Shown: piece by piece, positions 1 to 42,181 of the stretch
Layout: each line of letters begins with the position of its first letter
Numbering within the stretch: the stretch's first letter is position 1
NCBI GenBank assembly: GCA_022701825.1
Contig: JAKONR010000444.1
Span: 1 to 42,181 of the forward strand
From: Hymenobacteraceae bacterium
GTDB taxonomy: Bacteria > Bacteroidota > Bacteroidia > Cytophagales > Hymenobacteraceae
Direction: 5' to 3'
Length of the DNA: 42,181 nucleotides
The notes under the pieces: model-generated
The model's input: only the letters and a program-made list of their open reading frames with translations
The model's database searches: none
What the model was told of the DNA's origin: nothing
Position numbers and translations under genes: made by a program

Positions 1-458
1 AATGGGTGGGAAATGGAGAAATAGCGGCAAAAGCAAGCGTTTCCGGCCGAAAACCAGCCGGAGGGGCATTCTAGGGTGAATGTCTCAACTATCGAATACT
101 TAGCGGACAGATAACTCAGGCCAAATCGGACATAGTAACTTGCGGCCGGAAGTATAGGAGTATAGCAAGCCGTAATAAGCCAAAAACCCGATTTTTATTT
201 GCGCAATCGTTGCCGGCAACGTTACCGGAGAAGGCGGCGAACCAGGCTAGCCGTAGCGGTTAGCTGTGAGTAAAGCCATGCTACAACCGCCGGCCGCGGC
301 CGCAGGAGCCAAGCTGGCCGTGCAGTAAAATTCGCGCCGGGTTCGTAGCGGCTGAGTACATACCCTGCGAAACCCCGCACAAAACAACGCTGCCAAGCTG
401 AACTATAGCAGCGTGTGCCCACTGGCCGTACTTTCGGCGCTCCATCAACTTTCGCCGC

Positions 459-3404
459 GTGCGTACACTGCTACTTTCCCTCACCTTGGCCGCGCCGCTG
501 CTGGCCCGCGCCCAGGCCCAAGCGCCTTATTTTCAACAAGAAGTCAAGTACGACATCGACGTGCGGCTCGACGACCGGCAGCACCGGCTGCGCGGCCGCG
601 AGGCGCTCACGTACCGCAACAACTCTCCCGAGGCGCTGACATTCATCTGGTTTCACCTCTGGCCCAATGCCTACCGCGACAATAACACGGCCTTTGCCCG
701 GCAGCAGCAGCGGCAGGGTAAGAAAACATTTCTGTTCGCGCCGCCCAGCGCGCGCGGCTTTATCGACAGCCTGGCCTTCACGGTAAACGGCCAGCCGGCC
801 ACCCTCGAAACCGACCCGCGCAACCCCGACATGGCCCGGCTGCGGCTGCCGCAGCCGCTGGCCCCCGGCGCGGTGGCCACCATCGCCACGCCGTTTCGGG
901 TGCAGCTGCCGGCCTCGTTTTCGCGAGGCGGGCACGTGGGGCAGAGCTACCAGATAACGCAGTGGTACCCCAAGCCGGCCGTGCTGGACCGGCGCGGCTG
1001 GCACCCCATGCCCTACCTCGACCAGGGCGAGTTTTACTCCGAATACGGCTCGTTCGACGTCCGCATTACCCTGCCCGCCAACTACATCGTGGGCGCCACC
1101 GGCGAGCTGCAAAACCCCGAGGAACTGGCCCGCCTGCGCCAGCTGGCCGCCGCCACCGCCCGCAAAACGACGGATAAGGATTTTGGCAAAGACCTGGCGT
1201 TTCCGGCCTCGGCCCCGGCCCCCAAAACCCTGCGCTACGTGCAAGACCGCGTGCACGACTTCGCCTGGTTTGCCGACAAGCGCTTCAACGTGCTGCACGA
1301 CTCGGTGCGCCTGGGCTCGGGCCGGGTGGTGCAGTCGTGGGTGCTATTCACCAATAGCCAGGCTACCAAGTGGGTAAAGGGCCTGCAGGATGTGAACACC
1401 GCCCTGCGCCGCTACTCGGAGTGGGTAGGCGAGTACCCCTACGCCAGCGCCACCGCCGTGGATGGTGCCCTCTCGGCCGGCAGCGGCATGGAGTACCCGA
1501 TGGTGACCGTAACCCAGCCGGACGCCATCGTGCACGAGGTGGGCCACAACTGGTTTTACGGCATTCTGGGCTCCAATGAGCGCGATTTTCCGTGGCTCGA
1601 TGAAGGCGTGAATACCTACTACCAGACCCGCGTGGAGGAGCTCACCGACCCCCGCGCCGGGATGCTGGTCGACCTGGCCAAGGTGCCGTTTCTGGGCCGC
1701 TCGTTTGGGCTCGACAGCGTGCCCGGCGCGGGCCTCAACCAGCTACCCTACCAGGCGCTGGCCAGCCGCGGCCTCTACCAGCCGGTGCAGGGGCCGACGT
1801 CGGACGACTATACGCAGTTCAACTACGCGGCCACGGTGTACTACAAAACGGCCGTGTCGCTCAAGTACCTGGCGGCCTACCTGGGGCAGGAAAAATTTGA
1901 CCAGGCCATGCACCAGTACTACGCCCGCTGGCAGTTTCGGCACCCGTACCCCGCGGATATGCGGGCCGTGTTTGAGGAAAGCACCGGGCAGCCGCTGGGC
2001 TGGTTTTTTGACGGCCTGCTCACCCAGGCGCGGCCCTACGACGCCAGCCTGCACGACCTGCGCACGGCTGGCGGGGCCGTGCAGGTGCGCGTGCGTACTA
2101 CCTCGGCCGCGCCCTGGCCGGTGCCCGTGTCTACGCTCGACGCCCAAAATAGGGTGCTCGAAACCCGCTGGACCGCGCCCCTCAGCCAGGCCGACGCCGG
2201 CGGTGGCGAGCTCAGCTTCCGGCCCGACAACGTGGCCGCCGTGGTCATCGATGCCGGCTACCTCACCCCGCAGCTCAACCGCGCCAACGACCGCCTGCGC
2301 CTGACGGCCAGCGCGCCCGCCCGCGCCCTGCGCGTGCGCCCGTTGTTCAGCATCGAGCGCTGGGACAAGTCTACTATCAACTGGCTGCCTGTGCTGGGGG
2401 CCAATACGGCCGATAAATTCATGCTCGGGGCGGCGTTTTATAGCAGCCTCGTAGCCCCTAAGAAGCTGCAATACATCATTATGCCGATGTTCAGCTTTAG
2501 CCGCGGCAAGCTCAATGGCATCGCGCACGTGCAGCGCAATGTGCTGCCCGCGCACCTGGGCCGCGAGCTTATTGCCGGGGCCACCGTGCAGCGCTTTGAA
2601 GAGTACACCAAACTAGAGCCAGCCCTGACGCTGGTGCTGCCGCACCGCGTGGGCTACGGCCCCCGCCAGCAGGTCAAGTTATCGTTCACGACCGTAATCG
2701 GCGAAAACCAGAACCGTCTCAACACCATTGCCACCGCCGAGTACGCCGTGCGCCACGCCGACGCCCTGCAAGCCTGGAGCGCCGACCTCGACCTAAGCCG
2801 GATGCAGGCCAGCAGCCGCAGCGGCCCGGCCGCCCTGCTGCTACGCGGGGCCGCCACCTACCTGCGCTTCTACTCGCCCAAAAAGCGGGTGCAGGCGCGC
2901 CTGTTCGGCGGCCGGTTTTTGCAGAGCGGCACGCAGGATGCCTTCGTGCTGGGCCTCAGCGGCAGCCCCGACTATCGCCGCCAAACCTTCTTCCTCGACC
3001 GCCAGCAAGTCTCGCCCGCCCTGGCCGCCCAATACCACCAGACCGACAACCGCGACGGCGCATTTCGGGCCTACCTGCCCGTGAGCAGCACCCACTGGCT
3101 CAGCACCCTCAACGTGCAGGCCGACGTGCCCGGCCTGCCCCTAGCCGTCTTCGCCGACCTTGGGGCCACTAGCGAGCGCTTCCGCGTGGGCGACCGCCCC
3201 GGCAGCCAGCGCCTATACTATGACGCCGGCCTCACGCTGCCGCTGTTCCGCAATTTTCTGGAGTTTTACTTCCCCATCGCCGGCTCGCAGTACGCCGATG
3301 GCTTCCCGAGCAGCGGCCGGGAGTTTGGGGATAATATCCGCTTCGTGCTGAATTTTAATACACTGAACCCGTTGCGGGCGCTGGATGAGGTGCTGGGCAA
3401 GTAG
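459..3404 (+). CDS. M1-family (gluzincin) metallopeptidase
   Basis: Intact 981-aa ORF with N-terminal signal-like segment; HEVGHNW zinc motif followed by WLDEGVNTYYQ, typical of M1 peptidases. Confidence 0.9.
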   Translation: MRTLLLSLTLAAPLLARAQAQAPYFQQEVKYDIDVRLDDRQHRLRGREALTYRNNSPEALTFIWFHLWPNAYRDNNTAFARQQQRQGKKTFLFAPPSARGFIDSLAFTVNGQPATLETDPRNPDMARLRLPQPLAPGAVATIATPFRVQLPASFSRGGHVGQSYQITQWYPKPAVLDRRGWHPMPYLDQGEFYSEYGSFDVRITLPANYIVGATGELQNPEELARLRQLAAATARKTTDKDFGKDLAFPASAPAPKTLRYVQDRVHDFAWFADKRFNVLHDSVRLGSGRVVQSWVLFTNSQATKWVKGLQDVNTALRRYSEWVGEYPYASATAVDGALSAGSGMEYPMVTVTQPDAIVHEVGHNWFYGILGSNERDFPWLDEGVNTYYQTRVEELTDPRAGMLVDLAKVPFLGRSFGLDSVPGAGLNQLPYQALASRGLYQPVQGPTSDDYTQFNYAATVYYKTAVSLKYLAAYLGQEKFDQAMHQYYARWQFRHPYPADMRAVFEESTGQPLGWFFDGLLTQARPYDASLHDLRTAGGAVQVRVRTTSAAPWPVPVSTLDAQNRVLETRWTAPLSQADAGGGELSFRPDNVAAVVIDAGYLTPQLNRANDRLRLTASAPARALRVRPLFSIERWDKSTINWLPVLGANTADKFMLGAAFYSSLVAPKKLQYIIMPMFSFSRGKLNGIAHVQRNVLPAHLGRELIAGATVQRFEEYTKLEPALTLVLPHRVGYGPRQQVKLSFTTVIGENQNRLNTIATAEYAVRHADALQAWSADLDLSRMQASSRSGPAALLLRGAATYLRFYSPKKRVQARLFGGRFLQSGTQDAFVLGLSGSPDYRRQTFFLDRQQVSPALAAQYHQTDNRDGAFRAYLPVSSTHWLSTLNVQADVPGLPLAVFADLGATSERFRVGDRPGSQRLYYDAGLTLPLFRNFLEFYFPIAGSQYADGFPSSGREFGDNIRFVLNFNTLNPLRALDEVLGK

Positions 3405-3415
3405 GGTAGGGGGCT

Positions 3416-3580
3416 CGTCGGGCGCGGAACCTCACCCCCTAGCCCCCTCTCCAAAAAAGAGGGGGGACTAGTTCTAGTTCTAGGTCTAGTTCTAGCTTTT
3501 AGAAGTGAGCGCTAAAGCAAAAAACTAGTCCCCCCTCTTTTTTGGAGAGGGGGCTAGGGGGTGAGGTTCCGCGCCCGACG
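3416..3580. repeat. 56-bp perfect inverted repeat flanking a 53-bp loop with a hexamer (ctagtt-like) tandem repeat
   Basis: Arm 3416-3471 is the exact reverse complement of 3525-3580; the loop starts with ttctagttctaggtctagttctag. Confidence 0.92.
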
Positions 3581-3602
3581 GGCCATCGCCAGCATAAGCA
3601 GC

Positions 3603-3956
3603 CTAATACCGCAGCTCCGTCCAGTGCAAAAGCTGCCCCCGAAAAGGTAGGGGCTGTGCCGCAAAAAACGCGAACAAGTCGGCGGCCAAAGCAAACCCGT
3701 CGGCTTGCGCCAAGGCTAACAACTCGCGCGGACTGAGTAGCCGCTTGTCAATGCGCACCTCATTAGCAGTCAGCTCAATATCCTGAATAGAGACGATGGG
3801 TAGCGGCGGCCAAAACTCGTATTGGTCGGGCTGTCCGGCCCGAATCACAAATTGAGCTACCTCGCCTACCCGCCACCGTTGCCCCGCCCGGATAGTGTGG
3901 ATTTTGATGCCCGCCATAATGGCCGGCACAAAGTCCTCGTTGAAGCCCAGTATCAT
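3603..3956 (-). CDS. ASCH-domain-like protein
   Basis: 117-aa ORF, MILGFNEDFVPAIMAGIKIHTIRAGQRWRVGEVAQFVI; the start overlaps the XdhC stop by 4 bp. Confidence 0.65.
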   Translation of the reverse strand: MILGFNEDFVPAIMAGIKIHTIRAGQRWRVGEVAQFVIRAGQPDQYEFWPPLPIVSIQDIELTANEVRIDKRLLSPRELLALAQADGFALAADLFAFFAAQPLPFRGQLLHWTELRY

Positions 3957-5077
3957 GCCTCGGCCGGAATGTGCACCGTGCCGGCCCGCTCGCGCAGGGG
4001 CCGGCCCTGCCGCCCGCTGTGCTGCGCCTGGATTTCGGCCACGATGGCCAAGGCAATTTCCTCGGGCGTTTCGCTGCCTAGGTCGAGGCCAATGGGGCTG
4101 TGCAGCCGCTCGCGCAACTGCTGCACTTGCACGGTAGGAAAGGCATCCAGCTCATCGAGCAGGCGCTGGGCCTTGAGGCGTGGCCCGAGTAGCCCGACGT
4201 AAGGCGCGGGCGAAGCCAGCAAGGTTTGCAGCGCGGCAAGGTCGTAGGCGTAGTTGTGGCTGAGCAGCACGTGGTAGGCCAGCGGGTCGGGCGTGGCCGT
4301 TTCCAGCTCGCGCACGGGCACGATGCGCACCTCGGCCGCCTCGGGGAAACGTGAGGAAGTAGCCAGGTTGGGCCGGCCATCGACCACCGTGATATGCCAG
4401 CCCAGCGAGCCCGCCAAGTGCACCAGCGGCTGGGCGTCGTTGCCGGCCCCGTACACCACTAGGCGCAGCGGCGGCAGCAGCAGCTCCAGCGAGGCCCGCA
4501 CCGGGCCAGCGTCAGTTCCGATGGTCAGAATCTGCGGTTTTCGTTGTGCCAGGGTGGCGCGGGCAGCCTCGGCCAGCGGGGCAACAAGCAGTGGCGTGCC
4601 GCGCACCGCGCCCGTTTCGGTGAGCAGCACGCGCTGCCCCACGGCGGCTTTCAGGCCGCTGGCATCGGTTTCGAAGATGGTAGCCAGCACGGCTGGCACG
4701 GGGTGCTGCGCAAAGCCGCGCAGGATTTCCAGCGGGTTGTCGGGATTTGCAAAATCGAGCGGCTCCAGCAGGATGCGCACCACGCCCTGGCAGCCGGGGC
4801 CGAGGCCGTGGCGGGGGTCGTCTTCGTCGCGGGTGTCGTAGGTGACGAGCGCCGGCTCGCCCTGAAAAATGGCGCGCCGTGCCCGCTGCCGCGCATCGCC
4901 TTCGAGGCAGCCGCCGCTGATGGCGCCGGTCAGCTCGCCGTCTTCGGTGACGAGCATGCGGGCGCCGGGGCGGCGGTAGGCCGAGCCCAGGACTTCGACC
5001 ACGGTGGCTAGGGCGCAGGGGCGCTGGGCGGCGCGGTGGTGGTCGTAGGCCAGGAAAAGGCGTTGAAGTTCGGTCAT
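3953..5077 (-). CDS. XdhC/CoxI family protein
   Basis: 374 aa; ATVVEVLGSAYRRPGARMLVTEDGELTGAISGGCLEGD and the C-terminal GLDLGSETPEEIALAIVAEI are XdhC-like. Confidence 0.88.
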   Translation of the reverse strand: MTELQRLFLAYDHHRAAQRPCALATVVEVLGSAYRRPGARMLVTEDGELTGAISGGCLEGDARQRARRAIFQGEPALVTYDTRDEDDPRHGLGPGCQGVVRILLEPLDFANPDNPLEILRGFAQHPVPAVLATIFETDASGLKAAVGQRVLLTETGAVRGTPLLVAPLAEAARATLAQRKPQILTIGTDAGPVRASLELLLPPLRLVVYGAGNDAQPLVHLAGSLGWHITVVDGRPNLATSSRFPEAAEVRIVPVRELETATPDPLAYHVLLSHNYAYDLAALQTLLASPAPYVGLLGPRLKAQRLLDELDAFPTVQVQQLRERLHSPIGLDLGSETPEEIALAIVAEIQAQHSGRQGRPLRERAGTVHIPAEA

Positions 5078-5199
5078 TGCAGGAAAAAGTAGCTTGGGCA
5101 GTACGCTGGGGGGCGCGGCGTGGTTATTAAACTACCAATCCGCAAAGGCGGTTCTGAGGGTGCTGCGCTAGCTCCATCAGCGGCCTTGGCATTACTTAT

Positions 5200-6078
5200 A
5201 TGACAGCTGCCATTCCTGTTTTTCAGCTCGGAGCCCTGGCCGCCCCCGCCCAAAAGCCGGCTGCCGTGCTCTTCCTAGGCCCAAACTCAACGGCGCCGCA
5301 CCTGCCCATCAACTTGCCGTATCGCAGTGATTACTACAAAATCGGCATCGTGCTAAGTGGGAGTGCCCGCCTGCAAGTCAATCTCGAAACCTACGAGCTA
5401 GGGCCCAATTCGCTGATGGTGCTCTCGCCCTACGTCATCAAGCAGTGGCCGTATTTCTCAGCCGATTTCGATGGCCTCAGCCTCTTCTTTACCAAGGAGT
5501 TTGTCGCAACCAGCGGCTTGAACCTGGATGCGTTCGCGTTTTTTGAGCGTGATGCCCGCCACGTGTTCACCCTGCCGCCAGCCGAAGCGGCGGATATGAC
5601 AACCCTACTGCGCACTATTGAGCAGAAATACGACGCGCCGCACGCCTACCGCGAAGAGATTTTGCGCAGTCTCATCCACATTCTGCTGCACGAAACGGCC
5701 CCGATTTATAGCGCGCAGCACGGGGCGGCCAAAACTGGGCAGACGCGCAGTCAGCTCATTGCCGCCGATTTCAAAAAGCTGGTTAACACCCACTACGCCA
5801 CCGAGCGCAGCCTGGCTTTCTACGCCGATAAGCTGTGCATCAGCCCCAAGCATCTCGCCGAAACTGTGAAGCAAGCCACGGGCAAGCGCGCCGTAGCCTG
5901 GCTGGCCGAGGCCGTGCTGCTCGAAGCGCACGTGCTGCTTCAAAATCCAGCCCTGGCCATCGGCCAGATTGCAGAGGCGCTGCACTTTGCCGACCAGTCC
6001 GCTTTCGGCCGGTTTTTCCGAAATAATACGGGTGTGTCGCCGGCCGGCTATCGGCACACTGTTGCGCGGACTTCGTAG
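5200..6078 (+). CDS. AraC-family transcriptional regulator
   Basis: 292 aa; C-terminal double HTH (YADKLCISPKHLAETVKQATGK ... IAEALHFADQSAFGRFFRNNTGVSPAGYR). Confidence 0.9.
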   Translation: MTAAIPVFQLGALAAPAQKPAAVLFLGPNSTAPHLPINLPYRSDYYKIGIVLSGSARLQVNLETYELGPNSLMVLSPYVIKQWPYFSADFDGLSLFFTKEFVATSGLNLDAFAFFERDARHVFTLPPAEAADMTTLLRTIEQKYDAPHAYREEILRSLIHILLHETAPIYSAQHGAAKTGQTRSQLIAADFKKLVNTHYATERSLAFYADKLCISPKHLAETVKQATGKRAVAWLAEAVLLEAHVLLQNPALAIGQIAEALHFADQSAFGRFFRNNTGVSPAGYRHTVARTS

Positions 6079-6134
6079 TCCGAGTGCGCAAGCGGCCAGC
6101 CAGATGTACGCGGACTGCAAAGTCCGCGCAACAG
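6059..6134. repeat. REP-like double hairpin with 14-bp outer inverted repeat
   Basis: ctgttgcgcggact (6059-6072) and agtccgcgcaacag (6121-6134) are reverse complements; each side also folds locally (cggacttcgtagtccg, cggactgcaaagtccg). Confidence 0.8.
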
Positions 6135-6212
6135 AGCTACTGCCGCCCTTTGGCCCAATCTTCCCGCCCTTTAGCCCTTCCTGCGCCCCCTAGCCGGCCG
6201 GAGCTTTGTGGC

Positions 6213-6248
6213 ATGAAAATCATCGTCACTGGTTCCCTCGGGAATATA
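6213..6248 (+). pseudogene. 5' remnant of an NmrA-like/NAD(P)-binding protein gene, probably truncated by element integration
   Basis: ATG followed by codons for MKIIVTGSLGNI, the conserved Rossmann start of NmrA-like proteins, then loss of homology (NRVDGG...) and a short read-out to a stop. Confidence 0.55.
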
Positions 6249-6397
6249 AACCGTGTAGATGGCGGCCCAAAATTGTTCATCTGTTGCAGGAAGGGGCCGC
6301 CAAAATAGCCCGAAAGCAGGTTTTATATGAAATGGGTGGACATTATTACCCTTGCATATTCGTACCTTCATGCCCCGTTTCATGCCCCGAATTCCTT

Positions 6398-7642
6398 ATG
6401 GCTACCGTTTCTTTTCACCTGCGAAACCCCAAGGCCGCCGAGCCTACGCCCATTTTTATGCTGCTGTACGCCGATGGCAAGCAGACCAAAATAAAGACGG
6501 GTCTGCGCATCCACCCCGCACAGTGGAACGCGCCCGAGCAAAAGGCCAGAACGCGGGGCAAGGGGACGCTCGCCACCAACGGGGCAACCAATGACAACCT
6601 GGCCGGCCTGGCCGAGCGGGCGGTGGCGTTCTACGGCCAGCGCCGCGCCGCTGGGCACCTGCCCACGGGGGCCGAGGTGTGGGACGCAATCAAGCCAGCG
6701 GTGGGCGGTGCGGTAGCTGTTATAGAGCGCCCGCGCCCGCTGACCGACTTTGAGGAGTACCTGCGCGACGCGGCCGGGCGGCTGAGCGTTGCCACTATCA
6801 AATCGAAGCAAACCACCTGCGGGCACCTAGCGGCCTACGCTAAGACGTTGCCCGCGCCCCTTGAATATACCGACCTCACCCGCGAGTTTAAAGACGGGTT
6901 TACGGCGTACTTGGCTAATCAAAAAAAACTGGCCGACAGCAGCCTAAATAAGCAGCTTAAAATATTAAGGGAGTTTCTGGCCTACGCCGCCGACCACGGC
7001 CGAACTGCGCGCATTGAAACGCGGGGCTGGAGCTGGAAGCACAAGGACGCCGAAATTATTGCCCTGACTGAAAGTGAACTGGCCGCCATTCAGGCGCTAA
7101 CCGACCTCTCGCCGCGCTTGGAAAACGCGCGCCACCTTTTCCTTCTCATGTGCTTTACGGGCCTGCGCTACTCTGACGCGGCCCGGCTAAAGCCTGAATA
7201 CCAAAAGGGCGACCTGCTGCAACTGGTGGCAAAGAAAACGGGCGACGCGCTCCAGGTGTACATTCGCAAGGCGCTGCGGCCCATACTGGCAAAGTATTGG
7301 GCGGGCGAGTTGCGCTTGATAACGCTGCAATGCTTGGGCAATCACATTAAGGACTTAGGCCGCCTCGCGGGCATAGACACGCCCACGGAGGTTATTAGGT
7401 ACTACAAGCAAACCAGCCAGCCAGTGCGCGAAACGCACCCCAAATACAGGCTGCTGGGCTGCCACACTGGCCGGCGTACCTTCGTAACGCTCTCAATTGA
7501 CCGAGGCGTGGCCACCGACGTGGTAATGCAGGCCACGGGCCACAAGAACTACAAAACCCTGCAACGCTACAACAAAACCACGGCCAAGCGGCAGGTGGAC
7601 GTATCGCGGGCGGCGTGGGGGGAAGAGGAGGGGGCGGGCTAG
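6398..7642 (+). CDS. Tyrosine recombinase / phage-type integrase
   Basis: The ORF is open from 6206; the likely start is ATG at 6398 (MATVSFHLRNPK). TGLRYSDAARL (R), HTGRRTF (HxxR) and GHKNYKTLQRY (Y) catalytic motifs. Confidence 0.9.
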   Translation: MATVSFHLRNPKAAEPTPIFMLLYADGKQTKIKTGLRIHPAQWNAPEQKARTRGKGTLATNGATNDNLAGLAERAVAFYGQRRAAGHLPTGAEVWDAIKPAVGGAVAVIERPRPLTDFEEYLRDAAGRLSVATIKSKQTTCGHLAAYAKTLPAPLEYTDLTREFKDGFTAYLANQKKLADSSLNKQLKILREFLAYAADHGRTARIETRGWSWKHKDAEIIALTESELAAIQALTDLSPRLENARHLFLLMCFTGLRYSDAARLKPEYQKGDLLQLVAKKTGDALQVYIRKALRPILAKYWAGELRLITLQCLGNHIKDLGRLAGIDTPTEVIRYYKQTSQPVRETHPKYRLLGCHTGRRTFVTLSIDRGVATDVVMQATGHKNYKTLQRYNKTTAKRQVDVSRAAWGEEEGAG

Positions 7643-7653
7643 TTATAAAATCG

Positions 7654-7845
7654 CTACTGGATGGGCGGAAATACTTGCGTGTCTCCGCCCACCGCCCGCT
7701 GTGGGTCGTACACCGCCCCGGTGCGCGTGTCCAGAATACCGCCCGAGCCAAAGGGCACGTAGCGGCCATTGCGCGAAAGCTGATAGAGCAAAGTGCCCAC
7801 GGCAAAGGCCAAAATAAAGCAGACAGCAAGCAGGATTCGGTTCAT
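7654..7845 (-). CDS. Small single-TM hypothetical protein
   Basis: 63 aa with an N-terminal hydrophobic segment (ILLAVCFILAFAVGTLLYQL). Confidence 0.5.
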   Translation of the reverse strand: MNRILLAVCFILAFAVGTLLYQLSRNGRYVPFGSGGILDTRTGAVYDPQRAVGGDTQVFPPIQ

Positions 7846-7894
7846 ACGCCAGCGCTAAGTGCCCGAATATAGTTGCTTTGCAAGAAGTTTAATT

Positions 7895-10069
7895 TCAATT
7901 ACTCCCAAGACGCGGATTGTGCCCCATAATAAACTGAAACACGCGCTTCGTTAGCTCCTGCGCCTCGGGGCTGAGCATGTTCCAGGAGGTTATCTCCTCA
8001 GCCGCCGCCTCGGCGAATAGTCGCTTCTTTGCGCTGCTGACCGTGCCACTCCCACTGCTACCCCCGAAGGAATCCGGCAACTCGGCAAACTTGCTCTTCA
8101 AGTGCTTGGCCAAGTAGATGCTCTTGTACTGGGCCTGCTTGAGTTGGGTGGCATCGAAGTATTCAGCCTGCTTGGGGTAGAGTTTCTTGAGGGCACCCAC
8201 GATGACCTCGGGCTTAAGTAGGTTCTCAATTTCGCGGGTGGGTGTCACGATGTACTCGAAGCCAGCGTGCTGCTGTGAGGTGAGTCGCTGGTGCTTCTTA
8301 TCCTTGCCAGCGTCTTGGTCAGCAATAAGCATAATACGGTTGGAAATAGATAGTGCTCGAATGTTTTTCAACGCCTCAGCTGTAATAGTTACCTCCTGTT
8401 TCTTCGCGCCGAAGGTATAGTGCGATACGTTAGCCCCAGCGTATTCCAGGAAAGAGTAATGCAGTCCTTCCAGTAGAGAATAGGTCTTGCGTAAGTGGCC
8501 GAGGTAAGCCGCTAAATATGCTTTGATATAAATGCGGTCAGTAATACCTTCAACCCAAATGGTACAATTAGAAAGAAAAACCGAAGAGTTTTGAACCCCT
8601 AAAGCTGTGAGACAGCCTAAATCATGTGGCGCAGTAACCTGTACCTGATAATTAGCTGTATTATTAGTCAAAGTCTTTCTAAAGGTAAATAGATTAATAT
8701 TTTCACCTTCATCAAACGCAAAATCAAGCAAATGATTAGAATGCGTCGTCAAAAATATTGTGAGCTTTTTCTCAAGTAGCACTGGATGCGTAGCTATTGT
8801 TTGTATAAATAATCGCTGAAAACCAGGGTGTAAGTGCGTTTCAGGCTCTTCAATGAAAAACCATGCTCCCTCAGGGGCGATGAATAGCGGGTATAGCAAG
8901 AGTATAATTGCTTGTATTCCATCTCCTAGATGTGGCAAAGCCCTTTCCTCTCTGTCTACTGCGACTAATATATTTATTTTTTTTCTGTTAGGAACAATTC
9001 GCACAGGCTTCCCATTAAAGAATGTCTCCGAAATGAATAACTCAAAACGCTCAAACTCTTCTCTATCATCTATTTCTGAATTTTTCTTTTCATCTATAGC
9101 TTTATAAAGTGACAGCCCTGTATGCACGCTTATTTTAGCATCAGTAAGTTCGTAATCCACTAACGTAGTAGTATTAAAAATATCGCTTTTTATTGAAGTG
9201 TCTCGTGCTTCTATCAGCGTTCTAGCTGTCCGCAGTGTTGGAATATAAGTCCTATTAGAAGTCCTCGGTCGCTCCTGAGTAAAGACTTTTTCCAATAATA
9301 CAAATACATCAGAGCAAGCAGTTTCTATTCTTTTTATTATAGGTAAAGCAGTTATAGATAATTCCTCCCTAAAAGAAAAATCACGAAAGCTACTACTTAT
9401 ATATGTATTACCTGTTACAAATTCCACACTTGCTTCTGATGAAGCTAATTGAGCCCTATCGTCATTTATAAATAATCTATTCATGCCTTGGAAATCGTCT
9501 TTCCGGAGAGTGTCATATATATTGAAAGCGCGTCTTAAATTTAGCATAATTCCCTTCATGGTAATTAAATATTTTTCAACGATACCTTCGCGAATTGAAT
9601 TAAGCAAAGCTCTTCTATCGCTTGCCAGGCCTTCTATGCCATTAAATATTTTTTCCAATTCGATAGAGTCCTGCTCGATATCAATATAATAGTGGTCGGA
9701 TTTATGATGGCTACTGCTTTCAAGTATAAAAAATGATAGTATATCGTCATTAGCCTTAGACTTAATTTCTATTTCAATCTTATAAACTTCACTATCATTT
9801 GGATTAAGCATTCTGCCACGCGCAATTTTTATTTTCTCACCTAACTCATCTACTATTTCAGTGAAATTCATCATTCGAGTTGGATGACATTTCATAATGC
9901 TGCGCATGAATCGGCTCTTGCCTGAATTATTTTCTCCAAGAAAAATATTAATTGGGGCTACATCGCCAAAGTAGTGTGGTAATAGGTTCGAGTCACCTAG
10001 TGTATAGGCTGCAAAATCACTTTTCTGAGCATCATCATCCGAAAGCTCAAAAGACAGGTAGCGTTCCAT
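7895..10069 (-). CDS. AAA ATPase with C-terminal TOPRIM domain, OLD-family-like
   Basis: Walker A GENNSGKS, ABC-like FIEEPETHLHPGFQ and TTHSNHLLDF, then TOPRIM-like WVEGITDRIYIKAYL and IADQDAGKD; AT-rich relative to flanks. Confidence 0.85.
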   Translation of the reverse strand: MERYLSFELSDDDAQKSDFAAYTLGDSNLLPHYFGDVAPINIFLGENNSGKSRFMRSIMKCHPTRMMNFTEIVDELGEKIKIARGRMLNPNDSEVYKIEIEIKSKANDDILSFFILESSSHHKSDHYYIDIEQDSIELEKIFNGIEGLASDRRALLNSIREGIVEKYLITMKGIMLNLRRAFNIYDTLRKDDFQGMNRLFINDDRAQLASSEASVEFVTGNTYISSSFRDFSFREELSITALPIIKRIETACSDVFVLLEKVFTQERPRTSNRTYIPTLRTARTLIEARDTSIKSDIFNTTTLVDYELTDAKISVHTGLSLYKAIDEKKNSEIDDREEFERFELFISETFFNGKPVRIVPNRKKINILVAVDREERALPHLGDGIQAIILLLYPLFIAPEGAWFFIEEPETHLHPGFQRLFIQTIATHPVLLEKKLTIFLTTHSNHLLDFAFDEGENINLFTFRKTLTNNTANYQVQVTAPHDLGCLTALGVQNSSVFLSNCTIWVEGITDRIYIKAYLAAYLGHLRKTYSLLEGLHYSFLEYAGANVSHYTFGAKKQEVTITAEALKNIRALSISNRIMLIADQDAGKDKKHQRLTSQQHAGFEYIVTPTREIENLLKPEVIVGALKKLYPKQAEYFDATQLKQAQYKSIYLAKHLKSKFAELPDSFGGSSGSGTVSSAKKRLFAEAAAEEITSWNMLSPEAQELTKRVFQFIMGHNPRLGSN

Positions 10070-10156
10070 AAAATGTGAGTAGGGTGAGCCGGCAAGTTCA
10101 GAAAACTTCTGTTATATCTATCCCTCACATACGGCAAGAGTTAGGAACAGAGCACA

Positions 10157-11503
10157 CTACTTCACCGTCATTAAGTCTTCCAGCCGCGTGGTAAAAGCCC
10201 CCGATTGCCATTTAGCCCGCCCCTGCCACGGCGGGCGCACGCCAACCGGCCCCTGCGGCACTGCGCTCCCCAGCCGTACCGTGCCCCGGCCGTAGCGCGC
10301 ATTCAGCCCGTCAAGTGTTGCCATGAGTTGGGGCCGGTCTGCGCTTACAGTCGCCTGCACCCGGGCAACCGGCGCGGGTGGGGTGAAGAGACCGAGTTGT
10401 TGCCCGGTAGTCGGCGGCTCCAGCCCGTCGAGTACCACACCGGCTTTGTGGTAGGTAGTGCCCGGCTCCCAAATCTTGGTCAGCAAATGCGTAGCATATT
10501 GCGCCAGTACCCGCGTGTCAGATGATGGCCCACCGGGCAACGTGAGCGTAGCCGAGCACGAGTAGGGTGGGGGCACCCTCGGGTCGAAACGATTCTTCTG
10601 TACGTAGACCGTCAGCACGTAGGCTTGGTCGCCTTGCGCCCGTAATTTCTCGGCGGCCCGCGCCAGGAAGGAGGCTATGGCTGCCCCCACATCGGCCAGT
10701 TGGCTGAGCGGGCGGCCAAACGTGCGTGAGCAGCTAATGCTCTGCCGGTTCAGCGTACCGTCCTCGCTGGGGTGCAAACCCGCGTAGGGATAGCCTTGCA
10801 GCTCGCGCACCAAGCGCGCTCCAACAACCCCGCCGAGTATTTTGCGCGCCCACGCTTCACTGACTTTGGAAAGGTCGGCGGCCGAGTCAATGCCCGCTGC
10901 CATGAGCTTCTGGGCGTACTGCCGGCCGACGCCCCACACGTCACCCACGGCCACCTGCCCAAGCGCCCAGGCCCGACGTTCGGCCGAGTCGAGGTAGAGT
11001 ACGCCGCCCAGCTCAGGGCTTTTCTTGGCTACACGGTTGGCGAGTTTGGCTAGGGTCTTCGTGGGGGCTATGCCTAAGCAAGTAGGAATGCCGGTGCGAG
11101 CTTTGACGTTGGTGCGAATCGTGTGTGCGAACTGCTCCAGCCCACCGCCCAGGTGGGGCTGCATGTATTGGTCCAAGCTAGCCAGGTCGAGGAATGCCTC
11201 GTCAATGGAGTATATTTCTACCCCCGGCGTGACCTGGCCTAAATACCACATCACACGCCGGCTCATGTCGCCGTAGAGCGTGTAGTTGGAAGAAAACACC
11301 TGTACCTGGTGCTGGCGCAGAAAGTCTTTTACTTGGAAGTAGGGCGCGCCCATTTGCAGGCCCAGGGCCTTGGCCTCCGCCGAGCGGGAGATAATGCACC
11401 CGTCGTTATTGCTGAGCACGACGACGGGCCGGCCCTCGAAGCGGGGTTGGAATACCCGTTCGCAGCTCACGTAAAAGTTATTGCAATCCAGCAGGCCAAA
11501 CAT
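10157..11503 (-). CDS. umuC: Y-family DNA polymerase, UmuC-like
   Basis: FGLLDCNNFYVSCERVFQP, SNNDGCIISRS, YSIDEAFLDL; follows a UmuD-like gene with a 3-bp gap. Confidence 0.92.
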   Translation of the reverse strand: MFGLLDCNNFYVSCERVFQPRFEGRPVVVLSNNDGCIISRSAEAKALGLQMGAPYFQVKDFLRQHQVQVFSSNYTLYGDMSRRVMWYLGQVTPGVEIYSIDEAFLDLASLDQYMQPHLGGGLEQFAHTIRTNVKARTGIPTCLGIAPTKTLAKLANRVAKKSPELGGVLYLDSAERRAWALGQVAVGDVWGVGRQYAQKLMAAGIDSAADLSKVSEAWARKILGGVVGARLVRELQGYPYAGLHPSEDGTLNRQSISCSRTFGRPLSQLADVGAAIASFLARAAEKLRAQGDQAYVLTVYVQKNRFDPRVPPPYSCSATLTLPGGPSSDTRVLAQYATHLLTKIWEPGTTYHKAGVVLDGLEPPTTGQQLGLFTPPAPVARVQATVSADRPQLMATLDGLNARYGRGTVRLGSAVPQGPVGVRPPWQGRAKWQSGAFTTRLEDLMTVK

Positions 11504-11506
11504 AGA

Positions 11507-11974
11507 CTAGTCGCGGCTGAGCAGCAAGGCGTTCAGCTTGCCGGGAATGAGTTCGTGAACGACATGTGTCACTACGCCCCAAATGTGAATCTCCTCCCCC
11601 GTGCGGATGCGGTAGGGCTCGAAGGCCGGATTGGCCGGCACCAGCCACCAGTCCTCGCCCCGGCGCTCCAAGCGCTTCACGGTGCAGTCCCCTTCGACCA
11701 CTGCCACTACAATGTGGCCGTGGTCGGCTGGCAAATGCTTATCGACTGCCAGCAAGTCGCCGGGGTGGATTTCAGCGCCTGCCATGCTTTCACCCGTTAC
11801 TCGCACTAAGTAGGTGGCGTCGGGGTGTCGAAACAGCAGTTGGTTGAGGTCAAATAGTGCCTCAATGTGGTCGTCGGCTGGCGAGGGAAACCCGGCTGGC
11901 ACGAGGCAGGCGAACACGGGTAAATAAGCAGGCAGCACCGCCTCGGGGACGGGTATCAGGATAACGTCGTGCAT
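11507..11974 (-). CDS. umuD: UmuD-like S24 autoprotease
   Basis: VRVTGESMAGAEIHPGDLLAVDK (catalytic Ser) and GDCTVKRL (Lys); Ala-Gly at the N-terminal cleavage-site region. Confidence 0.9.
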   Translation of the reverse strand: MHDVILIPVPEAVLPAYLPVFACLVPAGFPSPADDHIEALFDLNQLLFRHPDATYLVRVTGESMAGAEIHPGDLLAVDKHLPADHGHIVVAVVEGDCTVKRLERRGEDWWLVPANPAFEPYRIRTGEEIHIWGVVTHVVHELIPGKLNALLLSRD

Positions 11975-12225
11975 AGGGCGGAACTGAAAGCTGTGCCCTA
12001 AAGTAAACGACTGCTAATCAAATTAGTCTACAAATAGCTCAGTTGCTATAAATGTAAGATATTAACTGTCAAGTAAATATTTTAATTTGGCCTTTGTAAT
12101 TAGTTGCCGATTTTGCAACGGATACGGCTTTTGTACTTAGCCCTGCCGTTTTATGCTAGTGAAATATCTGCTCACCTGCAAGGAATTCTCTTTGCTCCAT
12201 GCTCAGCGGTTCTATATTAGTCAGC

Positions 12226-12609
12226 ATGAAATGGCTTCTCCTTTTGACTCTCTTAGTAGGTGCAGTTGCCGCCCAAGCGCAAACCACGCCTCCCAGTACG
12301 AGTGACCAACTGGCAATGTACCGCTACTGTGTGCTAATTGTAGAAGGCAAGTACTTCAACAGCCCGGAGAGTCCTCGTCTGGATTATGGGCAAAGTCTAC
12401 CAGGTGCCCCAGCCGATGTGGAAATGCAGCAGCTCCTTGCCTCGATTAAAACCACATCCATTGTGGGCATACTCAACGCGCTAGGTCAGCACCACTGGGA
12501 GTTGGTGAATACCCTGATGGTGCCAACTGAGGTGCGCGGTTCCAGCCTCGACCGAGGGACGTATATAGACTTGGAAACGCGCTATGTATTTCGCCGGTGC
12601 ATGCCCTAA
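12226..12609 (+). CDS. Small secreted hypothetical protein
   Basis: In-frame ATG at 12226 gives signal peptide MKWLLLLTLLVGAVAAQAQ. Confidence 0.6.
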   Translation: MKWLLLLTLLVGAVAAQAQTTPPSTSDQLAMYRYCVLIVEGKYFNSPESPRLDYGQSLPGAPADVEMQQLLASIKTTSIVGILNALGQHHWELVNTLMVPTEVRGSSLDRGTYIDLETRYVFRRCMP

Positions 12610-12806
12610 CACTCCGGCAGGCGCACCCCATGTGCGTAATCCTCCAGCGGTCCGCTATTCACGAAGCTGCGAAGCACCACGGCCTGCCCGTGTCCGTCCT
12701 CGATACCCACTTCGACAAAAAAGCCGCGACCATCGCCCGCACAGTGGTAGAGGTTGACGCCGCTCTCATCCCAGCGCTGGGCCAAGTAGGTACCGTGTTG
12801 TATCAC
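12606..12806 (-). CDS. Small hypothetical protein
   Basis: 66 aa with protein-like composition (GRGFFVEVGIEDGHGQAVVLRSFVNSGPLEDYAHGVRLPE); convergent with 12226-12609. Confidence 0.45.
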   Translation of the reverse strand: MIQHGTYLAQRWDESGVNLYHCAGDGRGFFVEVGIEDGHGQAVVLRSFVNSGPLEDYAHGVRLPEC

Positions 12807-12952
12807 TCAGTAGAGTTGCATGACAGGCGAGAACTGTTGGAGGGCGTGAAGCGACATGCAAGCAAGCTAAACAGGAAGTACCTTACAGCGCCATAGGTGC
12901 TAACGAGTGAGCAGTTTGAGAAGTAACGTATCCAAAACCGTAAATTAATTCA

Positions 12953-13423
12953 TTGAACATGAATCCAGAACAAAGACTCACACCTATAAACTATGGTGGC
13001 TCCGTTCCTCTGCAACAGGTCATATTAGCGTTAGAAAAATTCAATGCGGAACAGCGAGAATTAGCCATTGCCAAACGAAGATTTGCCTCTACGGGTAGCA
13101 ATCCAGACCAGTGGGCAGTTACAGGACAGGAAAATAAGCTCTCGTCTGTTCGTGAGGAGATAGAGAAGCTCTTATCCGATGCTGAAAAACAGCAACTATT
13201 GGAGCCGGGTAATTATATCCTTATTACCGAAACAATAAACAATGAAAGCGCGCCTTTTGGTAGGCCAGAAACCATCATATATGCTTTGTTTTTGATGAGT
13301 GGGACCTATAGGCTCGAAATGGGAAGAGGGCACAGTACTCTCGATACAAAAATCAGACTAGCACTAGCCGGGACGCCGTATGATGATGGCATGCCATATG
13401 GGGGTACCCGCCCGATACAATAG
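12953..13423 (+). CDS. Hypothetical protein
   Basis: 156-aa ORF followed immediately by an intrinsic terminator. Confidence 0.6.
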   Translation: MNMNPEQRLTPINYGGSVPLQQVILALEKFNAEQRELAIAKRRFASTGSNPDQWAVTGQENKLSSVREEIEKLLSDAEKQQLLEPGNYILITETINNESAPFGRPETIIYALFLMSGTYRLEMGRGHSTLDTKIRLALAGTPYDDGMPYGGTRPIQ

Positions 13424-13433
13424 AGGTAGAATA

Positions 13434-13469
13434 AAAAAAGCCCCAGCTCAGCGAGCGCGGGGCTTTTTT
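13434..13469. terminator. Bidirectional intrinsic terminator between convergent genes
   Basis: aaaaaagccccagctcagcgagcgcggggctttttt. Confidence 0.85.
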
Positions 13470-13486
13470 CACCATGTTTACCACCT

Positions 13487-14575
13487 TTAAAAATCCACTA
13501 GCGGCGTAGCATAGAGTTCTTTATTTTCCCACTTGTTGAATACTGCAAATTGCACTCTGAACCCATTTTTTTGAAATTGTTTTGCTATAGCTTCAAAATA
13601 ATTAAAATCAGTTTCGAGGCTAAGCAATGAAAATAATTCAATTGCTGCTTTGGTAAGGCTATATACATCAGTAGTTATGCTATATGGACTATAATCTGGT
13701 TTAAAAGCTCGGAATATATGCTGTGCCACTCTAATAAGCACCGAAACTTTACCTGATTCTTTTGAAAAAAAATCTATTTTATCTTGCTGAGTGCCCTGAA
13801 TTAATCCACAATCTATCATTTGTAAAACATCCTGATAGGGAATAATAGGCTCTAATAGCTCATGTGAGTAACCCTCAATCCGCTTTATTATAAACGTTCT
13901 TGTACTTGTCTGACACACATAATTACACACCTTTTTGAAGATTGCTGCTTCCTCCTGCGAAAGATTTCGCAACACATCCAGCGTTCTAAGGGAAAAAGAA
14001 CCTGGCTTTTTTACTTCGCCAGCCAGAATCTTTCCCAATAAAATCTGTGCTTCTTGTTCGGAAACATCCTGCGCGATGTCAAAAAAACGGGTACTCCAAT
14101 CTGGTTTAACAGCTTCCTCTGAAACCTGTCCCTCAGCGGCAAGTTCTTCAGCGGCTGCACCCACCACGGATTCAAGATTGAGTTGGTGCATAGCGTTCTG
14201 ATAGATTTGTCTTTGTTCAGCCCTTTGGTGTAAGCTCTGCACCTCTGGGCGTACTCCAGCCAACTGCGCCGCTACAGTTCCATCAGGGTTGACAGTAAGG
14301 GATTGCACTTGCGGGGCTTGCCCACTACCTAAAGCGGCCAATGCTGCCGTGCGACGCACCATCTCATCCGTTTTAGCGCCTTCTATCAGCTTAATACGCT
14401 CCGCCTCATTACGCGCTTCTTTCTCGGCAAGCAAGTAAGTATGTACTATTTGGCCTGCCCCGTCTAGCGCGCGGCCCAGTACTGCTCCCACTGTTTCCGC
14501 TAATTTGGTAAGGGCTGGACTTACACCAGCTAAATCCTTAACGCTTACTAGCGCATTCTTTTCTTGGTCGGCCAT
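13487..14575 (-). CDS. DUF2806-like protein
   Basis: 362 aa; RFFDIAQDVSEQEAQILLGKILAGEVKKPGSFSLRTLDVLRNLSQEEAAIF resembles DUF2806 proteins. Confidence 0.65.
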   Translation of the reverse strand: MADQEKNALVSVKDLAGVSPALTKLAETVGAVLGRALDGAGQIVHTYLLAEKEARNEAERIKLIEGAKTDEMVRRTAALAALGSGQAPQVQSLTVNPDGTVAAQLAGVRPEVQSLHQRAEQRQIYQNAMHQLNLESVVGAAAEELAAEGQVSEEAVKPDWSTRFFDIAQDVSEQEAQILLGKILAGEVKKPGSFSLRTLDVLRNLSQEEAAIFKKVCNYVCQTSTRTFIIKRIEGYSHELLEPIIPYQDVLQMIDCGLIQGTQQDKIDFFSKESGKVSVLIRVAQHIFRAFKPDYSPYSITTDVYSLTKAAIELFSLLSLETDFNYFEAIAKQFQKNGFRVQFAVFNKWENKELYATPLVDF

Positions 14576-14856
14576 AGTTTAATACTGCTACCATCAGTGA
14601 AGTTGCCAAGCTACGAAAAAGCCCTGACTATTCGGCTAGGGCACTGGCTAAACTTACCTGCTGCCCACAGTTCGAGCACCGAGGCTTGCCGTGGGTGTCC
14701 TTCGTAGCCCAGGCCGCCCGCACGGCGTGGCGTTTACGGTGGTGCCCACAGGTCGAAGTATGGTAGTTAGCCGCGTAGCGGTGGGCGTACTGGCCCGCGC
14801 CCGCGTCGAGCTAGGCAGTGGGCAGGCCGGTGCCGACAGAGGGTAGCGGGAGATGC

Positions 14857-15489
14857 TTAGGCGGTGGGCGGGGTAACGGCGGCCAAAAACAGATGACCGA
14901 ATGCTTGAGAAGTGATGTATGGGCCAGTAGTCTGTATTATGCCTGATTTCATATCGTAGTTTGGCGGAGAAGAGAACATATTAATAAGCTTTAGCCGCTC
15001 TAAATTCTCGAAGCTTAACCCAATTCTCTCTTTCGTCCAACTAAAGTGGCTCATAACCCGCTGGCTGCTTAGTTCAACAGAAAAATCAACAACTTTTAAT
15101 TCGACTGTCTGGCTGGGAGGAATGTTAGCATACACAAAAGCTAGCACTAGCGCATCATCTGTTGTAAGTTGTTGCAATACAGTAATAAAGCTTGGGTGTG
15201 CTACTGCTTGTTGTGCTGGGTCAGCAGCGTTTGCCAGTAGGGCAGCCCACTTCTCGGTCAGGATGGGGTCAGCTTCCAAGCTAGCTGCCTGCACCAGCGG
15301 CACGAGCAACTTCGGCTCGACAGGCTGCGGCTCGCGGCCCACGGTGGCGAGCAGGGCCAGTGCCTTGCTACCTACTTGCTGCGCTCGCTCCCACGCGGCC
15401 TTGCCCATTGCCTCTGCAGCGGGGCCGACAAACTTGCCCAGGTATGCGCCGCCAGCGGTAGTGAGTAGAGTGGTGAGCGTATCAGACAT
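14857..15489 (-). CDS. DUF4393 / Abi-alpha-like protein
   Basis: 210 aa; VGPAAEAMGKAAWERAQQVGSKAL ... PKLLVPLVQAASLEADPILTEKWAALLANAAD resembles DUF4393. Confidence 0.6.
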   Translation of the reverse strand: MSDTLTTLLTTAGGAYLGKFVGPAAEAMGKAAWERAQQVGSKALALLATVGREPQPVEPKLLVPLVQAASLEADPILTEKWAALLANAADPAQQAVAHPSFITVLQQLTTDDALVLAFVYANIPPSQTVELKVVDFSVELSSQRVMSHFSWTKERIGLSFENLERLKLINMFSSPPNYDMKSGIIQTTGPYITSQAFGHLFLAAVTPPTA

Positions 15490-15520
15490 AGGGCATCGGG
15501 TTAATGGGTGCCAAGGTATG

Positions 15521-15558
15521 AAAAAGCCCCGGCTCCTGGTGGGGAGGCGGGGCTTTTT
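15521..15558. terminator. Bidirectional intrinsic terminator
   Basis: aaaaagccccg ... cggggcttttt, 11-bp arms. Confidence 0.8.
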
Positions 15559-15579
15559 AGAGGCAAAACCAGGCTGCTT

Positions 15580-15813
15580 TCACCTCTTAATCTTTAATAC
15601 TTTCACACTTAGTTTACTTGCATGAGTATGCGCTTGTCTCTGCCTATCAAGCATAGCTTCAACATCTCTATCAGAGAAAGATATAATTTCCAATTCGAAA
15701 TTTCCTTCTTCAGCTTGTCTGGCAGAACTGTTTAGCCCACCAAAAGCAGGTGTGTTAGCTTCTACAAATGCCGTATCATGACGACTCTTCAAAACAGGTT
15801 CTAACGTTTCCAT
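15580..15813 (-). CDS. Small hypothetical protein
   Basis: 77-aa ORF immediately downstream of 15839-16948 on the same strand. Confidence 0.45.
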   Translation of the reverse strand: METLEPVLKSRHDTAFVEANTPAFGGLNSSARQAEEGNFELEIISFSDRDVEAMLDRQRQAHTHASKLSVKVLKIKR

Positions 15814-15838
15814 AAGTGTAAGAATTGTTTGAAATACA

Positions 15839-16948
15839 CTATTTTATCTGCTTGATAACATCGAATATTCCTTTGTCAACACCTCGCTTGACAAGGTCAA
15901 AGATGCCATCTGCAACACCTTGCAGCATTCCTGGGTCATACTGTACGTTGAAGCCATCCTCCTCGTTGCAGTCAACGCAAAGGTAGCCAATAAATTGCAA
16001 CTTATTGCCGGAGCCTAATAACGGAGAAAGAGGTACGACAAGTTCACTCCTATAGGGCAGTGGCCACCGCTTCCGACGTTCGTCGTTAGACAAGTTCTTA
16101 TCTGGCAGGCGGCCATATGCTAGAGCGCTACTATTCGCATAGTATATGTCTATTGGAATCCTATTATTGAAGTAATAACCTCTTCCATATTCCTTTAATT
16201 CACGATATACCTCTAAAAAACATGTGTTTGCATACATATGATGTTCACCTTTTGAGTATGCTCGCCTAGCCTCTATACTCTTCTCATCCCTGCAAAGAGT
16301 TGCTATCCTTAGTTCTGGCAATAATTGCCTTGACTTAGCTTCAAATACAAACAATTTAATGCATACCGAATACAATTTTACGCTATCTGATTTATTATTA
16401 TGCTCAAATATTTGCTTTATTTTGTTGCACATATATTCTAGCGTCTCTCTTAATTCTCTTTCTTCAAGCTTTGTCTTTTTCCTAATGGCATGAAATTTTG
16501 AAAACATTTCACTCAAGACAATTATAGCATTTCCATATAATTTATAATTATTATCGCTAGCGATATTAGCTAAGTTTCCTTCTAATATAAATAGTTTATT
16601 ACTTCTATCCTCTAATTCATTTTTTAAAGAATCAATTGATGCATCCTTCTCAGAGGCCTCGGCCTTTAATAAATTGATATAATTCAAATTGTTAGTAGCC
16701 TCATCTTTTAATTTTTCTGCTTCCTGAATATATTGCTCATCTATGATGCGCCTATATTTTATCACAGTCATTATCAAGATTGATATAGAACATAATATTA
16801 AACCGTAAAGAATGGATTCTGACCATGTTTTGACGCCTACACTTTTTAAAAAGAATGTAAGTACAGTAACCAACCCTCCCACAGAGCTCAAAAACCACTT
16901 GTTACCCCAATTGAAAGCCTCTTTTAGTGCTTGATTCCAAATACTCAT
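15839..16948 (-). CDS. Membrane-anchored coiled-coil protein with a possible C-terminal sensor-like (GAF-like) domain
   Basis: 369 aa; two N-terminal hydrophobic helices, a Lys/Glu-rich coiled coil, then RSELVVPLSPLLGSGNKLQFIGYLCVDCNEEDGF resembling GAF cores. Confidence 0.6.
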   Translation of the reverse strand: MSIWNQALKEAFNWGNKWFLSSVGGLVTVLTFFLKSVGVKTWSESILYGLILCSISILIMTVIKYRRIIDEQYIQEAEKLKDEATNNLNYINLLKAEASEKDASIDSLKNELEDRSNKLFILEGNLANIASDNNYKLYGNAIIVLSEMFSKFHAIRKKTKLEERELRETLEYMCNKIKQIFEHNNKSDSVKLYSVCIKLFVFEAKSRQLLPELRIATLCRDEKSIEARRAYSKGEHHMYANTCFLEVYRELKEYGRGYYFNNRIPIDIYYANSSALAYGRLPDKNLSNDERRKRWPLPYRSELVVPLSPLLGSGNKLQFIGYLCVDCNEEDGFNVQYDPGMLQGVADGIFDLVKRGVDKGIFDVIKQIK

Positions 16949-17263
16949 AAACTAGAAAGCAACTTCAATCATCGGTAATAAATTTGTTTTCGACTCTAGC
17001 TCTCTTGAAGTTAAATTCTCAAAAGAGCTAAAGCTATGGGTTACGTTGCTATGCCCCGTAGATTAGTGCTGTACGATGCCACCAATATAGGCATGGCAAA
17101 CTATTCCATCTTTTTTAAGAAGTGTACAATCCCTCAAAAACGAATGCTTTAACTAAGTTCGCCAAGCAATATAAGCATGCTTGAATAAAATGAGGCATGG
17201 CCTAGCGCTTGACACTCTCTGCTAGTGCTGCCAGCCTGGCTACTTAAGACCTAAGCGGCGGGC

Positions 17264-17440
17264 CTACAATCGAGCAGGAGCGCGCGTAGCAGGGTGCTTA
17301 TCCTGTGGCTGGACTTTGTACAAGCCATTAGTAGCAGAGTCGAGAGCTGTGGGCTTGTAGTCGGCATGGGCTTGGCTGCTGCCACTGCCGCCACAGCCAA
17401 CTAGTCCTAGCAGTAGAGCGCTGAGTAGAAGATGCTTCAT
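17264..17440 (-). CDS. Small lipoprotein-like ORF below the supplied track's size cutoff
   Basis: Reverse strand reads MKHLLLSALLLGLVGCGGSGSSQAHADYKPTALDSATNGLYKVQPQDKHPATRAPARL*, with a lipobox LVGC. Confidence 0.5.
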   Translation of the reverse strand: MKHLLLSALLLGLVGCGGSGSSQAHADYKPTALDSATNGLYKVQPQDKHPATRAPARL

Positions 17441-17483
17441 GTCCGTGAAGGTGTGTGGAACTGGTTTGCCGAAGCAAAATGGG

Positions 17484-18032
17484 CTAAGGCTTCACCGTGA
17501 CAGAATCAAAGAAATGGCGACGCTGCTCGTTATGGGCCGTGCTATCAAGTAGCGCCTCATAAGGGACAAAGTTGAAGCTATATACTCGGTTATGCGCCAC
17601 CAAGATACGGTTGTAAGCTAGGAGAGGCGTGTGGGTTTAGGGCGAGCTGATTCGCATCACAAATTCGGCCCCCTCCCCAGCTGGGGTATGGAAACGGGTG
17701 CGGTTTAGTAGTCGATTGCCTTTCTCACGGGCCACTACTTTATTAATACCTATGGTATAGAGCGAGTCTCGACTAGCGTTCGCGGGTATACTATCTGCGC
17801 GTGGGGTTGCGTTTATTGCCACCATATAAGCGCCGTTGTCGTCTTCCGCAAGAAAAGCCTGATAAGGTAGCGTCTTATAATTCATTAACTTATTGACGCC
17901 CATGCTATCTAGGTTTGTTGCTTTGGGCTTCGCTGGGAGTTCTACCGTCAGGTGGGGGTCAATCGGATAGGTTATCCACGCAGGAGAAGCGCAAGCACTC
18001 AACAATAGCGCTAATAGGTAGACGTGCTTCAT
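17484..18032 (-). pseudogene. Secreted-protein paralog interrupted by an in-frame TAA
   Basis: The ORF stops after MRISSP; the same frame continues THTPLLAYNRILVAHNRVYSFNFVPYEALLDSTAHNEQRRHFFDSVTVKP*, aligning with the C-terminus of the neighbouring 18075-18659 protein. Confidence 0.7.
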
Positions 18033-18074
18033 AGCCGTGAAGATAAAAGGACACTCTACGCCGAGGCGGCGGGC

Positions 18075-18659
18075 CTACGGCTTTACCGTAATGGAGTTGA
18101 AGAAACGTCGGCGCTGCTCGGCTCCAGCAAGGCCCAGGCTGTCATAGGGGTTGGCGGGCAAGAATTGAAACGAGTAGCCAACGGAATCCACCACCAGATA
18201 GCGGAGGTACTTGATAATGCGCCGTTGCGTGACGGGGTGACTGCCTTTGTACTTTATTTCACACCCAGCTCCCCCAGCTGTAGGGAAAGACGTTCTGGTT
18301 AGCAGTTCGCTCTTGTCACTCTGTAAAGCCGCCTGTATAACAGATGTGTAGAGCGCCTGGCGCTGCGTGGTATTCTGCCGGCCAATACTTTCGCTTGCCC
18401 TGCCAGCGGTGCGGATGATGAAGTAAACTCCCTCAGGCGCTTTGGTTGTCCACACTCTTGTTGGGCTGTAGTGGTGAGCGGCTGCCAGCTTATCGATGTT
18501 GGCTTCGCTGGGCCGCGTGGGCACCTGCACAGCTATTTGCTTGTCGATGGTGAAAGACTGCCACGTGTCGCTCGGGGCGAAGGCAAATAGCGGTAATAAG
18601 AGCAAGTAGTGGGTGGACTTCACACCTGCGGTTTCTTGAATAACAGTACAAGCGCCCAA
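18075..18659 (-). CDS. Secreted hypothetical protein, paralog of the upstream-numbered neighbour
   Basis: C-terminus YSFQFLPANPYDSLGLAGAEQRRRFFNSITVKP; signal peptide after a probable internal start (KSTHYLLLLPLFAFA). Confidence 0.6.
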   Translation of the reverse strand: MGACTVIQETAGVKSTHYLLLLPLFAFAPSDTWQSFTIDKQIAVQVPTRPSEANIDKLAAAHHYSPTRVWTTKAPEGVYFIIRTAGRASESIGRQNTTQRQALYTSVIQAALQSDKSELLTRTSFPTAGGAGCEIKYKGSHPVTQRRIIKYLRYLVVDSVGYSFQFLPANPYDSLGLAGAEQRRRFFNSITVKP

Positions 18660-19139
18660 ACGTGGCTCACGACATAGAGTGCATAGCTTAAGACATTCAA
18701 AAAGTCTGTCTTGATATTATGAATGTCGGCCACAGTAGCAATAATGGCCCCCACGGAAAGCACCGCAAGTAGAATCTTTGCCCAGCGTTTCCCTCTCCTT
18801 ATGGCGTAGAAAAATCCTGCTTGCAGCAAACAGAAAAGCACGAGCGCCACGGGTGCTAGGGTAGTGCGTGGCGGGGGTACTATATGCAATAGGGGGCGAA
18901 GTATTGAACTTGCGAAGGAGACGATAAGCCAGCCATACAGCAGATTAGAAGCTAGTACTTCTCTCTTTGTTAGTAGGGCGGACTCCATTAAACGAGTAAC
19001 AGGTATTTCATGCCCGCTAAGGTAATCGGAGCGGCAGGCTGGGCATTTAGGAGAAGCGCGATAGCAAGCTGGCCAAGCGAAAGCACCAGTTTCAAAAAAA
19101 AGTTGAGGGTACCTTTTCGATAGATTAGCATAGCTCATG
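18620..19139 (-). CDS. Hypothetical multi-TM membrane protein
   Basis: Probable start MSYANLSKRYPQ at 19139; CPACRSDY motif, then several hydrophobic helices. Confidence 0.55.
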
Positions 19140-19844
19140 GTATTCGTCCCCGAGAGCATTCTTAATCTTAATGCTATTAGTAATGCCATCTAAATCAGGG
19201 AATAGCATATCGTGGCGGATGCCAAGCCTGAACAATGCTCTTTGGATTTCTGAAGCCGTACTAGCATCGAATTCAAGCTTCGTCATGGTAAGTGCGTAAC
19301 CATCTTCAAAGTCCTGCTCAAATGGCACATCTGGTTGAGGCTGGATTGAGAATAGCCCACCTTGACCAGTAATTCTAGGCGTTATATGCGGTGGAAAGAA
19401 AAACCCCGGCTCTTGAATTTTCCACGGGTTATTGTGTAAGCTAGTGTCTAGGTGTTTGCAGAAGTGTGCTACGTAAATAGCGGCACCGTCTGAAGCACAT
19501 TCCTCAATCCTGCCATTGCCATTTACACAAGGTAGAGTAGCAAAATATGCGGCTACAAGTGGACTAGATGACCAATCTAGAAGTCTTGTTGGTAGTCCAT
19601 GGTGTTGAGCTACTGCCAACCATTCCCAATCGTTTAATGGCTGATAACCATGCCTATCAATTGCCCTTAGCTTAAAGCTGCGTAACGACTCGCGTTCTGT
19701 ATACTCCCAGTTGGAGTTTCTACCAACGGACGGAGTCAAGCTGTAATTTTTGTTTTGAACTCCACGAAATACGTGATGGCCGCAGACATAGCTTAGAAAA
19801 TGCTGGGTAAGCTCTTGAAAGGAATTGATTTGAGTAGTTTCCAT
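19125..19844 (-). CDS. FRG-domain protein
   Basis: HVFRGVQNKNYSLTPSVGR and WLAVAQHHGLPTRLLDWSSSPLVAAYFA are FRG-domain motifs. Confidence 0.85.
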   Translation of the reverse strand: METTQINSFQELTQHFLSYVCGHHVFRGVQNKNYSLTPSVGRNSNWEYTERESLRSFKLRAIDRHGYQPLNDWEWLAVAQHHGLPTRLLDWSSSPLVAAYFATLPCVNGNGRIEECASDGAAIYVAHFCKHLDTSLHNNPWKIQEPGFFFPPHITPRITGQGGLFSIQPQPDVPFEQDFEDGYALTMTKLEFDASTASEIQRALFRLGIRHDMLFPDLDGITNSIKIKNALGDEYHELC

Positions 19845-19995
19845 AGCCCCCTAAGATACAGCCAAACCTCTGGTGACTGCCAATAAGGGCTTTTTATGCT
19901 CTTTAAGCTGTGAATAAATAATTGAAGAACACACCACTAGGCTCAATAAGCAAAAGGCCCCACCTGTGATAACAAGTGGGGCGATGCTAGTTGCG

Positions 19996-20520
19996 TTATT
20001 TGGCGTAGGCCAAGCCAATGAATCGCTGCACCTCCCAAATCTCGTACACTTCGCTATACTCGTGGCGTCGCCCCTGGTCGTCGTCGCCCTCCCACGTCGC
20101 GGTGTAGAGTGCTTCGCGCTCCGCGTCGCTCACGCGCACCGTGCCCGCGTGGCTGTACAGTACGGGAATGTCTGAGGTCAGGGGCCGCTCCTCGGCGGTA
20201 AAGCTGTACGCCTGAGTGTAGATAACGGCGCATCCGGCTGCAAGCTGGCCCAGCTCGTCCTGCGCTACCGGGCGGCAAACGGCCAGCCGCGAAACGCATT
20301 GCCCGGCTGGCGTGCCTTCGGGGTGGTGGTCGCGGCTCAGCACGAATACGTCGCTGCTTTTCTGCTCGGTGGCGGTGAGCGCCAGCGCGCCGAGTGCGTA
20401 GCGGGGCAGTGGGCGAAGGGTGCGCTCGTCAAAGCAGCCGTTTACTAGGGTGGTGGCGAGGGCTGCGGCTTCTTCTTTGGCGAGGCTGGCAGCGAGGGCG
20501 GCGGTGGGATTAACGCACAT
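19996..20520 (-). CDS. Hypothetical protein
   Basis: Probable start MCVNPTAALAASLAKEEA near 20520; the track ORF is open to 20610. Confidence 0.5.
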   Translation of the reverse strand: MCVNPTAALAASLAKEEAAALATTLVNGCFDERTLRPLPRYALGALALTATEQKSSDVFVLSRDHHPEGTPAGQCVSRLAVCRPVAQDELGQLAAGCAVIYTQAYSFTAEERPLTSDIPVLYSHAGTVRVSDAEREALYTATWEGDDDQGRRHEYSEVYEIWEVQRFIGLAYAK

Positions 20521-20603
20521 AACAGGGGAGGGGAATGTGGCCCAGCGTGTACCTTTGGCACGCTGGGCCGGTTTTGATACTTCCGGTATTGTTTTTTTGA
20601 GTG

Positions 20604-20634
20604 GCCCCACCTATTTGCCGTAGGTGGGGCTTTC
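20604..20634. terminator. Intrinsic terminator
   Basis: gccccacctatttgccgtaggtggggc with 10-bp perfect arms followed by ttt. Confidence 0.75.
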
Positions 20635-20638
20635 TCGT

Positions 20639-20878
20639 TTAGTTGAGGGTGGCGGCCATTTCGTTGCGAGCTACCCGCTTTTTGAACTCCGACAGGGCAG
20701 CGGTGTGCGTCTCGTAAACTTCGGTCGATACTAGGTAACCATCGGGCAGCCGAAACAAAACCTTAAAGCCTGTTCCCGAGGTGAGCGCCAGCGCGGCGAT
20801 TTGGAACATAGCCGCGTGAGTGGCTACGGCGGCGGCTAGGGCGGCTAGGGCGGTGCGGGTGTTGCGATACTTTTTCAT
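20639..20878 (-). CDS. Small hypothetical protein
   Basis: In-frame ATG at 20878 gives MKKYRNTRTALAALAAAVATHAAMFQ. Confidence 0.45.
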   Translation of the reverse strand: MKKYRNTRTALAALAAAVATHAAMFQIAALALTSGTGFKVLFRLPDGYLVSTEVYETHTAALSEFKKRVARNEMAATLN

Positions 20879-20908
20879 GGTAGTAGGTATCTGAGGTGAG
20901 GGAATTAG

Positions 20909-20941
20909 GCCGCGCTGCATTTGCCGTACAGCGCGGCTTTT
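20909..20941. terminator. Intrinsic terminator
   Basis: gccgcgctg catttgccgta cagcgcggc then ttttt. Confidence 0.75.
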
Positions 20942-20944
20942 TAA

Positions 20945-21250
20945 CTAGGCAGCCCGAAGGGGTTGAATAAGTGCCTTTTTAGTCGTGCGTGCGCCGCGTG
21001 GACCTATTCCTATGGCCTCGTAATAGGCAGAAAGGAGTTGTTCGCCGTGGGCAAGGGTGGCTGTCTTAACCGGGCGTAGGTCGTAGTTCGCCAACCCGGC
21101 GACTACCTCCTTGCTTAGCTGCTTAGCCGTTTTGCCAGTCGATACGCTAACCCACTCACCGTTCACTAGCTGGGCAAAATCCACCATCGGAAAATCTAGC
21201 GGCCGGGGGTTAGCAAGAACAATCATGCGGTACTCAGTGGCGTTTTTCAT
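20945..21250 (-). CDS. Small hypothetical protein
   Basis: 101-aa ORF bounded by a downstream terminator. Confidence 0.5.
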   Translation of the reverse strand: MKNATEYRMIVLANPRPLDFPMVDFAQLVNGEWVSVSTGKTAKQLSKEVVAGLANYDLRPVKTATLAHGEQLLSAYYEAIGIGPRGARTTKKALIQPLRAA

Positions 21251-21414
21251 AACATTAGGGAGTGGTTGGCGGCGCTTCGGTGCGGCGACATGACAAAGAA
21301 ACGAAACGAATCTTATTTGTGGTTTATAAATGCACCATAATTAGATAAAATAGAAGGCACCTAGTTGTAAGTGCCTGAGATTAAGCTTAATTATTTTTTG
21401 GTGCATTACCACAC

Positions 21415-21678
21415 CTAAAGAGCTTTGTAAGGTTTTAGCGCTTGATGGACAGCATCTAATATACCTGCTTGCGGCTGGCGCTCACCCCTAAGGATTGTGC
21501 CCAATCGCTGCGGATGTAGACCGGCCGCTTTTGAAATGGTGCCCGGCTTTACGGCGGGGTGCTCCTCAAACCAAGTAGCTAACTCATCCACCTCTTTTAC
21601 AAGGTCTCGGCCCGCTGGTACAGGCGTAGTAGGGCGGCCCCGGCCGGGGCGGGCAATAGGCTGGTCAGAAGTGCTCAT
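21415..21678 (-). CDS. HTH (Cro/C1-like) regulator
   Basis: Probable start MSTSDQPIARPGRGRP at 21678; VKPGTISKAAGLHPQRLGTILRGERQPQAGILDAVHQAL is a plausible HTH. Confidence 0.6.
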   Translation of the reverse strand: MSTSDQPIARPGRGRPTTPVPAGRDLVKEVDELATWFEEHPAVKPGTISKAAGLHPQRLGTILRGERQPQAGILDAVHQALKPYKAL

Positions 21679-21760
21679 GCTACAAATATAAGACTTATGC
21701 AGCACTAATGCACCATGTTTAAGGCATTTGATTAAGAGTGTTTTGTGCTGCGTTTCCTGC

Positions 21761-22015
21761 CTAATAACACTTCTTGCAGGCCCGCTTACCAATTTGGGTC
21801 GCCAGGGCTGCTGACATCGATTTTACCTCATGGGTGCAACGGTTCAACCCGCCACAATCGCTGGAACTGTGATAGGCTATTGAGCCTTTGCTCATGCAGA
21901 CGTAAACCACTCCTGCCGTGTAAGTGGTGCGAGCGTGGGCGGGCCGGTGGCGGGTGGCAGGAGTAGCTGCCGAGAGGGCTAGCAGCATAGCTAGGCCGGA
22001 TAATAGACGCTTCAT
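21761..22015 (-). CDS. Small secreted Cys-rich hypothetical protein
   Basis: Signal peptide, then VYVCMSKGSIAYHSSSDCGGLNRCTHEVKSMS...RACKKCY. Confidence 0.6.
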   Translation of the reverse strand: MKRLLSGLAMLLALSAATPATRHRPAHARTTYTAGVVYVCMSKGSIAYHSSSDCGGLNRCTHEVKSMSAALATQIGKRACKKCY

Positions 22016-22084
22016 AGCTGGAGAGTAATTAGGGTACGCTAATATATAACTCCGCTTAACTTCGCGCTTCGCTTTTTGCTAGCT

Positions 22085-22396
22085 ATGAAACATTTACTAC
22101 TGATTTTCGTCCTTGCCAGCGGCTTTTCGTCCCCCATATGCGCCCGTGAGGTGGGTGTGGCTCACGCCTTCTATAAAGCGGCTATGCCACGGCAGCCGGT
22201 CAAGTCGAGCGACATTACTTCTATCGGCTACGATGCCAGCACGAGCACGCTAGAGGTGGAATTTAGGACGGGCGCGGTGTACCAATACTACAGTGTACCC
22301 AGGTCAGTGTATGAGGGGCGGATGGGTGCAAAATCGCACGGTAGCTACTTTGCTCGCTACGTCAAAGCTGCTGGTTATCGCTATAAGGAGCTTTAG
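22085..22396 (+). CDS. KTSC-domain protein with signal peptide
   Basis: VKSSDITSIGYDASTSTLEVEFRTGAVYQYYSVPRSVYEGRMGAKSHGSYFARYVK matches the KTSC-domain pattern. Confidence 0.75.
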   Translation: MKHLLLIFVLASGFSSPICAREVGVAHAFYKAAMPRQPVKSSDITSIGYDASTSTLEVEFRTGAVYQYYSVPRSVYEGRMGAKSHGSYFARYVKAAGYRYKEL

Positions 22397-22397
22397 T

Positions 22398-22826
22398 ATG
22401 CGCGCCTCGTCCTTGATATTTTCCCTTGCTCTTTTGCTTGCTCCCACAGTGGGCCATGCCCAAACGGTTCACATCCCGGCCAACGAGCACTGGCACTGGC
22501 TCCAGCCCGAGCGGTGGCTGCGGGCGGCCCACTCCACGCAGACCTTCACCCGCACGAAGGATGGCGACACCCTGCACTTGGCCGCGCAGCAGGTGGAGCG
22601 CGACGCCCGAGCCACGTACCACCTGCTGCGCGGGCGGCTGGTGGCCATCACCTTCCACTTCGCCGAGGACTACTCCTATCAAGCCAACTGGATATACCAG
22701 GGTGCGGAGTTTTTGGGCGGCCATGAGTGGCTCGATAGACGCACCAACGCCCACATCACCGCTCGGCGTGAGGGTAATGCGGGCGTATCCTACGAGGTGC
22801 GATACGTGCCGCCCACGGCAGATTAA
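22398..22826 (+). CDS. Secreted hypothetical protein
   Basis: In-frame ATG at 22398 gives signal peptide MRASSLIFSLALLLAPTVGHAQ. Confidence 0.55.
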   Translation: MRASSLIFSLALLLAPTVGHAQTVHIPANEHWHWLQPERWLRAAHSTQTFTRTKDGDTLHLAAQQVERDARATYHLLRGRLVAITFHFAEDYSYQANWIYQGAEFLGGHEWLDRRTNAHITARREGNAGVSYEVRYVPPTAD

Positions 22827-23576
22827 CTAGCGGGTAGCGGCGATGGTGCCGCGAATAGTGCGAAGGGTGGGCGCAGTGCCGGCAATTACTCGCGGGAGCG
22901 GGGCTGGCTGCGCGGGTGCTGGTGCCGCGCCGACATATCGATAAGCCACCCACTCGTTGGCGCGAATGGGGCGTACTTGGCTGTCAGCGGCCCGGCGCTC
23001 ATGCCCATCCTGGTACACGGTGGCCATGCCGTAGTTGCCGGGTGTGGGCTTGTCCTGCCAGCCCCCGAATACGGTCATATGAACGGGCACCCGGCCGGGG
23101 AGTAGCTGCCGCCCGCCAAGGTCGGCTACCTTGAACTCGTTGGCGGTTTTCGTGCCGACCGGCTGCCAGCTTTGCAGGCGGTCGCCGGGCTGCATCTTCT
23201 CAACGGGAATCTGCACCCAGCCCTGTTGCTCGGCGGTGCGCGTAAACTCGGGGTTGTAGAGGTTCTGCTTGGTTCGGGCTATCTGCGCGCCGCTCGCCTG
23301 CTCCTGTACGGTAGTGGCAAAGCTCAGGCAGGAGTTAGCTATACACTTTCGGCCGTTCTCGTCGGTGTACACTTCATCGTGCTTGTTGCCAATCAGCCGC
23401 TCAAGGGTGGCCCCCACGTTCCGGTAGTACGCCTGAGCCTCGGGTGATGGGTTGTTGCCGGTGTAGCCGCCCGGTGGCGCTAGGGCAACGGATGGGGCGG
23501 ATGGGGTTGTACTTGCTGGTGGTGCGGGTGCTGGTTGTGTGCCGCGAATGACGCGCTTTCCCTGTGTATCTGGCAT
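22827..23576 (-). CDS. Hypothetical protein, possibly a papain/CHAP-like fold
   Basis: ~250 aa; CIANSCLSFATTVQ ... MQPGDRL ... VPVHMTVFGGW ... GMATVYQDG loosely resembles Cys/His peptidase arrangements. Confidence 0.45.
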   Translation of the reverse strand: MPDTQGKRVIRGTQPAPAPPASTTPSAPSVALAPPGGYTGNNPSPEAQAYYRNVGATLERLIGNKHDEVYTDENGRKCIANSCLSFATTVQEQASGAQIARTKQNLYNPEFTRTAEQQGWVQIPVEKMQPGDRLQSWQPVGTKTANEFKVADLGGRQLLPGRVPVHMTVFGGWQDKPTPGNYGMATVYQDGHERRAADSQVRPIRANEWVAYRYVGAAPAPAQPAPLPRVIAGTAPTLRTIRGTIAATR

Positions 23577-23830
23577 TGCCACAAGTTACAAATGGGGAAG
23601 GCTTTGGCAGTAGGCGAGGGGGTGGGGGCCTGGTTGGAGGGTACCGGGTTTGGGGATTCGGCTTGCCCAAGGGGTGCCGAGGCGGGGAAAGACCCCGGTA
23701 GGTCAATCTCCATACCTACACGCGGTATTTTTTTTGGGCATATACCTATCTATCAATTTGATAACCATATTTTTAATTATGAATAATTGGCAGTAACTTG
23801 CGTGTGATAATATACCACAAATTTGTAAGT

Positions 23831-24487
23831 ATGCCACACAAAAACCCTGACTGCCGCGAGGCTTTCCTGCGCGCTATCCGAAAAGCTGCTCAGGACAACC
23901 CCGAGCTGGCCCCGAAAAGCGCCGAGAGCGTTAATACCGACGAGGATATTTTCGACATGCTGGCAACTATGACCGCCGATGGCGAAGGGGGCCTGCTGGT
24001 ATTTCTGGCCGGCCGCGAGTTTGCGGGCAAGGTGCTGGAAAACATACCTAACCCCGAGAGCTTCGAGGTGTGCGCCTTGGTGCGGGATGCTGTCGATATG
24101 TGCATTTCGACAAAGGACAACGTGGGCACCCTAAGCTGCCAGAATTTCTACACGTTAAGCTGCATCGAGGACATGCTGGCGGCGGGCGTACAGTTTGAGC
24201 CACCCACCTACACATGCAGCTTGTCCCACGGCGGCCTTCTCGCTGACGAAGTGCAAGCGGGCGGCGTGACGCTTCGCTCGGATGGCCCTAGTCGAGTAGA
24301 TTTTGATGGTATAGACAACGCTTCTAGCGGCTGGGTGAGCGTACAAATCACCGATAGCAGCAACGGCCTGGTGGCACACATGGGCTACTACAGCGAGCTG
24401 TACGGCCGCCCATTTACATTTTACCGGGCAGATGGACACCATGCCACCCTGAATTTCCCCGCTTCTGATAAAAATTTCATTCTCTAG
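23831..24487 (+). CDS. Hypothetical phage-associated protein
   Basis: ORF from ATG at 23831 (MPHKNPDCREAFLRAIRKAAQ), directly upstream of the tail-spike-like gene. Confidence 0.55.
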   Translation: MPHKNPDCREAFLRAIRKAAQDNPELAPKSAESVNTDEDIFDMLATMTADGEGGLLVFLAGREFAGKVLENIPNPESFEVCALVRDAVDMCISTKDNVGTLSCQNFYTLSCIEDMLAAGVQFEPPTYTCSLSHGGLLADEVQAGGVTLRSDGPSRVDFDGIDNASSGWVSVQITDSSNGLVAHMGYYSELYGRPFTFYRADGHHATLNFPASDKNFIL

Positions 24488-24519
24488 TCCAGGCTCTAAC
24501 ACCCCGCCCCCGCCACTAC

Positions 24520-27500
24520 ATGCCAAACCACACCGTATCAGAAAAGCTCGTTTACCTGCGGCGCACAGGGCCAGACTTGTCGCCCAGCCAGCTTCCAGAG
24601 TTGGTAAATATCCTCAAGATTGTTGGCCTTACCCCGCGCAGCGGTAACAACTCACGTACCGCCTACACGGGCGCGGCCAACGGCCTCACGCCGGGCGGCA
24701 CCCTGACCACGCTGCGCCAGGGCGAAACCTACGAGTTTAACTTTAGCAAAACCGATGGCACGTACAGCTTACCCGACTTCGTAAAAGTAACGCCACCCAA
24801 GATTTCGAGCCTGGGGCCGTTGAGTGTTGCGCCGGGCGACACGCTCAACATTACGGGCACAAACCTGCTGTGGACAAAGACCGTGCTAGTGGGCGGCGTG
24901 CAGGCGGTCATTAACTCGGCAGCCACAACCAACACCAGCGTAGCAGTTACGGTGCCGCTAACGGCAGCCGTTGGGAGCAATATTCCCGTGGCGCTTTTCG
25001 CGGAGACGGGCAGCGACATAAATACTGCGCTTACCATTACGGCGGCCGGGGGCGGGGCAACCAAGCTGCTACCGCCCGCCAACCTGCGGCAAACGGGCAG
25101 CACGACCACCAGCATTACAATGGCCTGGGACTCGGTAGCCAACGCCACTGGATACCGCCTGCGGCGCAACGGCAGCACAACGCTGCTGGCGGGCGGGGCG
25201 CTGAACTACACCGAAACCGGCCTGACTGCTGGCGCTACTCCATCCTATGACGTGCAGGCCATCGGCGGCGGCTCCTACTCGGATAGCAACTTTTCGGCAG
25301 CCGTGCAGGCAGCCACGACGGGCGGCGGCGGGGCCACCGCGCCGCAATTGCAGAGCGCCCGCGTCGAGCAAAACAGCCGCCAGCTAATAACGGCCACGTT
25401 TAACAAGAGCCTCGACCCGGCCGTGGTGCCGATGGCTGGCGATTTTATGCTCAGCAGTACGCACCGCGTGCTGGGCGAGGCGCTGCCAGTACGTACCGGG
25501 GAGATTCTGGCCTCGGGCTACCACGAGCCGACCAATTCGGCGCAAACAATCGTGGCCGGCTCCAGCACGGCGGTACTCAACCGCGACGTGCGGGGCTGCA
25601 TGTTCCAGGCGGGCACAGTGACAAAGGCCCGCTTCTATTGCCCGGCTTTCGCCCCCGGCGCGCAGGTGTACGTTATTGTTGGCGGCAGCACGCAGGAAGT
25701 AACTGGCCAGCTCACCTTTGGGCAAGTGAACACGGTAACGCTGCCCACGCCAGTAACAGTGCCGCAGTTTGAGCGCGTCGGCCTCTACGTAACCGGCGAC
25801 ACGGGCCAACTCGGCTGGCCGGTTTCACCGGCTGGCGGCGGCCTGGGCGGGGCAGACTACGGCCTGGATACGATGTATGGCGTTAGCGACCAGAATATCT
25901 ACGTCTCGGTGCAGTGCTTTGTGGACAAGGCTCCGTACTTCGCTGTGATGGGTAACTCGCTCATTGCTGGTTATCCCAGCAACCAGCCTAGCCCGATGGG
26001 TGGGCGGGCGCAGAACGTGAGCCTAGCCGGGGTGCTGGCCGACGCGCTTAAATGCACCTACCAGGATATGAGCTGGAGCGGGCAAACAACCACGCAGATG
26101 CTGGCGCGCTTTGACCAGGACATTGTAGCGAAAAAGCCGCGTTACTGCTGGATTGAGGGCGGATACAACAACCTGACCGACCCGAACGTGGGCAATGACC
26201 TGCTGGAAATGGGGCGTCGGTGCATTGTAAACGACATTATCCCCATTTTCACGGGGTCCGCTCCAAACGGCTCGCCCACCGAAAGCTACCAACCGGGCTT
26301 GCGGCTGCTGGCCGACCTGACTACGCTTATCCGCAACTACGTAAATGCGCAGCCTGCGGGCAAGGCATACCTCATGGACTTTGGCCCCATCCTGGGCGAC
26401 CCCGGCCCCGTTGACCCAGCGAACCCGGGCGGCGGCCCGGTTCACTACCTCTTCAAGGCCGCCTATTACAGCGGCGACCGCATCCACCACAACCAGGCCG
26501 GTATTCAGGCCGTGGGCGACGCGGCCGTTGATTTCGTGCTCAAGCGCACGCCGGTAGGTCTTACGGGCAACAGCCTGACGCTGAAAATTGACCGGGCTTT
26601 CGTGCTTTCGGACGCGCCGGTATCGCTCTCGTTTAATGGCAGCGTCAAGCCAATCCAAAGCACCGATGGCGGCATAACAGCCTCGCTTTCGATGCAGCCG
26701 ATAACGCTGGCCCTGAATCCAGAAGCGGAAGTGCTGAACTTCGTGCGGGCCAACATCGAGCAGAACGGCCACTACCGCGCTGATAAATTCTTTGCGCCGG
26801 GCGTAGCGGGCTACGTGAATTTTAACCCCGTCGAGGGCAACAGCTTCGTGCTGGCCGTATCCCCGAACGGCAACCTGCTCAACGACTTCCGCGAGGGGTC
26901 GGCGTGGATTGAGAACCCAGGACGGGGCGCAGGCGTTAGTATTGCCAACGGCCAAACGTTCTTCACGGCACCAACGGGCGGGGCCATTCTCTCCTACATC
27001 AAGGGCTACTACCGCCTATCCATTGCCTCCAACGGCGCGGTTGAATTGCTAAGTAGCGACGATGGAATAACCTACGCGAGCACGGGGGCCAGCACTACTA
27101 TCACGCATAATGGCCTGTACGTGTACGCGCTCTACGGCCCCGCGCCGACCAATACAAAAGCCTTTGGCGTAACCGCGCTACCCACGCCCGGCTCTTTCAC
27201 GGACACGGGCGCAAACTACCGGGGCGCAATTGCCCCCACCATCTTGCAGGAGGACGTTTACGACAGCCGCAAGCTCGCCTATGTAGGCGAGTGGAAGGCA
27301 GCCACGGACGCGGCCATTTTCCAGTCGGGCAAGGCGTATGTGCTCTACCCTAGCCGCAACGGCAGCGTGCTCATTCGGGGGCGCGGCCGGGGGGTCAAGC
27401 TCATCGGCATTGTGCGCGACGCGGCGCTGACCATCAGCATCAACGGCCAGGCCCCGGTAACAATAGACACCTCGGCCGCAAGCAATAACACCTCCACGGC

Positions 27501-27609
27501 CTTCTATACCTCCGCGCTCAGCAGCGGCAGCGTAGAAACGGAGGTGCTGCTTGCCGCCAATGGTAGCCCCAGCTACACCTTCCTCGACGCGGTGGAGTGG
27601 GTAAATTAA
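24520..27609 (+). CDS. Modular tail-spike/fibre-like protein with IPT/TIG-like, FN3-like and SGNH hydrolase domains
   Basis: 1029 aa; PKISSLGPLSVAPGDTLNITGTNL (IPT-like), PPANLRQTGSTTTSITMAWDSVANATGYRLRRNG (FN3), FAVMGNSLIAGYPS / IEGGYNNL / GDRIHHNQAG (SGNH blocks I, III, V). Confidence 0.75.
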   Translation: MPNHTVSEKLVYLRRTGPDLSPSQLPELVNILKIVGLTPRSGNNSRTAYTGAANGLTPGGTLTTLRQGETYEFNFSKTDGTYSLPDFVKVTPPKISSLGPLSVAPGDTLNITGTNLLWTKTVLVGGVQAVINSAATTNTSVAVTVPLTAAVGSNIPVALFAETGSDINTALTITAAGGGATKLLPPANLRQTGSTTTSITMAWDSVANATGYRLRRNGSTTLLAGGALNYTETGLTAGATPSYDVQAIGGGSYSDSNFSAAVQAATTGGGGATAPQLQSARVEQNSRQLITATFNKSLDPAVVPMAGDFMLSSTHRVLGEALPVRTGEILASGYHEPTNSAQTIVAGSSTAVLNRDVRGCMFQAGTVTKARFYCPAFAPGAQVYVIVGGSTQEVTGQLTFGQVNTVTLPTPVTVPQFERVGLYVTGDTGQLGWPVSPAGGGLGGADYGLDTMYGVSDQNIYVSVQCFVDKAPYFAVMGNSLIAGYPSNQPSPMGGRAQNVSLAGVLADALKCTYQDMSWSGQTTTQMLARFDQDIVAKKPRYCWIEGGYNNLTDPNVGNDLLEMGRRCIVNDIIPIFTGSAPNGSPTESYQPGLRLLADLTTLIRNYVNAQPAGKAYLMDFGPILGDPGPVDPANPGGGPVHYLFKAAYYSGDRIHHNQAGIQAVGDAAVDFVLKRTPVGLTGNSLTLKIDRAFVLSDAPVSLSFNGSVKPIQSTDGGITASLSMQPITLALNPEAEVLNFVRANIEQNGHYRADKFFAPGVAGYVNFNPVEGNSFVLAVSPNGNLLNDFREGSAWIENPGRGAGVSIANGQTFFTAPTGGAILSYIKGYYRLSIASNGAVELLSSDDGITYASTGASTTITHNGLYVYALYGPAPTNTKAFGVTALPTPGSFTDTGANYRGAIAPTILQEDVYDSRKLAYVGEWKAATDAAIFQSGKAYVLYPSRNGSVLIRGRGRGVKLIGIVRDAALTISINGQAPVTIDTSAASNNTSTAFYTSALSSGSVETEVLLAANGSPSYTFLDAVEWVN

Positions 27610-27696
27610 TCCCGGACCTTTCCCCTTCCCCGCTGTGTTTTAGCGGGGAAGGCTTGTATTTACTTCATTCACACTTTCACCCTAAACCCTTCCTAA

Positions 27697-28485
27697 ATGC
27701 CGTTCGGAGGAGCCGGAGCCTTTGCCGCCCTGGGTGCTGCCCAGGCCATTCCTAAAGTAGTTGCCTCGGTTAGCCAGGGCAGGGCCGCTCGTCGGCTCAA
27801 GTTGCAAGATTCTACGCCGGCCGCGTTCAGCGAGAAACTGGCGATGGACCGCCAGGCGGCGGGTGCGGCGCGACTACCCGGCCAGAGCGGGCAACTCACC
27901 CGCCTCGGGCAAGTGCAGGCGGGGGCGCTGCAAAGCGCGCGGCTGGGCGCGGCCTCTGGCTCCGACTTCCTGGCCGCTGCGGGCGCGGCCGATGAGCGCC
28001 GCCAGCAAGGCGAAATCCAGCTTGGTGTGCAGGGCCAGCAGCTCATGGACCGGAACCGCCAGGTGCTCGGGGCCAGTTTGCAGCAGCAGGCCAACTACCA
28101 GCAGCGCGACCTCGACAACTACAACCGCGAGAAGGCCGCCCTCACCCAAAGCTCGGCCGAGAACGCCAACAACGCCATCGCGGGCGCGGCCTCCTACGCG
28201 GCGGCTGGCATTAACCGCAGCGACAACCTGGGCGAAGCAGCCGCCAACCGGGCCGCTGGCCTAACTCCGCCCGCCGTGCCCTTGGGTGCGGGCCTGGGCA
28301 CGGGCCTTTCGAAGCTGCCGGCTCCGACTGCTCGCCTGTCGCCGGGCCTCTCGGCCAGTGACAGCGCGGCCTTCGACCTGGAGCAACTGCCCGACATTGC
28401 CCCCACTCCCGGCGTTGCTAATCCACCCAAGACGCGGCGGCCGGGCCTCGGCGCGCTCGGGCGCTCCTCACGCATCGGGCTATAA
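27697..28485 (+). CDS. Possible phage internal virion protein
   Basis: 262 aa, Ala/Gln-rich helical; GAFAALGAAQAIPKV...DFLAAAGAADERRQQGEIQLGVQGQQLMDRNRQ resembles podovirus internal core proteins. Confidence 0.4.
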   Translation: MPFGGAGAFAALGAAQAIPKVVASVSQGRAARRLKLQDSTPAAFSEKLAMDRQAAGAARLPGQSGQLTRLGQVQAGALQSARLGAASGSDFLAAAGAADERRQQGEIQLGVQGQQLMDRNRQVLGASLQQQANYQQRDLDNYNREKAALTQSSAENANNAIAGAASYAAAGINRSDNLGEAAANRAAGLTPPAVPLGAGLGTGLSKLPAPTARLSPGLSASDSAAFDLEQLPDIAPTPGVANPPKTRRPGLGALGRSSRIGL

Positions 28486-28517
28486 CCTGCCCGGCTTCCC
28501 ACTTATCCAGCCATTTT

Positions 28518-28551
28518 AAAAGCCCCGCACTCAGTGAGCGCGGGGCTTTTT
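28518..28551. terminator. Intrinsic terminator
   Basis: aaaagccccgcactcagtgagcgcggggcttttt. Confidence 0.85.
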
Positions 28552-28623
28552 GCGGGTGCTGGTATTGCCACCATTCCGCCGTATCTTGTGGTGCGGTAGT
28601 GGCATACCCGCAAAGTTGTGGTT

Positions 28624-28657
28624 AAAGCCCCCTCGTGTTGTGGCGCGGGGGCTTTTT
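28624..28657. terminator. Second intrinsic terminator
   Basis: aaagccccc tcgtgttgtggcgc gggggcttttt. Confidence 0.75.
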
Positions 28658-28833
28658 GTTTTGGGCTGTGTAAGCTAGTGGATGAGAATCCAGCAGTGAG
28701 GATTTGGCGCTTACTAGTTATCTAGAGTCAGGCGGTTAGTTAGCGCCTGAAACTCGCTGGCTGGGCGTTCTTAGTCGCGCATCGGTCTACAGCTTTACTA
28801 CTACCCCTTAATCCAACCATTGCAAAAGCCCCA

Positions 28834-28845
28834 GCTCAGTGAGCG
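28834..28845. repeat. Left 12-bp target-site duplication
   Basis: gctcagtgagcg, identical to 31501-31512. Confidence 0.9.
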
Positions 28846-28951
28846 CTTGTCCTTACCCAAATCTTTTTTGCCGAAACCTTTCTACCCTTTGTAACGCCCC
28901 CCCCCCAGCGGCGGTAACCACGACAGGCTACTACTATGGAGCCTGCTACCC

Positions 28952-29857
28952 GTGAAAAAACTAATCACCTTCTTGTCTTTATTCGCCACTACCACCGCGT
29001 TTGGACAGCAATTGCCCTGGGTACCATTTACCTGGACGGAAGGCAGGTCAGCCATTATGATACCCGTAACGATTGATAATCTGCCACACAAGTTGCAGAT
29101 GCAATTTGATTTAGGCGCGGTAACGACGGTGGTTTACGGCAAATCTTTCGCGCCTTACCTAGCTCATTATCCGGCTTTACAAGCCAAACTTGATAGTACC
29201 CAAACGTTTATCATTCAAAGCCAAAAAAACAGCAAGCTGGTTGGGGTTGATTTGCATTTGGGAAAAGTCGATTTTGGGGCACGCAACATTGGCCTATTTA
29301 AAAATTTTGGTGATAGCCTGACCGATAAAATATTGGCTACGAAAGAGGTCGTGTCGATTGGCACTATCGCCCCTGACCTATTTCAAGACCGAGTGTTGGT
29401 TATCGACTACCCCCGTCGCCGGCTATGCGTGACCGATAAAGTGCCCGCCGCTTATGCAGGGGCAGCATTCCAACCATTCAAGAGTAAGAAAGGACGCATC
29501 AAGATTCCGCTGCAAATAGCTGGCAAGACCGAGGACTTACTGTTCGATACTGGTTCCAGCTTGTTTGCCCTGAGCACCACCCGCGCTCGTGCTTTGGCGG
29601 CTACCACCGGCGTTATTCAAGATTCGCTTAAAAGCTCTACTTGGGGCGAGGAATACTACGTATATGGTCGCCGTCCGAGTAGCGCCATCTACTTCGGCAA
29701 GAAGCGGCTGCCTGATGCGCTAATCTTTTCCGACAACATAAAGATTTTCGACAAGTTCTTTGAGCAGGAAGGTATCTGGGGTGTTACGGGTAATAAGTTC
29801 TTTTGGAACAACACGGTTATCATCGATTACAAAAACCATGTTTTCGGTGTGCAGTAG
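28952..29857 (+). CDS. Secreted pepsin/retropepsin-like aspartyl protease (transposon passenger)
   Basis: 301 aa with signal peptide; LLFDTGSSLFALS active-site motif, degenerate first motif MQFDLGAVTTVV, C-terminal GNKFFWNNTVIIDYKNHVFGVQ. Confidence 0.7.
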   Translation: MKKLITFLSLFATTTAFGQQLPWVPFTWTEGRSAIMIPVTIDNLPHKLQMQFDLGAVTTVVYGKSFAPYLAHYPALQAKLDSTQTFIIQSQKNSKLVGVDLHLGKVDFGARNIGLFKNFGDSLTDKILATKEVVSIGTIAPDLFQDRVLVIDYPRRRLCVTDKVPAAYAGAAFQPFKSKKGRIKIPLQIAGKTEDLLFDTGSSLFALSTTRARALAATTGVIQDSLKSSTWGEEYYVYGRRPSSAIYFGKKRLPDALIFSDNIKIFDKFFEQEGIWGVTGNKFFWNNTVIIDYKNHVFGVQ

Positions 29858-29924
29858 CTGCTGCTACGAGAAAGTCTTATCGACCTATAATTTTTGAGTT
29901 GGTCAATAGAATCGCTCGGGTGGG

Positions 29925-29962
29925 ACATGAAAAAGCACCGGCCTAGTGGCCAGTGCTTTTTT
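29925..29962. terminator. Hairpin/terminator downstream of transposase
   Basis: aaaaagcaccggcctagtggccagtgctttttt. Confidence 0.75.
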
Positions 29963-29965
29963 GCG

Positions 29966-31423
29966 TTACCAATCCACGAGTTGGGCAGCCATGTTGACGC
30001 CTTCCACCAACAGGCGCAGGCTACGGCGGCCCAGCCAGAGCGTTTGCCAGCCGGGTAAGCCGTCGCCTTTGCGTCCCAGGTGTCCACCGAGGGCGGCCAA
30101 GGCCAGGAACACCGCGTAGACCGTTTCGAGCGGCCGGCGACTCTGGTGGCGCAGCACCCGTAACTCCATGCTGGTCAGGCCGGCCGTCTCGGCAGGGGCA
30201 TCCGGTTCGAGCCGGCTTTTCTCGCGCAGGTCTACCAGCGCCAGCGCCACGACGCTGAGCAAGGCCACGGCGGCAAAGAGCCGGGCGGCTGTTTGCAACT
30301 GGAGCTTCTCGGCCCCGAGCCCCGTTTTCAGCGCCTTGTGGAAGTCTTCTATCAACCAGCGGCTGGCGTACTGGCGCACGCAGGTCAGGGCCTGGGCGAA
30401 GTCGGTGACGGGCTGGTCGCTGAGCAGCATCCATTCCAGGCCGGGGGCCGCCCCGGCACCCGTCTCTTCCCACACCCGCACCACGCTGCCCGGCACGGGC
30501 TCGCCCTTGCCCGTCGCCCCGCCCGGCCGCTGCGGGGCCCGTAAGGCCAATGGCCCGCTGAAACTTACCTGTAAGGCCACCTCGCGTGCTGGCTGGCGAG
30601 GCCGCTCCCGCAGGGCCAGGGTAAGCTGTCCGGCGCAGGGCTGGGCGCGGGCTACCTCGAAGAGGCGGCCGGCCGGCCGCTTGGCCGGTCCTGCCACTAG
30701 GGCCCGGTCTTGGGCAGCCCGCACCACGAAGCCCAAACTTTGGGCCTGACACTGCTGCAAGTGCTCGTAAATATCCGCACCCCGGTCGGCTACCACCACC
30801 CAGCGCGTGCTCGGCGGCGGACTGCCCACCGCCCGCAGGCTCTGGGACCACAGGGCCGACTCGCGAGGGCGGCCCTGGCGCAGGCGCGAGCCACCGTCGG
30901 GGTGGGCCTTCTCGGCCTCGGGCACGGGCTGGCGTACGTGAAACTGCTGGTCCATGAGGCCCAGCAACGGCAGGGCGGGGCGCTTGGCAACCGGGTCGGG
31001 GTCGGTGGCGGGCCAGGCAGCGGCCACCAGCGAATGCAATAGTACGCCCTGGCTGCGGGGCTTGCCTGGCCCCACGGGGCCCAGGCCGGGGCGGCGCTCG
31101 GCCGCCTCGGGCCAGCTCAGTTCCGTCGTGTCCTCGATCAGCAGGAAGGTGCCGGGCGCTTGCAACTGCTGGCTAACCAACTGGCGATGCGGGGCATGCA
31201 ACGCATCTGGGGTGGCCTGCGGCTGGCCCAGCAGCGTGTAGGCCGCCTTGCTGGCGTAGGACGAGCCCTGGCTCACTTGCGGAATCGTGGCCCCAGGCTG
31301 TCGCGCCCAGCCGGCAGCCAGCCTCACCACACGCCGGCTGCGGCGTACGTCGCCCAACACCACAGCCCCAAACTGCGTCTGCGCCCACAAGCCGGGGTCG
31401 CCAAAGTGCGTCGAAATGCTCAT
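29966..31423 (-). CDS. IS4-family (Tn5-like) transposase
   Basis: 485 aa; VVLGDVRRSRRVVRLAAGWARQPGATIPQVSQGSSYASKAAYTLL, LIEDTTELSW (D), VVADRGADIYEHL (D), RWLIEDFHKALKTGLGAEK (YREK-type E). Confidence 0.92.
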   Translation of the reverse strand: MSISTHFGDPGLWAQTQFGAVVLGDVRRSRRVVRLAAGWARQPGATIPQVSQGSSYASKAAYTLLGQPQATPDALHAPHRQLVSQQLQAPGTFLLIEDTTELSWPEAAERRPGLGPVGPGKPRSQGVLLHSLVAAAWPATDPDPVAKRPALPLLGLMDQQFHVRQPVPEAEKAHPDGGSRLRQGRPRESALWSQSLRAVGSPPPSTRWVVVADRGADIYEHLQQCQAQSLGFVVRAAQDRALVAGPAKRPAGRLFEVARAQPCAGQLTLALRERPRQPAREVALQVSFSGPLALRAPQRPGGATGKGEPVPGSVVRVWEETGAGAAPGLEWMLLSDQPVTDFAQALTCVRQYASRWLIEDFHKALKTGLGAEKLQLQTAARLFAAVALLSVVALALVDLREKSRLEPDAPAETAGLTSMELRVLRHQSRRPLETVYAVFLALAALGGHLGRKGDGLPGWQTLWLGRRSLRLLVEGVNMAAQLVDW

Positions 31424-31500
31424 CCCGCAAGCTACCCACCGCCCCTAAAAAAGCGCCGACCTACCGGCCGGCGCTTTCTCATGTTTTGGGTAAGGACAAG

Positions 31501-31512
31501 GCTCAGTGAGCG
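31501..31512. repeat. Right 12-bp target-site duplication
   Basis: gctcagtgagcg, continuing into the cut terminator half cggggctttt. Confidence 0.9.
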
Positions 31513-31639
31513 CGGGGCTTTTCGATTGCAAGCTTTAGGCTACTTATGAAGTGTTGAAAATACTCGCAATATTGTCGTAGATTTTAGCACAAGTAAATGT
31601 GATTCAATATTTTGTCTTATTGGATTGTAGTTTTGCGGT

Positions 31640-31981
31640 ATGGACGCACAACAAGAATTGGTGGCTCAACTGGTTGGCCTGATTAATCAGCTAGTTGATA
31701 TGCGAGTGGAGGAGATGCTAAAACCACTCAAGGCTGAATTGCAACTCGTTAAATCGCTGCAATCGGAGTGGGTGGACACGAAGGAAGCCCTCAAAATAAC
31801 CGGCATAAAAACGGCGCAGACGCTTAAGCGTGAACGAGAAAGGCCCGGCACGGTCGTGGTATTTAAAATGGAGGGGAAAATGTGCAGCACCCCGCGCTAT
31901 CTGCGCGCCTCGTTAATCGCCTACAACGAGAAAAAAACCCAACACCGCATTTCAGCCTACCCCTTGCCGACTAGCAAGTAG
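31640..31981 (+). CDS. Small protein with possible HTH-like DNA-binding region
   Basis: 113 aa; coiled-coil N-terminus, then WVDTKEALKITGIKTAQTLKRERERPG...; just outside the transposon. Confidence 0.5.
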   Translation: MDAQQELVAQLVGLINQLVDMRVEEMLKPLKAELQLVKSLQSEWVDTKEALKITGIKTAQTLKRERERPGTVVVFKMEGKMCSTPRYLRASLIAYNEKKTQHRISAYPLPTSK

Positions 31982-32014
31982 TTGGTGTGGCAACGGCGGG
32001 CTTATAAACACGCG

Positions 32015-32572
32015 CTATTCCTTCTTGGCCTTGGCGTTGCTGGGCAGCTTCTCAGATGGCGTCCACAACGTATTGTCGGGGTCGGAGGGGAAGTAGCCCG
32101 AATAGTTGCGGTCGTTCGGGTCTTGCGGGTTGGTGGTGCGCGTCTCGGGCTGCGCGCCGATGCGCCAGCGGGCCGGGCTGCGGTACTGGTAGATGTATGG
32201 CTCGTAGCGGTCGAGCCGCCCCACGCCGGGAATGTAGGGCGCGGCCAACTCCTTGTTGCGCACGCCGAACATGATGTAGTCACGGTCGCCCCGGTATTTC
32301 TCTTGCAGCATCTTCACCTGCACCAAGCCTATCTGGCGCTTGCCCGCCCGCACGGCCAGCAACTCGCCCCGCACCATGCCAATGGCTGCCTCCAAATCCT
32401 GGCGGCTGCTCACGCGACCCTCGCGCTCTAAGTACTCGACCTCGCGCACGAATCGGTAGTCCATTTCCCACTGCGCCCTTTGGAAGACTTCTTTAGGAGT
32501 AACGGGGCGCAGGCGCTTGCCATAGGCAGAAATCACGGGCTGCTCCTCGGTCGGGAGATGGGTCTTAGTCAT
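32015..32572 (-). CDS. Hypothetical phage-associated protein
   Basis: 185-aa ORF in the minus-strand gene cluster. Confidence 0.6.
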   Translation of the reverse strand: MTKTHLPTEEQPVISAYGKRLRPVTPKEVFQRAQWEMDYRFVREVEYLEREGRVSSRQDLEAAIGMVRGELLAVRAGKRQIGLVQVKMLQEKYRGDRDYIMFGVRNKELAAPYIPGVGRLDRYEPYIYQYRSPARWRIGAQPETRTTNPQDPNDRNYSGYFPSDPDNTLWTPSEKLPSNAKAKKE

Positions 32573-32633
32573 AGCAGAATAGGTAATAAGCGAATTTAGG
32601 GCAAACTACGGGATTTTCGGGCTAATCACACCG

Positions 32634-33026
32634 CTACCACGCGAGCGGGTTAGTGATTACCCGCATTAGCCGCACCCGGCCAAATTCTGTGCAGCCGTCG
32701 CGCATTTCGCGCTCGTAGCGTCGGGTAGCAGCTAAGCCATCCAGGGTGGGGCGCAACGTTCTGCGCTTGCCCGCCTCGACCTGCACCAGCTTTAGCCGAA
32801 TGAGGGTGGCTATGTAGTAGCGTACAAGGGTGGGCGCGGCAATGCGAGCCTCGTGAATATCGGTCGAGCACACGCTAAACAGGGGGTCTTTTGCCCGAAA
32901 AGCGATGGCGGCGAGCACTGGAATGGCCCCCGAGGGGGTGCAATACTCGGCAGAGACTAGTCGCCGCGCCCTGGGTTCAACGGCGGAAGCAAGTAGCAGT
33001 AGTTCAGATATTTGGAGTTGTGGCAT
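32634..33026 (-). CDS. Hypothetical protein, possible winged-helix
   Basis: Probable start MPQLQISELLLLAS at 33026; PTLVRYYIATLIRLKLVQVEAGKRRTLRPTLDGLAATRRYERE reads wHTH-like. Confidence 0.5.
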   Translation of the reverse strand: MPQLQISELLLLASAVEPRARRLVSAEYCTPSGAIPVLAAIAFRAKDPLFSVCSTDIHEARIAAPTLVRYYIATLIRLKLVQVEAGKRRTLRPTLDGLAATRRYEREMRDGCTEFGRVRLMRVITNPLAW

Positions 33027-33264
33027 TTGGGCGGTGTTTTGGCCTTTTGGGCTGATTTTAATAAGAAAGTAGGCGCAGGTGATTTGGAGGGAAAGCCGAA
33101 AAATGCTAGGTGCATCTTCACACACACGCAGAATATTTTTTAATCGAATGAAAATTCAGCCGATTGCCTGGGAGGTCGAGTACATTTTAACTCGTCCTCT
33201 TGCTTGGGCCTGCCGCTGAATTTACACGGCTCAATTTTGCGCCGCCAAATGAATTTTCATTCGG

Positions 33265-33699
33265 CTAACTACCTAACGGCCAGCGATTGTAGTGGTGTGC
33301 GGGTAGTGATTCGCCCGCTTGTAGGGGCAAGTAGTCGGTTATCAGGGACTGGAAGGCTTCGAGGTTGTCGAGGACCACCACGCAGTACCCACGCTGGCGC
33401 ATGGCGGCGATGAACTCCTTTTGCTTGTCGGACAAGCGGCCGGTTGGGGTTTTCAGCTCGACGTAAAGCCCATGGTAAATGCCGCGCGGCTCGGGCAGGA
33501 AGGTATCGGCTACGCCCCTTTTTACGCCCGTGGCTTTTAGTCGAGCGGCGGTGATGGGGTCGCGCTTCTCCCCGTTCGGGATGGCGTGAAACCAGCGTTC
33601 TTGCTCGCGGTGGTGGCGGTTCAAGTGCATGAGGCAATTTTGCTGCAAGCGGGCCTCGGTTATTTGTTCGGGGGTTTGGGTTTCGGATTTGGGGAGCAT
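33265..33699 (-). CDS. VRR-NUC domain nuclease
   Basis: HAIPNGEKRDPITAARLKATGVKRGVADTFLPEPRGIYHGLYVELKTPTGRLSDKQKEFIAAMRQRGYCVVV. Confidence 0.88.
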   Translation of the reverse strand: MLPKSETQTPEQITEARLQQNCLMHLNRHHREQERWFHAIPNGEKRDPITAARLKATGVKRGVADTFLPEPRGIYHGLYVELKTPTGRLSDKQKEFIAAMRQRGYCVVVLDNLEAFQSLITDYLPLQAGESLPAHHYNRWPLGS

Positions 33700-33799
33700 G
33701 TCAGGGCAGTTAAAATGAGCTGCGCCTGGTTGGATAGCGGGTAGGGTGAGTATTTTGCTTGGTTTCGTGCAACGAAAAAGCGGATTCGGCCTAACGGCC

Positions 33800-34075
33800 C
33801 GAACTGAACACGAGAATTTAAAAACCCTCGTGTTCAGGGCAAGAAATTATTTATCAGTTAGTTACGAGCCATTTTTGGTCCTCTTTTTTTCTCTTCCCCT
33901 CTAGGTGTCTAAATTTGTACTTTTCTTAGCTGCACTCGCGTAAAAATTAATAAAATACAAATAGTAGAAGCCAATAGGGGGACGAAAAAAAGAGGGCCAA
34001 AAATAGCTTTTAAAACCCTGTTTTACAGGAAATTAAACTGAACACGAGGGTTTTTAAATTCTCGTGTTCAGTTCG
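33800..34075. repeat. Nested inverted repeats, candidate origin of replication
   Basis: 38-bp perfect inverted repeat (33800-33837 / 34038-34075), each arm itself palindromic, enclosing a 19-bp 18/19 inverted repeat (33872-33890 / 33985-34003). Confidence 0.85.
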
Positions 34076-34079
34076 CTTT

Positions 34080-35966
34080 CTACTCCGTAGGCTCGCCCCA
34101 AGTGAAGTACATTTGGTGGTATCTCGTTGAGCGGCGGGTGGTAACGCGGCTGGCCTCGCAGCCCGCCTTTTTCATGTACTTGGAGAACTCGCGCTTATCC
34201 TTCGCGCCTATGCTTAGGCCATTATCCCGCTTGAATAGCTCGTGGGCGTCGTCCAGCCAGATGCAAAGCAAGCCATCGCCGGCTGTGTCTCTTTCGGCGC
34301 GGGCCGCTGCCTTCATGCTATCCAGGAACTCGGGGAATCCTTCATCTGTCTGCGCCAGGAACTCGCGGGCTTTGGTTTCGTCCAGCTCGACGCTTTCCAG
34401 CTTGCGGTTGTTGGCAAGGAAAAGCTGTACCCACCCGATAGCCAGGTTAATAAAGCGGTTCCACTCGGCCCCGTCCTCGTCCCAGGCTGACCCCCAAAAC
34501 GCCTTGCCCAAGTCCATTTCGGGCGTAAAGTCGGCGTTGTAGTAGTTATCGACTGCCAGCTTTATCATGCGCCCCTTGCTGCTCTGGTCTTTCGGCACAA
34601 TAACGTTGTTGGTGCTGATAACGATTTTGGGACTGCGCGAGAAGGGGATAACGAACTCGGGCTGGTTCTTCTTATTCACTGCCCAAGCTCCGGTAATGGT
34701 GGAAAACAGCGACTCAAACTTTAGGCTTTCCTTCCATTCATCGAAGCCAAAAACCTCCGTGTCCTGCTCTATTTTCTGCCACCGAAAATTGTCCTCAAAG
34801 CTGAACTGCCGCCCATCCTGTATGGCCGTCTTGCGTAGTTGCGACACGGCTATTGTTAACAGGGACTTGCCCGAACGGCCGTTATTTTGGCCCTCCCCAG
34901 CCACTTTATCCTCGTGGATAATGGCCTTGGTGTTGGTGTCCTCTTTGTAGTTGTGGATGAGGTAGCCCTGGGCGAGCTGCGCGGCACGTAGGCGGGCGGG
35001 GTCGTTGCCGAATATTTTGCCCATAAACGTGTGAAAATCACACTGTTCATAGGATTCTGCGCTCAGGGGCACGTAATCGTGGGGCTTAATGTGCGACTTC
35101 CAGACGAGGCCCGGCTGGGTGCCGTAGGGGTGTATTTCCTTCGTGGTGGCGGTAATTTCTACCCACCCGTTTTTCAAGAAAAGGAACGCCTTGGTGGCTG
35201 AGTCACGAATAAAGTCTGCGGCGACAGTGGGCAGGAAATCCAGCGTCTCCGCGTCGAACAGCCCCCGGTTCTTGTCCAGCACCAGGTTTAGTAGGTCGAT
35301 GCGGTCAATGCCGCTGAATCTTTCGGGCAGCGCCTCGACTTGCTGCTGAATGAAAAGCTTAATGTCGCGCCGCTCCGCCCGCTCAACAATGCCGTTCTGC
35401 ACGCGCACCAGCATTGGCTTGCTTTCGTCAAGAATCAACTGCCCGAACCCGCCGACCTCGTGAATATGCTGCAGGAAAAGGTGCTTATTAACCTCCAGCA
35501 CAATCGTACCCGGTTTGCGGCCCTCCTCCTTTTTCCACCATCCGGCAATCTCTACCTCTGGCTGCTCCATGAAATTTTTAATAGCCCTTTTTGCACCATC
35601 CAGCAGGTGCAAGCGGTTACCAACTATCATGTGGGCGATTTCCGCACGGGGCTTCCCTGCGGTGATTTGCGTGCGAATAAACAGCTTGTTCTCGTCACTG
35701 AGCTGAAAATCAGCCTCTTTATCGGGTTTCTTTTGGGTGTTGACGGCCCGCTTTTTGGCAAAAGCCACCGATGGGGCCACCATGTCAAACAGCTTTTTTG
35801 GGGCGGGGTTGGGCAGTGTCGGCGGCAGGTAATTGGGGCCGGGATTGTGGCGGGGCAGATGGCTAATATTGTCGGGCAGCGCAAGTGGGTTAGGCAGGGG
35901 CATGTGGGGCGTGGGTTGTGGCGTGGGGGAATGGGTGGCGGCGAGGTAGTCGGTCGTGACACTCAT
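34080..35966 (-). CDS. D5/P4-like phage primase-helicase
   Basis: NNGRSGKSLLTIAVSQL Walker A, EVFGFDEWKE Walker B region, SPKIVISTNN sensor; probable start MSVTTDYLAATHS at 35966. Confidence 0.7.
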   Translation of the reverse strand: MSVTTDYLAATHSPTPQPTPHMPLPNPLALPDNISHLPRHNPGPNYLPPTLPNPAPKKLFDMVAPSVAFAKKRAVNTQKKPDKEADFQLSDENKLFIRTQITAGKPRAEIAHMIVGNRLHLLDGAKRAIKNFMEQPEVEIAGWWKKEEGRKPGTIVLEVNKHLFLQHIHEVGGFGQLILDESKPMLVRVQNGIVERAERRDIKLFIQQQVEALPERFSGIDRIDLLNLVLDKNRGLFDAETLDFLPTVAADFIRDSATKAFLFLKNGWVEITATTKEIHPYGTQPGLVWKSHIKPHDYVPLSAESYEQCDFHTFMGKIFGNDPARLRAAQLAQGYLIHNYKEDTNTKAIIHEDKVAGEGQNNGRSGKSLLTIAVSQLRKTAIQDGRQFSFEDNFRWQKIEQDTEVFGFDEWKESLKFESLFSTITGAWAVNKKNQPEFVIPFSRSPKIVISTNNVIVPKDQSSKGRMIKLAVDNYYNADFTPEMDLGKAFWGSAWDEDGAEWNRFINLAIGWVQLFLANNRKLESVELDETKAREFLAQTDEGFPEFLDSMKAAARAERDTAGDGLLCIWLDDAHELFKRDNGLSIGAKDKREFSKYMKKAGCEASRVTTRRSTRYHQMYFTWGEPTE

Positions 35967-37570
35967 AGGCGCATCACTCCTTCCTGCTGATAGGCACCCC
36001 GGCGCTTTATCACCCCGGCAGCCCAACCGAACTTGTAGCCCGCCGCCTTCTCCACGCGCCGCAGTTGCTCGTCGCTGAGCCTGGCGGGCTTGTGGTAGTG
36101 GGCGCGGCAGTCGGCTGGCCAGAGGTCTATTTTCTTCGGCTTCTCAACCTTTGCCACTACTGGCGCAGCAGCCCCGTACTCAGTCTGCGCGAAATCCCCC
36201 GTTTTCAGGCGGTCCAGGATGGTCGGGTAAGCGTGGCCGCACTCCTCGCACGCTCTGGCCTGAGCCTGCGCGTAGAGGCCGCATTTCGGGCACTCTTTGA
36301 GGGTGCTAGCGTCCTTGGGTGCGTCCTTTTTCTTCTTGCTTTTCTTGGGGGCGTCGAGCGAGTAGGTGATGGGTTGCTCCCAATAGCCGTGCTCTTTGAG
36401 GTTCCCGCCCAGGTCGATTACCACAAAGCGCGGCTTGTCGCTCTCGGCAATGGCGGCCAGTCGGCCCTCGGTTGTTTCCTGCTCGAAGCCCGCCGTAGGG
36501 CGGCCCCCGCGCCCGACCATCTGGTGATACAGGGGCCGCGACTGCGTGGGGCGATTAAGTAGCACGCAGCCAATCCCTGGCAGGTCGTAGCCCTCCCCCA
36601 GCAGCGCCACGTTGCAAAGCACTTGGTACTTGCCAGCGGCGAAGGCGGCCAGGATGCGCTTGCGCTCGTCGGTGGGCGTATCCGCGTCGATGTGTGCGGC
36701 TGGTATGCCCTCCGCGTTAAACGCCTCAGCCGTGGCCTTGCTGTGCGGCACGTTCACGTTGAAGCAAATGGCCTTGTAGCCCCGGCCGTGCAGGCGGTAC
36801 TTCTCAACCACCTGGTCGTAAAGCTGCTTTTTGTTGTAGCGTTGGTACGTCTCCTCGGGGCTGTAATCGCCGCCTCGGGTGTGTAGGCCCGCGAGGTCAA
36901 CAAGTGCCGCGTAATAGAGCGGCCGAACCAAGTAGCCCAGGGCAATTAGGTCGCTCACGCTCACGCTTTGCAGCAACACCTCGAACACTTCGCCCAAGCC
37001 GGTGCCATCGGCGCGCTCGGGGGTCGCGGTCATGCCTACGATTTTTGCGGTCGGGAGGGGCGAAAAAGCCTGCTGGTACTGGTTGGCGGTGGCGTGGTGG
37101 GCCTCGTCAATAAAAATGTACGTGGGTGCGGGGTAGTTTCCAATGGTGCTCAGTCGCTTACAAAGCGTCTGCACCATCACCACCTGCACCTGCGCCTCGT
37201 AGTCGGGCTTGTGGCCTGCCGCAATCAGCCCCACGGTTAGCCCGGCTTGGCGGAAGCGGGCGGCGGCCTGCTCGGCCAGCTCGATGCGGTGAACGGCGAA
37301 CCAAACGGTATGACCCTTGGCAACCATGCGCATTGCCATTCCGGTTGCTACCGTCGTTTTGCCTGCGCCGGTTGGGAGGCAAAAGAGTATGCGGCTAAAG
37401 CGCACTGTGGCACGGGCTACCTCGTTTATAACGCGCTCTTGATAGGGCCGCTGCTTGATAGCGGGGGCACTGCCTAACTTATTTTTAGCAAGCCCTTGAT
37501 TATTGGGGTTTTCGTTGTAATTTTGGGTTGCGACCTCCAAAATATACGGGGCGGTAGATAGTTCTTCCAT
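35963..37570 (-). CDS. SF2 DEAD/DEAH-type helicase with C-terminal zinc ribbon
   Basis: LPTGAGKTTVATGMA, FIDEAHHA, MTATPERADG, NRPTQSRPLYHQMVGRGGR; CPKCGLYAQAQARACEECG. Stop overlaps the next start (ATGA). Confidence 0.9.
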   Translation of the reverse strand: MEELSTAPYILEVATQNYNENPNNQGLAKNKLGSAPAIKQRPYQERVINEVARATVRFSRILFCLPTGAGKTTVATGMAMRMVAKGHTVWFAVHRIELAEQAAARFRQAGLTVGLIAAGHKPDYEAQVQVVMVQTLCKRLSTIGNYPAPTYIFIDEAHHATANQYQQAFSPLPTAKIVGMTATPERADGTGLGEVFEVLLQSVSVSDLIALGYLVRPLYYAALVDLAGLHTRGGDYSPEETYQRYNKKQLYDQVVEKYRLHGRGYKAICFNVNVPHSKATAEAFNAEGIPAAHIDADTPTDERKRILAAFAAGKYQVLCNVALLGEGYDLPGIGCVLLNRPTQSRPLYHQMVGRGGRPTAGFEQETTEGRLAAIAESDKPRFVVIDLGGNLKEHGYWEQPITYSLDAPKKSKKKKDAPKDASTLKECPKCGLYAQAQARACEECGHAYPTILDRLKTGDFAQTEYGAAAPVVAKVEKPKKIDLWPADCRAHYHKPARLSDEQLRRVEKAAGYKFGWAAGVIKRRGAYQQEGVMRL

Positions 37571-37577
37571 AGGCTAT

Positions 37578-37979
37578 CTATCGCCCTTTTTGTTTTGCGC
37601 CGCCCCCACTCTTGGGGGTCGTGTATTTCAGTTGCCCATCGGCCCGCGTGTTGGCTGCTTTCCAGTCTAGGAGGTCGCCCACGGTGAAGTAAACGCGCCG
37701 CTGGCCCGCTACGCGATGGCCCTTTATCTCGTTCCGGGCAGCCAGCCGCAACAGGTGTCGCCGCGTAATGCCTATCAGGTCAGCACCTTCTTGGGCTGTT
37801 TTGCGCTCCTCGCGCTTTTTGCTTTCTGCCTGAGCAGCCATCGCCTCATCGAGCTTGCTCTGAAAGGTTTGGTCAATCGCTTCAAAAAGCAGTTGACGGG
37901 CAGATGCGTCGAAGGGGAATAGGACTGCTGCCAGGGTTCCTAGCGGGCCGCTTTGGTGCGGCAATTGAGGGTCGGCCAT
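37578..37979 (-). CDS. Excisionase/MerR-like HTH protein
   Basis: Probable start MADPQLPHQSGPLG at 37979; GADLIGITRRHLLRLAARNEIKGHRVAGQRRVYFTVGDLLDWK. Confidence 0.65.
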   Translation of the reverse strand: MADPQLPHQSGPLGTLAAVLFPFDASARQLLFEAIDQTFQSKLDEAMAAQAESKKREERKTAQEGADLIGITRRHLLRLAARNEIKGHRVAGQRRVYFTVGDLLDWKAANTRADGQLKYTTPKSGGGAKQKGR

Positions 37980-38057
37980 ACTGTTGGGGGTTGTGTGTGT
38001 ACCAAGTGTGGTAACAAAGGTACATAATAAATTTGAAATGTGGGTATTTACCACACA

Positions 38058-38711
38058 TTAGTAAGTATTGCCCAAATAGGCCATTGCCGCTTGTGGTAAT
38101 TTCCGGCGCGGGCGCTTCCAGGGCCAGGGGTCTATTCCGTCGCGCAGGTTGGTGGCCGCCTCAAGAACGCGCAGCCCTTCCGCGTCGGCGGCCATCACGC
38201 AGCGCAGAATGGCGAGCGCGTCGGCCTTGCTGTTGGCTTCGGCCAGCGGGTCGTCTAGCGCCTCCACTGCCCGCGCCCCGCCCGCAAACAGGGCTACCAG
38301 CAGCGCGCAGTCGTCCGAGAACGGCCCACCCTGGGCAATGAGTTTGTCGAGGTGTTCATATTGGTATGATGGATATTTGTACACCTGCCGCGCATCGGTC
38401 AGCTCCGCGCCGCGCATGGCCAGGGCCAGGGTCACGCGCTTCTCCAGAACGGGGCACGCCACGCTCATGCGGTCGCGTCGGAAATGTAGAACCGGCGACA
38501 GTATTTTGAGGGGCTTGCCATTTTCCAGTCGGTCAATGAGCTTGCCTACGGTGTGATGGTAGAAATGCGCCCCGTTAGTTGTTTCGTAGAGGCAGGTGCG
38601 CGCCGCCGAGGAGTAGGTGGGATGAATGAGCGCGGCGGCCGGGGCCAGCGCCGCTAGCCAGCGGTTGAGCACGGCCGCCAGGGGCGTAGTGGCGGGAATG
38701 GGTTGCAGCAT
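38058..38711 (-). CDS. Hypothetical phage-associated protein
   Basis: Probable start MLQPIPATTPLAAVLNRW at 38711. Confidence 0.5.
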   Translation of the reverse strand: MLQPIPATTPLAAVLNRWLAALAPAAALIHPTYSSAARTCLYETTNGAHFYHHTVGKLIDRLENGKPLKILSPVLHFRRDRMSVACPVLEKRVTLALAMRGAELTDARQVYKYPSYQYEHLDKLIAQGGPFSDDCALLVALFAGGARAVEALDDPLAEANSKADALAILRCVMAADAEGLRVLEAATNLRDGIDPWPWKRPRRKLPQAAMAYLGNTY

Positions 38712-38787
38712 GGGCCTAATGAGGGAGTAATCCACGAGGGGAGGGATTGTGGAGGCCGCCACAATTTTGCGCCGGCCTCCTGGTTGG

Positions 38788-41700
38788 TTATTTAGTGGGC
38801 AGCGGCACAATGTCGCCGCCAAATACCGCTTCTTTGCCAGCAGCCACGGCCAGCCGGTGCGCGCTCGAAATGGCTTTGCGGGCCTCTTTCAGCGGCAGGT
38901 CGGGCAGCGCCTTGTCGTTCTCCGCGTCGTACTGCCGGATGAGGTCGCGCTGGCGGGGCGTCAGGTCAGGGTTGTCGCTGGGTCGCTTCATCAGCTCGCG
39001 CATGAGGCGGGCAAACTCCTTGCCCCGCACCACCTGGAAGGTGTAGAACTCCTTTTCGGTCATGGGCCGCAGCTTGCCGCTTTTCACGTCGTAGCCCACC
39101 AGGCTGTCGTCGGTGATGCGCGAGCGGGTGGGTAGCAGGCCGCGTTCAGCCATGAAGTCGATAGCGGCCTGGTCGGCTGCGCTGCGCTCGGGCAGCCAGC
39201 CCCAAAGCCGGTCGCTGCTGGCCTTGAGGGGTTCCCCAAACGCGCCGATAGCGTCCTGCAAACCGTCCTTCACCCACGGCACGTCGGCCACGAGGCTGTT
39301 GTAGGCCGAGCGCCACGCTGACTCGCTGTTGGTTTCCTTGGCATTGCCATCGGCCAGGATATTCAGCCCGCGCAAGGTCTGCTGCACGGCCGCGCTGTAC
39401 GGGATTAGCCCCTTGGCCGTGTTGGCCGCGAAGCGCGTTACATAGTTAATGCCCCGGTCGGGGTTTTTTGACATGCCAGCCACGGCGGCGTTGAACTCGT
39501 CCACGCCCTTCATTGGCCCCATTCCCAGCACGTACATGGTAGTAAGGCCCGTAATTACGGCGAGGCGCTTGGCGGGGTCGGCCTCCTTGCCCGCCTTGGC
39601 CTGCTTGTTTTCCCAGGCGATGGTTTCGCCAATGGCGGCCATAATTACCTCCATCGTGTCGCCCTTGTAGCTGGTAAACAGGCCAGTTTTGCCCCACTTT
39701 ATCGAGGTGCTGGGGTTTTCCTCCTCCTTGTCCTTGTCGCCGAACGACGAGCCGGTGATAGTGATAATGCCCGCTTTGGCGAGGCTGTACAGCGCCAGGG
39801 CGCTCACGGTGCCAATGGTCGAGCGCAGAAATGCCTTCTCGCGCTCCTCAAAGCTGTACTCGCGGTAGAAGCGCCCGCCCTGGTACTCTTTGGGGCCGGT
39901 GCTGCCCTTGATAGCCCGCACGAAGCCTAAGCCCGCCCATTCGAGCCTGCGGTTTTGCACGGCCGTTAAAATGCGGGAAAACGGGGCCAGCAGCTTAAAC
40001 GGCTTGGCCTTACCAACGGGTATCTCGCCGAGTTGGGCAATGAGCGCACCCATCGCGCCGAGCCGCCCCTCGTAGCCGTTGTTAAAGGTGTGGATTTCGG
40101 CAAACTTCTTTGCGTCGGCCACCAGCTCGGCGGGCTGGGCCTGCTCTTGTAGCTCGCCGATGCGCTGCTGCTTCGCCACGCCGGCCAACCCCTCGCTCTC
40201 GGCAATGGCGGCCCATTTGTCCTGCTGCTTCTGCACCTCCTGGTTCACCAGTTGCCCAATGCGGTTGGCGCGGGCGCTGCCGGTCAGCCCTTCCGCGTCG
40301 GCCTGGCCCTCGGCCGCCACGCGCAGGTTCGCCACCCCGTAAAGCTGCCCGAGCGCGTTTTGCCAGGCGCGGGCGTAGAGTTCGCCGCTGCGTAGCTTCT
40401 CGCCCGCCAGGCTCGCATCCTTGAGCACTTCGCGGTAGGCTATTTTCATCGCCAACTCGTGCGAGCGCATCCCGCGCAGGGTGAAGTTGAAATACGCATC
40501 CTCACCCACGAGCGCCCGGCCTACGTATTTGAGGCCGTTTAGCGGCGCGGCCCCCCTTTTAAATTGGGTGTTTTCCAGCACGTTATTGTGGCCGAACTTC
40601 TCGCTCTGGCTGCCAGTGTAGCCCGTCGAAATGATTTTGGCCGCCTCGGCAAATGCCCGCTGTTGGGCCTTGTACGCGCCCCGCGTGGGGGTGGCGGCGG
40701 CTTTCAGGCTGCCAGTTTCGGCCCACGTATGCAGTGTGGAAATAAGCGCCTCGGCAAACCCCTCTTTGGCGTTGGAGGTTAGGTTGACAAAATGAGTAAG
40801 GGGGCCACTCAATACGCTGCCGTACCAAACGGCCTGGGCCATGTCGAACTTATTAACGTGCTCGATTTTGCCCAGCGCTTGCATGAGGTCCTGGACTTTG
40901 TCGCTGCGGTCGTTGCCCGGCCGGGCTTTGCGCACGGCCTCGGCCAGCTTCACGAATTGGTCGGCCTGGGCCGGCGTAATGTCGGGAAGGTTGAGCTGCT
41001 TTTTCAGAATGTCGCCCGCGCTGGCCGGGTCGGTGGCGAGGTTCAGCGTGGTCAGCAATTTATCCACGGCCGTAGCAGCGTTCTTGCCCAGCAGTACGCG
41101 GGTCGAGAAGGTCAGGAGCTTGTTGCGGAGCTGGGTTTTCTTGGCGAACACCTGCCGCTGAAATTCGGCCTCCACTGCGTCGGCGTACACCTGCGCTTGG
41201 GCCGGGTCAATGCCAGCCTCAGCGGCGAAGCGCTCGGCCAGCGTGCGGCCCTTCATGTTCAGCCCCTCCGCTTGCTCGCGCGCAATGCGGTCGAGGGTCG
41301 TATCGAGATTTCTAATGCCAGCCTGCACGGCGGCCGGGGCGATGGCCTGGGCAATCTGCTCGGGCGTGTCGAAGCCAACCCCGTCGCCGCCCTTGGCCAC
41401 GTATTGCTTGCGGGCGCGCTCGTAGGCTTCGGGCAGTAGCGGCTTGACCTTGGCCCCCAACTCGCGCACTACGCGCTTGCTCACCTCGGCGAAGCTGTGG
41501 CTGCCGCCAGCGCGGGCCAGCGCCTCGACGTGGTAGCCCACGAAATGCACCAGCTCGGGCGGCACAATGGTAGAGAGGCCGAGCTTGCGCAGCGCCTCGC
41601 GGGCAGCCTGGGCCGTGGCTTTGGTAAAGTACCTATTTTGAGCACCGTAACCAGTAGGTTCGGCCGCTGGGCGGGTGGGGGCCGGCGCTGCGTCGGGGTT

Positions 41701-42181
41701 GGTTACGCGCTCGCGCACCTTGCGCACCGCCTCGCTTTTCAGGGTGGACTCCATCGCGGCGCGGCGCTCGCGGGTGGCAATGGTCGCCACTTTGGCGGCG
41801 GCCTTCTCGGCTTTTTTCAGGAGGGGCTTTTTTTGTTTCTCCGTCTCCTTAATTGCCAGGTCAAGCACAGAATCCGGGTCGTCGGCGATAAAGCCGGCCA
41901 CCTGGGCGAGCGTCTGGCCGGCCTCGGTAAGTGCCGAAACCTTGGCGGCGCGCACGTCCTTCGACTTCTGCCAGAACTCGGCGGCCTGCTCGGCGTTGCC
42001 AGCCTTGCGGGCCTCGTCGCTCAGGCGGCGGTACTCGCGGGCCACGGCCTCCTGCACCTCGACGTGGGCGGCCGGGCTGAACCCGTCCGGCTTGTCGAGG
42101 GCCACGGCATGGGCGTTTTCGAGTCCAACCTGGCGCACGTAGGCGGCGGCCGTGTCGGCGTTCTCAATCTGCTTGACGGGC
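38788..42181 (-). CDS. Very large phage-type protein, 5' end beyond window
   Basis: At least 1116 aa; the frame stays open to the window edge (upstream codons read PVKQIENADTAAAYV). Coiled-coil N-terminal half and hydrophobic segments (GTVSALALYSLAKAGIITI, VIMAAIGETIAW) in the C-terminal half. Confidence 0.7.
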   Translation of the reverse strand, partial: PVKQIENADTAAAYVRQVGLENAHAVALDKPDGFSPAAHVEVQEAVAREYRRLSDEARKAGNAEQAAEFWQKSKDVRAAKVSALTEAGQTLAQVAGFIADDPDSVLDLAIKETEKQKKPLLKKAEKAAAKVATIATRERRAAMESTLKSEAVRKVRERVTNPDAAPAPTRPAAEPTGYGAQNRYFTKATAQAAREALRKLGLSTIVPPELVHFVGYHVEALARAGGSHSFAEVSKRVVRELGAKVKPLLPEAYERARKQYVAKGGDGVGFDTPEQIAQAIAPAAVQAGIRNLDTTLDRIAREQAEGLNMKGRTLAERFAAEAGIDPAQAQVYADAVEAEFQRQVFAKKTQLRNKLLTFSTRVLLGKNAATAVDKLLTTLNLATDPASAGDILKKQLNLPDITPAQADQFVKLAEAVRKARPGNDRSDKVQDLMQALGKIEHVNKFDMAQAVWYGSVLSGPLTHFVNLTSNAKEGFAEALISTLHTWAETGSLKAAATPTRGAYKAQQRAFAEAAKIISTGYTGSQSEKFGHNNVLENTQFKRGAAPLNGLKYVGRALVGEDAYFNFTLRGMRSHELAMKIAYREVLKDASLAGEKLRSGELYARAWQNALGQLYGVANLRVAAEGQADAEGLTGSARANRIGQLVNQEVQKQQDKWAAIAESEGLAGVAKQQRIGELQEQAQPAELVADAKKFAEIHTFNNGYEGRLGAMGALIAQLGEIPVGKAKPFKLLAPFSRILTAVQNRRLEWAGLGFVRAIKGSTGPKEYQGGRFYREYSFEEREKAFLRSTIGTVSALALYSLAKAGIITITGSSFGDKDKEEENPSTSIKWGKTGLFTSYKGDTMEVIMAAIGETIAWENKQAKAGKEADPAKRLAVITGLTTMYVLGMGPMKGVDEFNAAVAGMSKNPDRGINYVTRFAANTAKGLIPYSAAVQQTLRGLNILADGNAKETNSESAWRSAYNSLVADVPWVKDGLQDAIGAFGEPLKASSDRLWGWLPERSAADQAAIDFMAERGLLPTRSRITDDSLVGYDVKSGKLRPMTEKEFYTFQVVRGKEFARLMRELMKRPSDNPDLTPRQRDLIRQYDAENDKALPDLPLKEARKAISSAHRLAVAAGKEAVFGGDIVPLPTK

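Follow-up and report, generated by a model that had tools for sequence, protein, structure and literature searches.

In this study, we have analysed a 2655-bp transposon in a 42,181-nucleotide stretch of Hymenobacter DNA (the window) and conclude, with a probability of roughly 0.8, that it is a cargo transposon of a clade related to IS50/Tn5 that inserts between the CCC-rich half-sites of terminators, duplicates the elastic interval between them and replaces the broken terminator with its own hairpins; the clade appears, from the sequences compared so far, to be found in Hymenobacter. The terminator target with its variable-length duplication, which was absent from an earlier sequence-only reading of this DNA, appears to be the most unusual feature of the element.

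The element spans positions 28846 to 31500 and consists of terminal inverted repeats (TIRs), a transposase gene and a convergent cargo gene, with a target site duplication (TSD) outside the TIRs. The sequence-only reading had described perfect 16-bp TIRs, a 12-bp duplication and a 2655-bp unit, and all of these were re-found at the same coordinates, as were its intact Tn5-like transposase, which carries an IS4_3 match and the catalytic residues, and its convergent 301-aa gene, which has a hydrophobic leader at its start. The features are as follows.

28824 to 28833, unstranded: left stem arm (AAAAGCCCCA) of the interrupted Rho-independent terminator, in the same register at 49 sites
28834 to 28845, unstranded: left copy of the TSD (GCTCAGTGAGCG), the interval between the terminator arms
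28846 to 28861, forward strand: left TIR (CTTGTCCTTACCCAAA, perfect, 16 bp); the first 23 bp (28846 to 28868) match the non-hairpin end of 163-165-bp MITEs at every base
28952 to 29857, forward strand: cargo ORF, 301 aa, with leader peptide and DLGA and DTGS motifs, aspartyl-protease-like
29930 to 29962, unstranded: predicted internal bidirectional terminator hairpin adjoining the transposase stop codon, the former left-end hairpin of the IS, now without a TIR
29966 to 31423, reverse strand: IS4/Tn5-like transposase, 485 aa, DDE and YREK residues intact
31446 to 31480, unstranded: predicted bidirectional terminator hairpin, subterminal at the right end and immediately internal to the right TIR
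31485 to 31500, reverse strand: right TIR (CTTGTCCTTACCCAAA)
31501 to 31512, unstranded: right copy of the TSD, identical to the left (GCTCAGTGAGCG)
31513 to 31522, unstranded: right stem arm (CGGGGCTTTT) of the interrupted terminator

Approximately 0.2 perfect 16-bp inverted pairs are expected by chance per 42 kb, and such a pair is therefore not rare alone; the chance of a 12-bp duplication matching at exactly the TIR ends is approximately 6e-8. Of 120 genomes from the genus, a set that includes Hymenobacter siberiensis and other named Hymenobacter, 45 contain this TIR (a reversed control pattern gave 1 match). Both end hairpins fold strongly on both strands. The host contig, of 42 kb, comes from a Hymenobacter draft genome with 573 contigs, and the insertion region is prophage-like: to the left lies the gene after a tail-protein-like gene (24520-27609), and on the other side is a replication module with a helicase (phrog_16) and a nuclease-like protein (phrog_824). 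Elsewhere in the window, genes for an AAA_21/AbiEii-like ATPase (7898-10069), an FRG-domain protein (19128-19844) and a UmuC-like polymerase (10160-11503) may represent an accessory or defence region.

When the window site is joined without the second TSD copy, it reads TTGCAAAAGCCCCAGCTCAGTGAGCGCGGGGCTTTTCGATTGCA, an intact Rho-independent terminator. The element lies inside this terminator (AAAAGCCCCA-[GCTCAGTGAGCG]-CGGGGCTTTT), and nearly all of the IS, MITE and cargo relatives are placed likewise: the target is a Rho-independent terminator or a similar CCC...GGG hairpin, with the element between its two stem arms. Each strand is cut directly 3' of AAAAGCCCCG, and because the cut is in a fixed register with the stem arms, the duplication is the interval between the arms, 7 to 14 bp. 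The TSD lengths at 49 distinct Hymenobacter sites were 7 bp (3 sites), 8 bp (8), 9 bp (9), 10 bp (12), 11 bp (5), 12 bp (6) and 14 bp (6). Among the 98 arms of these sites, C was present at positions -5, -4 and -3 in 92, 95 and 85 arms, respectively, and over 14 positions the arms held 13.1 bits of information when aligned on the cut, compared with approximately 9.0 when aligned on the dyad. Watson-Crick pairing between the arms reached 6.96 of 8 positions, compared with 5.82 for shuffled partners (maximum of 6.32 in 2000 shuffles) and 2.08 of 8 at random flank positions. Of 69 sites, 51 had a strict half-terminator motif on each side, compared with 0.2% of control positions; many of the sites that lack it are visibly degenerate terminators, and a few are not. 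Approximately one-quarter of the sites have no clean TSD, and the flanks there are usually still half-terminators, with some exceptions. At two loci (L022:1504-3056 and L126:1501-1664), the copies of the interval that flank the element are inverted and not direct, as though one hairpin half had been inverted after insertion.

Empty sites, which the sequence-only reading had recommended looking for, were located for five relatives as uninterrupted terminators at the orthologous positions: the targets of L034 and L101 are 100% identical in G073, and those of L105, L004 and L106 have 85-94% identity in G072, G009, G046 and G099. In the canonical terminators of one genome (G023), the median interval would give a duplication of 14 bp, with 16 of 50 intervals longer than 14; none of the insertions lies at an interval above 14 (compared with the G023 terminators, Fisher P = 8e-6 and Mann-Whitney P = 9e-9). 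Since such longer intervals are frequent and are never hit, the interval is elastic but bounded.

It could be argued that the element inserts anywhere and that only insertions in terminators survive selection, so that the bias is not one of target choice. Insertions in genes are deleterious and terminators are intergenic, as this explanation would have it; however, selection cannot fix the cut to an exact base or tie the length of the TSD to the spacing of the arms, insertions outside hairpins are rare among the collected sites, and the proteobacterial cousins show no such register. Selection in place of targeting was ruled out by the cut register, and we regard it as very improbable.

Uninterrupted terminators of the same type are present in the window at 13437-13466, 28519-28549 and 28624-28655, and the first two are nearly identical to the interrupted one. 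Near-identical copies of this kind are what would be needed if the identical 12-bp flanks were two copies of a repeated terminator rather than a TSD. Yet the left flank holds only the left arm and the right flank only the right arm, each abutting its TIR exactly, and dozens of further sites, whose intervals are unrelated in sequence, have the same layout. With one arm per flank, mimicry of a TSD by repeated terminators was ruled out, and there is almost no chance that it is the correct explanation.

We postulate that a transposase dimer on the two TIRs would capture the two arms as inverted half-sites, each comprising an A-tract and GCCCCG with CCC at -5 to -3. Each transposon end would be joined to the 5' edge of the interval, one per strand, and gap repair would then duplicate the entire interval. 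Bending, melting or extrusion of the interval may allow both 7 and 14 bp to be accommodated, with no fixed 9-bp Tn5 stagger. After insertion, the bidirectional end hairpins would face transcripts from either side; because its own ends carry these terminator hairpins, the element probably restores the termination that it has broken. The end hairpins would probably also shield the transposase from read-through, and the cost to the host would be low. We infer both the predicted binding of the arms by the transposase and the termination of transcription by the element ends from sequence.

A different reading of the target is that it is an extruded cruciform or single-stranded hairpin, as proposed for IS1272, and not a pair of duplex half-sites; strand transfer would then take place, on both strands, at the 5' foot of the extrusion, and an interval of any length would be duplicated. 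The strong conservation of the arm sequences (the CCC core and the A-tract) and the upper limit of 14 bp do not favour this pathway, and 20 of 50 TSDs, lacking self-complementarity at their ends, would not readily form a hairpin. It is favoured by the pairing of the arms with each other beyond the consensus and by the 7- to 14-bp range of the TSD, which exceeds half a helical turn and would be hard for a rigid dimer on B-DNA to accommodate; for IS1272, too, a pathway that duplicates the stem-loop has been depicted as a hypothetical alternative (PMC5678879). From the sequence alone, an extruded interval cannot be distinguished from a flexible spacer between duplex half-sites; we consider recognition of an extruded structure rather unlikely and retain recognition of the two arms as inverted half-sites as the preferred mechanism.

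The transposase matched NCBIfam IS4_3 (NF033590) at 273 bits, compared with a cut-off of 160, and aligned over nearly its full length with the Tn5 transposase in the PDB (E = 1.6e-34); a Foldseek search with its structural model, which is of low confidence (pLDDT 56), also placed Tn5 first (E = 3e-21). D98, D213 and E359 are all present in the single transposase ORF, as is the Y352-R355-E359-K366 set that corresponds to the Y(2)R(3)E(6)K signature of the IS4 family; the catalytic spacers are 114 and 145 residues, compared with the published D(60-110)D(100-150)E, so that the first is slightly above the range. The IS50 subgroup of the IS4 family is characterized by an 8-9-bp duplication, a size of 1350-1550 bp and the end signature CW------Y---CA-A--W- (PMC2266710, PMC3292447). 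The end signature is present, with C13, A14 and A16 in CTTGTCCTTACCCAAA and W at position 19 at both ends. The TSD falls outside the subgroup range, being 12 bp in the window and 7-14 bp in the relatives (at least 10 bp at 29 of 49 sites), as does the size, since cargo-free relatives are mostly 1578-1610 bp. Because TSD length and size depart from the definition (PMC2266710), we classify the clade, from these characters, as an IS50-related member of the IS4 family outside the IS50 subgroup. Its TSD is centred on 10 bp with a range of 7-14 bp, compared with the "about one helical turn" of the IS4 family.

All 47 loci of the transposase group in GTDB contigs lie in Hymenobacter, and within the family 24 of 205 genomes contain the group; in 388 genomes from the class, the matches outside Hymenobacter were limited to two weak ones, and a DNA search of PLSDB identified one copy on a Hymenobacter plasmid. 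The ordinary form is an IS of 1578-1610 bp with a hairpin at each end and no protease gene. Relatives of MITE size range from 72 to 328 bp overall: the MITEs are mostly 158-186 bp, and the smallest are palindromic elements of 72-74 bp with little beyond TIR-hairpin-TIR. In Hymenobacter sp. IS2118 (G074), many contigs, for example C86-C92, start or end exactly at the 1578-bp IS, which is thus a multicopy element that breaks draft assemblies.

Several other cargo forms were found, and passenger DNA is therefore recurrent in the relatives. The 3912-bp form (L037 and L092) carries a CarboxypepD_reg protein and a 220-aa ORF. The 3566-bp form of H. jeollabukensis (L184:940-4505), which sits in a terminator with the TSD GTCAGCGAC, encodes an ArsR regulator, a MerTP mercuric transport fusion (231 bits, cut-off 180) and a DUF5990 protein; no merA was seen within this unit. 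A 3628-bp form in H. montanus carries an alpha/beta hydrolase with a leader and a nested IS, and a 2053-bp form in H. sediminis has a 113-aa membrane ORF beside a broken transposase. There is also a 687-bp TIR-bounded unit without a transposase (L130:586-1272, in G078), which consists of a 165-bp MITE, half a terminator and a lipoprotein-like ORF; its TSD is degenerate, and the apparent same site in G048 holds only the MITE (L094).

Cargo-carrying IS elements are known as transporter IS. The window gene lies inside the TIRs and the TSD, as in such elements, and the sister 3912-bp unit is found in identical form at two sites. The sequence-only reading took the outer TSD to show that the whole unit had moved; a TSD by itself is no proof of this, as the cargo could have entered a resident IS later, and whole-unit movement is better supported by the loss of the inner TIR, the MITE-type outer end and the sister unit. 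The IS's own left TIR is absent beside the hairpin at 29930, where only ACATG remains before the hairpin. The sole left TIR lies at the outer end, which is of the MITE type and not a normal IS left end; the first 23 bp of this outer end are identical to the non-hairpin end of 164-bp MITEs. L037 too has an orphaned internal hairpin, and it is identical to L092 at 3912 of 3912 bases, with different TSDs (ACATCGATGC and GCATAGCTGC); such units do, therefore, move whole. The claim that the protease is mobile cargo holds in so far as an extra gene lies inside a mobile IS4/Tn5-like unit; because the window element is present as a single copy in the draft genome, we infer its own mobility as a whole.

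The protease-bearing copy probably stems from an IS that, after loss of its left TIR, adopted the one in a nearby MITE-type end on the far side of an adjacent gene; that gene would thereby have become cargo. As insertion takes place at gene ends, whole genes are likely to lie between two such ends. If, instead, the protease gene entered a resident 1.6-kb IS after it had landed, the outer TSD would stem from the IS alone and the protease would never have co-moved. This would require a TIR to have been moved or swapped with the TSD kept, given that there is no TIR at 29930 and that the outer end is of the MITE type, and the sister cargo units L037 and L092 moved whole; in its favour, the ordinary element measures 1.6 kb, with its end at the hairpin near 29930, and the protease-bearing copy is known only once. 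We judge later entry to be improbable and prefer capture of the gene by use of the MITE-type end.

The identity of the cargo is weaker than the "aspartyl protease" of the sequence-only reading: the protein has a DTGS motif at residue 199, which is conserved in four homologues, and a DLGA motif in the first lobe, but its match to PF13650 (21.6 bits) is under the Pfam gathering score of 24.3, and a single-sequence structure model (pLDDT 32) was unusable for the fold. It is thus best described as a putative, aspartyl-protease-like protein. Its nearest homologues (64-69% identity) are chromosomal, without TIRs, in four other Hymenobacter genomes, and DNA similarity to them stops at the end of the coding sequence. 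Among the relatives compared, no second instance of the protease as cargo was found. The protease as an old component of the element was ruled out, since cargo-free relatives dominate and the nearest homologues are chromosomal without TIRs. The sequence-only reading would have been contradicted by related copies that always end near 29925 without the protease; most do end near 29930 and lack it, and the protease is therefore a late, lineage-specific addition to the element.

One script was applied to 16 distant plasmid-borne members of this transposase family. Seven proteobacterial elements with a clear TSD all had one of 9 bp, and their arms paired at 1-3 of 8 positions, at or near chance. 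One Deinococcus, one Nostoc and several haloarchaeal elements lie in CCC...GGG palindromes. On one Natribaculum plasmid and in Halorubrum, Halococcus and Halobellus, all 13 sites that had a TSD showed a length of 10 bp within a CCC-rich palindrome (for example, CCCAC-N10-GTGGG), and another 8 haloarchaeal sites had no clear TSD. In arms copied by hand, the CCC core at -5 to -3 was present in 21 of 26 haloarchaeal, 4 of 4 Deinococcus/Nostoc and 2 of 14 proteobacterial arms. No clear TIR or TSD was found for the Gloeothece and Dongshaea relatives. Natribaculum breve CP095391.1 and Halorubrum ezzemoulense (L216, L220 and L229-L274) carry IS50-like elements and 243-256-bp MITEs, one 637-kb haloarchaeal plasmid has 28 forward end motifs, and the CCCAC-N10-GTGGG target palindromes resemble the end hairpins of IS200/IS605 (TnpB). 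Since the haloarchaeal TSD is constant at 10 bp, elasticity is shown only in the Hymenobacter clade. The haloarchaeal hairpins are probably not terminators, and the recognized feature is therefore more likely to be the CCC...GGG palindrome than termination. Tentatively, and with some doubt, it can be envisioned that a Tn5-like lineage in Bacteria and Archaea finds CCC...GGG hairpins, and that in its Hymenobacter branch the distance between the arms (7-14 bp), not the enzyme, sets the stagger. If this is true, targets at gene ends would give a route by which single genes are bracketed and mobilized as cassettes.

The stagger of a DDE transposase is thought to be fixed by the geometry of its active site; dozens of independent natural insertions suggest here that duplication length tracks target architecture, for an enzyme related to Tn5, the best-studied transposase. 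The specialist interest of the element would seem to lie in this combination of terminator homing and elastic duplication. A terminator-homing transposase would be a tool for safe-harbour insertion, the delivery of its own bidirectional terminators into terminators would explain the low-cost spread of an IS, and the recurring cargo (mercury transport, secreted enzymes and possibly a protease) shows that these small elements shuttle genes.

The open-access literature that was searched held no account of this element or of terminator homing by an IS4/IS50 element, and it may already have an ISfinder entry. The clade shares with IS50/Tn5 a transposase that is homologous along almost its entire length and has the DDE and YREK residues, and a TIR that fits the IS50 end signature. 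Unlike IS50, the Hymenobacter form is 1578-1610 bp without cargo, with a 7-14-bp TSD, a terminator target, end hairpins and cargo; the target bias of Tn5 is GC-leaning only (PMC2266710, PMC3292447). The IS231 subgroup of IS4, from the Bacillus cereus group, has passenger genes, a defined target preference, a TSD of 10-12 bp and a TIR beginning CAT, and in a 2008 survey passenger genes were noted within IS4 for this subgroup only (PMC2266710). The Hymenobacter clade likewise has passenger genes, a target preference and a TSD of variable length, but its TIR is different and its passengers lie mostly 3' of the transposase gene. Haloarchaeal MITEs and SMR-A elements insert in near-terminal IS605-type palindromes, SMR-A without duplication (PMC3119063). 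They are similarly small TIR elements in palindromes, and the haloarchaeal cousins use CCCAC-N10-GTGGG; unlike SMR-A, a duplication is made, and the parts of PMC3119063 consulted draw no link to an IS50-like hairpin-homing clade. IS1272, of the IS1182 family, targets inverted repeats or stem-loops, replaces the stem-loop, makes no TSD and has no shared target sequence (PMC5678879). The Hymenobacter clade also seeks inverted repeats or stem-loops; it belongs, however, to a different family, does not replace the stem-loop but duplicates the interval (49 sites), and uses arms with a common CCC core. ISRm22 and other IS elements in REP palindromes provide the case of an IS4-family member at the axis of a repeated palindrome (PMC1525189). 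Whereas ISRm22, of the IS4Sa subgroup, uses one REP sequence, the Hymenobacter clade uses many unrelated terminators, with a TSD length that tracks the arm spacing. Group IIC introns also target Rho-independent terminators and thus have their target in common with the Hymenobacter clade; by contrast, they are retroelements, which insert beside the stem-loop by reverse splicing.
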